This document shows positions 1 through 64,000 of a stretch of 64,000 bases of DNA, one piece after another; positions within the stretch are counted from its first letter, which is position 1; every line of letters begins with the position of its first letter. The position numbers and the translations under genes were made by a program. The stretch is from Butyrivibrio fibrisolvens 16/4. Lineage in GTDB: Bacteria; Bacillota; Clostridia; Lachnospirales; Lachnospiraceae. The notes beneath the pieces were generated by a model that worked only from the letters and a program-made list of their open reading frames with translations, made no database searches and was not told where the DNA came from. The DNA is taken from positions 1,745,906 to 1,809,905 of the forward strand of contig FP929036.1 of assembly GCA_000209815.1 (NCBI GenBank). The letters run 5' to 3'.

Positions 1-509
1 TTATGGAACATATATCTGATTGATAAACTCATCAAGATAGTCCACCAAATCACCTCTAATATCTGTTATGTTTTCAATGTTTATAGTCTCGTTGACTTGG
101 CTAATTTCTTTAGTTCTCATAAGGATTATTTTTTGCTTTACAGTATCTATTTTTTAACCTGTTCTTTTACTGTAATATATTTTCCTCCTGATTTATTTGT
201 ATCAGGAACAAAATATGTTATTGCAACAGTAGGAAATACACCTTTTTTAATAGCTTCAGAAATAAGATTAATCTTTTGGCTAATCAGGTCTTTAATAGAA
301 TCCTCCAGAAGAATAGCATTGTCGGTGATTCTTGCTTCTTCATTTACCATGTCCTCATAGCCAGTAAGGGCAGCAAATGGCATAAATTGAGCAGCACGGT
401 CGTATAGGCTCATATGTGAATGCTTTGTAGATATATGATGAGGCAAATCGATAATATCTCCATATACGATTCTCGCATTAGGTTCTTTACCTTTTATTCC
501 TTTTGTCAA
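1..509 (-). CDS. YolD-like protein, partner of Y-family polymerase (frameshifted)
   Basis: The N-terminal half carries the motif SLYDRAAQFMPFAALTGYED, typical of YolD-like proteins encoded beside UvrX/ImuB-type Y-family polymerases in Firmicutes. These are thought to act in the SOS mutagenesis complex, but their exact role is not settled. The frame closes early at 147. Adding one A to the A-run near 147-152 continues it (KKIDTVKQKIILMRTKE...) to a stop exactly at base 1, about 168 residues. I prefer the TTG at 509 because a GGAGG at 516-520 lies 6 bases before it; the TTG at 515 is too close. It starts about 20 bases after the polymerase stop and is probably cotranscribed under the same LexA box. 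Confidence 0.75.
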
Positions 510-529
510 AACCAACCTCCATATATTTA

Positions 530-2115
530 TTATTCACCAGAAGAATGTCCGCCCACCTGTTTATTTCGTTTCATTGTCATAGCGCCTTCTTCAAGATTCA
601 TGCCTTTTAACACAGCATTCTTTCCAAATTTATCCATGATAGAAAGTGTAGCTTTTTGTAGCTTCTTTTCTTTTTCATCAGCGGCTTTCTGCTTGGCCTT
701 TTCTTTTTCTAAGGCAGCATAATCTGTAAATAAATCCATCTGATAAGGACCTTCTTCTGGTATGTCTTTGGTGAAAATCAGGTTACAGGCAGTAACATTT
801 ATTCTGCGAATTAATAGCTCCTTATCTATAATCTCATCATACAGCTTAATCATTGTATCTTTGATGCTTTTAGTGGAGCTGGTCCATCTGTCTAAATTAC
901 CTGTTCCGTGGGCGTGATAGGGGAGAGGACGACCATAATGATCAAGTATAACCTTACCCTTATATAGTTTATTTGTTCCCTGTATTTTAAAGGTAGAATC
1001 AGAAATCCCACGACCTTTGTGGGCAGGCTCAATACTGGTTCTATCATATCCAATAGTGAGCTCAATCTTTTTAGTAACAAGGTCTTTTCTGACAAGATCT
1101 AGCACTAACAGTTCTGTCATTTCTTTTACTATTAATCTGGCCTTATCATAGGTGTATGGCTCCATTAATACCTGCCCACTGGAAATGCTGTTAGTTTGTG
1201 GCCTATAGCTTTTGATGGTAGAAATCTCTGTAGGCTCCCAACCCCAGGCATGGTCTATTAGAAGTTCCGCATTTATGCCAAATTCCTTATATAGTAATTC
1301 TTCATTTTCAATGCTTATTTGAGCAATATCACCCATTGTATATATGCCATATTTTGCAAGTCTTTTTGCTATGCCAGAACCTACTCGCCAGAAATCTGTA
1401 AGTGGTTTGTGGCACCAAAGTAGCTCCCTATAAGTTATTTCATTTAGCTCAGCAATTCTAACTCCATCCTTATCTGCAGGCACATGCTTTGCTACCACAT
1501 CCATAGCTACCTTGGCAAGATACATATTAGTACCTATACCGGCAGTGGCAGTAATACCCGTCAGCTGCAGTACCTCACGTATCATTTTCATAGCAAGCTC
1601 ATGGGCCGTGCAGGCATATGTATTCAAATATGCTGTAACATCTATAAAACATTCATCTATTGAATATACGTGGATATCTTCATCTGATACATAACGCAGA
1701 TATACGGAAAAACTTGGGTTGAAACCTCTTCATAACGTTTCATTCGTGGTGGAGCAATAATATAAGAAAGCTCTAAGGAAGGATCATTCTCAAGCTCTAA
1801 GGCATCTGAGCTTGAACCCGAGAAACAAAGCTTACCAGTTTCAGGGTCTTTAACAAGAACACCTAGCTTCTGAGCTTTTGAAAATCTATCAGCATTTATT
1901 TCCTTAACCCTTTGTACAACCTCAAATAATCTAGCTCTGCCAGAGATACCGTGAGCCTTTAGGGAAGGACTAACAGCCAGGCATATAGTTTTTTCTGTTC
2001 TAGAAGGATCAGCCACAACAAGATTAGTGGTAAGGGCATCCAGATTTCTGTCCATCAGCTCGCAGGATGCATAGAAAGACTTAAGGTCAATTGCAATGTA
2101 GGTTCTTTCCTTCAA
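530..2115 (-). CDS. Y-family DNA polymerase (DinB/UmuC-like, UvrX type), frameshifted
   Basis: Translesion DNA polymerase. The catalytic palm begins at once with IAIDLKSFYASCE (metal-binding Asp, steric-gate region), and the second acidic motif, SIDECFIDV, falls at the frameshift. The helix-hairpin-helix and little-finger regions follow, and the C-terminus ends in a lysine-rich tail. One T is missing from the run at about 1708-1712; with it, 1657-2115 and 530-1627 join into one protein of about 528 residues. That is longer than classic Pol IV and matches the UvrX/UmuC-like group. A LexA-box-like palindrome lies 31 bases upstream and a YolD-like gene follows, the usual SOS polymerase pair in Firmicutes. 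The polymerase assignment is secure; the exact subfamily is inferred. Confidence 0.88.
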
Positions 2116-2146
2116 GTGGCTTTTTCTCCTTTCAATAATTTCAAAA

Positions 2147-2160
2147 CGAAAATCTGTTCG
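2147..2160 (-). promoter_or_regulatory. LexA/DinR SOS box
   Basis: CGAAAATCTGTTCG matches the Gram-positive LexA consensus CGAACATATGTTCG at 12 of 14 positions and keeps the outer CGAA/TTCG arms. It sits 31 bases upstream of the polymerase start. Position, near-palindromic form and downstream gene type agree with SOS control of the polymerase/YolD pair. Confidence 0.7.
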
Positions 2161-2306
2161 ATATTAATAATATACACTGAATTGGGTTTCAATGCAATCA
2201 CATTAAAAATGACACTTAAATGAAATATATGAACTTATTTCCAAATTTCAAAATTTACATAATGAATTTAGACAATAAAATGTCAAATTATTGGGAGGTA
2301 ATTTAC

Positions 2307-5300
2307 ATGAAAAAGAAAGAGCTAAAGAAAAGATTCTTTGCTATGGGAATGGCCACAATGATGGCCTTTGCCAGCTCAGGAATGCTAGTTTTGGCAGAAC
2401 CAGCAGATGAAGTTGATGTAATTGAGACAGAAGAGTCCAAAGAAACTTCAGAAGATGATCTAATTGAAGAGGAACCAAAAGAGTTAATTGATGAGCTAGA
2501 AGAAGAGGCTGCAAGCCAGGAAGAAGCATTTAATTTTGAAGATGCAGATACCGAACTCTATGTAGGAAGTGATTGGGCAGGAGCAAATGCCAGCCTTACA
2601 GAGAATGGTACAAAAGCAGTTATTGATGCTTCAAGCTTTGGATGGAATGGCGAATGGGGACTTCAGTATATCATCAAGAGTCTTGGATTATCAGATTATT
2701 CAACCTATACAATAGAATTCGACATTACATCAACTGCTGATAAAAATATACTTTTAAAGCTTGATGATAATGGTTTTCTAGTAAATAATATTTCGTTATA
2801 TGCAAATGAAAAAGACATATTTCGGCTACAGTAGAATGTGGTAGTTTCTCAGAAAAGCCATATCTCTTTTTCGCATTAGGCCAAATGTCAGGTGAAGCTG
2901 CTAATAGAAGTGGTAAAATAACTATTGAGAACCTTGTATTCTCTGAAGGCGAAGGCAAGGAAGAAGATGATGATGATAATTCATACAAGAAGGGTCCCGA
3001 ATATGATTTTTCTGTAGATAACAGTGAATATGACTATGCAGATCCTGGCAAATCTAAAAAAGATTATGATTTGATCTGGGCAGATGAATTCGATGGAAAT
3101 TATGGAAATGCAGATGTAGATGCAGACACAGGACTCAATCTGGATAACTGGGCTTGTCAGCTAGGTGATGGTTCCACAGATTGTGGTAATTACGGCTGGG
3201 GTAATAATGAGCTTCAGTGCTATACAGACAGAGTAGAAAATCTTGGTGTGAATGAAGATTTAAATGGTGATGGAAGTGGTGAAGGCGTTCTTCGAATCAC
3301 TGCAAAGCGTGAAGATGGATACATCTATGCAGGTGAAAGCGCAAAGAACTACACATCAGCCAGACTTCGCAGCACAAAACCAACAAAAGAATTATTCAAT
3401 ACTACTTATGGCTATATAGAATCAAGAATTGCTCTGCCTGCAACAGCTGGTTCATGGCCTGCATTCTGGATGCTCCCACAAAGTACCACTGTATATGGCA
3501 ATTGGCCTGTATCAGGTGAGATTGATATTTTAGAGACTTGTGGAGCATTTTCTGACAAGGGAAATGATGTGGCCTGCGGAACTCTTCACTGGGGCACACC
3601 TACACATGTTTATAAGGGAAGTGGTTATGTAAATCTTGACAGTGATTATACATATTTCCATACATATGCCATTGATTGGGAACCGGGACAAATCACTTGG
3701 TACTATGATGGTAAGGCTATCAATACCTTAACAAATTGGGAAAGCGCTATTCCTGGCGCGTCTGACAGTCTTTCATTTGATGCACCATTTGATATGCCTT
3801 TCTATATGTTATTAAACCTTGCTGTAGATAGCGGCCAGTTTGGTGGCAGCGTAAACAAAGCAAAGTTTGAAGATGACATCAATATGTACGTAGATTATGT
3901 CAGAGTATATCAAAGAACTGTAGGATATGCTGAAGCAGTATCAAGACAGGCTTCTGGTAATGCAAATGCTGACTGGGAGAAGTATAAGGGTATCAATCAG
4001 ATTGCTGATATTAGAGAAGAAAATCTTGATAGCACAGGTGGTGGCCTTTCGGATTCTACTAGCGACATAAACACATGGTATTTATCAAATCAGGATGACG
4101 CTAAAGATGCTACACTTGATAAATTCGTGGATAATGATGGAAAAATCTGGGCGAAAGTAGGAGTGAAGACTTCAGGCTCACAGAACTATTCTGTTCAGCT
4201 AATTGGTCATTATAATGCAAAGGCAGGATACGTTTACAAGGTATCTTATGACGCTTATGCCGACGGGGCTATAGTAGGTCAGAGTGTTGATTGCGATTCA
4301 AAAGAGTGGAAGGGATGGAGTACTTATGGCGTGCAGCAATTCAAGCTGACTGATAAGCCATCTCATTATTCATATACTTTCCAGCAGGAGGATGATTTTG
4401 ACAAATGCCGTATCGAGTTTAACCTTGGTTCGAAAGCTGCTGGTAATGTATATATTTCTAATGTAAAGGTAGAAATTGTTGACCCTGCTACAATAGGTAA
4501 TACAGAATCATCAAGAGCCCCTCTTGCTGATGGAAATATGGTTTACAATGGTACATTCGATCAGGGAAACTATCATACAGGCAATTGGGAAACTACTAAA
4601 GGCACTAAATTAAATGTACCAAGATATACAACAGAAGCACTAAAAGCAAACGATTTATCAGTAATTGATGTTGCATCCAAAACAAACTATGAAGGCATAG
4701 AAGATGGTAAGAAGTACTTTGAAAGAAGAGCAATAATCAGTGCCGAAGGAAATAATGCACCTGCTATATTCCAGCCTGAAATAAAAATGACAAAGGATAC
4801 TTACACAGTAAAATTCGATTTATACAGTGAGGATGATACTGCAGTAAAAGTAAGTGCAAATACATATTCTTACAATAATGATAGTTTGGTGCTTGGCAAG
4901 GAGCTTGGAGCTGCTACAGCTAGATACAACAAAAAAGATGGCGTTAGAACATACACATTAGCTTTTGATACAAAACAGGATGCTAATGAGGCTGCTCTTG
5001 TATTTACCTTTGCAAAAGGCGCAAAGATACAGCTTGATAATGTGTACATGAACGGTCAAAATCAAGCATCTGCGGTAGAAGAGCACCCATTAAAAGCAAA
5101 CGCTAGCTACAAAGGCGATAACGGTGGTGGAGTTGAAATTCCAACTATTTATGACGATGGCGTAATCACCATGTCAGGAATCACAAGTGGCGGAAATTGG
5201 TATTCTCCACAGCTTGCATCAGAAGACTTTGAGCTTGTGGCAGGACATAAATATAAGCTTAGCTTTGACTACAAATTATCAGGTGCTAATAATGGCACAT

Positions 5301-6078
5301 TCCAGTATATTATCCAGGAAAATGGAAGTAGCTGGCACGTATATGATGGAAATGGTCCTACTACTGTAGAAAAACTACAAAGTCAGATGGCTTTACTCAT
5401 TATGAGAGAGAGTTCATAGCAGATGCTACAATTTCTGCTGTCCATTTAAATTACGGCTTTGGAAATAGTGATGCAACAGGAGACATGGGTTTCTCATTTA
5501 AGAATGCAAAAATTGATCTTGTAAAACAGTCAGCAAGTAGCCCTGATGAACTGGACAATGAAGATGTAGATGATAAAGAATTTGGTGTGAATCCAATACC
5601 TCCTTCTAGACCATCTAATTCACAGGCACCATCAAATAATAGTTCATCAAACAGCGGTTCATCTAATGGAGGAAGCTCAAATAGCGGAAATAATAAGGCT
5701 CCAGAAGCAACAATTACTGATACAAAGATACCTCTTGCAGGTGCAAATGTTGGCGATTCTTTAAATACTGTAGATTCAAAAAAATCTAACAGTTCAAAGA
5801 AAATAGCCGCAGCTAATGAATCAGTAGCTGTAGAGGAAGAACCCGAAGATATTCCTGTTGAAGAAGAAGTACAGGAAGAAGATGAGGAAATGACCATCCA
5901 AATCACTTCTAACGAAGATAGTGAGAATAGTGATGTCCAGATTGAAGACGACCAGACGCCTTTAGATGGAACAGAAATTTCCAATAGTAATAAAATACCT
6001 TTTATTGTAGCAGCTATTATCATTGCCATAGCAGCTATAGTTGGTGTTTTGGGAATAAAAATAATTAATAGAAAATAA
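2307..6078 (+). CDS. Secreted, membrane-anchored GH16 endo-beta-1,3(4)-glucanase with carbohydrate-binding modules (two frameshifts)
   Basis: Extracellular beta-glucanase of about 1250 residues. ATG 2307 follows GGGAGGT at 2293-2299. The order is: signal peptide, acidic Glu-rich linker (2410-2540), jelly-roll CBM-like domain (about 2560-2960), GH16 catalytic domain (about 3060-3920) with the active-site motif GEIDILE at 3515-3535, then about three CBM4/9-like modules (4050-5510), a Ser/Asn-rich and then acidic linker, and one C-terminal membrane helix ending in a short basic tail (5995-6070). There is no LPXTG motif, so anchoring is by the helix. One T is missing near 2822 and one A near 5368; restoring them makes a single frame. 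The likely substrate is laminarin or mixed-linkage glucan. A strong terminator follows. Confidence 0.88.
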
Positions 6079-6095
6079 AAAGGATATGAATTTTT

Positions 6096-6130
6096 TACTG
6101 CTCGGTTTGAATGCCGGGCAGTAATTTTTA
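6096..6130 (+). terminator. Rho-independent terminator after the GH16 gene
   Basis: A ten-base-pair stem (TACTGCTCGG / CCGGGCAGTA, one G-U pair) with an 8-base loop, followed by ATTTTTAT. It starts about 18 bases after the glucanase stop. Confidence 0.85.
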
Positions 6131-6164
6131 TGTTAAGGGTAGGATTGTTGTTTATGATTATATA

Positions 6165-6211
6165 TTGACATATGTCAGAATGAAGTGTATGTTTTATATT
6201 GACATATGTCA
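6165..6211 (+). promoter_or_regulatory. Promoter with two identical palindromic operators
   Basis: The perfect 12-base palindrome TGACATATGTCA occurs at 6166-6177 and again at 6200-6211, 34 bases apart (about three helical turns). The first overlaps a TTGACA -35 box (6165-6170) with a TATGTT -10 candidate 17 bases on; the second lies just downstream, before the DUF134 start. Autoregulation by the DUF134 protein is the simplest inference. Confidence 0.6.
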
Positions 6212-6224
6212 GGAAGGATGAATT

Positions 6225-6557
6225 ATGCCTAAGAACACGAAATGTAGAAGAATATCAGGTCTTCCCAGAAATTTTGGTTTTGCACCTACGGATAACGTTG
6301 ATGAGGAAGCGTTACGGCTGACGTTTGATGAATTTGAGACTATACGCTTGCTGGATGCGGAAGGGATGACTCAGGAGCAGTGTGCGGCTAAAATGGGTGT
6401 TGCCAGAACTACGGTGACAGCAATGTATGATAATGCTCGAAAGAAAATAGCGAAAGTGCTTGTGGAGGGAAGGAGTCTTATCATTTCAGGTGGTAATGTA
6501 AGCTTTGACATTTCAAAAGGCGAAAGCATCAATAATAAAAGAAAAAGGAGACAATGA
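6225..6557 (+). CDS. DUF134 family helix-turn-helix regulator
   Basis: A 110-residue protein opening with PKNTKCRRISGLP, the conserved start of DUF134 proteins, followed by a sigma-70 region-4-like helix-turn-helix (LTFDEFETIRLLDAEGMTQEQCAAKMGVARTTV, shown here only as the region at residues 30-65). Family members are usually encoded beside NifX/NifB-domain proteins, as here. AAGGA precedes the ATG. It probably binds the paired palindromes just upstream; its signal is unknown, although the metal-binding look of the neighbours suggests a metal or redox cue. The gene stops 2 bases before the next start. Confidence 0.85.
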   Translation: MPKNTKCRRISGLPRNFGFAPTDNVDEEALRLTFDEFETIRLLDAEGMTQEQCAAKMGVARTTVTAMYDNARKKIAKVLVEGRSLIISGGNVSFDISKGESINNKRKRRQ

Positions 6558-6558
6558 G

Positions 6559-6960
6559 ATGAGAGTTGCAGTAACTTATGAAAATGGTGAGATTTTTCAG
6601 CATTTTGGACATACAGAACAGTTTAAGGTATATGATATAAAAGATGGAAAAATCGTGCATGAAGAAATTGTGGATACAAATGGTCAGGGACATGGCGCTC
6701 TGGCAGGTTTTCTTTTGGGTGGAAAAGTAGACACCCTAATCTGCGGAGGTATTGGATGGGGAGCACAGGTTGCACTCAGTGAAGCCGGCATCAAACTCTA
6801 CGGAGGTGTATCCGGCAATGCAGATGAAGCAGTAAAAGCATTGATTGAAGAAAGACTTGATTATAACCCTGATGTAAAGTGTGATCATCATGGTGAAGGC
6901 CATAATTGTAGTGATCATCACGATGAAGATCATCACTGTGGAGGCCATTGTGCTCATTGA
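6559..6960 (+). CDS. NifX/NifB-associated domain protein with histidine-rich tail
   Basis: A 133-residue member of the dinitrogenase iron-molybdenum cofactor (NifX/NafY) fold family: the start MRVAVTYENGEIFQHFGHTEQF, the CGGIGWGAQ loop and the GVSGNADEAV motif are typical (about residues 1-105). Such stand-alone proteins occur in non-diazotrophs and are thought to bind metal or Fe-S clusters; the precise role is unknown. The last 28 residues contain many His and several Cys (DHHGEGHNCSDHH and HHCGGHCAH), a likely metal-binding tail. The start was chosen at ATG 6559, since the ATG at 6554 hits a stop after two codons. The tail coding sequence also carries the ribosome binding site and start of the next gene. 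Confidence 0.85.
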   Translation: MRVAVTYENGEIFQHFGHTEQFKVYDIKDGKIVHEEIVDTNGQGHGALAGFLLGGKVDTLICGGIGWGAQVALSEAGIKLYGGVSGNADEAVKALIEERLDYNPDVKCDHHGEGHNCSDHHDEDHHCGGHCAH

Positions 6961-7519
6961 TCTGTTTTTAACATTTGCAAAGATTGGGGTATTTACATTC
7001 GGCGGTGGGTATGCAATGATCTCACTTATCGAAAATGTCTGCGTGGATAATAAAAAATGGATAACTCATAATGAAATGATGAACATTACTGTGATAGCAG
7101 AATCCACGCCTGGTCCCATAGCAATCAACTGTGCAACTTATGTCGGATATAAAAAGGGGAAACTTCCCGGAGCGATTATAGCTACTCTTGGGATGATACT
7201 TCCGTCTTTTGCTATTATATATGCTGTCTCAAGATTTCTGAATGGTTTTCTTGAAATAACTTGGGTCTCAAATGCATTTCGTGGAATAAAAATCGCTGTT
7301 GGGATTCTTATTGTTGATGCTGCGATAAAAATGCTGAAGAAAATGAAACAAAAACCTATGCAGATAAGCATAGTTATATGTTCTGCGCTTACTATGTTCC
7401 TTATAAACATATTTGCCGTTAATATATCATCCATGATACTTATGCTTGCAGCTGCATTTATCGGTATCATAGTTTTCGTTATAAAAAATAATATGGAAAA
7501 GAGGCGGGAAGAGAAATGA
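6950..7519 (+). CDS. Chromate transporter family protein, ChrA N-terminal-type half
   Basis: About 189 residues, hydrophobic, with the CHR-domain signatures FAKIGVFTFGGGYAMI and ESTPGPIAINCATYVGY and about five to six membrane helices. ChrA-family proteins export chromate or related oxyanions. In many Firmicutes the transporter is encoded as two single-domain halves, as here, that probably work as a pair. The start is GTG 6950: GGAGG at 6940-6944, inside the His-rich tail of the preceding gene, is correctly spaced, giving an 11-base overlap. It overlaps the next half by ATGA. Chromate itself is a guess from family name; the natural substrate is unknown. Confidence 0.85.
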   Translation: MLIDLFLTFAKIGVFTFGGGYAMISLIENVCVDNKKWITHNEMMNITVIAESTPGPIAINCATYVGYKKGKLPGAIIATLGMILPSFAIIYAVSRFLNGFLEITWVSNAFRGIKIAVGILIVDAAIKMLKKMKQKPMQISIVICSALTMFLINIFAVNISSMILMLAAAFIGIIVFVIKNNMEKRREEK

Positions 7520-8075
7520 TATATATTGATCTTTTAATCGGATTTCTTGAGGTCGGCCTTTTTTCTTTCGGCGGAGCTTATTCGGCAATACCTTTAATCA
7601 GAGATGTTGTCAGGGTTCACGCTTGGTTGGATGATGAAATGCTCGCATACATGATTGCTATCAGCGAAAGTACTCCCGGACCAATTATGGTAAATATGGC
7701 CACATATATCGGAAGTGAAAAGGGAGGATTACTTGGTGCGATAATTGCTACCACATCGGTTGTATTACCTGCTTTTTTATCATTTTGCTTATAATGGCAG
7801 CAATGAAGAAATTTCTTCAAAACCGCTTAGTCAAGGCTGCTTTATCTGGGTTACAGCCATGTATTATAGGAATCATCTTGGCAACAGGTATATTTATGAT
7901 TATAAAAAACTGTGGTTTTGTTTTCAGTGGCAAGCCTGATTATCTTACGGCAAGTCTTACTGGTGTTATCGCATTGATATATTTTGGTTCGAGAAAAATC
8001 ATAAAAAAAGGATTAAGCCCCATCACACTTATTTGCTTTTCGGCATTTGTGGGAGCAATGGCTTACATGCTATAA
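7516..8075 (+). CDS. Chromate transporter family protein, second half (frameshifted)
   Basis: The second CHR domain, with GFLEVGLFSFGGAYSAIPL and ISESTPGPIMVNMATYIGS matching the first half in arrangement. The frame breaks at about 7778-7783, where one T is missing from a T-run; restoring it joins 7516-7794 to 7785-8075 and gives about 187 residues. The start ATG 7516 overlaps the stop of the first half (ATGA), which indicates translational coupling and a likely heterodimer. It is the last gene of the DUF134 operon. Confidence 0.82.
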
Positions 8076-8087
8076 AATCCAAGACTA

Positions 8088-8129
8088 AATAAAACATAAA
8101 ATTGTGTCTATGTAGAGTCAATTAAATTC
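8088..8129. repeat. 42-base sequence repeated at the 3' end of the NUDIX gene (copy 1)
   Basis: The stretch AAAACATAAAATTGTGTCTAT followed by agagtcaa and aaattc is nearly the same as 11417-11459, with about four differences. At 11417 it encodes the last residues of a NUDIX protein; here it lies between genes and is not in a clear frame. It may be a scar of a former NUDIX gene or a short repeat. Confidence 0.55.
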
Positions 8130-8176
8130 AGGAGCAAGTTTCAAAATCAATGATTATACACGAATAAGGAGAAACA

Positions 8177-8614
8177 ATGTTAGAAGTAAAATGTTCAGAG
8201 GATTATGCTGTAATTAAAGATTTGTTCACTGAGTATTCGCAGATAAAAGGTGCGGAGGGATGCTTTGTCTCTTTTGATAAAGAGTTAGCAGATTTAAAAG
8301 GGTTTTACAAAGATGGAGCAATTCTTGTTGGATATGAAGATGGTGAACCTGTAGGCTGTATAGCTATTAAGAAAATAGATGTAAAGACATGCGAAGGTAA
8401 GAGACTATTTATCAAACCAGAATATCGTGGTAAAGGCTATGCAAGGATTCTACTTAATTCAATGCTGGAACAGGCGCGCAGTCTGGGTTACGAACTATTC
8501 ACATTTACTACTAAGCCAGATGTAATGAAAACAGCCTATGAATTATATAAACGAATGAATTTTGAAGAAACAGGATTTAATGACGGAGTTGTCTCAATGA
8601 GAATGTCATTGTAA
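8177..8614 (+). CDS. GNAT family N-acetyltransferase
   Basis: A 145-residue protein with the GNAT acetyl-CoA pyrophosphate loop (LFIKPEYRGKGYARILLNSM, about residues 75-95) and the following C-terminal strand pattern (AYELYKRMNFEETG). AAGGAG lies 8 bases before the ATG. The substrate cannot be told from sequence. It stands alone, about 40 bases before a VOC-family gene, and could share its transcript. Confidence 0.85.
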   Translation: MLEVKCSEDYAVIKDLFTEYSQIKGAEGCFVSFDKELADLKGFYKDGAILVGYEDGEPVGCIAIKKIDVKTCEGKRLFIKPEYRGKGYARILLNSMLEQARSLGYELFTFTTKPDVMKTAYELYKRMNFEETGFNDGVVSMRMSL

Positions 8615-8653
8615 AGATTAGTTACAATTTTAAAGAAAGAAAGGAATTAATAC

Positions 8654-9036
8654 ATGAATCTATCTACTATTCATCACATCGCCATCATCGTGTCTGACTA
8701 CGAGAAATCAAAAGATTTTTATGTTAATAAGCTCGGTTTTACAGTGATTCGTGAAAATTACAGACCTCAAAAGAATGACTGGAAACTTGATCTCAAAATA
8801 GATAATACAACAGAGCTTGAGATTTTCGCTCCAAAGAATCCGCCAAAGAGACCTTCATTTCCAGAAGCTTGTGGCCTTAGGCATCTGGCTTTTAAAGTAA
8901 ATGAAATCGAGAGAGTAGTAGCCGAACTGAATAAACTTGGTATCGAATGCGAGCCAATACGGACAGATGAATTTACAAATAAAAAATGACTTTCTTTTTT
9001 GATCCAGATGGATTACCTTTAGAGCTTCATGAATAA
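8654..9036 (+). CDS. VOC/glyoxalase family protein (frameshifted near the end)
   Basis: A single vicinal-oxygen-chelate domain: IHHIAIIVSDYEKSKDFYVNKLGF at the N-terminus and GLRHLAFKV in the second beta-alpha-beta unit, with His and Glu metal ligands in place (LEIFAP). The frame closes at 8989. One A added to the run near 8982-8987 restores the usual end, FFFDPDGLPLELHE, stopping at 9036 for about 127 residues. Similar proteins are called lactoylglutathione lyase-like or fosfomycin/bleomycin resistance-like; the true substrate is unknown. Confidence 0.82.
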
Positions 9037-9137
9037 AAAATGCCAAAAGAGAAAAACTCTACCAAGAACATATGATAATTGACTTTCCAAAGGATGAATT
9101 AAAGCCATTAAACATGATTCTAAAAGCAGTAGAATAA
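9036..9137 (+). pseudogene. Possible 3' fragment of an acetyltransferase gene
   Basis: One frame reads KREKLYQEHMIIDFPKDELK and on to a stop at 9137, with no start codon or N-terminal part. It resembles the C-terminal end of some GNAT acetyltransferases. This is a weak recognition by eye; the stretch may simply be intergenic. Confidence 0.3.
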
Positions 9138-9162
9138 TCTAACACCATCACAATGGGGCGCT

Positions 9163-9942
9163 TCAAAAATGTGTTATGTTTAGATTTACCTTTTCTTTTA
9201 AAATATTATATTGATCTTCATCGGAGATATCAGAGTCTGTGATAATAGTATTAAAGTCTTTGATATCTCCGAACTTTTTCATGATATGTTGCCCAAATTT
9301 TGAGTGGTCAACGAGAAGAATATTTCGCTCCGAGTTTCTCATAACAACCTGTTTTATTGAACAATCCATTTCAGTACTGGTTACGCCATAGACTGTATCA
9401 ATATAGCCTGTTCCTAGAAAGGCAGCGTTAAAATGAAAATTTGAAAGATAAGTCAAAGTATCCATATCCATAGGACCGCCGTTTGAGTCCTGATATTTAC
9501 CAGGAGCTATGTATAATGTTATATATGGATTATGAGAACACTCCTGCATTACAGCCAATGAGCTTGTCACAACGGTGTGATGCAAAGATGGAAGATATCG
9601 GGTCATAAGCAATACTGTGGTGCTTGGATCTAAATAAATAACATCATTTTCTTTAACAAATTCTGCAGCTCGGCGAGCAATTGCAGCTTTAGCCTTGTAG
9701 AAGCTTTCTTTTCGCATGTCAAAAGCATGTATGCCTGAGTTTAGATTCCTGATAGTAGCTCCGCCATAATGAGTGACAAGTATTCCCTGTTCTTCCATTA
9801 TGTGTAAATCTCTTCTGATTGTCATATCAGATACGCCAAATTTTTGTGATAAATCCTTTACATTTACAGTAGTCTGTTCTTTTAACGATTCGTAGATAGA
9901 TTCACGGCGGCTTATTCCATTATTTTCATTTATCTGTTTCAT
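9163..9942 (-). CDS. DeoR-family transcriptional regulator
   Basis: The N-terminal DeoR helix-turn-helix (RRESIYESLKEQTTVNVKDL, then MTIRRDLHIMEEQG) is followed by a DeoR C-terminal sensor domain that resembles sugar-phosphate isomerases (VIYLDPSTTVLLM, FLGTGYIDTVYGVT). About 259 residues from ATG 9942, which has AAGGAG 7 bases upstream; the longer frame to 9981 has no ribosome binding site. Members usually repress sugar genes and respond to phosphorylated sugars. It is divergent from a HAD phosphatase gene, and a 12-base palindrome lies between them, so that gene is a likely target. Confidence 0.88.
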   Translation of the reverse strand: MKQINENNGISRRESIYESLKEQTTVNVKDLSQKFGVSDMTIRRDLHIMEEQGILVTHYGGATIRNLNSGIHAFDMRKESFYKAKAAIARRAAEFVKENDVIYLDPSTTVLLMTRYLPSLHHTVVTSSLAVMQECSHNPYITLYIAPGKYQDSNGGPMDMDTLTYLSNFHFNAAFLGTGYIDTVYGVTSTEMDCSIKQVVMRNSERNILLVDHSKFGQHIMKKFGDIKDFNTIITDSDISDEDQYNILKEKVNLNITHF

Positions 9943-10028
9943 AGAATGCTCCTTCAGATGATAAAATGTTTTGTTAAACATAATTATACCACAGAACTCG
10001 ACAAATCAAACATCATCGAACGTTATAT

Positions 10029-10040
10029 CATGTTAACATG
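10029..10040. promoter_or_regulatory. Palindrome between deoR-type and HAD genes, candidate operator
   Basis: CATGTTAACATG is a perfect 12-base palindrome in the 151-base divergent spacer. It sits 54 bases before the HAD start and about 87 bases before the regulator start, suitable for controlling both. Assignment to the DeoR protein is inference. Confidence 0.45.
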
Positions 10041-10093
10041 TGTGCTATTATCTTTTTGCAATCGAAAATATAAAATACTGTTAGGAGATAGCA

Positions 10094-10885
10094 ATGTGTA
10101 AGAAAAAGTATTTGTTTTTTGATATCGATGGCACACTTGCCGCAGGAGGATATGAAAATTTCTATATTCCTGACTCAACTGTTTTAGCGCTGCAAAATCT
10201 TAAAAAGGCTGGACATTTTTTATGTATTGCAACAGGAAGAGCTCAGGCTCTTGCAGTTGATATAATGAATGAATTAGGTTTTGAAAATATGGTAAGTGAT
10301 GGAGGTTATGGTATTACCATTAACAAAACTCTATTAGGAATCAAGCCACTTCCAAAAGAAAACGTTGTTACTTTAATAAGAGAATGTCAGGAGAAAGGAT
10401 ATCCATGGGGAATTCAACCTGAAAATTCAGCTGTAAGATATGTTCCCGATGAGCGCTTTAATGAAATCGCAAAGGATACATATATGGAACAAAAGATAAT
10501 TAAGGGATTGAATCCTGAAGATTATGAACATATATATAAAGCATATGTAGCCTGCAGAGCAGAAGATGAGAAAAATCTCAAAGCACTGGATAATCTTCCT
10601 TGCTGTAGATTTCATGAAAGTTATTTGTTTATTGAGCCAAGCTACAAGTCTGTAGGCATAAAAAAGGTTATGGATTATTTTAATGCTGATTATAGTGATG
10701 CTGTTGTTTTTGGTGATTCTGGCAATGATATTTCAATGTTTACAGATGAATGGACAAAGGTTGCCATGGGAAATGCTATTCCTGAATTGAAGAAGCTTGC
10801 AGACTATGTGACTTCCGACGTTGATAAAGATGGAATTTACAATGCCTGCGAGAAGCTGGGATTATTTGATACTGTTGCTTGTTAA
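10094..10885 (+). CDS. HAD superfamily (Cof-type) sugar phosphatase
   Basis: A 263-residue haloacid dehalogenase-type hydrolase of the Cof/YbiV group. Motif I is FFDIDGTLA (nucleophile Asp), motif II IATGRAQAL, motif III the Lys in SVGIKKVMDYF, and motif IV VVFGDSGNDISMF; the C2-type cap lies between residues 80 and 190. Such enzymes remove phosphate from sugar phosphates or nucleotides. The divergent DeoR regulator suggests a role in sugar-phosphate metabolism. TAGGAG precedes the ATG. The stop codon lies inside a 13-bp inverted repeat. Confidence 0.88.
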   Translation: MCKKKYLFFDIDGTLAAGGYENFYIPDSTVLALQNLKKAGHFLCIATGRAQALAVDIMNELGFENMVSDGGYGITINKTLLGIKPLPKENVVTLIRECQEKGYPWGIQPENSAVRYVPDERFNEIAKDTYMEQKIIKGLNPEDYEHIYKAYVACRAEDEKNLKALDNLPCCRFHESYLFIEPSYKSVGIKKVMDYFNADYSDAVVFGDSGNDISMFTDEWTKVAMGNAIPELKKLADYVTSDVDKDGIYNACEKLGLFDTVAC

Positions 10886-10931
10886 TACCTTTCAGCGTGA
10901 TCTCGATAGGGAGCGTTATGAAAGGTATTAA
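10882..10931 (+). terminator. Perfect 13-bp inverted repeat overlapping the HAD stop codon
   Basis: TTAATACCTTTCA (10882-10894) and TGAAAGGTATTAA (10919-10931) are exact complements separated by 24 bases. There is no T-run, so this is not a textbook terminator; it could be a processing or stability hairpin, or a recombination scar. Confidence 0.4.
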
Positions 10932-10935
10932 TATA

Positions 10936-11010
10936 ATGTGGTAATTAAAGCTTTAATTAGATAGTCAAATCAACTAGAATAAAGACATTGATAAATCGGC
11001 ATTTGAGGAG
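10936..11010 (+). promoter_or_regulatory. Conserved promoter/leader element, copy 1 of 3
   Basis: This stretch is highly similar to 24605-24682 and 31767-31836. It contains the perfect palindrome TAATTAAAGCTTTAATTA (10942-10959), a TAGAAT -10 candidate (10975-10980), a shared ATAAATCGGCATTTG segment and the ribosome binding site of the NUDIX gene. Occurrence upstream of three unrelated genes suggests a common promoter, or a small mobile element carrying one. Confidence 0.6.
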
Positions 11011-11018
11011 ACAGAAAT

Positions 11019-11455
11019 ATGATATTTGAAAAATCTTGTGGGGCAATAGTATATACAGTAGACAACGGTGTCATAAAGTATCTGCTAGTTGAAGAAAATA
11101 GTGGATTTCACAGTTTTCCAAAAGGACGTATGGAAAACGAAGAAACAGAAGAACAGACAGCAATTCGTGAGATTAAAGAAGAGACAGATCTTGAAGTTGA
11201 ACTCATTACTGATTTTAAGGTATGTGAACAATACAATCCTGCGGAAAAACCGGGTTTTACAAAACAAGTTGTATATTTTTTAGCTCATTATTCAGATGCA
11301 AAACCCAGAGTGACAAGACCTAATGAGGTCAAGTCGTTAAAAAGCTTGAGTCTTGAAGATTCGCTCATAATTATAGAGCATGAAAATAAAAAGAATTGCT
11401 TAAGCAAGCAGATGAGTATATAAAACATAAAATTGTGTCTATAGAGAGTCAATAA
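11019..11455 (+). CDS. NUDIX hydrolase, Ap4A-hydrolase-like (frameshifted near the end)
   Basis: The NUDIX box is clear: GRMENEETEEQTAIREIKEE (G-x5-E-x7-REU-x-EE pattern), preceded by FHSFPKG as in bis(5'-nucleosyl)-tetraphosphatases. The frame ends at 11423. One A missing from the run at about 11388-11393 restores the usual C-terminus ELLKQADEYIKH and a stop at 11455, about 146 residues. The likely reaction is hydrolysis of a nucleoside diphosphate linked to another group; substrate unknown. It lies under leader copy 1. Confidence 0.83.
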
Positions 11456-11459
11456 AATT
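11417..11459. repeat. Repeat shared with 8088-8129 (copy 2, end of the NUDIX gene)
   Basis: The last codons and stop of the NUDIX gene match the intergenic stretch at 8088-8129 with about four differences over 42 bases. Confidence 0.55.
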
Positions 11460-11526
11460 CCAGTTTATAGGGGATGCTAATGATATGAACTGATGCAATA
11501 TTTTCTAATTTAGGGGAGGATAGCAA

Positions 11527-11984
11527 ATGAGCAGATTAAAAACACTTCGTGAATACGTAGATAAAGAACTAAGTCTATTGGAAGAAGAGAAGCGTACAAG
11601 TGCAACTGCACATTTATATGGCGTATCTCTTGCAGCCACAATTCTAGCAAAAAGCGTGGGCTAAATGAAGAACTTGCAGCAATGGCAGCAATGCTTCATG
11701 ACATGCACGCATATAAGAGTGGCTCATATGATGATCACGCTCATTTAGGAGCTGATTTAGCTAGAAAGATTCTTGATGATTTAGCTATAACTTCTGTAGA
11801 AGAAACTGATACCATTTGCTCTGCAATATATCATCATGATGACAAATTAGTGATTGATTCCCCTATGGATGAACTACTAAAGGATGCAGATGTAATTGAT
11901 CATTGCTTCAAAGATTCCTCTAAACCTATCAAGGAAAAAGAGCAAAAGAGATACGAAAATCTTTGTAAAGAATTAGGTTTGTAG
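11527..11984 (+). CDS. HD-domain phosphohydrolase-like protein (frameshifted)
   Basis: About 152 residues. An HD-type metal site is visible: AHLYGVSLAATILA, MLHDMHAY (His-Asp pair) and IYHHDDK. The start at 11527 follows GGGGAGG. The first frame stops at 11664 (LAKSVG*); one A added to the A-run near 11650-11654 gives LAKKRGLNEELAAMAAMLHD and continues to 11984. Members hydrolyse phosphate esters, often of nucleotides. It lies between NUDIX and EamA genes, with no clear functional link. Confidence 0.75.
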
Positions 11985-12007
11985 AAATGTTATTGGGGAG
12001 GTCTAAC

Positions 12008-12421
12008 ATGTGGTTTGTATTTGCTTTACTATCAGCTATATTTGCTGCCTTAACTTCAATATTAGCTAAGATTGGTATTGAAGGTGTAAACTCAAACTTA
12101 GCTACAGCTATTCGTACTATCGTGGTGGTTACCATGGCCTGGATAATGGTGTTTATCACAAATACTCAAAGTGGCGTATTTACTATAAGCAAAAAGAGCT
12201 GGATTTTTCTAATATTATCGGGCTTGGCTACTGGTGCATCTTGGTTATGCTACTACAAGGCTTTACAGCTTGGTGATGCATCTAAAGTTGTTCCGATTGA
12301 TAAGCTAAGTGTTGTTATCACTCTAGTTTTAGCTTTTGTATTTTTACATGAAGACTTTACTATAAAATCACTGATAGGATGTGCATTGATTGGTACAGGA
12401 ACCCTATTATTAGTCCTATAA
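12008..12421 (+). CDS. EamA-family membrane transporter, single domain
   Basis: A 137-residue protein with four to five hydrophobic segments, WFVFALLSAIFAALTSILAK at the start and the EamA end pattern SVVITLVLAFVFLHEDFTIK with a final glycine-rich helix. Full drug/metabolite transporters have two such domains; this is the half-size form, which would work as a dimer. ATG 12008 has GGGGAGG 8 bases upstream. The transported molecule is unknown. A terminator follows. Confidence 0.83.
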   Translation: MWFVFALLSAIFAALTSILAKIGIEGVNSNLATAIRTIVVVTMAWIMVFITNTQSGVFTISKKSWIFLILSGLATGASWLCYYKALQLGDASKVVPIDKLSVVITLVLAFVFLHEDFTIKSLIGCALIGTGTLLLVL

Positions 12422-12433
12422 AATAAAAAGATT

Positions 12434-12470
12434 ATGATGGTAAAAATCACCATCATTAATTTTTATTTTT
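12434..12470 (+). terminator. Rho-independent terminator after the EamA gene
   Basis: Stem ATGATGGT / ACCATCAT with a 7-base loop, followed by the T-rich tail TAATTTTTATTTTT. Confidence 0.8.
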
Positions 12471-12503
12471 AGGTTAGACATAACTAACCTTTAGCGATAT
12501 AAT
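12471..12503 (+). promoter_or_regulatory. Promoter overlapped by a DtxR-like operator
   Basis: The inverted repeat AGGTTAG-N6-CTAACCT (12471-12490) overlaps a TAGACA -35 box (12475-12480). A perfect TATAAT -10 (12498-12503) follows after 17 bases. GGTTAG/CTAACC arms are typical of iron- or manganese-responsive DtxR/IdeR-type operators. The regulator itself is not in this window, so metal control is inferred. Confidence 0.6.
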
Positions 12504-12534
12504 AAATATAGATATAGAAGAGGAGGTGTTTACT

Positions 12535-12621
12535 ATGACACTTATTCAGATTCTTTCGATTATATTTATTGTTGGAGCTTTAATTTGGCAGCAATATTAT
12601 TTACACAAACATAAACATTAA
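12535..12621 (+). CDS. Tiny membrane peptide (28 residues)
   Basis: ATG 12535 follows AGAGGAGGTG at the right spacing. The peptide is one hydrophobic helix (TLIQILSIIFIVGALIW) with a short His/Lys tail (YYLHKHKH). It is not a recognised family. The strong ribosome binding site and the metal-regulator-like promoter upstream argue that it is really made; the position recalls small membrane proteins of ferrous-iron (feo) operons, but the Cys cluster of those is absent. Confidence 0.55.
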   Translation: MTLIQILSIIFIVGALIWQQYYLHKHKH

Positions 12622-12640
12622 AGAAATTGAGGAAATAACA

Positions 12641-12718
12641 ATGACAAAAACAATATTGAAAATTGATGAAATGATGTGCGGTGATTGTTCTAAAACTATC
12701 TGGGGGATATTAGTATGA
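12641..12718 (+). pseudogene. Truncated heavy-metal-associated (HMA) domain remnant
   Basis: A 25-residue frame, TKTILKIDEMMCGDCSKTI plus six residues. It matches the first strand and metal-binding loop of CopZ-like HMA domains (consensus MxCxxC; here MMCGDC keeps CxxC spacing), and then ends. The usual remaining 45 residues are missing. GAGG precedes the ATG. It overlaps the next start by four bases (12715-12718). It is probably a decayed copper/metal chaperone, although a tiny functional peptide cannot be excluded. Confidence 0.5.
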
Positions 12719-13395
12719 ATAACCTTACATCACGCCAGAAGATTATGTTTGGCGTATATTCGATGATTTTAGCTATGATAGGTGATTATCTGCTGGGTTA
12801 CAAAACATTTAGTACCTCCAGCTCACCTGAAGCATATATGGGAATCACTTGGAATGTAGTACCTGATTGGAGATATGCAACATCTTCTATATTAGGCTTT
12901 ATGTGTGCTGCATTATTTGCCGTAGGTGCTGTGGAAGTAATCAGCGTATTAGATAAAAAATACAAACTAGGAAGTTCAAAACTATTTAAACTCTTCAAAA
13001 TAGCAAATTGGGCCGGTATTCTCTACTTCGCATTTATTCATATAGGAATATGTATGCTTCCCGTTGTATTCAACGCTGGAATGGAAGTAACTGGAGATGT
13101 TCAAACCTCTGTAAATATGGTTTTCAGAGTATTAAAAAGTATTGCGGTACCATTAGCTGTAGGTTTTATAGTATGTGATGTATTCGTAACTATAGCCTGG
13201 ATTGGAATGATTCTAAAAAAGATGATTCCAGTTAAAATAATTGGAATCATTTGTTGCCCAGTAATTACTGCACTTTTGGGTCAGCTTATGAATTACATTT
13301 CTGAAGAATCCGATTCAGGATTTGAATCATTCGGATGGTTACTTATGTACTTGATTTGTGCGTTTTCTTTAGTTAATAAAGAGGAGAAAGTATAA
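12715..13395 (+). CDS. Multi-pass membrane protein, unknown function (DUF6796-like)
   Basis: A 226-residue hydrophobic protein with about six membrane helices and the motif MIGDYLLGY in the first. It resembles uncharacterised membrane proteins of Lachnospiraceae (I believe those assigned to DUF6796, from memory). GGGGG precedes ATG 12715, which overlaps the HMA remnant, so it is transcribed from the promoter at 12475-12503. No catalytic motif is visible; function unknown. Confidence 0.7.
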   Translation: MNNLTSRQKIMFGVYSMILAMIGDYLLGYKTFSTSSSPEAYMGITWNVVPDWRYATSSILGFMCAALFAVGAVEVISVLDKKYKLGSSKLFKLFKIANWAGILYFAFIHIGICMLPVVFNAGMEVTGDVQTSVNMVFRVLKSIAVPLAVGFIVCDVFVTIAWIGMILKKMIPVKIIGIICCPVITALLGQLMNYISEESDSGFESFGWLLMYLICAFSLVNKEEKV

Positions 13396-13438
13396 CTATC
13401 TGTAGAACATGCAGCCCAACAAATTGGAGAATGGCGAA

Positions 13439-14495
13439 TTATCTATTTCTGGTTGATGCAGATTGTTTTCTGAATGCTGATGGCGTCATGCCTGTATGTT
13501 TCTTAAACTGTCGAATATAGTGTTCGGCAGTATCATATCCAATTGCCTCTGCTATTGTTGCTACAGACATAGTGGAGTTTGCAAGCAAATCCTGTGAGTG
13601 TTCTATTCTTACAGTTCTAAGAATCTCAGTGTAATTCATGCCAGTCAATTCCTTTATCAAACGAGAGGTATATTCATTTGAGTAATGGAACTTCTTAGCC
13701 AAATCTGAAAGAGTAATCTCTTTATAATTCTCCTGAATGTATTGAATGAGAGCGTATCTTTGGACATCAACTCTACTGTCGAACAAGGGCATTTGTACTG
13801 ATTCAGAATAATTTCTGATAATCATGTAAAAATCTAATAGCAGAGTATTGGTTATTGCTTGATAGTAGTATTCTTGCTTGTTTGTGCTTTCTGCCAACAT
13901 CCAGATAAAAGATATCTTTAAGGACTCGTCACTTCCGGTTCTAAACATAATATAATCATTTGCTTTTTTTAGCGTAGATATTGTTTAGAAAGAATGATGA
14001 AAGAATATTTGGTGTATTCAAAAAGCCATAAAACATGGAGTGTAAAGTATCTTTTCTAAGCATAATATTGATGGCAATTGTGTCGTCAAAAATGGAAATA
14101 GAATGCTTAATACCTGGAGGAATAATACAAAAATCTCCTGTTCGCATATTGATAGTGCTTCCTGATATTTCCTGGGTGCATTGTCCATCAAAAATATAAG
14201 TGATTTCAAAGAAAGTATGACTATGTTCAATGGCAGGACTATATCTTTCGTGCTTCTGCACAACAATACTGTCGTTATTTGACAAGTCAAAGAAAAATGA
14301 ATCCTCGAAAACTTCGGGAATGGTTTCCTCTATTTCCAAAATCAACAAATGCTTTTTGAAAACCTCGTCCATATTCAGATTAGCAAGAAACTTGTTAAGT
14401 TCTTTCTGATTGCTTCTTGCTAAGTAATATTCTTTATAGAATTTTTCTGTTTCCGTCATATCGTAGATATGCTGTCTTAATGCTTTTGCGTCCAT
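13439..14495 (-). CDS. AraC-family transcriptional regulator (frameshifted)
   Basis: An N-terminal cupin-type sensor (HSHTFFEITYIFDG, then GDFCIIPPGIKHSI) and two C-terminal AraC helix-turn-helices (LSDLAKKFHYSNEYTSRLIK and VATIAEAIGYDTAEHYIRQF, ending HTGMTPSAFRKQ). The two pieces, 13956-14495 and 13439-13948, join if one T is removed from the seven-T run at about 13965 (one of only two shifts here that are insertions), giving about 352 residues. It is divergent from the sugar ABC operon at 14667, so it is most likely the activator of that operon and responds to the imported or hydrolysed sugar. Confidence 0.87.
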
Positions 14496-14590
14496 GAAGA
14501 TGATGATAGCTCAAAAAGGGCTCTATGTCAAAAATAATCAAAAATACATTTCATATAATCCATATACATCATAATAGGTCAATATAGTTG

Positions 14591-14602
14591 AACAATATTG
14601 TT
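14591..14602. promoter_or_regulatory. Palindrome in the AraC/ABC divergent region
   Basis: AACAATATTGTT is a perfect 12-base palindrome 65 bases before the ABC ATPase start. It may be a site for the AraC protein or for a global regulator; no assignment is certain. Confidence 0.35.
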
Positions 14603-14666
14603 AATTATTAAAGGGCAAAAATGATTCTATAATCAACCTGCAAGTTAAGTAAGGAGAAAGGTGTTG

Positions 14667-16174
14667 ATGATTATGAGTGAACCAATACTTGAAATGAAAA
14701 ATATTTCAAAAAGATTTGGTAGCGTTATAGCCCTTGATGATGTTTCACTTACAGTTTATCCAGGTGAGGTAAGAGGTCTTATTGGAGAAAACGGTTCGGG
14801 AAAATCAACTATATCCTCTATAGCTGCTGGTATGCAGAAGGCAAATGAGGGCCAGATGATTTTCAAGAACAAAGAGTGGAATCCAGAGAGCATGATAGAT
14901 GCCTTAACGGGTGGAATTGGTATGGTTGTTCAGGAAAGCGGTACTATTGCTGGAATAACTGTAGCGGAAAACATTTTCTTAGCAGAGTTAAAGCTTTTTA
15001 AAAATAAGTTTGGACTTGTTGATAAGAAAAAGCTTTATGAAGAAGCTGGTAAAGTTTTACAGGAAATTGGAATCAAAAATGTAAAGGCTAGTGACTTAAT
15101 GGGAAGTCTTGATTTCCAGGAAAGAAAGCTTGTTGAAATTGCGAAAGTCATGATGAAAAAGCCTGACATTTTAGTAATAGATGAGACTAGCACAGCATTG
15201 TCACATGATGGAAGAACATTGATGTATGGACTTATCAAAAGACTTAAAAGAGAGAATAAATCAGTTATTTTTATTTCCCACGATTTAGAAGAAATCACTA
15301 CTGTTTGCGATACATTGACAGTGCTTCGTGATGGTAAGTTGATTAGAACATTTGAAAAAGAAGAATTCGATGACGATTTAATCCGAACAAGCATGATTGG
15401 ACGTGAGCTTCAGGGGGATTATTACAGAACTGACTTAGAAGCTACTTCTCAGGAAAAGGTTGCATTAGAAGGTAAGAATATCAATTACGGCGACAAATTA
15501 AAGAATGTTAACATCAGTCTCCACAAAGGCGAGATAGTTGGAATCGGAGGCCTTTCAACATGTGGAATGCACTATTTAGGGGAAGCTCTTTTCGGAGCAT
15601 TGGAACTTGATGGTGGACAGGTGATTACAGAATCTGGCAAGGAAATCAAAAGCTGTCATAATGCTGTATCTCAAAAGATTGGATATGTATCAAAGGACAG
15701 AGATACAAAGTCCCTTTGTTTGGAAGCCAGCATTAAAGACAACATCGCTATTGCAGGAATGAATATTTTCAAAAATAACGCTGGCATGATTACAGAAAAG
15801 AATGAGAAGGATTATGTGCAGAAACAGGTTAATGATCTTTCCATAAAGTGTAGCGACATGAATCAGCAGGTGAGCCAGTTATCTGGTGGAAACAAGCAGA
15901 AGGTTGTTTTTGGAAAATGGATTGGATGCGACAGTGAAATTCTCATTCTAGATTGTCCAACACGTGGCGTTGACATCGGTGTAAAACAGGCTATGTACCA
16001 GCTGATGATAAAGCTTAAAAACAGGGAAAAGCAATTCTTATGATAAGTGAAGAGCTTCCTGAATTACTGGGAATGAGCGATAGAGTCCTGATTATGAAGG
16101 ACGGAGAAATAACAAAAGAATTTAATCGTAGCAAAGATTTGTCTGAAGCAGACGTTATTGGCTACATGATATAG
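14667..16174 (+). CDS. Sugar ABC transporter ATP-binding protein, RbsA/MglA type (frameshifted at the end)
   Basis: Two fused nucleotide-binding domains, about 502 residues. The first has Walker A GENGSGKST and Walker B ILVIDETSTALS; the second has a degenerate Walker A region, the signature LSGGNKQKVVFGKW and ILILDCPTRGVDIG. This is the monosaccharide (CUT2) importer type. The frame stops at 16043; one missing G or A near 16025 restores AILMISEELPELLGMSDRVL and a stop at 16174. ATG 14667 lies 10 bases after AAGGAG; GTG 14661 is an alternative. It is the first gene of the sugar operon. Confidence 0.88.
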
Positions 16175-16184
16175 GAGGTACGCT

Positions 16185-17164
16185 GTGAGTAAACTTAAGA
16201 AATTCAAAAATACTCAAATGCTTATAGCTACATTGCCATTGGTAGCGCTTATTGCTTTGTTTTTATCTTTTGTGGGGTCATTCAATCATATGGCTATAGG
16301 CTTGATATGTATTTACAAATAGTTTTCAACGAGGCTGTAGTTCTTGCAGTTGTAGCAACAGGAGCAATTTTTATTTATACCTTAGGAACATTTGATATCA
16401 GCCTTGGTGCATCTACTCTTTTTGCAGCGACCCTTGGTGTTACTGTTTACAACAAGACAGAAAGCCTTACGCTAATGATTCTTGTTTTGTTTGCAACAGG
16501 TATTGCATGCTCATTGTTTAATTCAGTTTTGGCATCAGTATTTAACATACCTGCATTCGTAACAACTGTTGCTATGATGTCAGTTTTGTCTGCAATAGCA
16601 TCTCAGATTATTACAACAGATGGTGGTGCTCTCGGTGGAATCAGTATTCCTTCAAGCGTTGTAAAGCCTTATTCAGGAATCGGATTTAAAGCAATGCTCT
16701 TAATTATATATTTTGCAGTTTGTTTCTATGTTTTCCAGTTAACAAAAACTGGTAGAAGAATGAAGTTTATAGGAGGTAATCCACTATGTGCTTCACTTAC
16801 AGGAATTAAAGCAAACAAGTATACAATTATCGCATTTACGATGGCAGGAATTGGTGTAGGTCTCGGGGCATTTCTTACTCTTACCTATACACCATCAGTT
16901 ACAACACAAACAGCATCAAGCATTGGAATGAATATTTTTATTGCAATTGTATTTGGAGGAATGCCTATTTCAGGTGGCCCTCGTTCAAAAATCTATGCAG
17001 CCTTGATTGGTGGATTTTCCTACATGCTACTGAACGACATTTTGGAAATTGTTATTGATAGTAGCGCGGCATATGGAATTACTCAGGTGATATCTGCTTT
17101 ATTCTTTATGGCAGTTGTATACATAACAAGTATGAACTACCGTACTCAGGCATTGCCAAGATAA
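16185..17164 (+). CDS. Sugar ABC transporter permease, RbsC type (frameshifted)
   Basis: A CUT2-family permease, about 326 residues with about eight to ten membrane helices and the conserved segment GTFDISLGASTLFAAT plus GNPLCASLTGIKANKYT. GTG 16185 has AGGAGGT 7 bases upstream. The first frame closes at 16320; one T missing near 16300 connects the N-terminal helix (LPLVALIALFLSFVGSF) to the rest. It lies 10 bases after the ATPase gene. Together with the permease at 18392 it probably forms a heterodimeric pore. Confidence 0.86.
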
Positions 17165-17170
17165 AGGTAC

Positions 17171-17188
17171 TAACTGCTTTGGCAGTTA
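17171..17188 (+). other. Small hairpin between permease and binding-protein genes
   Basis: TAACTGC and GCAGTTA pair perfectly over a TTTG loop. No T-run follows, so it is not a terminator; it may protect the binding-protein mRNA and raise its level, as is common in ABC operons. Confidence 0.4.
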
Positions 17189-17220
17189 AAAATAATGGTT
17201 AATTATGGAGGGATTTGAAG

Positions 17221-18375
17221 ATGAAAAAAAGATTTGCAAAACTTATTAGCTTAGCACTTGTTGGTGTGATGAGCGCTGGTGTTTTGGCAGGATGCGGAAA
17301 TTCTAATGACACAGCATCTGCATCAAAGGACGGGATTAAAATTGGAGTCCTAGTAGCTGATGTAAGTGGTGAGGAAGCTCTTGGTTTCAGAAACTATTAT
17401 GAAGAGTATATTCAGAACAACTATGACGTAACTTTCGAATATACAGATGCTCTTGAAAGCGCAGAAGATGAGAAAGCTGCAATTGAGAAGTTTACATCTA
17501 AGGGATATGACGCAATCATTTCTCTTTCAAGCTCAGATAGAGCACAGCAGATTGAGACATGTGAAGAATATGGTGTTTACTATGCAATTGCATCTGGTGT
17601 TCTTGATGACGAGCAGTACGAACAGTACAAGGGATATGAATACTTTGTAGGCCAGATTGGACCATCAAACGAAACAGAGTTTGAAGCTGGAAAGGCTATG
17701 GGGGAGTACTACAAGGAGCAGGGAATTAGCACAGTTGCAATTTACGGTGCATTTATTCCAAATCCAATGCATGTATATCGTGCTGCAGGAATCATTGCAG
17801 GACTTGGTGATACATACGGTGGAACAGATGATATGAACGGCATGATCGGTCAGATTTTTGGAGATCAGGCTGTTGACCCATCAAAGATTGAAGGTGATGT
17901 AGAGGTAGTTGCTTACCTTCAGGGATATGGTGATACAACTACAGATGAGCTTAATGCGGCAATCCAGAAGGCTCCAGAAGCTTTCTTATCAGTTGGTATG
18001 GCTACAACATTCTTTGCTCAGACATTATCTCAGAATGATATTCAGTTTGCTGATATTGATTCATTTACAGAAATGAATTTGGATTCTATGACAAATGGAA
18101 CACTTACATATCTTGCTGGTAAGTATTCTTCATCAATTGGACCTGTATTTGCACTTGTTATGAATGCAGTAAATGGAAATGTAATCCGTGACAATGATGG
18201 AAATGCAGTTTCATTAAGCCAGGGATACCTTGTAGCAACAGATGTTGATTCGTTCAACGAATATTATGTAACAGACAACGGAGATACACCAATTTTTGAT
18301 AAGGAATCACTTGATACAATCATCGGTGATGCAGTTACTTATGATGATGTAAAGGCTCTTGTAGAGTCAAAATAG
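17221..18375 (+). CDS. Sugar-binding lipoprotein of the ABC transporter
   Basis: Signal peptide with a lipobox ending LAGC (Cys at residue 24), then a two-lobed periplasmic-binding-protein fold (IGVLVADVSGEEALGF; SKGYDAIISLSSSD; QGYGDTTTDELNAAI). 384 residues, anchored to the outer face of the membrane. It is not the classical RbsB sequence, and the ligand is unknown; the hydrolases downstream suggest a sugar released from a glycoside. ATG 17221 with GGAGGG 8 bases upstream was chosen. Confidence 0.88.
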   Translation: MKKRFAKLISLALVGVMSAGVLAGCGNSNDTASASKDGIKIGVLVADVSGEEALGFRNYYEEYIQNNYDVTFEYTDALESAEDEKAAIEKFTSKGYDAIISLSSSDRAQQIETCEEYGVYYAIASGVLDDEQYEQYKGYEYFVGQIGPSNETEFEAGKAMGEYYKEQGISTVAIYGAFIPNPMHVYRAAGIIAGLGDTYGGTDDMNGMIGQIFGDQAVDPSKIEGDVEVVAYLQGYGDTTTDELNAAIQKAPEAFLSVGMATTFFAQTLSQNDIQFADIDSFTEMNLDSMTNGTLTYLAGKYSSSIGPVFALVMNAVNGNVIRDNDGNAVSLSQGYLVATDVDSFNEYYVTDNGDTPIFDKESLDTIIGDAVTYDDVKALVESK

Positions 18376-18391
18376 TTTTTTGGAGGCAATT

Positions 18392-19371
18392 ATGAGCACC
18401 CTTAAGAAGATAATACATTCATTGGCAATACCCGTTTTAGTAGCAGCAATACTTGAGGGACTTTGCCTTACACAGGGACAAAATATTATTACAAATGCAA
18501 AGAGCTTTGATAATTTTGTTGTTTACACAGCAATTGTCATGATTACAACAATGGCTCTTTCTATAAATCTAAATAGTGGACGATTCGATTTTTCACTTGG
18601 TTCAATGGCAGCACTTTCATCAGTAATTGGAGCTGAAATAACATATTCAGCTCTTGCTGGTGGAAAAGGCTCAGCAACGATGATGCTTATTGTAACAGTT
18701 ACTGTTGGATGCTTATTGGGATTAATCTCAGGAGCTATCTACGTTGCACTGCGTTTACCACCTATTATCACTTCACTTGGTGTGACTCTTATATATGAGG
18801 GAATCATGTATACAATCACAAGTGGAAAATACCTTATGAAAGAGGTGCAGAATTCATCTATGTCTGCTTTTGCTAATACATGGGTTTATGCATTTATTAT
18901 CATTCTTGTGGTGCTCATATTTATGGTTGTTGTATTTGAAAAGACAACATTCGGATATGATTACGCAGCTCTGAAAAGTGGACAGAAGGTTTCAATAAAC
19001 ACTGGCATTAATGAAGTTAAAAATGCGCTGATTTGCTATGGAATATGCGGGGCATTAATGGGACTTGTAGGATTTTTAAATGCTGCAAGAAACACAACAA
19101 TCAATGGTGGACAGCTAAACTTCGGAAGTATTGCAATCATGTTTACAGCATTTCTTCCAATGTTTATTGGTGGATATATCAGCCAGTACTGCAATGAAAA
19201 GATGGGATTTTTGCTTGCGGCAGTTTGTATGTCACTTTTGAATTCCACATTTGCTGTTTTTCAAATCAAGTAACAGCTTCCATGCAATCAATTATAAATG
19301 CCGTACTTCTAGTGGTATTTTTGATTTATTTAAACAATATTAACGTGATAAAGAGATTATTTAAAAGATGA
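18392..19371 (+). CDS. Second sugar ABC transporter permease (frameshifted near the end)
   Basis: A CUT2-type permease with SGRFDFSLGSMAALSSVIG and about eight helices. The frame ends at 19273 (AVFQIK*); one T missing at about 19256-19261 restores SNQVTASMQSIINAVLLVVF and a stop at 19371, about 326 residues. ATG 18392 follows GGAGG at 18382-18386. The stop overlaps the next start by ATGA, so the transporter and hydrolase genes are translationally coupled. Confidence 0.86.
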
Positions 19372-20842
19372 GAAATGAAAAATTATTAAAGACAGCGCTT
19401 GACCACATGCCAAAGCTGGTTTATAAGGATGTAAGTCCTATAAATATGACAGAGACCCAGTATCTTGCAAAGGGAGATAGCATAATAATAGATTTTGGTG
19501 ACCACCAGGTGGGAAGATTAGCTTTCGATTTGAAATCTGTCGGTTCTCATGCTGATGCACCTGCTTTTCTCAAAATTCATTTTGCAGAAAGAGAAATCGA
19601 GTTATACGAGAATCCTGCTGAATATAAAGGATGGATAAGTGCTTCATGGATTGAGGAAGAGCAGATTCACGTAGATGTTATTCCATCAAGAGTATCACTA
19701 GAAAGAAGATATTCATTTAGATATGTAAAAATTGAAGTTTTAGATATAAGTGATAAATACCAGCTTTATTTAGATAATGTGGTGTGCACAAATGAATCTT
19801 CAGCTGACGATTCTAAACTAGTTCCACTTAATTCTGATAATCAGCTACACAAGGCTCTTGATAGAGTTGCTATCAAAACTCTTCATGATTGTATGCAGCT
19901 GGTTTTTGAAGATGGACCAAAGAGAGATAGACGTCTTTGGATTGGCGATTTAAGAATGCAAGCGTTGGCTAATTATGAGACATATCGTAATTACGATTTA
20001 GTAAAGGAGTGTCTGTATCTTTTTGGCGCTCTTACGAACGATGAGGATAGAGTGGGAGCTTGCATATTCCTTGAACCAGAGCCAGAGGTGGATGACACTT
20101 TCATGTTTGATTACTCCTTGTTTTTATTAATACATTATTGGACTATTACAGACAAACAGGAGATGATTCGGCTGTAAATGATTTGTGGCATGTATGTAAA
20201 AGACAAATTGAGCTGGCAAAAGAAAATCTTGATGAAAACTATGTTGTAAGGGATTCCGATAAGCTAGGTTGGTGCTTTGTAGATTGGAACCTCATGCTTA
20301 ACAAGCAGGCTAGTGCCCAGGGAATATTCCTTTATGCTTTGGAGGCAGCAATTGAGCTTGCTCAGATTACAGGAGATGTAATGGCAGAAGAAGAGTATGC
20401 CCAGGATTATCTTAAATTAAAATCAGCAGCTAATAGCTTTTTATTTGATGAGGAAAAGAAGCTATATGTTTCTGGTACAGACCGACAGGTATCTTATGCA
20501 TCTCAGGTATGGATGATTCTTGGTGGAGCTGTAGAAGGAAATGGCGCTGTTAAGCTTATTGAGCGTTTGCGTCAGGAAGAAAGTGCTCTAACAATGGTTA
20601 CACCATACATGTTCCATAACTTTGTAGAAGCTTTGATTATGATTGGTGAAAAGAATCAGGCTTTAAAGGAAATGGAAGAATACTGGGGTGGAATGCTTAA
20701 GGAAGGGGCAGATACATTCTGGGAATTATACAATCCTAAGAATCCAAATGAGTCTCCTTATGGCGGAACAATAGTTAACAGCTATTGTCACGCATGGAGC
20801 TGTGGCCCTACATATTTCTTAAGAAAATATTTTTGTAATTAA
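19368..20842 (+). CDS. GH78-like alpha-L-rhamnosidase family protein (frameshifted)
   Basis: A six-hairpin (alpha/alpha)6 glycosidase of about 491 residues. The hallmark DGPKRDRRLWIGDLRMQA (about residues 183-200) is the GH78 signature around the general acid, and a late ATFWE-type segment (ADTFWELYNP) with HAWSCGPTYFL closes the barrel. The N-terminal half has a beta-sandwich-like region. The frame breaks at about 20135, where one T is missing; the two pieces 19368-20177 and 20138-20842 then join (LDYYRQTGDDSAVNDLW). No signal peptide, so it acts on imported glycosides. Linkage specificity cannot be read from sequence. Confidence 0.82.
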
Positions 20843-20853
20843 CGAGGTTATAA

Positions 20854-22611
20854 ATGTCAAAGATAGATTTTAAGGGAAATCCCTTTTATTTAGATGATGA
20901 GGCTGTAGAGTGGATTGAAACTACTTTTAGCGAGATGTCACTCGAGGATAAGTGTGGACAGGTATTCTGTCCAATGGGATTCAGCAGTGATGATGGAGTC
21001 CTCAACCACATTGTAGGAGATATAAAGGTAGGGGGTATGATGTATCGAAGTGGCAGAGCCGAGGAGATACAGAACACTCACAGAAAAATTCAATCAATCG
21101 CCAAGGTGCCACTTCTTCTTGCTGCCAATATTGAGGCAGGAGGAGATGGTTTGGCTTTTGAGGGAACATCCTTTGGAAAGCCTATGGCAGTAGCTGCAAC
21201 AGCAGATAGCGAATATGGCTACAAAATGGGATATGTTGCCTGCAAAGAAGGTGCAGCTCTAGGTATGAATTGGTCTTTTGCACCAATCGTTGATATTAAC
21301 AAGGAGTTTCATAATCCAATTACAAATGTAAGAACATTTGGAGACAATCCACAGATGGTGGTTGACTTTGCCAGCAGATATATGGATGGTGCTGATGAGA
21401 ATAATGTGGCGGTTGCTATCAAACATTTCCCAGGAGATGGTATCGATGAGCGAGATCAACATATTCTTACAAGCATCAATAGCCTTTCTGTAGAGGAATG
21501 GGATGAGACCTTTGGATATGTATATAGGTCACTTATTGAAAAGGGAGCAAAGACAGTTATGGTTGGCCATATAGCTTGCCCCGCCTATGTTCGTAAATAC
21601 GATAGTGGTGCTTCAAGAGAAAAGCAGTTACTTCCTGCTTCATTGTCTTATGAATTACTTACCAAATTGCTTAGACAGCAGCTGGGATTTAATGGCTTGA
21701 TTTCTACAGATGCCACACCTATGGTTGGATTTACAGCTGCTATGAAGCGAGAAATGGCAATTCCTACTGCAATTCAAAATGGATGTGACATGATTCTTTT
21801 CAATAAAAGCTTAGAAGAGGATTATGGATTCCTTATGGATGGTGTGAAAAATGGAATCCTTAAGGAAGAAAGATTAAACGAAGCAGTTCTTAGAATACTT
21901 GCTACAAAGGCTTCTTTAGGGCTTCACAAAAAGCAGGCAGAAGGAACTCTTGTGCCAGGCAAAGATGCTTTGGCTGTAGTAGGTTGTGAAGAGCATAGAA
22001 AGATGGCCAATGAAGTTGCAGATAAGGCCATCACACTCGTAAGAGATGAGGCAAGTTTACTTCCACTTTCTGCCAAAAAATATAAGCGTATTTATTTGAA
22101 TGTTATCGATAGAAATGATGATCCAAATAGCGATTTTGTAAAGATGTGGAAAGAAAAGCTTGAAGCAGAGGGCTTTGAGGTTAAGGTTAGAGACAGACGC
22201 ACTCGAGTTTCTGTAATGGATTTCGCAGATCCAAGCAGAATGACTCCAGAAAAGCAGGCTCTTATGAATGAAATGTACAGAAGCGTTGCAGATATGAAGG
22301 CTGATTATGATTTGTATCTTTATGTTTGTAACATGGAAAATGCTTCTAATAACACAACACTCCGTTTGAATTGGAATGTTTTGTTTGGCCTTGGGGATGA
22401 TGCACCTTGGCATGCTGCTGAAATACCGATGCTTATGGTTTCAACAGCATATCCATACCATCTGTTTGATGCCCCTATGATGAAAACATATATAAATACC
22501 TATAGTGGCAATGAGGATTTTGTAACAGCTTGTATTGATAAAATGATGGGCCGTTCTGAGTTTAAAGGAATCAGCCCGGTAGACCCACTATGTGGAAAGG
22601 ACTATATATAA
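20854..22611 (+). CDS. GH3 glycosidase, NagZ-like
   Basis: A 585-residue cytoplasmic glycoside hydrolase of family 3. KHFPGDGIDERDQH matches the Asp/His catalytic dyad loop of beta-N-acetylhexosaminidases (NagZ consensus KHFPGHGxxxxDSH). The nucleophile Asp lies in GLISTDATPM. A C-terminal alpha/beta sandwich follows (from about residue 370). A beta-N-acetylhexosaminidase or a phosphorylase-like activity is likely. It starts 11 bases after the rhamnosidase-like gene with a weak ribosome binding site and ends 1 base before pgmB. In this operon it probably trims an imported oligosaccharide. Confidence 0.85.
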   Translation: MSKIDFKGNPFYLDDEAVEWIETTFSEMSLEDKCGQVFCPMGFSSDDGVLNHIVGDIKVGGMMYRSGRAEEIQNTHRKIQSIAKVPLLLAANIEAGGDGLAFEGTSFGKPMAVAATADSEYGYKMGYVACKEGAALGMNWSFAPIVDINKEFHNPITNVRTFGDNPQMVVDFASRYMDGADENNVAVAIKHFPGDGIDERDQHILTSINSLSVEEWDETFGYVYRSLIEKGAKTVMVGHIACPAYVRKYDSGASREKQLLPASLSYELLTKLLRQQLGFNGLISTDATPMVGFTAAMKREMAIPTAIQNGCDMILFNKSLEEDYGFLMDGVKNGILKEERLNEAVLRILATKASLGLHKKQAEGTLVPGKDALAVVGCEEHRKMANEVADKAITLVRDEASLLPLSAKKYKRIYLNVIDRNDDPNSDFVKMWKEKLEAEGFEVKVRDRRTRVSVMDFADPSRMTPEKQALMNEMYRSVADMKADYDLYLYVCNMENASNNTTLRLNWNVLFGLGDDAPWHAAEIPMLMVSTAYPYHLFDAPMMKTYINTYSGNEDFVTACIDKMMGRSEFKGISPVDPLCGKDYI

Positions 22612-22612
22612 A

Positions 22613-23248
22613 ATGGAAATCAAGGGAATTATATTTGATTTAGATGGTGTTATTTGCAGCACTGATGAATATCATTATCAGGCATGGAAGAAAATGGCTG
22701 ATGATGAGGGAATATATTTTGATAGAAAAATAAATGAAAGACTTCGCGGTGTTTCTAGAGCTGCCAGCCTGGAGATAATTCTGGAGAAAGCTGACAGGCA
22801 GTATTCAGATGAAGAAAAGCTTGAGATGATGACAAAGAAAAATGATTTATATAAAGAGCTTTTGGCATCAATGACAGAAAGGGATGTATCGTCAGAGGTA
22901 TTAGATACTTTACATGCACTTAGAGCAAAAGGTTTAAAGCTTGCTATTGGTTCATCATCCCAAAACACTAAGCTGATTTTAAGTCGCATTGGTCTTTTGG
23001 ATTTCTTTGACGGAATATCTGATGGAACAATAATTTCTCAGTCAAAGCCTAATCCAGAGGTTTTCATTAAGGCTGCCGGTATTCTTCAGCTTAAGAATGA
23101 GAATTGTTTTGTTGTTGAAGATGCCGAGGCTGGAATTGACGCAGCAGTAGCTGGTGGATTTCACAGCATAGGAATAGGCAGTGCTAGCAGTTATGACAAG
23201 GCAGAATATAAAATAAATAGCTTTAAGGAAATTATCGATTTAGTATAA
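22613..23248 (+). CDS. pgmB: Beta-phosphoglucomutase
   Basis: A HAD-superfamily mutase of 211 residues: nucleophile motif FDLDGVICSTDEYHYQAWKK (the Asp-x-Asp and cap His/Lys pattern of beta-PGM), the cap segment RLRGVSRAASLEII, IGSSSQNT and VVEDAEAGIDAAVAGG. It converts beta-glucose 1-phosphate to glucose 6-phosphate. Its presence implies that some enzyme of the pathway releases beta-glucose 1-phosphate, that is, a phosphorolytic step; no GH65 phosphorylase is in the window. ATG 22613 was preferred to GTG 22592. It is the last gene of the sugar operon. Confidence 0.87.
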   Translation: MEIKGIIFDLDGVICSTDEYHYQAWKKMADDEGIYFDRKINERLRGVSRAASLEIILEKADRQYSDEEKLEMMTKKNDLYKELLASMTERDVSSEVLDTLHALRAKGLKLAIGSSSQNTKLILSRIGLLDFFDGISDGTIISQSKPNPEVFIKAAGILQLKNENCFVVEDAEAGIDAAVAGGFHSIGIGSASSYDKAEYKINSFKEIIDLV

Positions 23249-23294
23249 GTCGATAATCCCTAGGAGACATTAATAAAATAAATATTTCTACAAA

Positions 23295-23326
23295 AAAGGA
23301 CTGCTCACATACTGTGGCAGTCCTTT
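23295..23326. terminator. Bidirectional terminator between pgmB and the transglutaminase-like gene
   Basis: A perfect 10-bp stem, AAAGGACTGC / GCAGTCCTTT, with a 12-base loop, T-rich on one side and A-rich on the other. It lies between convergent genes and can serve both. Confidence 0.8.
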
Positions 23327-23361
23327 ATAATTTGCTTTATATGATTATCTAATAAAAAATT

Positions 23362-24357
23362 TTACCATCCATATCCAAACGATGGCCCGTAGTTTGCAGC
23401 ATAACCACATTCAAAGTCATCCTTATACTGCCCCGTATGCTTATCAACTAATAGATTGCAATTTGATACATCAAGGGTGATTTGTACATCTCCACCAGTT
23501 GTGATTGCCTGCATATCATTCCAGGTACAGTCAACAACCAGCCATTTACCGTCTACATATACTCGGTTCCAAATGTGATTAATGGCGTGGGAACTGTCTG
23601 TGATATTAGGCACACCACATAAATCTAACATATAGCCACATCTAGCCGTGTAATCCTCGCATATGCCTGCTATTGTTCCTGTATCAGTTTTATTCCAAGG
23701 CTTTGTCTTACCTATACGCTCATAATCATAATAGTAGTTTTCAATTACCCACTGATTAACTGCACATACCTTTTCTCTGTCAGTCATACCTGCTCTGATA
23801 ATTGAATTAAGTGCATCAATAGACTGATTAAAGTAAGTATCGTAAGTGCTATAACCCATACGACCTTCGTAGATACCTGTTTTAGAAAAGTGATTCCAAA
23901 GAGCATCGTGATTTGTTCCTACGACTGCAGCTACATCTGGATTCTCTGCTGCATATCTTGCTGAATCAAATGAGCCACCTCTTTTAAGGTTAGGACCGAG
24001 GCCCGAATTAAACTGACCTAGATAAATATGTACAGGCATCTTACACCAAGCATATCCTGACTGATCTGGATCAGCATTTAATTCTGTAAATTTCTTTAAA
24101 GCTTCATTCTGGTAATAATCCAGTACTGCTGCATAATTATTTCCACGAGCATCCTGCTCTGCCCACTCTTTTTGAATATCCTCATATGAAATATATTCAT
24201 AGTAAACCTCTCCGTTTGTTTTCATGATTGGAATACAGATAAGGTCATCATTATTTTCTTTAGCATTTGCTGTCATAGAAAATGCCGGTACTACCATGCA
24301 TGCTACTAATGCTGTAGATATAATTGTTGTTGCAATCTTTCTAAAACTCATAGTCAT
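23362..24357 (-). CDS. Secreted transglutaminase-like cysteine protease fold protein
   Basis: A signal peptide (residues 1-32, ending SMTANA) precedes a 300-residue extracellular protein. The C-terminal half is a transglutaminase-core domain: GICEDYTARCGYMLDLCGVP (catalytic Cys), SHAINHIWNRVYVDGKW (His) and VVDCTWND (Asp). The middle (ARYAAENPDVAAVVGTNHDA) resembles repeats found in extracellular Firmicute proteins. The role is probably protein cross-linking or peptide cleavage at the surface; unproven. AGGAGG precedes the ATG, 5 bases after a short GGC-GATA-GCC hairpin that could affect access. Confidence 0.83.
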   Translation of the reverse strand: MTMSFRKIATTIISTALVACMVVPAFSMTANAKENNDDLICIPIMKTNGEVYYEYISYEDIQKEWAEQDARGNNYAAVLDYYQNEALKKFTELNADPDQSGYAWCKMPVHIYLGQFNSGLGPNLKRGGSFDSARYAAENPDVAAVVGTNHDALWNHFSKTGIYEGRMGYSTYDTYFNQSIDALNSIIRAGMTDREKVCAVNQWVIENYYYDYERIGKTKPWNKTDTGTIAGICEDYTARCGYMLDLCGVPNITDSSHAINHIWNRVYVDGKWLVVDCTWNDMQAITTGGDVQITLDVSNCNLLVDKHTGQYKDDFECGYAANYGPSFGYGW

Positions 24358-24531
24358 ATATTTCCTCCTTGGCTATCGCCTCAGTTATGATACAACCATC
24401 ATTTTCAAAGTGTCAATATTATATAACTATACATAAGGTGTATTATTTGTGAAATGGTGCAAAAAAATGGGTAATATCCCACAGATATGCCGATTGTTCT
24501 TTTCTATGGACAGAAATATTGATATTTACTG

Positions 24532-24557
24532 AGGTTACTGAAAACAGTAACCTTTTT
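24532..24557 (+). terminator. Plus-strand terminator with no upstream gene
   Basis: A perfect 9-bp stem AGGTTACTG / CAGTAACCT with an AAAA loop and TTTTTCT tail. The gene on its 5' side (starting at 24357) runs the other way, so no annotated plus-strand transcript ends here. A short untranslated RNA from about 24430 to 24557, containing the small hairpin GGGTAATATCCC, is possible. Confidence 0.6.
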
Positions 24558-24604
24558 CTATATGCAGAGTGTTTTAATATGTATATATGAAACAAAAACG
24601 GGAA

Positions 24605-24682
24605 ATATGGTAATTAAAACTTTTATTTAGCTCTCTAATCAACTAAAATAAAGAAATTAACAAATTCGAATTTGTGGGGAGG
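24605..24682 (+). promoter_or_regulatory. Conserved promoter/leader element, copy 2 of 3
   Basis: Aligned with 10936-11010 and 31767-31836: ATATGGTAATTAAA, a TAAAAT -10 candidate inside CAACTAAAATAAAG, and an ATTTG segment followed by the ribosome binding site of the HAD gene. It is the most diverged copy, and the palindrome is imperfect here. Confidence 0.55.
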
Positions 24683-24687
24683 CGCGT

Positions 24688-25383
24688 ATGACCAAAGCGG
24701 TTATATTTGACATGTTTGAAACCCTCGTTTCAATGTTTTCTGGTGATACTTATTTTAGCGAAGACATGGCGGCAGACTTAAAAATCCCAATCGATGATTT
24801 CAGAAATGCATGGCATACCACAGAACATGATAGAAGCTGCGGAAACTGCACAATAGAGGAAGGGATAAAAACGACTCTTGAAATGCTGGGGCGTTACAGC
24901 GAGGAATCTGTAAAACTTCTCGCAGATAAGCGAAGGAAGAATCTAGAAGGGATATTTGAACGAACTCCCGTGGAAACTATAGTTCTTTTGCAGGAGCTTA
25001 GTAGACGCGGCATAAAGATTGGACTTATAAGTAACTGTTATTCTGATGAAGCTGATGCTATTAGAAAAAGCTCTATTTTCCCGTACTTAGATGTCGTATT
25101 ACTTTCATATGAGCAGGGAATATGTAAGCCAGATTATGAAATATATAAAAAAGCAATGGAGGAGATGGGAATTACAGCTGAGGAATGCCTGTATGTCGGA
25201 GATGGCGGTTCAAAGGAGCTTTTTGCTGCCAGAGACCTTGGGATGAGATGCCTTCAGGCCTTGTATTTTGCTGATCTGGCTTTTGAACCACATATTCCAT
25301 GCTACAAACTTGATGATTTTGAACATGCATATAAGCAGAATGATATATTATGCGATTTTGCACTGGTGCAAAAAGGGAGATGA
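24688..25383 (+). CDS. HAD superfamily hydrolase, subfamily IA
   Basis: A 231-residue phosphatase-type protein: VIFDMFETLVSMFSG (motif I, with Asp and a Met in place of the second Asp region), GLISNCYSDE (motif II), KPDYEIYKKAM (motif III Lys) and CLYVGDGGSKELFAARDLGM (motif IV). The second Asp of the usual DxD (DxDxT) is replaced (FDMFET), as in haloacid-dehalogenase-like members, so the reaction may not be a simple phosphatase one. GGGGAGG precedes the ATG and is part of leader copy 2. Substrate unknown. Confidence 0.82.
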   Translation: MTKAVIFDMFETLVSMFSGDTYFSEDMAADLKIPIDDFRNAWHTTEHDRSCGNCTIEEGIKTTLEMLGRYSEESVKLLADKRRKNLEGIFERTPVETIVLLQELSRRGIKIGLISNCYSDEADAIRKSSIFPYLDVVLLSYEQGICKPDYEIYKKAMEEMGITAEECLYVGDGGSKELFAARDLGMRCLQALYFADLAFEPHIPCYKLDDFEHAYKQNDILCDFALVQKGR

Positions 25384-25439
25384 GTGACTATCGTTCAACT
25401 GGTAAATTGTTAGATCAGATTAATAGTGAAGAAAATTAA
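25380..25439 (+). CDS. Possible 19-residue peptide overlapping the HAD stop
   Basis: ATG 25380 overlaps the HAD stop (ATGA) and follows AAAGGGAG; the frame reads MSDYRSTGKLLDQINSEEN. There is no recognised family. It may be a chance frame or a remnant, but the coupling and ribosome binding site make it worth noting. Confidence 0.25.
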   Translation: MSDYRSTGKLLDQINSEEN

Positions 25440-25463
25440 TAAAAAATATTGGGGGAATATTCT

Positions 25464-26018
25464 ATGCAACCAGAAATAACATTGGGAATAGTAACTGTAC
25501 TTTGTTCAACGGCAATAAGTATATGTGGTATCACTATGGGGTGGTTTGGGAGAAAACATTCAGTCGAGCATACGGAGTATTACAAGGAAAGACAGGATGC
25601 TGCGAATATAATATCTTCTTATGCAGAAGTTGCATCTGCAGATTATTTACAAATATTTTATCAGAGAGCAAGTGCTGTAAAGACAACTGAAGGTTTAGAT
25701 GTTTTTACTAGTGTCATGCAGAAACATCAATCTGCATTAAACATGTATACTTTTCAATTATTATCTATTATTGATGAGGATAATGATAAATTAAGAGAAG
25801 CTCTGATAGAATATAAGAGGTTGACTAGAGGCTGTTTAATATATCTCACTGATTTAAAAGCCGCTGCTTCAATAGCTAATGAATTGGTTGATCAGTCTGT
25901 GATTAATGATAGACAAAGTAAGGTAAGTAATCGTATTCAGGAAATATATGATATTGAGAAACCAATACAGGAAGAGTTACAAAAACTGTTAGCTCACTAT
26001 TTAAAGCGAATAAAATAG
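25464..26018 (+). CDS. Hypothetical protein, N-terminal membrane helix and helical domain
   Basis: 184 residues from ATG 25464 (GGGGGAA upstream). One membrane segment near the N-terminus (LGIVTVLCSTAISICGITMG) is followed by a charged, almost wholly helical region of about 150 residues, probably cytoplasmic and coiled-coil-like. I recognise no family. It lies in the accessory stretch between the HAD gene and another small membrane protein. Confidence 0.6.
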   Translation: MQPEITLGIVTVLCSTAISICGITMGWFGRKHSVEHTEYYKERQDAANIISSYAEVASADYLQIFYQRASAVKTTEGLDVFTSVMQKHQSALNMYTFQLLSIIDEDNDKLREALIEYKRLTRGCLIYLTDLKAAASIANELVDQSVINDRQSKVSNRIQEIYDIEKPIQEELQKLLAHYLKRIK

Positions 26019-26128
26019 TTCAAAAAGCATATTACAATCCAACCATCAAGCTATGTATTTCCATATGTAAAGCTTTGGATAGAACATTAGATGAATTGTT
26101 TTGGGAGTAATTTTTGAGAGGAAAAACT

Positions 26129-26521
26129 ATGAAAAAATATAAGATAGCAGCAATTATCATGATTATTCATGGCGGATTCATGGAACTGGCTGGTGTGCTA
26201 TGTATGATACCTGCGTTGTTACTAGGAAATGATAAGTTTGATATAGGAAAGTTTTTTGAATTCAAGCTTCAATATTTCCAAGATAACATTTATATGATGA
26301 TTGTTATGGGGGCAATCTACGGTTTGATTAGACTGATTGGTGCTATAGGTCTACTAAAAAATAGAATGTGGGGTTTAGTGCTGTCGATAATCATCTGCAC
26401 AATAACCATTACGCTGATAATGTTTTTATTGCCAGCCGGCATTATGGATGGAATTCTTGCTGGAAGTGCATTGATATTGATTTTAATGGGATTTTATGGC
26501 GATAGAAAGATAACTAATTGA
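26129..26521 (+). CDS. Small membrane protein of unknown function
   Basis: 130 residues with four predicted membrane helices, beginning MKKYKIAAIIMIIHGGFMEL; the later helices are GAIYGLIRLIGAIGLLKNR and LVLSIIICTITITLIMFLLP. It resembles uncharacterised four-helix proteins of Clostridia. GAGAGGAAAA precedes ATG 26129. It ends 3 bases before the next start. Confidence 0.65.
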   Translation: MKKYKIAAIIMIIHGGFMELAGVLCMIPALLLGNDKFDIGKFFEFKLQYFQDNIYMMIVMGAIYGLIRLIGAIGLLKNRMWGLVLSIIICTITITLIMFLLPAGIMDGILAGSALILILMGFYGDRKITN

Positions 26522-26524
26522 AGT

Positions 26525-27000
26525 ATGAATATCACATTGGAAAAAAGAACTGCTGATTCTGTTAGAACTTATTTTGAAAAGGCAAAGAGACCGGAAATCA
26601 AGCAAGTATTACCGCAAAAGGCAAAAACAGTTGAAGAGGCATTAGCCGACTACGAACAAACTTTGCTGCCAGATGCACAAAGCTTCGGCCAAACAGTGTA
26701 TGTTGATGGAAAATATGTAGGTGATGTTTGGTGCTATTGTATTGATATGGATGATGAACCAAATTGCATGCTCAGTTTTTGCATTTTTGAACTTGAATAC
26801 TGGAATAAGGGCATAGCTACTACAGCAGTAAAAAATTTATTCAGAGTTTTTGCACTTTATACCATGTAAAAACCATTGGCGCCTTTACCTTTGCTCATAA
26901 TCAGGCTTCCATTAAAGTATTGGAAAAGAATGGTTTTGTCGTTATGGAAGAATTTGAAGATAATGCCATATTGTCAAAATATCTGCAATTGGAGTGCTGA
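26525..27000 (+). CDS. GNAT family N-acetyltransferase (frameshifted)
   Basis: An acetyltransferase of about 158 residues with the acetyl-CoA-side pattern FELEYWNKGIATTAVKNLF and, after the shift, the classic end TIGAFTFAHNQASIKVLEKN followed by GFVV. The first frame stops at 26869; one T missing near 26848-26852 (RVFCTLYHVKTIGAF) restores the whole. Related enzymes acetylate amino groups of ribosomal proteins or small molecules; substrate unknown. It follows the membrane protein gene by 3 bases. Confidence 0.78.
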
Positions 27001-27055
27001 TATATCGGAATTTACGGAGGAAAAATGCTTAAAAATAGCCTTGGAGGTAAATAAT

Positions 27056-27271
27056 ATGAGCGATAACAGTGTATTTAATAGTATTATGACAGGTCTTAAT
27101 GAAGCTCTGGAAGATGCTAAAAGTGAAAGACCTATTCTTAAAAGACATAAGGTTACGGTAGAAACTGTAAAAATTTATGAAGCAGCAGAAGTTAAGAAAA
27201 TAAGAAAATCAACTGTATACCATGATTTTACAAAGGTTACTGCAAAAAATGTGGTAGCCTTTTTTAGTTGA
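27056..27271 (+). pseudogene. Truncated XRE/HigA-type antitoxin gene cut by a 78-bp repeat
   Basis: 71 residues from ATG 27056 (GGAGG upstream). Residues 1-53 (FNSIMTGLNEALEDAKSE, then RHKVTVE and VKKIRKST) match the N-terminus of HigA-like helix-turn-helix antitoxins. Just where the DNA-binding domain should begin, the sequence runs into the 78-bp direct repeat (27216-27293), which supplies VYHDFTKVTAKNVVAFFS and a stop. The helix-turn-helix is lost and no toxin gene is next to it. This is a broken gene; the break point marks a rearrangement junction. Confidence 0.7.
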
Positions 27272-27293
27272 CAGGAACGGAAAAATAGTATCT
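27216..27293. repeat. 78-bp perfect direct repeat, left copy
   Basis: Identical over all 78 bases to 30147-30224. It begins TATACCATGATTTTACAAAG and ends AAAAATAGTATCT. The two copies enclose the Rrf2, cupin and radical SAM genes. The left copy interrupts the antitoxin gene and ends two bases before the first Rrf2 operator. Confidence 0.9.
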
Positions 27294-27294
27294 T

Positions 27295-27317
27295 GTTGTG
27301 ACTATTGTAACTACAAC
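27295..27317. promoter_or_regulatory. Rrf2 operator copy 1 (GTTGT-N13-ACAAC)
   Basis: GTTGT at 27295-27299 and ACAAC at 27313-27317, 13 bases apart. It lies 38 bases before the Rrf2 gene start. The same form occurs twice more upstream of the cupin gene, indicating autoregulation. Confidence 0.7.
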
Positions 27318-27354
27318 GAAAATGATTTAAGATAGAGTCGATGGAGGTGTCAGA

Positions 27355-27789
27355 ATGCAGATTTCAAGCAGATTTACAATAGCGGTTCATGTGCTTATAG
27401 CAATTGAAACATTTAAGAATGACAATAAAATCACCAGTGAATTTCTTGCGTCCAGCGCAAATGTAAATCCGACGGTAATCAGAAGACTCTTGCAGCAGTT
27501 GAAGAAGGCGGAGATTGTAACAGTGAAGCGGGGAAGCGGCGGTGCCGATATAGAGAAATCCTTGACGGAGATAACGCTTCTGGATGTTTACAATGCCGTG
27601 GAGCCTGTCGAAAATGGACAGTTGTTTCATTTCCATGAGAATCCGAATGAGTTATGCCCTGTGGGACGGAACATTCACAGGATCATGGATCACAGGCTTG
27701 AAGAAATACAGAATGCCATGGAAGATAAAATGCGGCGAATAACCATAGCTGATGTAATGGCGGATGCGAACAAGCTGATAGAATTTTAA
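27355..27789 (+). CDS. Rrf2-family transcriptional regulator (YwnA-like)
   Basis: A 144-residue Rrf2 protein with the winged helix at residues 1-60 (SSRFTIAVHVLIAIETF, TSEFLASSANVNPTVIRRLL, VKRGSGGADI). It has a single Cys (NELCPVG) in the sensor region and lacks the three Cys that bind an Fe-S cluster in IscR/NsrR, so it is of the YwnA/HypR-like type, which senses oxidants, aldehydes or other stress through one Cys. GGAGG is 9 bases before ATG 27355. The dyads GTTGT-N13-ACAAC before its own gene and the cupin gene are its probable operators. Base composition is richer in GC than its surroundings. Confidence 0.87.
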   Translation: MQISSRFTIAVHVLIAIETFKNDNKITSEFLASSANVNPTVIRRLLQQLKKAEIVTVKRGSGGADIEKSLTEITLLDVYNAVEPVENGQLFHFHENPNELCPVGRNIHRIMDHRLEEIQNAMEDKMRRITIADVMADANKLIEF

Positions 27790-27797
27790 AAAGTTTT

Positions 27798-27836
27798 GTT
27801 GTAACACTTGACATCACAACAAGGCAGTGGTACACT
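27798..27836 (+). promoter_or_regulatory. Cupin-operon promoter overlapped by Rrf2 operator copy 2
   Basis: GTTGT-N13-ACAAC at 27798-27820 covers a perfect TTGACA -35 box (27808-27813); TACACT (27831-27836) follows after exactly 17 bases. Binding of a regulator here would block RNA polymerase. Confidence 0.75.
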
Positions 27837-27839
27837 CCC

Positions 27840-27862
27840 GTTGTATCAATCAACATTACAAC
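27840..27862. promoter_or_regulatory. Rrf2 operator copy 3 (GTTGT-N13-ACAAC)
   Basis: The third dyad of identical geometry, starting 4 bases after the -10 box and so over the transcription start. It is 42 bases from copy 2, or four helical turns, allowing two dimers on the same DNA face. Confidence 0.7.
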
Positions 27863-27879
27863 AAATGGAGGTATCAGAA

Positions 27880-28233
27880 ATGTCTAACTATAGTAAGGTA
27901 AGTGTTGCAAGCAATCCGAGAACTGAACTACATGATCAGCTGGGACTTACAGGGGCTGAGATCAGCATCAACCATCTTCCGGCAGGTGCGAGTGTTCCTT
28001 TTGTTCATTATCATAAGACCAATGAAGAGATTTACATCATTCTTTCCGGCAAGGGAAAAGCGGTAGTTGACGGTGAGGATATAGAGCTTTCTGCCGGTGA
28101 TATAGTGCGTATTGCGCCGGATGGGAAAAGACAGTTCTTCGCGGCAGATGATTCTGAGATCAGCTATGCCTGTATCCAGGTGAAGGCAGGTTCTCTTGAA
28201 GCGTATACCGCCGACGATGCAGTAATCGAGTAA
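27880..28233 (+). CDS. Cupin-domain protein
   Basis: A 117-residue single cupin: motif 1 PFVHYHKTNEEIYIILSGKG (His-x-His, Glu ligands) and motif 2 LSAGDIVRIAPDGKRQFFA. A metal-binding beta-barrel, common as quinone or aldehyde stress-related enzymes under Rrf2 or HxlR regulators. TGGAGG precedes ATG 27880. It lies directly behind the Rrf2-controlled promoter and is the regulator's most likely main target. The reaction is unknown. Confidence 0.87.
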   Translation: MSNYSKVSVASNPRTELHDQLGLTGAEISINHLPAGASVPFVHYHKTNEEIYIILSGKGKAVVDGEDIELSAGDIVRIAPDGKRQFFAADDSEISYACIQVKAGSLEAYTADDAVIE

Positions 28234-28245
28234 GTATGAGTTTTA

Positions 28246-28286
28246 AAGTTGTGGGCATTTCTGCAAGCAGATGTCCATAACTTTTT
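28246..28286 (+). terminator. Terminator/attenuator between cupin and radical SAM genes
   Basis: A 13-bp stem, AAGTTGTGGGCAT paired with ATGTCCATAACTT (two G-U pairs), followed by TTTTT. It lies 13 bases after the cupin stop and just before the radical SAM start, so it may lower or separate expression of the downstream pair. Confidence 0.7.
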
Positions 28287-28298
28287 ATGTGGAGAGCT

Positions 28299-28996
28299 AT
28301 GAGTATTTGTATTAAAGATCAGATTCAGAACATGAATCTTGTTATAGGGTGCACTGTTGGATGTCCGTACTGCTATGCCAGAAACAATACGAGGCGTTAT
28401 CACATCATAGATGATTTTGAAAAGCCACAGTTTTTTCAAGGCAAGCTTCGTATGATGGAAAAGAAAAAGCCGCAGAATTTTCTGCTGACCGGTATGAGCG
28501 ATCTCTCGGGCTGGCATGAGGAATGGAGAGAGGAAGTCTTTAAAAGATAGCAGAGAATCCTCAGCACCAGTTTCTTTTTCTTACCAAACGACCGGATTTT
28601 CTGTCTTTTGAAACAGATCTTGATAATGCATGGTTTGGCGTTACAGTTACGAGAAAATCTGAGTTATGGCATATTGATGCACTGCGGAGCAATGTAAGGG
28701 CAAAGCATTATCATGTGACCTTTGAGCCTTTGTTCGATGATCCGGGTAAGGTTGATCTTACAGGCATTGACTGGATTGTGGTGGGAACTATGACAGGTGC
28801 AAAGAGCAGGACTGTTAAAACAGATCCCGGATGGGTTTATTCATTGACAGAACAGGCTCATGAACTGAAAATTCCTGTATTCTGGAAAGAAGATCTTGTT
28901 CCGATTATGGGAGAAGAAATGATACAGGAAATGCCGGATGCTTTTAACAAAGTGTTGGAGGAACAGAGGATATGGAACAACCAGAAATCAAAGTAA
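28299..28996 (+). CDS. Radical SAM mobile pair protein A-like (frameshifted)
   Basis: About 232 residues. CTVGCPYCYAR holds the Cys-x3-Cys-x2-Cys motif that binds the 4Fe-4S cluster. The rest resembles DUF5131/phage Gp37-type radical SAM proteins (LTKRPDFLSFET, NAWFGVTVTRKSE, TFEPLFDD, DWIVVGTMTGAKS). Together with the next gene it fits the radical SAM 'mobile pair' A/B as I remember it from NCBI families. One A missing near 28545 joins the two parts. ATG 28299 has GGAG upstream. The substrate is unknown; DNA or protein repair-like chemistry is possible. Confidence 0.78.
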
Positions 28997-29895
28997 ATCA
29001 TATAGAAACAAAAAGTGTAATGACAAAATCGAATACTCCTATTGGAGGATATTCGGTGAATCCCTATGTGGGGTGCCCCCATGCCTGTAAATACTGCTAT
29101 GCATCTTTTATGAAACGCTTTACAGGGCATACGGAAGAATGGGGAACCTTCATGGATGTGAAAGACTGGCCTGAAATAAAGAATCCTAAGAAGTATGCCG
29201 GCCAGAAGGTGATTATTGGAACAGTTACGGATGGTTATAATCCGCTAGAGGAAACATATAAAAATACAAGAAGACTTCTGGAAGAACTAAAGGACAGTGG
29301 TGCGGACATACTTATCTGCACAAAGTCAGACCTTGTACTAAGAGATCTGGAACTGCTAAAAGAGATCAATGAAAATAGCAGACTTACAGTATCATGGTCA
29401 ATCAATACTCTCGATGAAGAGTTTAAAGATGATATGGATGCGGCAGTAAGCATAGAAAGAAGGCTTGCTGCAATGAAAGAGGTATATGCGGCAGGCATTC
29501 GTACAATTTGCTTCATTTCACCCGTGTTCCCGGGGATTACGGATATAGAGGCAATCATAGACAGGACAAAAGATCAGTGTGACCTTGTATGGCTTGAGAA
29601 TCTGAATCTTCGCGGAGGGTTTAAGGCAGATATCATGAAATACATTTCCGATAAACATCCGGATCTGGTGCCACTGTATGACGAAATCTATAACAAAAAG
29701 AACCGCAGCTATTTTGAAGCACTAGAAAGGAAAGCAGAAGAGCTGGCTAAAAAGTATGATTGCAGGTTTGTTGATAATGAAACTCCGTATGAGAGAGTAG
29801 AAAAAGGACATCCAACAATCGTAGATTACTTTTACCACGAAGAAGTAAGAGGAACTGCCAATAGTGGAAAGAGAAATGTAATACATAATCCTTGA
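28972..29895 (+). CDS. Radical SAM mobile pair protein B-like
   Basis: A 307-residue radical SAM protein with NPYVGCPHACKYCYASF (Cys-x3-Cys-x2-Cys) followed by the partial TIM-barrel (VIIGTVTDGYNPLEETYKNT, DILICTKSDLVLRDLELL, VSWSINTLDEEF). It is close to SplB-related Rv2578c/PA0069-like proteins. ATG 28972 overlaps the end of protein A by 25 bases with GGAGG upstream, so the two are made together. It ends 15 bases before the 204-bp repeat that supplies its terminator. The pair is reported mostly on mobile DNA, in line with the flanking repeats here. Confidence 0.83.
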   Translation: MEQPEIKVNHIETKSVMTKSNTPIGGYSVNPYVGCPHACKYCYASFMKRFTGHTEEWGTFMDVKDWPEIKNPKKYAGQKVIIGTVTDGYNPLEETYKNTRRLLEELKDSGADILICTKSDLVLRDLELLKEINENSRLTVSWSINTLDEEFKDDMDAAVSIERRLAAMKEVYAAGIRTICFISPVFPGITDIEAIIDRTKDQCDLVWLENLNLRGGFKADIMKYISDKHPDLVPLYDEIYNKKNRSYFEALERKAEELAKKYDCRFVDNETPYERVEKGHPTIVDYFYHEEVRGTANSGKRNVIHNP

Positions 29896-29909
29896 TTGAA
29901 GAAAAACCG

Positions 29910-30113
29910 GAAGTTAATCGCAAAAATTCCAGTTTGTCTAACTAAATAAACATATTATAAGGAGCTGGTTTAGCTCCTTTAATTATGCCTGTTATTTCCA
30001 GAACTAAATGCAACAGTAATGTATGTTTTGCTTTTACCTCTATAATGTTGCATTAAGTTTAAGAAATTTGCATTTACATAAAAAAGTTACTCTAAAGTTA
30101 CTAGTACAAAAAG
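29910..30113. repeat. 204-bp interspersed repeat, copy A, with terminator
   Basis: Similar over its full length to 32676-32878 (roughly 80% by eye). It contains GGAGCT...AGCTCC followed by TTTAATT (29961-29983), the terminator of the radical SAM operon, then TTCCAG, the arms AACTAAATGCAA and TTGCATTAAGTT of an imperfect palindrome, and GCATTTACAT with a TTAC-rich end. There is no open frame of note. With the 78-bp repeat and the palindrome at 30285 it makes up the 480-base gap between radical SAM protein B and the IS30 transposase. Confidence 0.7.
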
Positions 30114-30146
30114 CGTCACTTCCAGAGGTAAATGCAAAAAATCCTA

Positions 30147-30224
30147 TATACCATGATTTTACAAAGGTTACTGCAAAAAATGTGGTAGCCTTTTTTAGTT
30201 GACAGGAACGGAAAAATAGTATCT
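30147..30224. repeat. 78-bp perfect direct repeat, right copy
   Basis: Identical to 27216-27293. To its left is TTCCAGAGGTAAATGCAAAA, related to the palindrome family of this region; to its right is unrelated AT-rich sequence. The distance between the copies is 2.85 kb and covers the whole Rrf2/cupin/radical SAM module. Confidence 0.9.
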
Positions 30225-30284
30225 AAGAGCCTTATTTTTCAATATTTAAGCATGCCAAAAAGGCCTTTAACACAAGCTTTCCAG

Positions 30285-30331
30285 AACTTAATGCTAAATG
30301 CCTGGATAGAATCCATATATTGCATTAAGTT
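30285..30331. repeat. Palindromic repeat AACTTAATGC...GCATTAAGTT at the IS30 edge
   Basis: Arms at 30285-30294 and 30322-30331 are exact complements, 27 bases apart, preceded by TTCCAG as in repeats A and B. Its right arm shares three bases with the left inverted repeat of the IS30 element, suggesting that the element went into or beside this palindrome. Confidence 0.55.
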
Positions 30332-31731
30332 CTGCAAACCGATAATTGTGTTATACTTTACTCGAATTAATTTTTATTAATACTCAGGTTTACGCAACAA
30401 CCAAGGCTTTAAAACAACGTCATCACGCTCAATTTTGACAGCATTTAAAGCCTTCAAAAATTCATCACCTAAAAGAAGCTTAGCTAATTCGTATGGGGAT
30501 ACATTATTTAAGCTTTCACGGGGATAATTGTTGATGTGGTTCATCAAAAGATGAATGTCAGATTGGGAAAGGTCATTAAAGCTTTTCCCTTTCGACAGAA
30601 CCTGTCTAATAAACTCATGATTTCTTTCGAGCATCCCTTTTTGCCATGAGCAATAAGGATCGCAGTAAAACAGCTTTGTTTTGATTTCTCCATTTCTATC
30701 ACATTCAATAGCATACGGATTACCAAATTCTGTTCCACGGTCAGCTAAAATGACCTGAAAGAGCTTTTGAAACAGCTCAATTCCAAGCTTATCGCATATG
30801 TCATTTATAGCTTCAATTACGGCCATTTGATTGTGTTCTTTCAGAAGACATATAATCATAAATCCTGATTTACGATGTAGCATTGTCATGAAGCTGTAGC
30901 CGCCTATGGCACCTATCACAGTATCTAATTCCCAAATGTTTAAATCAGGCTTATCCTCAATGAATTTTTGAAAATCATTGTAGGTTCTCTTGAATACAAA
31001 GTCCTGGAAGCTCTTTGGTCGATTTCCGTGGCTATAACGAGGCTTAAATCGGACTTTTCTTGGCATATCTATGTTTCTAGCGGTAAGATAGCAGCGGTCT
31101 ACGTATTCATAGAGTGTACTAGCTGAACAAGGGATTTCATCCTTATGATTTGCATAAATAGTCCTTATAGATTGGCCTTTTAGAAGAAGAGGAGATACTA
31201 AGTTATCAAGTTGTTCCATTTCTTCTGCAGAAAGTGTTATTCCGCCTCTAGACTCTTTAAGCTTATCTTCATATACAATCTGAGCTCGTCTGGCTTGATA
31301 CTTGTATTTAGCAGAAAATGCGCTTATACGGCAAGGATTTTCACTGCAGCCATTGCATACATATGGAGATTTTAGTAGCTTAGGGCAAATGTATGGCTTA
31401 TATTCAGGGCATTTATCGCTGTTACAGTAGTCATCGCAACCGCTACAAGACATATGTCTGCATTTACCACTTTGGCATAAGTTTATGACTGTACATGCAC
31501 CGGCACCAAACTGAAACTCGCATTTCTCTTTAGTGGCAGTATGACAAACATATCGGTTTCTTTGTACTTCACGAACGATAGAAGAGTCAGGCCTGCCAAG
31601 CTTTTGCGCAATCTTATGGATTTTTTCTCCCTTATTTAGTAGATCTTCAATTATAGAACGTTCTTCAAATGTAAGATGTTTATTATTCATGTGATTACCT
31701 CCAAATTCTATAGGTAATCGATTTGCAGAAC
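30329..31731 (-). mobile_element. IS30-family insertion sequence
   Basis: About 1.4 kb with one transposase gene and imperfect terminal inverted repeats: GTTCTGCAAACCGAT at 30329-30343, and the complement of ATCGATTTGCAGAAC at 31717-31731 (14 of 15 match). I could not make out a clear target duplication. The transposase frame is intact, so the element may still be active. Confidence 0.75.
30377..31690 (-). CDS. IS30-family transposase
   Basis: 437 residues. The N-terminal helix-turn-helix (HLTFEERSIIEDLLNKGEKI, IAQKLGRPDSSIVREVQRNR) binds the ends. A Cys-rich insert at residues 50-125 with about fourteen Cys is typical of the long IS30 transposases of Clostridia and probably binds zinc. The DDE integrase core has WELDTVIG (first Asp), ILADRGTEFGNP (second Asp) and GMLERNHEFIRQVL (Glu). 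The length is normal and the frame is whole, unlike many genes in this window. GGAGG precedes the ATG. Confidence 0.92.
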   Translation of the reverse strand: MNNKHLTFEERSIIEDLLNKGEKIHKIAQKLGRPDSSIVREVQRNRYVCHTATKEKCEFQFGAGACTVINLCQSGKCRHMSCSGCDDYCNSDKCPEYKPYICPKLLKSPYVCNGCSENPCRISAFSAKYKYQARRAQIVYEDKLKESRGGITLSAEEMEQLDNLVSPLLLKGQSIRTIYANHKDEIPCSASTLYEYVDRCYLTARNIDMPRKVRFKPRYSHGNRPKSFQDFVFKRTYNDFQKFIEDKPDLNIWELDTVIGAIGGYSFMTMLHRKSGFMIICLLKEHNQMAVIEAINDICDKLGIELFQKLFQVILADRGTEFGNPYAIECDRNGEIKTKLFYCDPYCSWQKGMLERNHEFIRQVLSKGKSFNDLSQSDIHLLMNHINNYPRESLNNVSPYELAKLLLGDEFLKALNAVKIERDDVVLKPWLLRKPEY

Positions 31732-31766
31732 AGTATTAGTATAATTCTAATGAACAAATATTGAAA

Positions 31767-31836
31767 ATATGGTAATTAAAGCTTTATTTAGGCTGTTAAA
31801 TCAACTAAAATAAAGACATTGATAAATCGGCATTTG
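31767..31836 (+). promoter_or_regulatory. Conserved promoter/leader element, copy 3 of 3
   Basis: Almost identical to copy 1: ATGGTAATTAAAGCTTTA, CAACTAAAATAAAGACATTG and ATAAATCGGCATTTG are shared. It begins 36 bases beyond the IS30 right end and drives the membrane-protein genes that follow. Confidence 0.6.
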
Positions 31837-31864
31837 TTAAGCTTGATAAATGAAGGGATAATTG

Positions 31865-32022
31865 ATGGCAAAAAATAACAAAAAGTAACTAACATATTTG
31901 AGGTTATTAGTAGATTACCTGATGTGGAATTTAAACATTCATTTATTCCACCATTATTTTTATTGTGCGGATTTACACCATTCATCATAGATGGAATTGT
32001 TAATAAGTTTTTATGGTATTAA
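31865..32022 (+). CDS. Small hydrophobic protein of unknown function (frameshifted)
   Basis: ATG 31865 follows GAAGGGATAATTG. With one A added to the run at about 31880-31885 the frame reads AKNNKKVTNIFEVISRLPDV and then a hydrophobic stretch (FIPPLFLLCGFTPFIIDGIV) to a stop at 32022, about 52 residues. It overlaps the next frame by 10 bases. Given the error pattern in this window, one further missing T near 32010 would fuse it to the next gene (VNKFFMVLTIC), making a single protein. No family recognised. Confidence 0.45.
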
Positions 32023-32504
32023 CTATATGTATATTTATTTTATGTCCTTTTATTATGCTTATTTCTTTATTTGAAAAAGAAAAGGAATACAAACACATCA
32101 AAATGTTGATGGTATTTGAGAGCGAATTGATAGTAGTTTTAACAATTACTATAAACTTATTAGTCTATTATATTTTTGCTAATCTGTTGATTAACATAGC
32201 AATCACATTGCTTTTCATCGCGTTAAGAATATTTAAAATTTATCGACTTGAGAAAAAAATTGAGGAAAGAACATATGGATATAATATGGATGGAAAGGTT
32301 AACTTATCCATTATTGGATTGGCGAGTTATATCGGTGCTAGATGTGGAATCTCAGCAAATAATGCCACAAATCCAGCAATTAAAAGCGCCTATTTCCTAT
32401 TAATTTTGTTATTAATTGGAAATGTCCTTTTGATTTTATTTGCTGTGGATCCAATTGTTGCTTTTAGGATTAAGCTTAGAGAGAAAAATAAAGCGATGAA
32501 TTAA
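32013..32504 (+). CDS. Membrane protein of unknown function
   Basis: 163 residues with about four hydrophobic helices (VLTICIFILCPFIMLISLF at the start; two adjacent helices at residues 35-75; YFLLILLLIGNVLLILFAVD near the end) and a loop with many Asn and Gly residues (ARCGISANNATNPAIKSA). I do not recognise the family. It probably belongs with the frames before and after it, either as three overlapping genes or as parts of one gene broken by missing bases. Confidence 0.55.
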   Translation: MVLTICIFILCPFIMLISLFEKEKEYKHIKMLMVFESELIVVLTITINLLVYYIFANLLINIAITLLFIALRIFKIYRLEKKIEERTYGYNMDGKVNLSIIGLASYIGARCGISANNATNPAIKSAYFLLILLLIGNVLLILFAVDPIVAFRIKLREKNKAMN

Positions 32505-32655
32505 TGGCAGAACCAAAATTTAGTGATGAATACTTCCAGAAAGTAATTACTTTATTTCGGTAAAAGAGGACGTTGAGGAAGAGACAATTATGCTATCCAA
32601 GGAGATTACAGAAATAATAAGAAAACATGTTGATAATTCAAGTTTGTTGGGATGA
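32504..32655 (+). CDS. Small acidic protein, possible continuation of the preceding gene (frameshifted)
   Basis: ATG 32504 overlaps the stop of the previous gene (TAATG). With one T added near 32558 it reads MAEPKFSDEYFQKVITLFSV, then KEDVEEETIMLSKEITEII and a stop at 32655, about 50 residues, rich in Glu and Lys and likely helical. One extra T at 32501 would instead make it the cytoplasmic tail of the membrane protein. Unknown function. Confidence 0.4.
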
Positions 32656-32675
32656 TGCGATAGTCAGTTCTATCT

Positions 32676-32878
32676 GAAGTTAATCGCATAATTCAAATTT
32701 GTCTGGCTAAATAAACATATTATAAGGGGCTGTTCAGTTCAATCAGCTCCTTTAATTTTACCTATTATTTCCAGTACTAAATGCAACATCGATATATGTT
32801 TTGTTTTTACCTGTAGAAACTTGCATTAACTTCAAGAAATTTGCATTTACATTAAAAAGTTACGTTTAGTACAAAAAG
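32676..32878. repeat. 204-bp interspersed repeat, copy B, with terminator
   Basis: The counterpart of 29910-30113, again placed just after an operon end (20 bases after the stop at 32655). The terminator is GGGGCT...AGCTCC followed by TTTAATTTT (32727-32758). The palindrome arms are less well kept (TACTAAATGCAA / TTGCATTAACTT). A short direct duplication, AAGAGAGTAGT, follows it at 32876-32900. With the inverted repeat at 32912 this accounts for the 377-base gap before the recombinase gene. Confidence 0.7.
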
Positions 32879-32911
32879 AGAGTAGTAAAAGAGAGTAGTA
32901 TTTTGCTAATC

Positions 32912-32947
32912 TATCTATCGGTTAAATATCTGTTTTTCCGATAGATA
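32912..32947. promoter_or_regulatory. Perfect 10-bp inverted repeat before the recombinase gene (operator or Xer site)
   Basis: TATCTATCGG (32912-32921) and CCGATAGATA (32938-32947) are exact complements over a 16-base T-rich spacer. It abuts the -35 box of the recombinase promoter. It includes TTTTTCCGA (32933-32941), which recalls one arm of the streptococcal difSL site as I remember it. Confidence 0.55.
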
Positions 32948-32976
32948 TTGCCAAAAGAACTAAGAAGTACTATAAT
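32948..32976 (+). promoter_or_regulatory. Promoter of the recombinase gene
   Basis: TTGCCA (32948-32953), 17-base spacer, TATAAT (32971-32976). The leader of about 50 bases ends with GGAGG at 33024-33028. Confidence 0.7.
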
Positions 32977-33032
32977 ATTTATATAGAAATAAACCGCGTA
33001 TTTACAAGGTTTTTATTACATTTGGAGGTTTT

Positions 33033-34096
33033 ATGGGTAAGGACTCTCATTTTTACAAAGATAAAAACAAAATTTAAAATTAAAGTTACGTGAACTTGAA
33101 TCTCAGCTTCCAAAGCCTGCTTTAGATTTCATTCAATCAAAGGAACAAAATGCTCAGCCTAGCTCATTGATTTCATATTGCTATGATCTACTTACGTTCT
33201 TTCGATTTTTACAGCAGTCTAACCCTACAATTGCAGGTTCGGACCTCAAAAAAATTGATTACGACTTCCTTAATAAAATCACCCCAGATGACATTGAGGA
33301 ATATAAACGTTACTTAGAGTTAAATACTATAGGTGAACAACACGAAAACGGCAAAAAGGCAATTGCACGTAAATTATCGCCACTTAGAGGTATGTATAAA
33401 TATCTAATGGTTCGTGAATACGTATCCAAAGATCCTACACAGCTTGTAGACCTTCCACATATTAAAAAGGATAAAAATATTGTTCGTATGAACAATTATG
33501 AGGTCCAAGCCATATTGACGGCTATTGATGAAGGAAACGCCTTTTATTCCGAGCGCCAAAGGAAATACAATCAAAAAACTCGTGGCCGTGATTTAGCCAT
33601 ATTAACACTTATGTTAAACACAGGCATCCGTGTCAGCGAATGCAATGGCCTTGATTTAACTGATGTTGATTTTAATGTTAATTCTTTAACAATCGTTAGA
33701 AAGGGTGGCGGACAGGATATCATCTACTTCAATGATGAAGTTGCTACTGTTTTGAAGGAATATATTAATGGGGAACGAGAATATATTAATCCAAGAGACG
33801 GTCACGAAGCTGCACTCTTCTATTCATTGCAGGGAAAGAGAATTAGCGTTGATGCTATAGAAAATCTGGTGAAAAAATATGCTAAGCTAGTAGTTCCTAA
33901 TAAGAAAATCACTCCACATAAGCTAAGAAGTACTTATGGTACTGCTTTATACCGTGAAACAGGCGATATTCGCCTTGTTGCAGATGTTTTAGGTCACGAA
34001 AATATAAATACTACTATAGACTACTACGCTGCTATCGAGGACGAACATAAGCGTCAGGCAAGAAACGCAGTAGACTTTAGTAGAAAAGATAACTAA
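33033..34096 (+). CDS. Tyrosine recombinase, XerS/XerC-like (frameshifted at the N-terminus)
   Basis: A site-specific recombinase of about 354 residues. The N-terminal core-binding domain starts MGKDSHFYKDKNKNLKLKL once one A is added near 33076; without it only 33167-34096 is open. The catalytic domain has TGIRVSECNGLDL (first Arg), the Lys hairpin VRKGGGQ, HKLRSTYGT (His-x-x-Arg), LGHENINTTIDYY (His and nucleophile Tyr). Length and layout resemble the single chromosome-dimer resolvase XerS of streptococci more than phage integrases. It is convergent with rluD, the stop codons overlapping by four bases. Confidence 0.82.
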
Positions 34097-35010
34097 ATAA
34101 TTGTCTTTCTATATTTAGTTAATAGCTCTTCAAAATAAGCAGGCAATGGAGCATTTACCTCCACGTATTCACCTGTAGTAGGCTGTACAAATCCTAAGGT
34201 CTGGGCATGTAATGTTTGACCCTCCAAGCCTTTTACAGGCTTTCCATATACATCATCCCCTAAAAGTGGATGGCCTATATGAGCCATATGAACACGTATC
34301 TGATGGGTACGGCCAGTTTCCAATTTAAACTGTACATAGGAGAAGCCCTTATATTGCTCTAAAACAGTGTAATGAGTGATTGCTTCTCTTCCATCGCTTA
34401 CTACAGCCATCTTCTTTCTATCTTTAGGATTTCGGCCTATATTAGCGTTTATAGTGCCTTCCTCCTCCTTGAAATTGCCTACTACAATTCCCTTATATAT
34501 ACGATTTACAGAATGTACCTTTATCTGTGCAGCTATATCATTATGAGCCTTATCATTCTTACAAACCAACAAAGAGCCTGTTGTATTCATATCGATTCGA
34601 TGAACAATTCCTGGACGAATCTCTCCATTAATTCCAGATAAAGAATCCTTGCAATGATACATAAGAGCATTTACTAAAGTACCAGAATAATGACCAGGAG
34701 CAGGATGTACCACCATCCCCTTAGGCTTGTTTACTACGATAACATCTGAATCTTCATATAGAATATCAATAGGAATATCCTCAGGTAAAATATCTATTTC
34801 CTTAACTGGTTCTATACTAACAATTATTTCATCACCAAGCTTGGTTTGATATTTTGATTTAATCTGTTTTCCATTCACTAAAACAAAGCCATTATCAATT
34901 GCTTTTTGATAATAGCTTCGTGATTTTTCAGGAAGTGCAGCCGCTAGATATTTATCTATGCGAATACCTTCATCTGATGGTTCTTCAATTATGATAGTAA
35001 ATTCATCCAT
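34093..35010 (-). CDS. rluD: 23S rRNA pseudouridine synthase, RluD type
   Basis: 305 residues with an S4 RNA-binding domain (RIDKYLAAALPEKSRSYYQK, residues 15-65) and the RluA-type catalytic domain with HRIDMNTTGSLLV holding the active-site Asp, plus GRTHQIRVHMAHIGHPLLGD. It converts uridines of helix 69 in 23S rRNA to pseudouridine. It overlaps the stop of lspA by one base, the normal lspA-rluD pair of Firmicutes, and is the last gene of the minus-strand block. Confidence 0.9.
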   Translation of the reverse strand: MDEFTIIIEEPSDEGIRIDKYLAAALPEKSRSYYQKAIDNGFVLVNGKQIKSKYQTKLGDEIIVSIEPVKEIDILPEDIPIDILYEDSDVIVVNKPKGMVVHPAPGHYSGTLVNALMYHCKDSLSGINGEIRPGIVHRIDMNTTGSLLVCKNDKAHNDIAAQIKVHSVNRIYKGIVVGNFKEEEGTINANIGRNPKDRKKMAVVSDGREAITHYTVLEQYKGFSYVQFKLETGRTHQIRVHMAHIGHPLLGDDVYGKPVKGLEGQTLHAQTLGFVQPTTGEYVEVNAPLPAYFEELLTKYRKTII

Positions 35011-35534
35011 TATTTCTTAAATAATAAGCTATGCTTAATCTCCTCAAAATCTTCATCCTTATAGTAGAAAAGCACTAAAAAGAATAACACTATAACACCG
35101 CAGGTAACATAAATATCTGCAACATTAAATACAGGAAAATTAATCAAAGAAAAGTATATAAAATCTACAACATAGTTGTTTAAAATTCTATCTATATAGT
35201 TTCCAATTGCACCAGCAATGACGATTACCACTATGTAATTCAATAATGAATATTTCTTTTCCTGAGGCATTCTAATAACGCTGTATACCAAAAATAATAA
35301 AAGAATAGGTGTAATAACCGCAAATAATAACTGTCTTCCCTGTAACAGAGAGAAAGCTGCGCCAGTATTCTCAAGATAATGAAGCTGTAAAGCACCTGGA
35401 ATAAGAACAACATCAGAATTATTCATAAGATGATGAACAGCTAAGTATTTAGTAAGCTGATCAAGAAAAACCAATAAAACAACTAAAAATAAAGCATATA
35501 TTAATGAAATCGATTTTTTAAACTTGTAAAACAT
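35010..35534 (-). CDS. lspA: Lipoprotein signal peptidase II
   Basis: 174 residues, four membrane helices. The conserved blocks are present: LDQLTKYLAV, ENTGAAFSLL, and the two catalytic Asp residues in GNYIDRILNNYVVDFIYF. It cleaves lipoprotein signal peptides after diacylglyceryl transfer; likely clients here include the sugar-binding lipoprotein, the DUF3048 protein and DacF. It directly abuts aroB and rluD. Confidence 0.93.
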   Translation of the reverse strand: MFYKFKKSISLIYALFLVVLLVFLDQLTKYLAVHHLMNNSDVVLIPGALQLHYLENTGAAFSLLQGRQLLFAVITPILLLFLVYSVIRMPQEKKYSLLNYIVVIVIAGAIGNYIDRILNNYVVDFIYFSLINFPVFNVADIYVTCGVIVLFFLVLFYYKDEDFEEIKHSLLFKK

Positions 35535-36626
35535 TTATTCCAACACCTGTTCTATCGCTTCTAGCAAATCCTCATCTGTAAAATCCAGATAAGATGCTGC
35601 TTTTCCAATAGCCTTTAATATAGTAAATTTGATTTTTTTGCCAGTCATTTTCTTGTCTGATTTAGATGCTTCAAGGATATCTTCTTTATATAATCCAGAA
35701 ACTGATACTGGCATATTAAACTGCTTTAAGCATTCAATTATATCGTTATATTCTTCAATTGATATGTATCCAAGCTTTTTCGACAAATATCCTGCGCATA
35801 CCATTCCAATACCTACGCATTGTCCGTGTCCCAAAGAAAAATTGGAAAGCTTCTCAATGGCATGACCTAAAGTATGACCGAAATTAAGATAAGCCCTGAT
35901 TCCTTTTTCCTTAGGATCAATTTCTACAACATTTCTTTTAATATCAACGTTTCTTTGAACCATGTACTCTAGGGCTGAGTAATCTTTTGCCATAATAGAT
36001 TCTTTATTATCTTTAAGCCATTTATAAAAATCTTTATCCGCAATAAGTCCATGCTTAATAACCTCGCCCATACCACAGGCAAAATTATCATCATCCAAAG
36101 AGGTTAAAGTGCCAATATTCATATAAACCATTTTAGGCATATAAAAAGCACCAACCATATTCTTGTAGCTGTTAAAGTCCACACCTGTTTTCCCGCCAAC
36201 AGAACTATCTACCTGGGATAATAAAGTGGTAGGCATCTGGATGAAATCTATGCCTCTAAGGAATGTAGCTGCAGCAAATCCTGTTAAATCGCCGACAACT
36301 CCGCCACCTAAGGCTACTAATAAAGAATTTCTAGTAAATTTCTTAATAATGAGATGCTCATAGAGCATACTAACTGTATTAAGATTCTTTGAAGCTTCGC
36401 CAGCATCAAAACTGAATGAGCAAACATTATCACACAAATCTTTGAAGATATAAACTACCTCCCCTAAGTATAAGGCTGCAACATTCGAATCAGAAACTAC
36501 GCAAATGTTGTCATAATTTTTATTTAAATCAGATTTAAAAACCTGTGCAAAGTCAGTAAAATCAGGCCTAAAATAAATATTATAACAAGGTTCATTGTCA
36601 TATCTAACATTCAAGCTATTACTCAT
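35535..36626 (-). CDS. aroB: 3-dehydroquinate synthase
   Basis: 363 residues of the NAD- and zinc-dependent second enzyme of the shikimate pathway. VALGGGVVGDLTGFAAATFLRG is the nucleotide site, then QVDSSVGGKTGVDF, MGEVIKHGLIAD and FGHTLGHAIEKL supply zinc and substrate ligands. Full length, no signal peptide. It lies after the sepF terminator and so probably starts a separate unit with lspA and rluD. Confidence 0.93.
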   Translation of the reverse strand: MSNSLNVRYDNEPCYNIYFRPDFTDFAQVFKSDLNKNYDNICVVSDSNVAALYLGEVVYIFKDLCDNVCSFSFDAGEASKNLNTVSMLYEHLIIKKFTRNSLLVALGGGVVGDLTGFAAATFLRGIDFIQMPTTLLSQVDSSVGGKTGVDFNSYKNMVGAFYMPKMVYMNIGTLTSLDDDNFACGMGEVIKHGLIADKDFYKWLKDNKESIMAKDYSALEYMVQRNVDIKRNVVEIDPKEKGIRAYLNFGHTLGHAIEKLSNFSLGHGQCVGIGMVCAGYLSKKLGYISIEEYNDIIECLKQFNMPVSVSGLYKEDILEASKSDKKMTGKKIKFTILKAIGKAASYLDFTDEDLLEAIEQVLE

Positions 36627-36684
36627 AATTTCAGTCCCCTCTAAAAAGTAGCCAAAAACATTTGAATAAAAATCATTAAAGAAA

Positions 36685-36707
36685 AAGCACCAGATATTCT
36701 GGTGCTT
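36685..36707 (-). terminator. Terminator after sepF
   Basis: A 9-bp stem AAGCACCAG / CTGGTGCTT over a 5-base loop; on the minus strand it is followed by TTTTTCTTT. It starts 6 bases after the sepF stop. Confidence 0.87.
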
Positions 36708-36712
36708 AATAC

Positions 36713-37225
36713 TTAAAATCCTGTTTGAATCCCTGTAAAGTCAAAGGCATCAACGATACCTGCTAAATCACCAGATAGCTCAACTCCTGCAGGTGTAATA
36801 ATGAAGATATAATCCTCGATACGCTGTAAATTACCATCAATAGCATAGCAAGTTCCACAAGTGAAATCTATGATTCTCTGTGCAACCCCTAAATCTAACC
36901 CCTTCATATTAAGAAGCACTGTACGTTCAGCTAAAAGTGTCTCTGAAATCTCACGAGCATCTTCAAAAGAGGATGGTCTAATAACACAAACTTCCATAAC
37001 AGCTCCTTTCCCTTTATTTCTCATTGGTGTAATCTTTGGCGCTGGTTTAGAAGCTCTAGTCTCCCTATCAGAAGGCTTGTTCAAAACTGGACGCTTTTCT
37101 TCCTCATCTTTTTTTGAAAACTTATTAAAGAAGGAATCTTTCTCTTCCTCTTCGTAGAGCTCTTCGTCCTCGTACTCATCATAGTCATCACTAAGATGCA
37201 TTGCATCAAGCATTCTTTCAAACAT
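36713..37225 (-). CDS. sepF: Cell division protein SepF
   Basis: 170 residues: an N-terminal membrane-binding helix (MFERMLDAMHL), a long acidic and lysine-rich linker, and the C-terminal FtsZ-binding domain (VCVIRPSSFEDAREISETLL, VLLNMKGLDLGVAQRIIDF). It ties FtsZ filaments to the membrane. The start at 37225 (TAGGAG upstream) is preferred to the longer frame, which runs into yggS. It follows yggS as in the ylm locus of many Gram-positive bacteria. Confidence 0.9.
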   Translation of the reverse strand: MFERMLDAMHLSDDYDEYEDEELYEEEEKDSFFNKFSKKDEEEKRPVLNKPSDRETRASKPAPKITPMRNKGKGAVMEVCVIRPSSFEDAREISETLLAERTVLLNMKGLDLGVAQRIIDFTCGTCYAIDGNLQRIEDYIFIITPAGVELSGDLAGIVDAFDFTGIQTGF

Positions 37226-37238
37226 AACATTACTCCTA

Positions 37239-37942
37239 TTAAATACTGTAATTTCTCTCTCCGAAAATGGCTGTTCCCACGCGAACATGAGTAGCACCTT
37301 CTTCTATGGCGACTTCAAAATCATTGGTCATACCCATAGATAAAATTCTCATATCTACATTATCGATGTTTTTACTAGCAATGTCAACTGATAAAGCCTT
37401 TATTTTGTGAAAAATTGCTCGATTTTCTTCTGGAACCACAACATTTGGTGCTATTGTCATCAATCCCATAATGTGAACAGCATCAAGATGAGCTATTTCC
37501 TCACATAACTGAGCTGTTTCTTCTACCTTAACACCAAACTTTGTAGCTTCGTTTGCTGCATTTACTTCTATAAGAATAGGAACTACTACTCCCTTCTTCT
37601 TTGCCTGGATATTAATTTCTTCTGCAAGTCTATAGCTATCCACTGAATGAATAAGCTTTACCTGATCAACAATGTATTTAACCTTGTTTCTCTGGAGATG
37701 ACCAATTAAATGCCAATCAATATCCTTTGGCATTTCTGGAATCTTTCCCGTAAGTTCCTGAACCTTGTTTTCTCCAAAGCTTCTGATTCCGCAATCATAA
37801 ATAACCTGTAAATCTTCAACTGGCTTTGTTTTACTAACAGCAATAAGGGTAACCTCTTCTCTCTTTCTACCAGCTCTTGCACAGGCATCAGCAACTCTTT
37901 TTCTACGCTTGTTAAATTCTCTTTTAATTCTTCTGTTCTCAT
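37239..37942 (-). CDS. yggS: PLP homeostasis protein YggS/YlmE (frameshifted)
   Basis: A PLP-binding alanine-racemase-like barrel of about 234 residues: VTLIAVSKTK (PLP Lys), DWHLIGHLQRNKVKYIVDQV, LMTIAPN, LSMGMTNDFEVAIEEGATHVRVGTAIFG. The N-terminal frame runs astray at 37900, where one A is missing; adding it joins 37706-37942 to 37239-37733. The protein keeps free pyridoxal phosphate low and is regularly found before sepF. Confidence 0.9.
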
Positions 37943-37959
37943 TTACAGCTCCTTAATAA

Positions 37960-39363
37960 TTAATTTATGATTGAATTTTCTTCTATTTCATTTCCCTGCA
38001 ATACGATGTGATCATACATTGAAATACCATAATTGGTACCTGTTTTTATTATAGAATAATCATTATTCTGGAAAAGTATTTCTATCTGTTTAAAAACAGC
38101 ATAACCTTTATTTACATTATATACACCTTTAAGCTTGCCCATATCAGTCCCTACTACGTAAGTCTCATTAGAATTAGGCTTACATAATACATCGCCCCTT
38201 GAAACAGATTCACTATCTACATAATAAAAATCATCTGATTCATAGTATATTGTAGGACTAATATATTCACTAGAGCTTTCTGTTTTACGTAGGAAACCAG
38301 CATCATCATCGTTATTGCCCTGCATAACATAGGATTTTGGAATAGTAAAAAAGTTCTTTTCCACGATAGATGAATTAGGAATTTTAAGGCCTGAAATATT
38401 GTTATTTATTATCTTAATATGGACATATCTGCTTTCCGCATATCTATCCATAGAATCGTCTAATGAAAGTACAAGATAATACTTGCCTGCTTTTTCAGCA
38501 AAGTCCAAGGCAGTCCAGGTTTCTACTTCATCCTCCAGAAATCTAATTTTTAAATAAGATTCCGCCTGGAGGGAATCATATAAATCCTTATCAACCTCGC
38601 ATATAAGATTCCAATGATCAGAGGTAATAAGCTTATATACCGGCTGTCCAGCAACAACTGACTCCTGAGATTTAAGATTTGTAGCAGCATATTTTGATAT
38701 ATCCATTGAATCCGAAATAAATGAATCAATGGTAATATCCTCAAGCCCATCTACAGAATAAACTATAAGTCCTGGCTTTGGGCTGGAATAAATATTAAAT
38801 GTACCATTGGCGATTGCAGACTGAACAGAATCATTCATTGCCTCCATTGCTGATACTGTATAAAGCTGCTGAACCTGCGACTCAAGTTCAGTTTTAAAGG
38901 AATATAGCTTGTTATAAGAAATATTTGAAAAGTCATAAGTATAAGTGGATATACTATTCTGAAGCTTTTGATAATCCTCTGCATCAAGATTCACGTCAAC
39001 TGCCTGAGAAGAATCCTTTAATGAGGAAAGTATTTCTCCAGAAGAATCAATAGCATAAACCTCTGATTTAGCACCAACCTTAGTATAATTCTCAGCTAAA
39101 TATAAAACATCACCGCTGATATCAGCATTAACTATCTGCTCCTGTCTGATTGCCAATGCATTATATTCAAGATTTGAAGAAATGGAACCCTGAGAAACCT
39201 CATAAACAGTAATATTAGCTGCAGTGATAAAGGTAAGCAGATGATAAAACATGTAGATGAACATTACACCAATGGTAATAAAGCCAATGGATATATGATA
39301 TTGTTTAGGATATTTAATTACTTTTTGTTCCTTCTTTTTAGCATGCTGTAAATACAACTCCAA
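37960..39363 (-). CDS. HlyD-like membrane protein of the sepF locus
   Basis: 467 residues, a cytoplasmic basic start, one membrane helix (GFITIGVMFIYMFYHLLTFI) and a large outside part with a biotinyl-lipoyl-like beta segment (IVNADISGDVLYLAENYTKV) and helical hairpin. This is the general form of HlyD-type periplasmic adaptor proteins, but no ABC transporter is next to it. In Clostridia such proteins sit before yggS-sepF; a role in division or envelope assembly is possible but unproven. Confidence 0.75.
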   Translation of the reverse strand: MELYLQHAKKKEQKVIKYPKQYHISIGFITIGVMFIYMFYHLLTFITAANITVYEVSQGSISSNLEYNALAIRQEQIVNADISGDVLYLAENYTKVGAKSEVYAIDSSGEILSSLKDSSQAVDVNLDAEDYQKLQNSISTYTYDFSNISYNKLYSFKTELESQVQQLYTVSAMEAMNDSVQSAIANGTFNIYSSPKPGLIVYSVDGLEDITIDSFISDSMDISKYAATNLKSQESVVAGQPVYKLITSDHWNLICEVDKDLYDSLQAESYLKIRFLEDEVETWTALDFAEKAGKYYLVLSLDDSMDRYAESRYVHIKIINNNISGLKIPNSSIVEKNFFTIPKSYVMQGNNDDDAGFLRKTESSSEYISPTIYYESDDFYYVDSESVSRGDVLCKPNSNETYVVGTDMGKLKGVYNVNKGYAVFKQIEILFQNNDYSIIKTGTNYGISMYDHIVLQGNEIEENSIIN

Positions 39364-39374
39364 ACAATTTAAAA

Positions 39375-39392
39375 GGGCACGAAACCGTGCCC
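39375..39392 (-). terminator. Terminator after the P-loop gene
   Basis: A 7-bp GC-rich stem GGGCACG / CGTGCCC with a 4-base loop, followed on the minus strand by TTTTAAATT. It lies between the P-loop gene and the HlyD-like gene, which therefore needs its own promoter or read-through. Confidence 0.85.
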
Positions 39393-39406
39393 CCTATATT
39401 CTTTAA

Positions 39407-39829
39407 TTATAATGAAATAACAATCTTACCCTTTGCATCCTCAGGTAAATCTTTTTCGTTCTTACTAACAGATAATACAAATTTCACATCAAACATGTCG
39501 CAAATTTGGTCAAGCTTATTTAGGGCAATTGTAAAGCCTTCATTTGTGTCTATATATGATACTGTAAGGAAACTGTCTAGGAAAACCTCTTGAATATCAG
39601 AATTTTGAGATAAAACGCCACTTAAGAAACCTAAAAACTCATCAGAAGAATCGATTGGATAATCCCCCATATTTATTAATCGAATCTTTGAATCAAGCTC
39701 ATACATGTGCTTGGTATTTTTGTCGATGTAAACAATAGAGCCATCAACATTGTTAATGTCATTGTTTACCTTATCAAGTAAATACTTTGTCTTGCCCTTG
39801 CCCTTCTCGCCTGAAATAATCTCCACCAT
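39407..39829 (-). CDS. Small P-loop protein of unknown function
   Basis: 140 residues with a Walker A motif, SGEKGKGKTKYL, at residues 6-17 and a Walker B-like EVFLDSFLTVSY; the rest shows alternating strands and helices of a small NTPase. There is no DNA-binding or membrane segment. Related Lachnospiraceae proteins are annotated as PilT-like or hypothetical. GGGAGG precedes ATG 39829. The partner or substrate is unknown. Confidence 0.65.
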   Translation of the reverse strand: MVEIISGEKGKGKTKYLLDKVNNDINNVDGSIVYIDKNTKHMYELDSKIRLINMGDYPIDSSDEFLGFLSGVLSQNSDIQEVFLDSFLTVSYIDTNEGFTIALNKLDQICDMFDVKFVLSVSKNEKDLPEDAKGKIVISL

Positions 39830-40018
39830 GTCAAAATACCTCCCTTTTGTGTGTTTTATAGCTCTCCTCTACGTTCAGGAAATAACTATTTATGTGATAA
39901 ATTTATTCTATCATAAGATGAATAAAACCTAAATAACAAAACCACAATTTATTAAATAATTATCAGTATTTTTATAAGTATATAGAATAATTAAGGCAAA
40001 AGCGCAAAGTTTCAGATT

Positions 40019-41014
40019 TTACACACAGTAATTACTGAGAATCTGATTCATAAGTAGATACAGATTGCTTCTACAATCTGCATTGAACACAATAGAAATA
40101 ATTCTATCTTGCTCCTCGTTTTCTGATAAAAGGACCAGGCAGTAGCCAGCAGCACCGGTTGTTCCTGTTTTTCCTCCAAGAATTGTAAATCCAGAAGGAA
40201 CCTTTATTTTACCTGTAAGATATTGATTTGTAGTAGTCCAATCAGCAGATTTTGCCTTACCACCACTAGTGTAATTGGCAGTATAGCTGTTTGCTGTAAA
40301 TATCTTATAAAATGTCTCATTTTGAATAGCTGCATTCAAAATCAAATACATATCATAGACAGTTGTGTAATGATTCTCATCATGCAGACCATTAGGTGTA
40401 ATAAAATGTGAATTGGTTGCTCCAAGAGATTTTGCAGTCTCATTCATAAGATTTGCGAAACTCTCAACATCACCGCTAATCCCCTCCGCAATAGTAACAG
40501 CTGCGTCATTTCCAGAACGAAGCATTAATCCATAAAGCAAGTCTCTAAGAGATATTACATCACCTTCTTTGAGATTAATAACAGAGGAATCGCTGGCCTG
40601 CTTTACTGCATTTGCACTGACAGTATAGTAATCATCTAGATTACCATTAAGGCATGCAATGTAAGCTGTAAGAATTTTGGTAGTGGATGCAGGATAAAGC
40701 CTTTCATGAACAGACTGAGCATATACTGTTGTCTGATCAGTAACATTAAATGCACCCGCCCCAGAAGCCACCTGTGAATCAACTGTGGAAGTACCAATGT
40801 CATCAGTGTTACTTACACATAAATCCTTTGCAAAAAGCTCTGCATTTGAAGGTGTTCCACCATTTTTTGTGATACCGTATTCAAAAGAAGTATTGTATAT
40901 ATTATATCTAGTAACATCACCTGTGTCCTTGCTACCGCAACCAGTAAAATTTACAGCAAGAATAGTAACAAGAACAACAGAAATAATCTTATTTATACAT
41001 TTCACGCCACTCAA
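40019..41014 (-). CDS. D-alanyl-D-alanine carboxypeptidase (DacF-like), lipoprotein-like
   Basis: 331 residues. A hydrophobic N-terminus ends in FTGCGSKD, a possible lipobox. The penicillin-binding domain has SxxK in PASTTKILTAYIA, SxN in MLRSGNDAAVTIAEGI and KTG in GGKTGTTGAAGY. It trims the last D-alanine of peptidoglycan pentapeptides. Starts are TTG 41014 (GAGGAG 4 bases before) or GTG 41005, inside the end of mgsA. The short form lacks the C-terminal domain of DacA. Confidence 0.88.
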   Translation of the reverse strand: MSGVKCINKIISVVLVTILAVNFTGCGSKDTGDVTRYNIYNTSFEYGITKNGGTPSNAELFAKDLCVSNTDDIGTSTVDSQVASGAGAFNVTDQTTVYAQSVHERLYPASTTKILTAYIACLNGNLDDYYTVSANAVKQASDSSVINLKEGDVISLRDLLYGLMLRSGNDAAVTIAEGISGDVESFANLMNETAKSLGATNSHFITPNGLHDENHYTTVYDMYLILNAAIQNETFYKIFTANSYTANYTSGGKAKSADWTTTNQYLTGKIKVPSGFTILGGKTGTTGAAGYCLVLLSENEEQDRIISIVFNADCRSNLYLLMNQILSNYCV

Positions 41015-41384
41015 GATCTCCTCTATCCAATGACTTAATAAGCAACTCTGCTGTAGCCAAATTTGTGGCTAAAGGAATGTTATGAGCATCACAAAGTCTA
41101 ACAATACTATTTACATCAGGCTCGTGAGATTTAACTGTAAGTGGATCGCGGAGAAAGATAACTAAATCTATCTCGTTCTGTTCGATCTGTGCCCCAAGCT
41201 GCTGAGTGCCACCAAGGTGACCTGCAAGATATTTATGTACAGAAAGGTTTGTTACCTCCTGAACCAGTCTTCCGGTAGTTCCTGTGGCAAAAATATCATT
41301 TTTGCTAAGAATCCCTCTGTAAGCAATACAAAAATTCTGCATAAGCTTCTTTTTGGAGTCATGAGCTACTAATCCAATGTTCAT
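40989..41384 (-). CDS. mgsA: Methylglyoxal synthase
   Basis: 131 residues: GLVAHDSKK, GTTGRLVQE, GGTQQLGAQI and FLRDPL carry the phosphate-binding and catalytic Asp residues. It converts dihydroxyacetone phosphate to methylglyoxal, a by-pass of lower glycolysis. The start overlaps rodA by four bases (ATGA), and its end overlaps dacF. The rodA-mgsA order is typical of Clostridia. Confidence 0.92.
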   Translation of the reverse strand: MNIGLVAHDSKKKLMQNFCIAYRGILSKNDIFATGTTGRLVQEVTNLSVHKYLAGHLGGTQQLGAQIEQNEIDLVIFLRDPLTVKSHEPDVNSIVRLCDAHNIPLATNLATAELLIKSLDRGDLEWREMYK

Positions 41385-42498
41385 TTAAAAAAGCCTCCCA
41401 TTATTATTTTTGATTGGATACCAACATTTAAAACTATACCAATTCCAAAATATACTGTTACTAATGATGTAAGACCATAGCTAACAAATGGAAGTGGCAA
41501 ACCGGTATTTGGCATCAACCCAGTGACTACGCAAATATTAACAAAGCTCTGGAAACCTATAAGTGTGGCCATACCGACACAAATAAGCTTTCCTGAAACA
41601 TCCTTTGCCCTCTTTGCGATAAGTAAAATTTCTACTGTAATGAAAAAATCAAAAGAATTACTAAAGCAGAACCAATAAATCCCAACTCCTCTCCTGCTAC
41701 TGCAAAGATAAAGTCAGTATGTGGCTCTGAAATATAATTACCATTTTTAACAGAATCGAAGGAATCATTTCCAAGTCCCTTACCTAGAAGCTGACCTGAA
41801 CCGATAGCCATAATTGAATTCTGTTGCTGATATGCTCCCTGTGGATATTTCTCAGGCTTGAGCCATGCAAGAATACGGCCACCCTGATATTCCTTTAAGA
41901 TAGTCTGCCCCTCCTGCATAACAAGCACAAGCAAAATGATAATCGATGGAATTGTTACACCTAAAACAATGGCTACTAATTTGTAACTTAATCCCACTAC
42001 AAACATCATAACACAAATTATCATCATTGTGACTATAGTAGTGGATAAATCTGGCTCTTTTTCTATTAAAAATAACGGAAAAGCAGATAAAAGCAAAGTT
42101 AAAGCAAGAATTTTAGGTTTATTTATATCTTCTTCATGCATCATCAAAAACCATGAAAAGAATAAAATCAAAAGAATCTTACCTAACTCTGAAGGCTGAA
42201 AACGTACTCCCACATCAATCCAACGTGTTGCTCCACCGGCTTCATCACCAAATAATAGAACTGCAATAAGCAAAGCAATAACAAGACCGTAATACACCCA
42301 ATGAAAATGAAGTATAAAATCATAATCAATAAGTGTCATAACTCCCATTACAATAACGCCAAGTATCATCCCTATAATCTGCTTTTGCTGGTTTGATTCA
42401 TTAGCACTACCTATTACAAAAATACCGATGATTGTAAGAGTAATAACTGCCAATATTAACTTAATATCGAGATTTTTAAACCTATAATTGTGAAACAT
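41381..42498 (-). CDS. rodA: Rod-shape peptidoglycan polymerase RodA (frameshifted)
   Basis: About 372 residues, ten membrane helices, SEDS family: RWIDVGVRFQPSELGKILLI (family core), HTDFIFAVAGEELGFIGSA and GLMPNTGLPLPFVSYG. The frame closes at 41632; one T missing at about 41640-41645 restores FFITVEILLIAKRAKDVSGK and joins 41381-41572. It works with PBP2 (mrdA, upstream) in side-wall synthesis. Its ATG coincides with the minC stop. Confidence 0.9.
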
Positions 42499-43181
42499 TA
42501 ATTTTTAATCCTTTTTAATAAACCGCTACTAAGTGGCTCGGCCAAAAGTTCGTGGTTCCATACCGATATTCCTACTGGCTCTTCCTTAGATCGTCTAACT
42601 CTAAGGGACCATTTTTCCTGAATATTTATCTCTCCAGTGACTGTACCTATCTGGATGTCCTTGGAATTAAGTTCTCCAGCAACAATATAGCAACCTGTAT
42701 TATCTGGATACCCAGCGTGACATGCTCCATCGAGACTACCAAGAATAATAATATTACCCTTTGCTCTAACAGTAGCCTTGGATTTAACATCACCTAAAAT
42801 AATAAGGCTGGAATCCGAGGTAACAACATCCTTTTTGATGACGCTACCACGAATTATTTTAGCGTTCTCAAATATTTCATCAGTATAAAATCTGTCAACC
42901 TCTCCAAGCATACGGGTGTCTTTATACTGATTATTTTCATTGAGAAGAATTATTTTAATTTTAGAATTAAGCTCTATAGCCTGTATAATTACGAGCCCTT
43001 CTTCTGTAGAAATCTCACGGCCGAAGGTCTCCAAAATCATGGATGTCTCTCCAAAAAAATCTGCTGATTGAGCAAACTTTTCACATATAGCTCTAACCAA
43101 ATCCTCAAATGGAATAGTTGGATCTAGCTGAAGTGACAAACCGTATTTATTACTTTTTAATACTACAGGATCGTTACTCAA
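42498..43181 (-). CDS. minC: Septum site-determining protein MinC
   Basis: 227 residues: an N-terminal FtsZ-inhibiting domain and the C-terminal beta-helix (RGSVIKKDVVTSDSSLIILG, DVKSKATVRAKGNIIILGSL, CHAGYPDNTGCYIVA). It blocks FtsZ assembly away from mid-cell when carried by MinD. In related Clostridia minD and minE follow it; here rodA begins at its stop codon and neither is present in the window. Confidence 0.88.
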   Translation of the reverse strand: MSNDPVVLKSNKYGLSLQLDPTIPFEDLVRAICEKFAQSADFFGETSMILETFGREISTEEGLVIIQAIELNSKIKIILLNENNQYKDTRMLGEVDRFYTDEIFENAKIIRGSVIKKDVVTSDSSLIILGDVKSKATVRAKGNIIILGSLDGACHAGYPDNTGCYIVAGELNSKDIQIGTVTGEINIQEKWSLRVRRSKEEPVGISVWNHELLAEPLSSGLLKRIKN

Positions 43182-43209
43182 ATCTTACCTCCTGAATAAA
43201 GTATTTTAT

Positions 43210-46057
43210 TTAATCTGTAAACTCATTTTCTGAATTTGATACAGTATTTGCCTCACCATTCAATAATTCTTCTGTAGAAGAAACACCGAAGTAATAAGAC
43301 AAGATATCCTTAGAAACTGCAGCTGCATTATGTGATGTATAACCGTAGGCAATACGGGTAGCAATTGCAACCTCTGGATTATCATAAGGAGCAAAACCAA
43401 TAAATAAAGCGTGGTTAGGTCTGCTCTTTACCTGCTGTGCTGTACCAGTTTTACCACAAACCTGTACAGAGAAATTATTGAATGAAGAAAGTGATTCTAC
43501 TACCATTCTCATACCGTAATGAATAGCATCCCATTCTCCAGTATTTAAAACATCAACCTGATTTCTAAGTGTAGGTTTATAGCTTTCTAGAACATTTCCC
43601 TCTGAATCTCTAACACTATCTAAGAGTGTAAGATTATAGACATTTCCTCTGCTGGCAATTGCTGTAGCGTATCGAGCCAAGCCAACAGTAGTAAAGTTGT
43701 TATCTGACTGACCAATTGCAGCCATGACTGGGTACTCTGTTGCAATATGTGGCGAATTCTCTTCTATCTCGATTCCAGTAGTCTCATCGAGACCATAAAG
43801 AGAAGCATATTTAGTAATCTTCTCAATACCCTTAGCATCATCATATGCTCCATCGCCACCGGATAATCTCCAACCTACTTCGTAGAAGAAATAGTTACAA
43901 GAATCTCTGATAGCCTCGGAAACATTAATGCTACCGTGATTGCTAGGGTAAATCCAACATTTAGGATTGTTAGATACCTTAGTGTATTGACCCAAATCCA
44001 CAATTTCTGATGTGGTAGTAATAACATTTTCAGCAAGACCTGCAGTAGAACTAACAATCTTGAATGTAGAACCAGGAGCTGTTCTCTGCTGGGTCGCATA
44101 GTTATAAAGTGGATTTGCTGCACTATTTGTAAGATACGAATAGTAATCTGAATCAACTGAATTAGCCAGCTTATTATTGTCGTAACCAGGATAAGTAACC
44201 ATAGCAAGGACTTCGCCTGTTTTAGCATCCAAAATAACTGTGGAGCCAGAACAAGGATCCAATGCAAGCTGACCTGGAGTCAGTTCAAGATTCTTTATCT
44301 TTGAACGAATAAATTCGTATGGAGCAATTCTTCCACTAGTAAGTGCACTATATGTCTCTGGATCTTCTTTTAAAACACCCTGATCATACAAAATAGTACA
44401 AATCTGAGTACCAGAAATACCATCATCTAAAATAAGGTATTTATATATCAGACTCTGGAATGCTTTGTCTGTAGAAATATAATCCAGAGTATAATTAATC
44501 AAATCATTGAATAGCTCTTCTGTGTCTGCATATTTCGCTTCTGATTCGTATTTAGTAATATCAATCCAGTTCTGTTCAATGGCATATAAAAGATATTTAT
44601 TAACTGCCATATTCTCAGATGTCCAATTATTTTGGACCTCAGAGGAAGTATCGATTGCTGAAGAATCAAAAATTCCAAGACTCTTTAGCTTAGTAACAAT
44701 GAATGTGGAATATGCCTGATACTCCTTAGGCAAATCCTTATATATTACTTCATTTCCAACTGTAAGCTGAGATTTAAGTGTTGAAAGAACAATCTTTTGC
44801 TTTTGCTCATAGGCAGACAATACCGCCTTTTCAGTAGCACTTGCATTCTCATCATAGAAAGCAGTAGTATCGATGATTCCATTTGCAATCAACGAATTAT
44901 AAACATCATATATAGGAACTACTACATCCGAAGAAGAAGCATTTTCAGATGCGTGATATTCCTTAATATTAGCAATCTTTGAGTAAAGAATACCGGCGAT
45001 TTCCTGCTCCAAAAGTGTATAGGCAGCCTTCTGTAAATCCATATCTATAGATAGATATACATCGTTTCCAGAAACAGCTGCTGTATAATCTCCCTCGGCA
45101 ATAGTGTTACCCACACTATCAACGAATAAAGTAGATTTACCTTTTGTACCTGAGAGGTAATCATTCATGTATTTTTCAATACCTGATTTACCTACAATAT
45201 CAGTAGCCTCAACATTATCATCTTTAGCTGAGCGCTCTTTATATTCGTCTGTTGAAATCTGGCCAGTATAACCAATAATATGAGCGAAATATTCACTATT
45301 AGCATAGCGACGAAGTGATTTCTGCTCGATGGCAACACCTGTAAGCTCATTTACATTCTCTTCTATATATGCAACAGATTCTTCTGATACATCTGATGCA
45401 ATAACAGTAGAGATGTATTTCTGATATGAATTCTGGCCCATATTATATCTAACTACCATAATTTCATATCTAAGCTTTTTATTAAATTCATCGGAGATAT
45501 TGTAAACTCTCTCACCCTCAAGGTAATTTATAATATCATCCGCTGTAGCAGTTGCCTCATCAAGTCCTAGCTTTTCATTGTATTCAAGATCATCTATGCT
45601 GGTCTTTCCAAATACATCAGCCCTAAAACGCTGAAGGGAGCTGCCCGAAAGCATAAATTGATAAGCCCCTGAGGAATCAATATAAATTGGGAAATTATTA
45701 TCTATATTATCCCCATTCGCTTCCAGCTTTGTAATTATTTCAGCAATTTCAGCATTAAGAGATTGACTCTTTTCTTTTTGCTGGCATATGAACCATTATC
45801 CTGGATGGTAACTGCATAAACTAATTCGTTATAAGCTAAAAGATTTCCATTGCGATCGTAAATATTACCTCTGGTTGCAGGAATAGTCTCTGTTTTTTCA
45901 AGTTTCAAATTATAGTTGTCCTGATATTCGCTTCCATTGATAATCTGCAAATAAAAAGACGTGAAATAAGGATAGCGGCAAAAACACCCATTACCACCGA
46001 TACCACGCGAATACGTGAAGAAAATGCATTTACAAAAAAGTCCTTAATAATTTCCAA
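43210..46057 (-). CDS. mrdA: Penicillin-binding protein 2, elongation transpeptidase (two frameshifts)
   Basis: About 949 residues with one N-terminal membrane helix (VVSVVMGVFAAILISRLF), a dimerisation domain (ATRGNIYDRNGNLLAYNE) and the transpeptidase with SxxK in APGSTFKIVSS, SxN in DSCNYFF and KTG in CGKTGTAQQV. One T is missing near 45960 and one A near 45772; with both, the three pieces form one protein. The start is TTG 46057, inside the end of mreD, after AAAGGT. A long insert between the domains, with many Ser and Tyr residues, is common in Lachnospiraceae. Partner of RodA. Confidence 0.9.
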
Positions 46058-46586
46058 TTCTATCAGAACCTTTCTTCTCTAATTTTTCTAGCCAGTTATT
46101 TATACGTAAAATAATGTAATAAACAAATATTGATACTAACAGGGTATAAACAACCTCAGGGAATATGATATTTATTAAATAAAAACAAAATCACGCTGAG
46201 ATTTAAATGCATATAGAGCTAGAAACGAAAAAACTCCATATACAAAATCACTGGTGCCTATAAGAATCATAGGAAGTCTTAAATCATCACCAAAGAACTG
46301 CTTTTTAAAAAGGCCGTTAAGAAGACCTATATACATATAAACAAGGGCATAGAAGCCAAATAATGTTCCGGAGAATATATCTAGCAACAGCCCTGTAAAA
46401 AATCCTATTAGTATACCGTGTCGTCTTCCTTTCATAAATCCATAAGTAGCAACCACACAAATAAGAATATTGGGAGTGACACCTGCTAATCTATAGCGGG
46501 AAAAATACTTGTTTGAAGTAAAAGCAAACATAAATAATAAGTGCAATTACCAATATTTTCTTTAAATATTGTTTAAAATTACTCAC
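46044..46586 (-). CDS. mreD: Rod shape-determining protein MreD (two frameshifts)
   Basis: About 181 residues, five to six membrane helices: TPNILICVVATYGFMKGRRHG is the MreD core, then LLLDIFSGTLFGFYALVYMYIG. The start is GTG 46586 within the last codons of mreC. One T missing near 46530 links the N-terminal helix (LVIALIIF) and one near 46186 restores the last helix and the tail to a stop at 46044. It helps to place the elongation machinery with MreC. Confidence 0.87.
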
Positions 46587-47441
46587 TCTTGTATGACTCC
46601 TTTAGCTGCTTAATAACAAGTACCTCTGATAAATGTTTGAAATCTACAACAGGAGTTATAGTACCTGATTTTGACAAATCATTTTCATCTTTATTGACCT
46701 CAGAAACATATCCAATCAATAATCCTGGTACATATTTATCAGAAATATTTGATGTAACAACTACATCACCAATTGCAACTTTATCTTCACTATCATCAAG
46801 GTTTGAAAAATTGATAAGATTGCTAGCTGTCATATTTTCCAATGAACCAGAAACGATGCAATTGTCCTCTGTTGATGAAATGGTTGCACTGACATTAGAA
46901 GTATCATCTATGATAGAACGTACCACTGCATAGGAATCTCCAACTGAAGAAACTATGCCAACCAAACCACCATCAGCGATAACATTCATGTTTACCTTGA
47001 TTCCATCATCAGAACCTTTGTCGATAGTAAAGGTATTGAACCAGTTTGAAGTACTCTTACCAATTATACGAGCACCAGTAGTGTCGTAATCGTAATAACT
47101 CTGATCCAATTCATATAATTTTTGGAGCTCATCTAACTCATCTAGTTTAAGCTCCATGTTACTAATCTTTGCATTAAGCTCCTCTACCTGAGCCTGAAGC
47201 GCCTCGTTCTCAGCAACAAGCTCTTTTCTGGTCTTAGTATCTGCAGAAGAAATAGCAATAGTACTTCCAATGTAATCGATACCCTTTTGCATTGGAATAA
47301 AAATATGGTTTGCTACCGTCTCAAGCGGACCACCGGAAAACCGGTAGAATAGCTTAAAAATAAAAGCATTATACAAATAATAGATAAAATGGTGAGCAAA
47401 TATTTACTTGGAATACCACCATTCGCTTTTCTTTGTCTCAT
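46579..47441 (-). CDS. mreC: Rod shape-determining protein MreC (frameshifted)
   Basis: About 287 residues: a basic N-terminus (MRQRKANGGIPSKYLL), one membrane helix, a coiled coil (ELVAENEALQAQVEELNAKI) and the double beta-barrel domain (GLVGIVSSVGDSYAVVRSII). One T missing near 47338 joins STGFSGGPLETVANHIF; without it only 46579-47376 is open. It scaffolds PBP2 and MreB outside the membrane. It lies between mreB and mreD. Confidence 0.9.
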
Positions 47442-47453
47442 ACTACCTCTGTA

Positions 47454-48467
47454 TTATTTGAAAATTCTAGTTTTCATGCTGTATCCATACTGCTTGTATT
47501 TGCTGTCAGTAAGAACCTGACCAAGTCCGCGAACACAAGATTCCTGAGGATCCTCAAAAGCATTAACCTTGATGTTTGTAACCTCAGAGAATAAATCATT
47601 AATCTGATAAAGCTTTGATGTACCACCTGTAAGATATATTCCAGAATGAACTATATCTTTTGCAAGTTCTGGTGGAACCTTCTCGAGAATAAGCTTTACA
47701 TTAGTGCAAAGGCTCTCTAAATCAGCCTGAATAGCCTTATAAATAATGTCGCTTTCGATTTCCATCTCGATTGGAAGACCGCTTACAACATCACGACCAA
47801 CAACTGTAAGCTTCTCTCCTCTACCTTCAAGAGCTGAACCAATTTCTTCCTTAAGCTGCTTAGCAGTCTTCTGGCCAATAACAAGATTATAATTTCTCTT
47901 AAGGTATGTAACTATTGATTCGTCTATTTGATTACCTCCAAATGGAAGAAGCTCTGAAAGAACAAGACCACCAAGAGAAATAACTGAAATTTCAGTAGTA
48001 TCTGCTCCGAGATCTACCACCATAACACCTGTAGGCTCAGAAACATCTAACCCAAGACCAATAGCGCTGGCGATAGGCTTCTCGCAAACCTTTATAGAAT
48101 GTGGCTTATTCTTTGATTTGCTGAACAAATCAGAGAAAGCCTTTTTTTCAACCTCTGTAATATCTGTAGGTACGGCAACAACAATATCCGAACCCTTAAT
48201 CTTTCCCTTTAAATCCTTTTCAAGAACTTCAAAAAGCATTGTCTGCATATTATCAAAATCTGCAATAACACCTGAAACAATAGGGAATGAAACATCGATT
48301 GTATCTGGTGCCTTTTCATACATTGAATATGCACTATCACCATAAGAATACATCTGATTCTTATTAACAATAGCAATTGTATTTTTAATATTTAATATTT
48401 GACTATTAGAACCACTGAAAATCTTGAGATTTTGTGTTCCTATATCAATACCGAATGAACCTGGCAT
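47454..48467 (-). CDS. mreB: Rod shape-determining protein MreB
   Basis: 337 residues of the bacterial actin family: phosphate 1 loop FGIDIGTQNLKI, phosphate 2 VMVVDLGADTTEISVISLGG, and the adenosine motif SGIYLTGGTSKL. It forms filaments that guide cell-wall synthesis along the cylinder. The frame is whole. GGAGG precedes the ATG. It heads the mreBCD-mrdA-minC-rodA group. Confidence 0.92.
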   Translation of the reverse strand: MPGSFGIDIGTQNLKIFSGSNSQILNIKNTIAIVNKNQMYSYGDSAYSMYEKAPDTIDVSFPIVSGVIADFDNMQTMLFEVLEKDLKGKIKGSDIVVAVPTDITEVEKKAFSDLFSKSKNKPHSIKVCEKPIASAIGLGLDVSEPTGVMVVDLGADTTEISVISLGGLVLSELLPFGGNQIDESIVTYLKRNYNLVIGQKTAKQLKEEIGSALEGRGEKLTVVGRDVVSGLPIEMEIESDIIYKAIQADLESLCTNVKLILEKVPPELAKDIVHSGIYLTGGTSKLYQINDLFSEVTNIKVNAFEDPQESCVRGLGQVLTDSKYKQYGYSMKTRIFK

Positions 48468-48518
48468 AACTTTCCTCCAAACTAGTTTTAGTAAAAAACT
48501 CCATAATCAATAAAAATT

Positions 48519-49805
48519 TTAGCACAGTTGACTAGGGTTCACAAGGTTGCTGTCCACAAGTTTTTGTAGTGATTTAAGGATTCCAAGCTTAGCGTGATTC
48601 CAGGTTAAACCACCCTGGAAAAAGGCTGTGTAAGGTGCTCTAAGTGGACCATCTGCTGAAAGCTCTATAGAAGAACCCTGAACGAAAGCGCCAGCCGCCA
48701 TAATGACCTGGCTGTCATAGCCTGGCATATCCCAAGGCTCTGGTGTTACATATGAATCTACTGGTGCAGCAGCCTGAATTCCCTCGCAAAAAGCAATAAG
48801 ACCTTCTGGCTTAAGGAATGTAACGGCCTGAATAATATCAAAACGAGGCTCTGTAGCATTTGGCACACAAAGGAAGCCAAGTCTTTCGTATACATTAGCA
48901 GCAAATATAGCGCCCTTTAAAGCACCAGCAACTACTGTTGGAGCAAGGAAAAATCCCTGATAGAATGACTGCATAATACCAAGTGATGCTCCTACTTCCT
49001 TTCCAAGACCTGGGGAAGTAAGTCTGTGAGCTGCATTCTCAACGCAAGACTTTGTACCAACAATATAACCACCAATAGGTGCAAGTCCGCCACCTGGATT
49101 TTTAATAAGTGAACCAACGCACATATCAGCTCCTACTTCTGTAGGCTCGATCTTCTCAACAAACTCTCCGTAGCAATTATCAACCATACAGATAATGTCC
49201 GGCTTTATTCCCTTAATAAAGGAAATAAGCTCGCCTATAGCCTCAACAGAAAGTGTAGGACGATTTGCATAGCCCTTGGAACGCTGAATTGTAACGAGCT
49301 TTGTACGTTCATTAATAGCGGCCTTGATTCCTTCATAATCAAATCCGCCATCCTCAAGTAAATCAACCTGAGCGTAAGTAATGCCGTATTCTGCAAGCGA
49401 ACCATTTGAAGGACGAATTCCTATAACCTCTTCTAGAGTATCATATGGCTTGCCAACTGGAGATAATAGCTCATCTCCTGGGCGAAGATTACTCATAAGA
49501 GCAAGTGCAAGGGCATGTGTACCACATGTAATCTGTGGACGAACCAAAGCATCCTCAGTCTTGAAAACAGATGCATATACCTTTTCAAGTGTATCTCTTC
49601 CTACATCATCATAACCATATCCAGTAGATGTATTAAAGCATTCTGCAGCAACTCTATGCTCCTGCATGGCCTTAAGAACCTTGAGCTGATTATACTCTGC
49701 CACTTCATCAATTTCTTTGAAACGAGCTTCCAAATCCTTGATTACAGAAGCGCCATAATTGAAAACTTCATTTGAAATTCCAAAATCTTTATAAATGTTT
49801 AACAC
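48519..49805 (-). CDS. Methionine gamma-lyase family protein (aluminium-resistance type)
   Basis: 428 residues of fold-type I PLP enzyme: FNTSTGYGYDDVGRDTLEKV, ITCGTHALALALMSNLRPGD, MVDNCYGEF and the PLP Lys in VGSLIKNPGGGLAPIGGY. Relatives are called YnbB or aluminium resistance protein; they are thought to cleave sulfur amino acids, which is unproven for this branch. It follows miaA with one base between and is in the miaA-ynbB order known from Bacillus. Confidence 0.88.
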   Translation of the reverse strand: MLNIYKDFGISNEVFNYGASVIKDLEARFKEIDEVAEYNQLKVLKAMQEHRVAAECFNTSTGYGYDDVGRDTLEKVYASVFKTEDALVRPQITCGTHALALALMSNLRPGDELLSPVGKPYDTLEEVIGIRPSNGSLAEYGITYAQVDLLEDGGFDYEGIKAAINERTKLVTIQRSKGYANRPTLSVEAIGELISFIKGIKPDIICMVDNCYGEFVEKIEPTEVGADMCVGSLIKNPGGGLAPIGGYIVGTKSCVENAAHRLTSPGLGKEVGASLGIMQSFYQGFFLAPTVVAGALKGAIFAANVYERLGFLCVPNATEPRFDIIQAVTFLKPEGLIAFCEGIQAAAPVDSYVTPEPWDMPGYDSQVIMAAGAFVQGSSIELSADGPLRAPYTAFFQGGLTWNHAKLGILKSLQKLVDSNLVNPSQLC

Positions 49806-49806
49806 C

Positions 49807-50745
49807 TTATATAATTCCTTTCTCTTTTAAGGTAAGTAAAATTTTATCTAAAAGCTGTTGCTCTGTTTTAAGCTCTGTTTTATCAAGCCACACAACTTCT
49901 TTTTCTCTTCTAAACCATGTTAACTGTCGTTTTGCATAGTTTCTAGAATTCTTCTTGATAAGCTCCAAGGCATCTTCTATGGACATATTTCCATTTAGGC
50001 TGGAAATGATTTCTTTATAACCTATTCCATCCATAGATGTCATTCCAGGTTTGCAGCCTTCATTCAAGAGGGACTTAACCTCTTCGACAAGACCAGCCTC
50101 AGCCATCTTATCTACTCTTAAATCTATGCGATTATACAACAATTCTCTATCATCATTTAATACAAAATATGCAAAATTATAGGGACTAATTCTGTCTCTT
50201 TCACGTTTGTTATGGACTGAAAACTTTTCTCCAGTTTGTTTATAGTATTCCAACGCCCTAATAACACGTTTTCTATTGTTTGCAGGAATACTTTCAGCTG
50301 ACTCCGAATCCACCTGTCTAAGCTTTTCTAAAAGTGCCTCATTACCATTTTCATCAGCAAACTTTTCCAACGAATCTCTATAGCCGTAATCAATATCCTG
50401 TTCGGCAAATTGTATATCATATAAGATTGCCTGAATGTAAAAGCCTGTACCACCGCAAATAATAGGTATTTTGCCTTTATTATAGATTTCCTCCATGGCA
50501 GCCAGTACCATTTCCTTAAAGCGTACAACATGGAAATCTTCCTGAGGTTCAATAACATCAATCAAATAATGAGTAACACCATCCATCTCCTCAGGCATTA
50601 TTTTGGCGGTGCCTATTTCCATTCTCTTATATACCTGCATGCAATCAGCAGAAATAATCTCGCCATTTATAGCCTTGGCGAGATTAATAGAAAGTGAAGT
50701 TTTACCAACTGCAGTTGGACCTGTAAGAACAACTAAATTTTTCAT
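49807..50745 (-). CDS. miaA: tRNA dimethylallyltransferase
   Basis: 312 residues: the P-loop GPTAVGKTSLSINLA, SADCMQVYKRMEIGTAK, the IGGTGFYI-like ICGGTGFYIQAILYD, and the zinc-finger-like end KRQLTWFRREKEVVWLDK. It adds an isoprenyl group to A37 of tRNAs that read U-starting codons. It sits one base after mutL, the usual mutS-mutL-miaA series. Confidence 0.93.
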   Translation of the reverse strand: MKNLVVLTGPTAVGKTSLSINLAKAINGEIISADCMQVYKRMEIGTAKIMPEEMDGVTHYLIDVIEPQEDFHVVRFKEMVLAAMEEIYNKGKIPIICGGTGFYIQAILYDIQFAEQDIDYGYRDSLEKFADENGNEALLEKLRQVDSESAESIPANNRKRVIRALEYYKQTGEKFSVHNKRERDRISPYNFAYFVLNDDRELLYNRIDLRVDKMAEAGLVEEVKSLLNEGCKPGMTSMDGIGYKEIISSLNGNMSIEDALELIKKNSRNYAKRQLTWFRREKEVVWLDKTELKTEQQLLDKILLTLKEKGII

Positions 50746-52643
50746 TAAATTATCCTTTTAAACTTTTTACCTAGCTCGTATTCAGAAAATGAAATCATTG
50801 TTGGTCTTCCATGCGGACAATGATAAGGATTTTCCAATTCAAGCAAGTCGTCTATAAGTGTTTTTATTTCTGGAATTGACAGCCTGTTATTTCCTTTTAC
50901 TGCTGCTTTACAGCTCATAGAAGCCACCCTTTCAATAATCATATCAAAGGAATCGCTGGCCTTGTATGATTGGCAGTCAGCCAAAACCTCTAAGAAAAAT
51001 GCCTTGGGGTCCAGATTCAAAAGATTTCCTGGAATGCCGTTAATAGCAAGCTCATTTCCACCAAAGGATTCCACTCTGTAGCCCAGCTTTTCAAAGGCTT
51101 CCCTGTAATTTTCAAATAAAAGAACATCCTGTGGTGATAAAGAAACAATAACAGGAGGGCTAATCATTTGAGAAGTCATCTGATTGTTTTTTAGACGCGC
51201 CATAGTCTTCTCAAATAAAACCTTTTCGTGGGCGGCATGTTGGTCAATTATGTACATATTTTTGTCGTACTCAACAATCCAATATGTATCAAAAACCTGA
51301 CCAATTATCTTATGTTCCTTTACAGCCTCCTTATTAAGAAAGCTGATTTGCTCGTATTTTTCTCCGCCCCTGTTTTTCTCAGCAAACTTTTTCTCATAAG
51401 GAGTATCATTATGTATTTGTGCGGTAATAGACTGCTTAATTCTCTCTAATCTATCCTTCTCAAAAGGCTCAGGAGTCTTAACTGGCTTTGGAGGAATTAC
51501 CTCTGATGAAGTGGCACTAACCTGAGCAGGAATACTTTGATAATTTGTCTCTGGCTTTACTTCAGCCTCAACAGGTACTGTAGATACAGTAGGCTGCTGA
51601 ATAATAGGCGCTTGTTTTATAGTAGGTTCATCTATATGTGTCTCTAAAACATCCTCTCTTCTACGAAGACGCTGATTAATTGTTTTAGTAAGAAGCTGAC
51701 AAACCTCTGATTCATTTTCAAATCTAACTTCCTGCTTAGTAGGATGAACGTTAACATCAACAGCAGAATCCGTAAATGCGATATTTATAACAAAGAACGG
51801 ATACTGATGTCCCATCAAAAAGCCGTAGTAACCTTCCTCACAAGCCCTGGAAAGATTATTGCTTTTAATATATCTGCTATTTACAAAGAAATGTTCAAAG
51901 GCTCTATTACCTCTGGCAATAACTGATTGACCAATAAAGCCAGTAATAGATACTTTTTCATCTACATATTCTATATCCAAAACATTAGATGCAATCTGGC
52001 GACCATAAATCTGATAAATAGTATCAGACAATGTGCCATTGCCAGAAGTCATAAGTTTTTCCTTGCCATTAACAAGAAACTTAAATGATATCTCAGGATG
52101 AGAAAGAGCCAAATGCTCTACCACATCAAAGACATAGCTTCCCTCTGTACTTTCGGATTTTAAAAACTTCTTCCTGGCAGGTGTATTGTAAAAAAGCTGT
52201 CTAACAATAAATGTAGTGCCATCAGGCGCGCCTACATCTGTTAGAGAGATTTCCTTGGCGCCCTCAATAATATAGCTGGCACCTAAAAGTGAATCCTTAG
52301 TCTTCGTAATAAGCTCCACCTTGGAAACAGCTGAAATACTAGAAAGAGCCTCTCCTCTAAACCCAAGTGAACGAACATTATCCAAATCCACTGCTGAAGA
52401 AATTTTTGAGGTGGAATGTCTAAGGAATGCAATCTGAATCTGATCTTTGTCTATTCCAGAACCATTATCGGTTATACGAAGATACTCTATTCCGCCACCT
52501 TTAATTTCCACTGATATGGCAGTAGCACCAGCATCAATACTGTTTTCAATAAGCTCCTTTGCAACAGAAGCTGGACGCTCTACCACTTCACCAGCAGCAA
52601 TCTTATCTATTGTTTCCTGACTAAGTAAATTAATTTTTCCCAT
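50745..52643 (-). CDS. mutL: DNA mismatch repair protein MutL
   Basis: 632 residues: the GHKL ATPase (IAAGEVVERPASVAKELIEN, DNGSGIDKDQI, GFRGEALSSI), a Pro/Thr-rich linker and the C-terminal dimerisation/endonuclease domain with DQHAAHEKVLFE (the DQHAxxExxxxE nick motif) and CPHGRPT. It cuts and coordinates repair after MutS finds a mismatch. It touches mutS and miaA at one base. Confidence 0.94.
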   Translation of the reverse strand: MGKINLLSQETIDKIAAGEVVERPASVAKELIENSIDAGATAISVEIKGGGIEYLRITDNGSGIDKDQIQIAFLRHSTSKISSAVDLDNVRSLGFRGEALSSISAVSKVELITKTKDSLLGASYIIEGAKEISLTDVGAPDGTTFIVRQLFYNTPARKKFLKSESTEGSYVFDVVEHLALSHPEISFKFLVNGKEKLMTSGNGTLSDTIYQIYGRQIASNVLDIEYVDEKVSITGFIGQSVIARGNRAFEHFFVNSRYIKSNNLSRACEEGYYGFLMGHQYPFFVINIAFTDSAVDVNVHPTKQEVRFENESEVCQLLTKTINQRLRRREDVLETHIDEPTIKQAPIIQQPTVSTVPVEAEVKPETNYQSIPAQVSATSSEVIPPKPVKTPEPFEKDRLERIKQSITAQIHNDTPYEKKFAEKNRGGEKYEQISFLNKEAVKEHKIIGQVFDTYWIVEYDKNMYIIDQHAAHEKVLFEKTMARLKNNQMTSQMISPPVIVSLSPQDVLLFENYREAFEKLGYRVESFGGNELAINGIPGNLLNLDPKAFFLEVLADCQSYKASDSFDMIIERVASMSCKAAVKGNNRLSIPEIKTLIDDLLELENPYHCPHGRPTMISFSEYELGKKFKRII

Positions 52644-55251
52644 TATTCATTAACCTTATTGTGAAACTCAAATAATATGTTCATAGCCTCAAGCGGAGTG
52701 ATTTTTGTAACATCAAGCTCCTTTAATCCTGCTATTATCTCACCTTCATTTTCTGATATGGTTACCCCTTCAAGAGATTTTAATTTCTCTTCTACCTGTT
52801 CCCTTATGGAAATTCTATCGGAAACAGCCGCTATATCATTCTCATTTAAAGAATTTACAATTGTTCTAGCCCTTGAAAGTACCTCCTCTGGAAGGCCTGC
52901 AAGCCTAGCTACCTGAATACCATAGCTCTGGTCTGCTCCACCTGGAATAATTTTTCTAAGGAATATAATATCCTCTCCCAATTCCTGAACAGCTATACAG
53001 TAATTATGCACACCCTTTATCTGTCCCTCAAGCTCTGTAAGCTCATGATAATGGGTAGCAAATAGAGTCTTGGCACCAATTTTGTATGCAATATGTTCTA
53101 CTACGGACCAGGCAATAGAAAGACCATCATAAGTAGATGTACCACGACCTATCTCATCTAAAATCAAAAGTGATTTATTTGTAGCATTATGTAGAATATT
53201 AGCTACTTCATTCATCTCTACCATAAATGTAGATTGTCCGGTAGATAAATCATCGCTGGCTCCGACTCTAGTGAAAATTCTATCTACCACTCCAATTTGA
53301 GCGGATGATGCTGGAACGAAGCTTCCTATCTGAGCCATTAAAACTATAAGTGCAACCTGGCGCATATAGGTTGATTTTCCGGCCATATTAGGACCAGTGA
53401 TAATTGCAATTGTTCTGGAATCCAAATCAAGCTGACAATCATTAGAAATAAATTGATCAGCATTAATCATCTGCTCTACAACAGGATGACGACCGTCCTT
53501 AATATCAATGATTCCTCTATTATCAATGATTGGTCGAACATAATGATTTTTCTCAGCAACAACGGCAAGAGAAATCATGGCATCTAAAAGGGCTATTGCC
53601 TTTGCTGTAATCTGAATTCTATCTACATTAGATGCTATTGTATCCCTGACGGTTTTAAAATATTCATACTCTAAGGTATTAAGCCTATCCTCAGCACCCA
53701 AAATACTATCCTCTAATTCCTTTAATTCCGGAGTGTAGTATCTTTCAGCATTTGCTAAAGTCTGCTTTCTAACATAGTAATCAGGAACTAAATCCTTGTA
53801 GGAATTTGTGACCTCCAAATAAAATCCAAATACCTTATTGAACTTGATTTTAAGGTTCTTTATACCAGTCTTATCTCTTTCCTTTGCCTCAAGCTCTGCA
53901 AGCCATTGCTTGCCATCAACCTTGGCTCTGCGAAGACGATCCACCTCTTCATTAAATCCAGTCTTTATAATATCTCCATCTCTTGAAGAAATAGGAGGTT
54001 CCTCGTCAATAGCAGCATCAATAAGCTCATACAAATCCTTCATATCATCGATATTAGCATTTGTATCATCCAGGAGATGACAATGAAAGCTTGCAAGTAA
54101 TGTCTTAATAGGACTAAGCATTCCAATAGACTGTTTAAAAGCAATCAAATCTCGAGGATTAGCTGACTGATATGTGATTTTAGTAATAAGACGCTCCAAA
54201 TCATATACAGAAGAAAGATATTCTCTAAGCTCCTCTCTATCAATCAAAGATTCATTAAGCTCTGATATAGCATCCTGACGTCTGATTATTTCATCTACAG
54301 AAAGAAGTGGCTGCTCCACGAAGCTTTTAAGCTGTCTTGCCCCCATTGCTGTTTTTGTCTTGTCTAAAACCCAAAGAAGTGAGCCTCTCTTTTGCTTGTC
54401 TCGCATGGTCTCAGTAAGCTCAAGATTTCTTCTTGTGGAATTATCAAGAAGCATATATTTTCCATCAGTATATGGAGTAATATGTGTCAAATGAGCAAGC
54501 TCTGTTTTTTGAGTATCCTTTAGGTAGCTAAGCAGAGCACCTGCAGCAACTCGACCAAAAGGAAACTCCATAAGGCCAAGCCCTTCGAGAGAATGGGCAT
54601 GGAAATGATTAAGAATTTCTCTTGTGGAAAGAGTCTCATCAAAGAAGGAATCATCAAGCTGAGAAAGAGCACTTTCAAGCTTTTGAGAAACCTCTGTAAT
54701 ATCTATACCTGATTCAAAAATAGATTTTGAATAAATAATCTCTGCTGGATTGAATCTAAAAAGCTCATCCAAAAGCTTTCTAACATTATCAACCTCTGTA
54801 AGATAAAAATCTGCTGTAGAAATATCGCAGGAACTAACACCAAAGACACCACGATTATAAAAGATAGACATAATATAATTATTGCTGCCCTCTTCTAGTG
54901 CCATCTGATCAATATTGGTTCCTGGTGTAACTACTCTGATGACTTCGCGCTTAACAAGTCCCTTTGCTTCCTTAGGGTCTTCCACCTGCTCACAGATTGC
55001 TACTTTGTAGCCTCGTGATACTAATCTATTAATGTAAGTATCAGCTGCATGAAAAGGAACTCCACACATAGGAGCACGCTCTTCCATACCGCAGGACTTT
55101 CCTGTAAGAGTAAGCTCTAATTCTCTTGAGGCTGTTTTTGCATCCTCAAAAACATCTCGTAAAAGTCACCTAATCTGTAAAATAAAATACAATCTTCATA
55201 TTCTGATTTAGTTTTTAAATACTCCTGCATCATTGGAGTGTATTCTGCCAC
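52643..55251 (-). CDS. mutS: DNA mismatch repair protein MutS (frameshifted near the N-terminus)
   Basis: About 870 residues. The N-terminal mismatch-reading motif FYEMF lies at the frameshift: one T is missing near 55152, and its return joins [20 protein letters not shown] and [17 protein letters not shown] to [16 protein letters not shown]. The ATPase has [13 protein letters not shown], the Walker [13 protein letters not shown] and FATHYHEL. The start is GTG 55251 (GGGA upstream). The Phe-Glu wedge is intact once corrected. Confidence 0.93.
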
Positions 55252-55268
55252 AATTATTCCCACCTATT

Positions 55269-56850
55269 CTATGTATTAAGATTTGCAATTACTGCCTCTG
55301 CAACCTTTAATCCGTCCATAGCTGCAGATGTAATTCCGCCGGCAAATCCAGCACCTTCACCGCAAGGATAAAGCCCTGCGATATTAGACTGAAACTGCTC
55401 ATTTCTATTGATTCTCACAGGAGAAGAGGTTCTGCTTTCTACGCCTGAAAGAATCGCATCATACCTATCGAATCCCTTTATTTTAGTACCAAAATGCCCC
55501 ATGGCGTCAATAATAGATTGATTAATTTCCTGAGAAAATATCTCAGAAAGAAGGCCAAAGGCTGTTTTTCCTTTAGTTTCAGAAGAAAAATCTCCATATC
55601 CATTTGAAATACGTTTTTCCTTAAAATCTCCATATAACTGCTGTGGTATTTTACCACTGCAAAGAGAAAATGCTTTTGATTCTATTTGTCGCTGGAACTC
55701 AATACCTGATAGTGGATTTGACTTATCAAATTCCTTTGCCCCAACAGAAACTACAATAGCACTGTTGGCATTATGGCTATCACGCTTTGAATAGCTCATT
55801 CCGTTGACAACAAGGCGATTTTCTTCGGAGGAGGAATTAACTACAAAACCACCTGGGCACATGCAAAAAGAGTATACGCCTCTACCGTTATCAAGATTAT
55901 GAGCAAGCTTATATGCAGCAGGCTCAAGTCTTTTAAATTCTGGTCCATACATGGATTCAGAAATCATTACCTGCGGATGCTCGATTCTAAATCCTACTGC
56001 AAAATCCTTTGCCTCCATATCAAACCCAAGATCATAAAGAGTCTTGAAGGTATCCCTTGCACTATGACCAATGGCCAAAACGACAGAATTGCTATAGTAG
56101 CTTTCTTCCTTTGAAATAACGCCCTTTATGGCATCACCTTCAATAATGAAATCCTGAACCTGTGAATCAAAATGGAATTCTCCACCTAGACTTATAATTT
56201 CATTTCTCATATTGGAAATAACCTGCTTTAAAATATCGGTTCCGATATGAGGTTTATTATCATAAAGAATGTTTGAAGGAGCGCCAAATTTTACAAATGT
56301 CTCTAAAACAAACTGATTTCTTCCAAGCTTGTCATTAACTAATGTATTAAGCTTTCCATCTGAGAAAGTACCAGCACCCCCCTCTCCAAATTGTACATTT
56401 GAAGCAGTGTTTAATACTCCGGTCTCCCAGAATTCTAAAATATCTTTTGTTCTGTCCTCTACCTTTTTACCACGCTCAAAAATAATAGGAGCCATGTTGT
56501 TTAAGGCAAAGATGTAGGCAGCAAAAAGCCCAGCAGGACCTGCTCCTACAACAATAGGTCTAGAGGCAGAAGCATAATTTTTAGGTATTGAATATACCTT
56601 AGGTTTATACGTATTTACGTTATTATCCTTAGCACTCTTCTTTAGAATCTTTGCTTCTAAAGACTTATCAAGCTCCACAGCAACAGAATAAACAAAAACA
56701 AATTTGGCTTTTTCTGGCATCAATAGAACGTTTTAGAATGTGATAGCTTTTAATATCTTTTTCATTGATTCTAAGCTTTTTTGCTATAGCACTATTTAAT
56801 TGATTTTCTGATACCGAAACATCTAGCTTCAGTTGGTCAATTTTAATCAT
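55269..56850 (-). CDS. FAD-dependent oxidoreductase, COG2509 type (frameshifted)
   Basis: About 526 residues. The N-terminal small domain (MIKIDQLKLDVSVSENQL, KSYHILKRSIDARK) is followed by the FAD site PIVVGAGPAGLFAAYIFALN, then VQFGEGGAGTFSDGKLNT, FCMCPGGFVVNSSSE and YPCGEGAGFAGGITSAAMDG. The two pieces 56668-56850 and 55269-56723 join when one A is removed near 56705, the second insertion-type shift in the window. A conserved flavoprotein of unclear reaction, next to another flavoprotein gene. Confidence 0.88.
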
Positions 56851-58062
56851 TTACACCTCTTTAATAATGGCTTCAGCAACCTTTGATGCTGATGAATATG
56901 CCCATGTTAAATTGTACCCACCACAAATACCATCTACATCAAGAACCTCTCCTGTGAAGTATAGCCCCTTACAGTTTTTAGATTCCATAGTATCCAAATC
57001 AATGCTATCTAAATCAATTCCTCCAGCAGTAACCTGAGAGCTGTCGAAGCCCTTTGTCCCGTCTAAGGAAATAGAAAAATGTTTGAAGAAGTATACTAGA
57101 TTATCTATATCTTCATCATCAAGTTTTGATACTAAAGTATCTCCATAGATGCGAGCATAGCTTACCACGGTCTGTATTATCTTTTCGTTTGAAAGACCAT
57201 TTAAAACTGCCAAAATAGTAGCATTCTCATTATGCTTAAATCTTTTATGCAGCTCCTGGTTTAGCTCTTCATCAGACATAAAATATATAAAATCAACTGA
57301 TATGTCAGAAAGCCTTTTATCAAGCTCATCAAAACCTATATAACGGCTGATGCACATAACAGGATATCCCGAAATGCCATCCTTATTAAACTGAATTTCT
57401 CCCTCACAGCTGGCTTCCTTGTAGGTTACCTTACCAAGTGCCCTAACACCTGCCAAATCCTTAAGACAAATATCCTTTGAACAAACACCAACTAAAGCTG
57501 GTGCAAGCTTAGTAACCTTCATTTTGAATTTATTAGCCATCTTATATCCAAACTTTGATGAACCTAAGGTTGCAGCTGAAAGACCACCAGATGCTACGCA
57601 AACCTGCTTTGCATTAATAGTTGTGCGGTGGGTAGTAACAGTAAATAAATCGCCTTTTGTAATATCAGTAACGCGATTATCTAAAAGCACATCAATCCCA
57701 AGTGCATTTATCTCATTTTCAAGGGCATCTCTAACTGTCTTAGCTTGATTTGTAATTGGATAATAATAACCATCAAATTCACGCTCTATAACACCAAGCT
57801 CACGAAGGAATCCAATTAAATCAAGATGATTATCCTCTATAAAATCAAGAGAATGATTACTGTAATAATAGGCGCTTCCCATTCTACTGTTTGTGAAATT
57901 GCATCGACCATTTCCAGTAGATAAAATTCTTCTACCTACAACTCTGTTAAGCTCGGCTAAACAGACCAAAAGACCTGCCCTTGCAAGCTTAATTGCAAGA
58001 ACAAGTCCTGAGAACCCAGCGCCAACTATACAGACATCATAAATCTTTTCTTTGTTATCCAT
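56851..58062 (-). CDS. HI0933/YhiN-family flavoprotein
   Basis: 403 residues: the FAD-binding start YDVCIVGAGFSGLVLAIKLA, STGNGRCNFTNSRM (family signature), CVASGGLSAATLGSSKFGYKMA, QVTAGGIDLDSID and FTGEVLDVDGICGGYNLTWA. Members are called aminoacetone oxidase family or NAD(P)/FAD-dependent oxidoreductase; the substrate is unproven. It is adjacent to the COG2509 flavoprotein, which starts at its last base. Confidence 0.9.
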   Translation of the reverse strand: MDNKEKIYDVCIVGAGFSGLVLAIKLARAGLLVCLAELNRVVGRRILSTGNGRCNFTNSRMGSAYYYSNHSLDFIEDNHLDLIGFLRELGVIEREFDGYYYPITNQAKTVRDALENEINALGIDVLLDNRVTDITKGDLFTVTTHRTTINAKQVCVASGGLSAATLGSSKFGYKMANKFKMKVTKLAPALVGVCSKDICLKDLAGVRALGKVTYKEASCEGEIQFNKDGISGYPVMCISRYIGFDELDKRLSDISVDFIYFMSDEELNQELHKRFKHNENATILAVLNGLSNEKIIQTVVSYARIYGDTLVSKLDDEDIDNLVYFFKHFSISLDGTKGFDSSQVTAGGIDLDSIDLDTMESKNCKGLYFTGEVLDVDGICGGYNLTWAYSSASKVAEAIIKEV

Positions 58063-58066
58063 ATAA

Positions 58067-59744
58067 TTACCTCAATAAATGTAAGCCTATAGCAATACTA
58101 CAAAGCTTAGCTCCACCAGGGAATTTCATCAAAGTTTCCTCATCGATACCCTTAAATAAAAGCATCGAAACAAAGTAAACAATAACTCCAATTACAATAG
58201 AGAAAAAGCAAGCAATAAAGTTTGCCATGTTAGATGATGCACTGATAGAAATCAAACCATATAGTAATCTATAAATAAGATAAACGATAACTCCCATTAG
58301 TGCACTTGCTTCAAGTGGAGCAAGAAATACTTTTTAATATCAATTCTGGCACCTGAATATTTCAGTACAGCAGATTGATTGAGGAAGCACATAAGCAATG
58401 CATAAAACGCATTTGCGATAATTACTGCATAGATATGTAAATCGAATACCTCCATAAGTACAAGCAAAAACAGCACATGTGCAACCAATGCAATAAGTGC
58501 ATTTTTAACAGGAATATTCATCTTATCTAAGCCCTGTAATATACCGTTTGAAAGGGTGGACATAGAATAAAAATAATAGAACATCCACCAATCATCAGCA
58601 TAAGGCCAGAAGATTTTTCTGTATCATTAAATAAAAGCTGCATAATAGGAGAAGCAAGAACCATCATTCCAATACAGCAAGGGAATGCGATAACCATAAC
58701 AAAACGATTGGCCATATTAATCTGTTTTTAACTAGCTCTTTGTCTCCAGAATTAAAAGCTGCTGTAAGGCTTGGTACTGTTGATGCAGCCATTGCAGATG
58801 CAATAGCTAAAGGCACATTAATAAGAACCTTGTATTGGCCAGTAAATACACCCCAGCTTTCGCTGATAAGTGTTGCATCATGACCTTGTGCAAGGGCTAA
58901 ATTCTTATAAATTCCCTGATCAATAATTGAGCTGATATTGTAAACCGTTGTACTCAAAAGTACTGGTATTATAGTCAAAATTAAAGCGGACATAATGTCG
59001 CCATAGCTCTCTTCCGTTCTGTGCTTATCTTTTTAAGCATTTTCTTAAACACTTTTTGAAGGTAAAGAAAATAAACAGTACAAACAAAAGAGCAAACGCT
59101 GCACCGGTGGATGTACCTAGTGTACCTCCTGCAGCACCATATGCTGAAGCGTATCCTTTAATATTTCCAAGAACACCTCCAACCTTTTTTCCATAACTAA
59201 AAAGTATACCTGCAGCTACAACGGAAACTATAGCATTAACAATCTGCTCTCCAATTTGAGAAATGGCACTAGGAATCATTGTTCCCAATCCCTGGAAAAA
59301 GCCTCTGAATACGCCAAGAATCGCTACAACCAATAAAGTTGGAGCAAGTATTTTAAGGGCAATAGCTGCAAGTGGAGTTTTTAGCATGCTGCCTGTGAAA
59401 AATTCCGCCCCGAAGAATACAACCAGTGACGCTATACCACCTGTTGTAAACGCAAAAAGAAGGGCGCCGTGCAATACCTTGTTTGCGTCCCTTACGTGTC
59501 CTTTCGCCATCCTTGCAGAAACCAGCTTTGACACTGCAAGCGGTATACTGTAAGAAGATATAAGCAATATTATGTTATAAATTTCATAAGCGGTACCATA
59601 GTAGTCATTTCCCATTTTACCAATAATAGCCTTAAGTGGGACTCTATACATGAGTCCCACAATACGGCTTATTATTGATGCCATTGCAAGGATAGAACCT
59701 TGCATAAGAAATTTAGTATCGCTACGTCTATTTCTTGTAGTCAT
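58067..59744 (-). CDS. SpoVB/MurJ-like polysaccharide flippase (four frameshifts)
   Basis: A MATE/MOP-superfamily membrane protein of about 560 residues and fourteen helices, starting FLMQGSILAMASIISRIVGLMYRVPL. The frame breaks at about 59010, 58715, 58580 and 58300; each break is one missing base (A, T, T and T or G), and each junction then reads naturally (CLKKDKHRTEESYGDIMSAL; NRFNMANRF; IIFYSMSTLSNG; YFLAPLEASALMGV). It probably flips lipid-linked wall precursors or polysaccharide units. Four shifts in one gene could mean real decay, but the same error type throughout the window makes sequence error more likely. Confidence 0.8.
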
Positions 59745-59750
59745 AAAAAT

Positions 59751-60881
59751 TTATTTTGCCTTACTAAAATCGTTTTTATCTGCGTAGTAAACGTTCTCGT
59801 CTGAATAATCGTGCTGGCAAGCCTGAATCCATGTTGTACCAATATTTAACTTGATTTCCTCTCCTGTTGCCAAATCATAATAATGAGTAATATCGCTATC
59901 TCCGTCCTTAGACCAAACGATATCAATCATCTTACCATTAGAGATGTACTTACCTGTTCCTGTATTATATGACAATACATATCCTAAATACTCAGAGCCT
60001 TGGTAAATCCACCAAGCAACATCCTCGATAATGATATTCTTAGCAGTGAGCTGCTTTCCTGTAGTAGCATCAACCTGCTTCTGATTAAATTCATATCTGT
60101 AATAGAGGCCATCATCCTCATTGTAAATCCAATATGGCTTGTTTGTGTAATAGTACATCTGAACTGCCTGGCAATCTGTACCATTCTCAAGGGCATTACC
60201 TTTTTCAGCAAACTTGAAATGTGGCTCGTAGTTTGCTGGAAGGCTCATATCATATCCCATCTTTTCAAGACCAATATCGATACCTTCTGAATTTGTATAT
60301 AATGTATGCTCTGTTTTACCAGTTCTGAATGTAGCAGCACTACCCTTCTTACCCTCAAGCTTTAGAGCGTTAAGATTTTCTACAAGGCCACCATCGATAA
60401 GCTCAAATGCAGCAGGGTTACCACCAGCGTGCATATAAACAGCATCGTACTCGCTAGCAAAATATACATAATATGGTCTAGAACTACGAACATTACCAAT
60501 CTGTTCAAGACCTGTATAATCATCAAAAATAGCCATCATACGTGTGATGCCACCCTCAACAACGCACTCGTAAATAACCTTGGCATTTCCAATACCATAC
60601 TGAGGTAAACATGCCTTTGTGTTCTCAATCATGACAGCAACGGGACGTTGTCTACCATATTTAGGGTCGACCCACTCACCACTAAGATAGCTTCGAACTC
60701 TACCATCTTCTGCGACCTGGTCCCAAAATGCAGCAGAGTCATCAAGTACCTCTACTTCCTCCTGTTCTGTAACCACAGCAGCATCATCCTCTGCCAGAGG
60801 GGCTTCATCCTTCTTACCACAACTTACAAATGATAAAGTCATTGTAAGAACGAGCATTGCGGATAATAACTTTCTCTTCAT
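59751..60881 (-). CDS. DUF3048 domain lipoprotein (YerB-like)
   Basis: 376 residues: signal peptide with lipobox LSFVSCGKK, an acidic stretch, then the DUF3048 N-terminal domain (RPVAVMIENTKACLPQYGIG, VYECVVEGGITRMMAIF, IGNVRSSRPYYVYFASEYDA) and C-terminal domain (WWIYQGSEYLGY, IQACQHDY). A cell-surface protein of unknown function in Firmicutes. It lies between the flippase and ybeY. Confidence 0.9.
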   Translation of the reverse strand: MKRKLLSAMLVLTMTLSFVSCGKKDEAPLAEDDAAVVTEQEEVEVLDDSAAFWDQVAEDGRVRSYLSGEWVDPKYGRQRPVAVMIENTKACLPQYGIGNAKVIYECVVEGGITRMMAIFDDYTGLEQIGNVRSSRPYYVYFASEYDAVYMHAGGNPAAFELIDGGLVENLNALKLEGKKGSAATFRTGKTEHTLYTNSEGIDIGLEKMGYDMSLPANYEPHFKFAEKGNALENGTDCQAVQMYYYTNKPYWIYNEDDGLYYRYEFNQKQVDATTGKQLTAKNIIIEDVAWWIYQGSEYLGYVLSYNTGTGKYISNGKMIDIVWSKDGDSDITHYYDLATGEEIKLNIGTTWIQACQHDYSDENVYYADKNDFSKAK

Positions 60882-60900
60882 TGATTAGTCTCTCCTTTTC

Positions 60901-61398
60901 TTAGTCTCTGGAAATATTAAGTATATCTAATATTTCTCTTTGTTTTTGTTCCATAACAGAAGCGTCTGATTCTGTCATGTGGTCAAACCCAAATAAATGT
61001 AACATACTATGGGCTATAAGAAAAGCATACTCTCGGAGCACTGAATGTCCATATTCTTCTGCCTGTGACAGAATTCTAGGTACTGAAAGCACTATATCTC
61101 CAAGAATTACTTCCCCTGTCTCTGGATTAAATAAATCGTCATCATTTTCAATGTGATCAAACTTGCCAGGAGCTGGATAATCAATCATTGGAAACGACAA
61201 CACGTCGGTAGGAGCATCTATATTTCTAAACTCCTTATTTATGGCCTGAATGCCATCATTATCAGTAATTGTAATGCTGATTTCTGCTTCAAAAGGAAAT
61301 CCCAGGTGATCCATTGCTGTATTAACAACATCTTTTGCCACCTTTTCATAGTCAAAATCAAAGTCAAAATCGCATTCACTTTCAATAAAAATTGTCAT
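60901..61398 (-). CDS. ybeY: Endoribonuclease YbeY
   Basis: 165 residues with the zinc site HSMLHLFGFDHMTE (H-x3-H-x5-H) and NKEFRNIDAPTDVLSFPM. It takes part in 16S rRNA 3' end maturation and ribosome quality control. It overlaps the membrane HD-like gene upstream by four bases and follows the phoH group as in other Firmicutes. Confidence 0.93.
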   Translation of the reverse strand: MTIFIESECDFDFDFDYEKVAKDVVNTAMDHLGFPFEAEISITITDNDGIQAINKEFRNIDAPTDVLSFPMIDYPAPGKFDHIENDDDLFNPETGEVILGDIVLSVPRILSQAEEYGHSVLREYAFLIAHSMLHLFGFDHMTESDASVMEQKQREILDILNISRD

Positions 61399-62585
61399 GC
61401 TAAAATATCCTCATTAGCTAATATATTTCTAATAATTAAAAACTGGTTCATTGATAAACCTGAATTGTCATAAACACCTTTTTGCGATAATTCATTAATG
61501 GTCTGATATATAACCATGTTTTGATTCCAGGTACTGCTCATTGCATCTTTATCAAAAAGCTCTACCTTTGTAACAACAGAATCAACCATATGAACAATGG
61601 CAGATTCCTTAGAACTAGGCAAATATATAATGCCACCGTATTCTGCAAGAATCTGGGTGACATCATTAGGGAAACAATAATCATTAGCAAGCTTTAAAGC
61701 ATTGTCAATCATTGGTTCTCCCTCGATTTTGCCAAGCCTGTAATAAAATCCGCCGCAGGCTGCCAACTCAGAATTCGCATTTATGGCCTCAGCACATTTT
61801 CTTGATAAAATAGATACCCTACTAGCGTGCTGATATTCAATAAATGAAAATTTTCTAATATCCTGTACCAGGGTGTATTCCTGGCTTAAGAACTCCTCGT
61901 AGTTTGCTTTTTGTTCCTTGGTGACATACCTGAAATACAAAGGAACTATAGCAAGTGAAAATACAGAGGCTACACAGCCATCCACCAATCCAAAAACAGA
62001 ATTGATAGATTGAGTTCCAAAAACTAAAATAATAAAAAATAACTGATACTATGGTAGTTATGGCAAAAATAAGAACAAGAATATATAGTCTCTCCAGACC
62101 TTCTTTTACCTTTATTAACTGAGAAAAACATTACCAAATGCAACCAGTAGCACATAACACAATACAATAAAAATATTGTAATCCATACAGATGGATGTAA
62201 TAACTACAAGATAAAGGCTAAGCGCATTCGAAATACTATTATCAAATACTGTACTGCAAACAATTGGAAGTACTATAAACGGTGCAAAAAAATCTGGTGC
62301 AACCATAGCACAAAGGAAAGTAATAATCCATGTAAGTAAGAGAACAAAGGTTATTTTTCCATATGTAATGTAATTAAACTCTGGAAGCGCCCCTTCTAAT
62401 CTTTTCCTAATGAGAAGTAAAACAAACATAAAGAAGAAGCACGCATTAATTGCCATTATGCAAATAAATTTATCCATAAGTACCTGATTCATCAAACAGA
62501 GTACCGTATTTGCGATAATGAAAATCAGTGCCATTCCAACGGTATATCCTATCCTAATCGAAGAAAACCTATTGGTGTATTTCAT
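61395..62585 (-). CDS. PgpH/YqfF-like membrane protein with degenerate HD domain (two frameshifts)
   Basis: About 397 residues: seven or so membrane helices (RIGYTVGMALIFIIANTVLC onward) and a C-terminal HD-fold domain. One T missing near 62125 and one near 62040 restore a continuous frame (NVFSQLIKVKEGLERL; FFIILVFGTQSINSVFG). Compared with PgpH, the c-di-AMP phosphodiesterase, the large outside domain is absent and the YYHDIGK metal motif reads YYRLGK, losing the His-Asp pair. It keeps its place between phoH and ybeY, so it is the positional equivalent but probably cannot hydrolyse c-di-AMP in the usual way. Confidence 0.75.
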
Positions 62586-63585
62586 TATTCTGCCCTTTTA
62601 TTATTTTGTCCTTTTATTTTATTCTCTAGCTTTTTCTCGTGAGTTTCGTATGCATTAACTATCTTTTGTACAAGTGGATGTCTTACAACATCCTTTGAAT
62701 CAAGGGTACAAATCTTTATATCATCAATGTTTTTAAGAACCTTCATAGCATCATCGAGACCTGATTTTTGCCCAGTAGGCAAATCCTTCTGAGTCTGATC
62801 ACCGGTGATAACTGCTTTAGAACCAAAACCGATTCTTGTAAGGAACATTTTCATCTGTGCAGGTGTTGTATTCTGAGCCTCATCAAGAATTATGAAGGAA
62901 TTATCAAGTGTTCTACCACGCATATAAGCAAGTGGTGCAACCTCAATAAGCCCCTTTTCCATGTTTCTCTGAAATGCCTCGGCACCCATAATTTGATATA
63001 AGGCATCATACAAAGGACGAAGATAAGGATCAACCTTGCTCTGTAGATCTCCAGGCAAAAATCCAAGCTTCTCTCCTGCTTCTATTGCAGGACGAGTGAG
63101 AATGATTCTGGAAACCTCTTCATTCTTGAAGGCAGTAATAGCCTTTGCCATAGCAAGATATGTCTTTCCTGTACCTGCAGGACCAACACCAAATACAATC
63201 ATATTATTTGTGATGGCATCAACATATTTTTTCTGTCCTAATGTTTTTGGAGCAACAGGCTTTCCTGTGGTGGTGTGACATATAATCTCGCCTCTGGCTT
63301 CAGAAACATCATGACTTTCTATTTTTCTTTTTCAATTGACATAACGTAATTTACATCCTGTGCTGTAATAATATTTCCTTTTTCTGAAAGAGCCAAAAGC
63401 TCGTCGATGATAATCTTTCCATGTTCAACTCTGTCTTTATCACCTATAAGCTTTATGGCATCATCTCTAAGAATAAAGGAGATATTCATCCCATTTTCAA
63501 TAGACTTAATATTTCTATCAAACTGACCAAAAATATTATCAATATGATCAGAGGGAATACTGATATTTAAAGTAAATTCATCCAT
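62585..63585 (-). CDS. phoH: PhoH-like ATPase (frameshifted)
   Basis: About 334 residues: an N-terminal KH-like region ([19 protein letters not shown] near residues 30-45) and the P-loop ATPase [20 protein letters not shown] with Walker [21 protein letters not shown]. The frame closes at 63319; one A missing near 63322 restores [20 protein letters not shown] and a single protein. ATG 63585 follows the upstream stop by one base. A nucleotide-binding protein linked to RNA metabolism, in the classic phoH-yqfF-ybeY order. Confidence 0.9.
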
Positions 63586-63586
63586 A

Positions 63587-64000
63587 CTATTCAACAATAT
63601 CTATAATCAAATCCATGTGGTCACATTTCTCAGCAGAAATAACTGTAGCATTTCTAATCATTTCTTCAGCGTGAGCAGCCTTCTTCATATCATTAGCGTG
63701 AATATAGCAAAGAGGCTCACCCTTTTTAATGGTATCTCCAACCTTTTTATTTAATACGATACCAACAGCCATATCGATAACATCATCGAAGGTCTCTCTT
63801 CCGCCGCCTAACGACATAGAAGCAAGGCCAATTGCCTCAGCCTTAATAGCGTGAACATATCCATCTGTCTCAGCATTTACTGGAATGATATGTGCAGCCG
63901 GCTTAAACTTCTTGATGTCCTTTGCGTAGGATGCATCGCCGCCCTGAGCCTGAATAAATTCAACAAACTTTTCGAAAGCCTTTCCAGAAGCAACTGCCTC
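63587..64000 (-). CDS. Pyrimidine-nucleoside phosphorylase, C-terminal part (cut by window edge)
   Basis: The last 137 residues of a pyrimidine-nucleoside (thymidine/uridine) phosphorylase: FVEFIQAQGGDASYAKDIKK, ASMSLGGGRETFDDVIDMAV and the lipoyl-like C-terminal domain VLNKKVGDTIKKGEPLCYIH. The enzyme splits uridine or thymidine with phosphate to base and (deoxy)ribose 1-phosphate. The catalytic N-terminal part lies beyond the window. It is followed after one base by phoH. Confidence 0.87.
   Translation of the reverse strand, partial: EAVASGKAFEKFVEFIQAQGGDASYAKDIKKFKPAAHIIPVNAETDGYVHAIKAEAIGLASMSLGGGRETFDDVIDMAVGIVLNKKVGDTIKKGEPLCYIHANDMKKAAHAEEMIRNATVISAEKCDHMDLIIDIVE

What the first reader, a model, noticed from the sequence alone, without database searches (positions are those of the whole stretch)
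27295..27862. Three operators of identical geometry (GTTGT-N13-ACAAC) control the module
Copies at 27295-27317, 27798-27820 and 27840-27862 have the same 5-13-5 form. One overlaps a perfect TTGACA -35 box and the next covers the transcription start, four helical turns apart. The regulator has only one Cys, suggesting a thiol-based sensor and not an Fe-S one. This predicts repression of both its own gene and the cupin/radical SAM unit.
Basis: partly seen in the sequence, partly recalled or inferred. Interest (0 to 1): 0.62.

Follow-up and report, generated by a model that had tools for sequence, protein, structure and literature searches.

The report
Thiol-sensor operators on a mobile cassette
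Three DNA sites in this bacterium fit the known landing site of a single-cysteine stress-sensing repressor, and they sit in a portable control block found in front of a mobile enzyme pair that elsewhere carries a quite different regulator.

Summary
The dyads are real and, by comparison, are operators. Of 29 diverged loci (regulator 55-73% identical), 16 have two or more such sites just after the regulator gene (reversed motif, one or more: 1 of 29); 19 of 28 have one before it (reversed: 0). In 16 of 16 pairs the first site encloses a -35-like hexamer, the second in none. The lone Cys101 is invariant in 27 of 27 aligned proteins and precedes helix 5, as in SifR and YwnA. Autorepression and cupin repression, relieved by a thiol-reactive signal, are well supported; nothing was measured. 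Corrections: exact four-turn spacing is not conserved (40-53 bp), and a terminator-like hairpin separates cupin from the radical SAM pair, which is probably reached by read-through. Beyond the finding: the operator-Rrf2-cupin block is a swappable control unit. The same radical SAM pair (95-98% DNA identity) sits elsewhere behind a MarR regulator, the joint lying at its start codon.

The parts
27295..27317 (.). Operator 1 (core 27297-27315), on the regulator's own promoter
   Evidence: a core site upstream of the regulator in 19 of 28 diverged loci, reversed control 0
27305..27333 (+). Predicted rrf2 promoter: TTGTAA (27305-27310), 17 bp, TAAGAT (27328-27333)
   Evidence: consensus match only, 4 of 6 in each hexamer
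27355..27789 (+). Rrf2-family regulator, 144 aa, single Cys101 (SifR/YwnA-like)
   Evidence: PF02082 E 1.7e-32; nearest solved 1ylf and 1xd7 YwnA
27798..27820 (.). Operator 2 (core 27800-27818), encloses the -35 box of the cupin promoter
27808..27836 (+). Predicted cupin promoter TTGACA-17-TACACT
   Evidence: consensus match only
27840..27862 (.). Operator 3 (core 27842-27860), at the predicted transcription start, 42 bp after operator 2
27880..28233 (+). Small cupin, 117 aa; nearest solved structure 3cew, named uncharacterized cupin
   Evidence: PF07883, phmmer E 2.6e-49
28245..28286 (+). Terminator-like hairpin with U-run between cupin and radical SAM A
   Evidence: 28230-28298 folds at -20.5 kcal/mol, z -3.06; relatives; not listed by the simple scan
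28299..28996 (+). radical SAM mobile pair protein A; reading frame broken in this genome
   Evidence: TIGR04471 in two separate frames, E 9e-51 and 8.7e-76
28972..29895 (+). radical SAM mobile pair protein B
   Evidence: TIGR04470 548.2 bits, cut-off 410

Best explanation
The dyads are operators of the adjacent Rrf2 protein, a monothiol repressor of the SifR/YwnA class. The reduced dimer covers the -35 region of its own promoter (site 1) and, at the cupin promoter, both the -35 (site 2) and the start (site 3), giving a tighter double lock there. Modification of Cys101, which caps helix 5, by a thiol-reactive compound (quinones are the best-supported class by homology) releases the DNA and induces the cupin. 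Transcription then meets a terminator-like hairpin, so the radical SAM pair is expressed mainly by read-through. The whole block (operators, Rrf2, cupin, hairpin) is a portable control unit found in place of the usual MarR regulator in front of the radical SAM mobile pair. Shown here: the sites, their conservation and placement, the protein class, the predicted hairpin, and the exchange. Inferred: binding, repression, Cys chemistry, signal, termination and read-through.
For: Two or more core sites after the regulator in 16 of 29 diverged loci (one site in 4 more) versus 1 of 29 with any reversed-motif site; 19 of 28 versus 0 upstream. Second collection: 24 of 29 loci with a core site at 1 or fewer mismatches (21 upstream, 10 downstream, 7 with a downstream pair), control 1 of 29. 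-35-like hexamer in the first site of 16 of 16 pairs, with a -10 in 14; second site 0 of 16. Among 17 near-identical blocks 5 of 46 operator columns vary against 10 of 19 between operators 2 and 3, Fisher p 0.0007, not corrected for relatedness. Cupin homologues next to an Rrf2 gene have the sites in 4 of 4; of 7 others, 5 have none and 2 one poor match. Cys101 invariant in 27 of 27, just before helix 102-128 in the model. Published SifR operator and Cys chemistry: PMC9218516. Block exchange.
Against: No binding or expression data. Window sites deviate from the exact published core by 1-2 bases. Operator columns (5 of 46) are not less variable than the coding parts of the same 17 blocks (Rrf2 15 of 435, cupin 15 of 354). 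The exact core TGTAA-N9-TTACA is in excess in the whole genome, 26 against 9 backwards, so the regulon may be wider or the core may have other users; contexts were not examined. The window protein reads HENPNELC where the class motif is HxxPNPxC. No sites in L026 (86% identical regulator); none at 1 or fewer mismatches in L028 and L030 or in L122, L123, L127, L128, L131; a few counted sites look spurious (L115; 3 of 19 upstream sites lack the -35). The hairpin may be a weak terminator or only a stabilising structure.
Confidence: 0.77

Rival explanations
1. One reading: one operon, in which the operators control cupin and both radical SAM genes together.
For: Same strand, 65-bp gap, A and B overlap. 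In L027 the hairpin is missing and radical SAM A starts 2 bp after the cupin stop. The simple terminator scan did not list the hairpin. Exchange of the block at the radical SAM A start codon suggests a functional link.
Against: Hairpin 28245-28286 followed by five U, with a stem still formed in the diverged L021-L024; L021 has Rrf2, cupin and hairpin without radical SAM genes.
Confidence: 0.4
2. The trigger is oxidation (hypochlorite, disulfide or S-thiolation) rather than quinone adduction.
For: Best NCBIfam hit is HypR, an oxidant sensor, though below cut-off (63.2 against 180 bits); same core operator (PMC9218516).
Against: HypR uses two Cys (C33, C99); only one is present here. Nearest solved relatives are 1ylf and YwnA. 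In 5 of 10 diverged loci scanned a gene after the regulator is NAD(P)-binding; the SifR regulon has a quinone reductase, YwnB.
Confidence: 0.3
3. The regulator senses through an Fe-S cluster or a metal with one Cys and His ligands.
For: H92, H94 and H108 invariant, H12 nearly so.
Against: IscR and NsrR use three Cys, RsrR two plus Glu8 and His12; position 8 is Thr in all 27 rows and the window protein has one Cys.
Confidence: 0.06
4. The dyads are chance or composition.
For: The 5-13-5 pattern does occur elsewhere: 6 other exact sites in the genome.
Against: Reversed-motif controls and conserved placement.
Confidence: 0.01

Closest known systems
SifR of Streptococcus pneumoniae and YwnA of Bacillus subtilis (monothiol Rrf2 repressors; PMC9218516)
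   Same: Rrf2 fold, conserved Cys capping helix 5, core operator TGTAA-N9-TTACA, redox genes next to some relatives
   Different: Here on a mobile module; predicted targets are itself and a cupin; two operators on the target promoter; one residue of the HxxPNPxC motif differs; SifR itself was not compared (sequence not held)
HypR of Staphylococcus aureus (dithiol Rrf2 hypochlorite sensor)
   Same: Same core operator as stated in PMC9218516; best NCBIfam match
   Different: Below the family cut-off; second Cys absent
Radical SAM mobile pair system (TIGR04470, TIGR04471, TIGR04472)
   Same: Pair A and B present; the pair is 95-98% identical in DNA to five copies behind the MarR regulator
   Different: The MarR regulator TIGR04472 is replaced by Rrf2-cupin with its own operators; pair A frame broken in this genome

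Membership tests
Monothiol SifR/YwnA Rrf2 repressors | Rrf2 domain and fold | tested here: met
   PF02082 E 1.7e-32; model pLDDT 87, top PDB matches 1ylf and 1xd7
Monothiol SifR/YwnA Rrf2 repressors | Single conserved Cys at the N-cap of helix 5 | tested here: met
   Cys101 invariant 27 of 27, helix 102-128 in the model; many relatives have extra Cys 16 or 84
Monothiol SifR/YwnA Rrf2 repressors | HxxPNPxC motif | tested here: inconclusive
   Window HENPNELC, one residue off; several relatives have PNPxC
Monothiol SifR/YwnA Rrf2 repressors | About 40% or more identity over 80% of the length (looser network grouping in PMC9218516) | tested here: met
   45% to YwnA over 128 positions, 49% to 1ylf over 133; the stricter grouping near 50% was not tested
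Monothiol SifR/YwnA Rrf2 repressors | Operator TGTAA-N9-TTACA | tested here: met
   1-2 mismatches in the window, exact in many relatives
Monothiol SifR/YwnA Rrf2 repressors | Reduced form binds DNA; quinone adduct releases it | not testable with these tools
   Needs purified protein
Fe-S Rrf2 regulators (IscR, NsrR, RsrR) | Two or three Cys ligands | tested here: not met
   One Cys in the window protein; only C101 invariant
HypR (NF041852) | Family score 180 bits; C33-C99 pair | tested here: not met
   63.2 bits; one Cys
Radical SAM mobile pair system | Pair B TIGR04470 over cut-off | tested here: met
   548.2 against 410 bits
Radical SAM mobile pair system | Pair A TIGR04471 over cut-off | tested here: inconclusive
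   Two fragments, 172.4 and 254.2 bits, against 355; frame broken here, in one frame in L005 and L008 by tblastn positions
Radical SAM mobile pair system | MarR regulator TIGR04472 directly upstream | tested here: not met
   Rrf2-cupin upstream instead; best TIGR04472 match in the genome E 1e-5

The most novel reading that the evidence does not exclude
The radical SAM mobile pair is a payload with interchangeable sensors: a complete control block is swapped at one fixed joint, the start codon of radical SAM A, so the same enzyme pair answers a MarR-type signal in one host and a thiol/quinone signal in another, with a leaky terminator metering the second form. The pair would then be a stress or detoxification enzyme whose signal can be read from its regulators.
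Probability: 0.35. Interest if true: 0.62.

Novelty: new variant of a known kind. Interest (0 to 1): 0.45.

Why it matters
The radical SAM mobile pair is shared almost unchanged between distant anaerobes, down to a Selenomonas plasmid of another class. Its family names give no function, and searches of the held library for those names found no paper. Finding it behind a second regulator whose class has a known chemistry, thiol-reactive quinones, gives a testable idea of when the pair or its companion cupin is needed. The data also extend the SifR/HypR operator to many anaerobic Firmicutes and show a recurrent promoter design, with one site on the -35 and a second near the start.

Tried and rejected
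Fe-S sensing: rejected on ligand count (with PMC9218516). Genome-wide regulon: the extended consensus gives no excess beyond the three module sites, but the plain core gives 26 sites against 9 backwards; their contexts were not followed up, so a wider regulon is not excluded. RNA element in the region: no Rfam match at gathering scores in 24000-32500. Phage carriage: no near match in the phage records; two IMG/VR contigs carry the module (L171, L172). Strict helical phasing of sites 2 and 3: rejected as a conserved feature. Print: 'radical SAM mobile pair' and its TIGR names gave no paper; Rrf2 with cupin and operon gave three papers, seen in the listing only; the other listings were read as listings except the two papers cited.

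Full report
What was checked. The three dyads are at the stated places. The genome has 9 exact copies of GTTGT-N13-ACAAC, 3 of them in this module, against 3 for the pattern read backwards. TTGACA lies within the second site with TACACT 17 bp downstream.

What the sites are. A tblastn-confirmed scan of one genome per species gave 53 loci with relatives of the regulator, L005-L057. In the diverged ones the sites resolve into GATGTAACTATTGACATTACAAC and, 40-53 bp later, GATGTAACAAACAAGGTTACAAC (majority letters of 16 pairs). Their core, TGTAA-N9-TTACA, is the operator reported for SifR and HypR. Of PMC9218516 I saw the abstract, sections 4 and 11, and passages.

Controls. L057, whose regulator gene is cut short, was left out. 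Among L028-L056 (29 loci, 55-73% protein identity) two or more core sites with 1 or fewer mismatches follow the regulator gene in 16, one site in 4 and none in 9; any reversed-motif site is found in 1 of 29. Upstream of the regulator the core is found in 19 of 28 (L029 left out, contig too short), reversed motif 0. In the order-wide genome set 94 of 295 genomes had a match; loci were given for 30 genomes, one being the window's own. Of the other 29, 24 have a core site with 1 or fewer mismatches (21 upstream, 10 downstream, 7 with a downstream pair), reversed motif 1; the five without are L122, L123, L127, L128 and L131, and the one in L115 looks spurious. Among the closest 23 loci (L005-L027), 22 carry all three sites at 2 or fewer mismatches; L026 carries none and has no cupin. 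In 17 near-identical blocks (16 loci plus the window; L008 left out because its spacer is 1 base longer) 5 of 46 operator columns vary, against 10 of the 19 bases between operators 2 and 3. Against a simple reading of that: the coding parts vary still less, 15 of 435 and 15 of 354 columns.

Promoter design. In all 16 diverged pairs the first site encloses a -35-like hexamer (4 or more of 6) at the same offset, with a -10 at 17 or 18 bp in 14; the second site does so in none. In the window the third site scores 4 of 6 (TCAACA) but has no -10 behind it. Upstream sites have the hexamer in 16 of 19 and the full design in 15. Pair spacing is 40-43 bp in 10 of 16 and 48-53 bp in 6, so the second site seems to follow the promoter and not a fixed helical phase.

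Regulon. With the extended consensus only the three module sites stand out in the genome. The exact core, which the window sites do not have, is in excess, 26 against 9 backwards; those contexts were not examined, so further targets are possible.

The regulator. Nearest solved relatives are 1ylf (49%) and YwnA 1xd7 (45%). In a 27-row alignment Cys101 is invariant, and in the model (pLDDT 87) it directly precedes helix 102-128. In SifR the single conserved Cys is likewise at the N-cap of helix 5. NCBIfam's HypR model matches below its cut-off. Genes after the regulator were scanned in 10 of the 29 diverged loci, not all directly adjacent: NAD(P)-binding in 5, pyridoxamine-oxidase-like in 2, an FMN reductase, a macro domain and an ECF transporter in 1 each. 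A preprint notes another single-Cys, SifR-like Rrf2 protein in Lachnospiraceae (PMC13404960, passages only).

The cupin as target. In the order set 12 near-full-length cupin hits have 47% or more identity (the window's own included); 11 had a locus. The 4 with an Rrf2 gene beside them have core sites upstream (one only, in L142). Of the 7 without, 5 have none (in L148 only 188 bp could be searched) and 2 (L150, L151) have one poor T-rich match.

The radical SAM pair. A hairpin with five U after it lies between cupin and radical SAM A: 28230-28298 folds at -20.5 kcal/mol, z -3.06, 1 of 200 shuffles as good. Diverged copies L021-L023 keep a stem and a T-run, L024 keeps the stem with a poor T-run, and L027 has lost it, radical SAM A following the cupin at once. 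The simple terminator scan did not list it. So I take the cupin to be the main target and the pair to depend on read-through.

Exchange of the control block. From operator 1 to the base before radical SAM A the window is 97-100% identical to L012, L014 and L020, except for the operator 2-3 stretch (92-94%); the radical SAM genes behind it are only 71-73% identical. Conversely, the window's radical SAM genes are 95-98% identical in L070, L071, L073, L195 and the Selenomonas plasmid pSRC6 (L173), all behind the MarR regulator of the mobile pair system. In L070, L071, L073 and the plasmid the similarity begins at 28299, the start codon; both forms share the first bases of the gene, so the joint is known to within a few bases. 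Of 41 loci classed (14 from the order set, 26 further ones from the family set, 1 plasmid), 27 have MarR plus pair A, 4 Rrf2/cupin plus pair A (one is the window), 3 another context with pair A, 7 no recognisable pair A, of which L189 has only 147 bp upstream. Matches without a fetched locus were not classed. The MarR form has a palindrome of its own on its promoter (seen by eye), so each block seems to bring its own operator.

What is not shown. No binding, expression or signal was measured. 'Quinone' rests on homology to SifR/YwnA alone. Whether the hairpin terminates is a prediction. The order of the exchanges was not reconstructed.

Noticed in passing
window 27213-27293 and 30144-30224: 81-bp direct repeats, 99% identical, each with a terminator-like hairpin, flank the module; in L005 and L008 the repeat was found only on the left side.
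   Followed up: partly
window 28299-28996: Radical SAM A reading frame is broken in this genome; by tblastn positions it is in one frame in L005 and L008.
   Followed up: partly
window 27821-27839: Bases between operators 2 and 3 are unusually variable (10 of 19 columns) among blocks that are otherwise nearly identical.
   Followed up: partly
own genome, 26 places listed: The exact core TGTAA-N9-TTACA occurs 26 times against 9 for the pattern read backwards; contexts not examined.
   Followed up: no
L173 (plasmid pSRC6, Selenomonas ruminantium): Same radical SAM pair at 97.6% on a mobilizable plasmid of another class, near a recombinase and a gene annotated as chloramphenicol acetyltransferase.
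   Followed up: no
L066, L177, L187: A cupin 65% identical to the window's lies in the opposite orientation 1.1-1.4 kb after the start of radical SAM B in MarR-type modules (cut by the locus end in L187).
   Followed up: no
G000:C1:1244286-1244549: A second, partial relative of the regulator with an internal stop, 48% identical, in the same genome.
   Followed up: no
window 30377-31690: IS30-family transposase gene just after the module.
   Followed up: no
L026: Regulator 86% identical but no cupin and no operators, apparently an orphan copy.
   Followed up: no
L098, L099: The MarR form carries a long palindrome on its promoter, a likely MarR operator.
   Followed up: no
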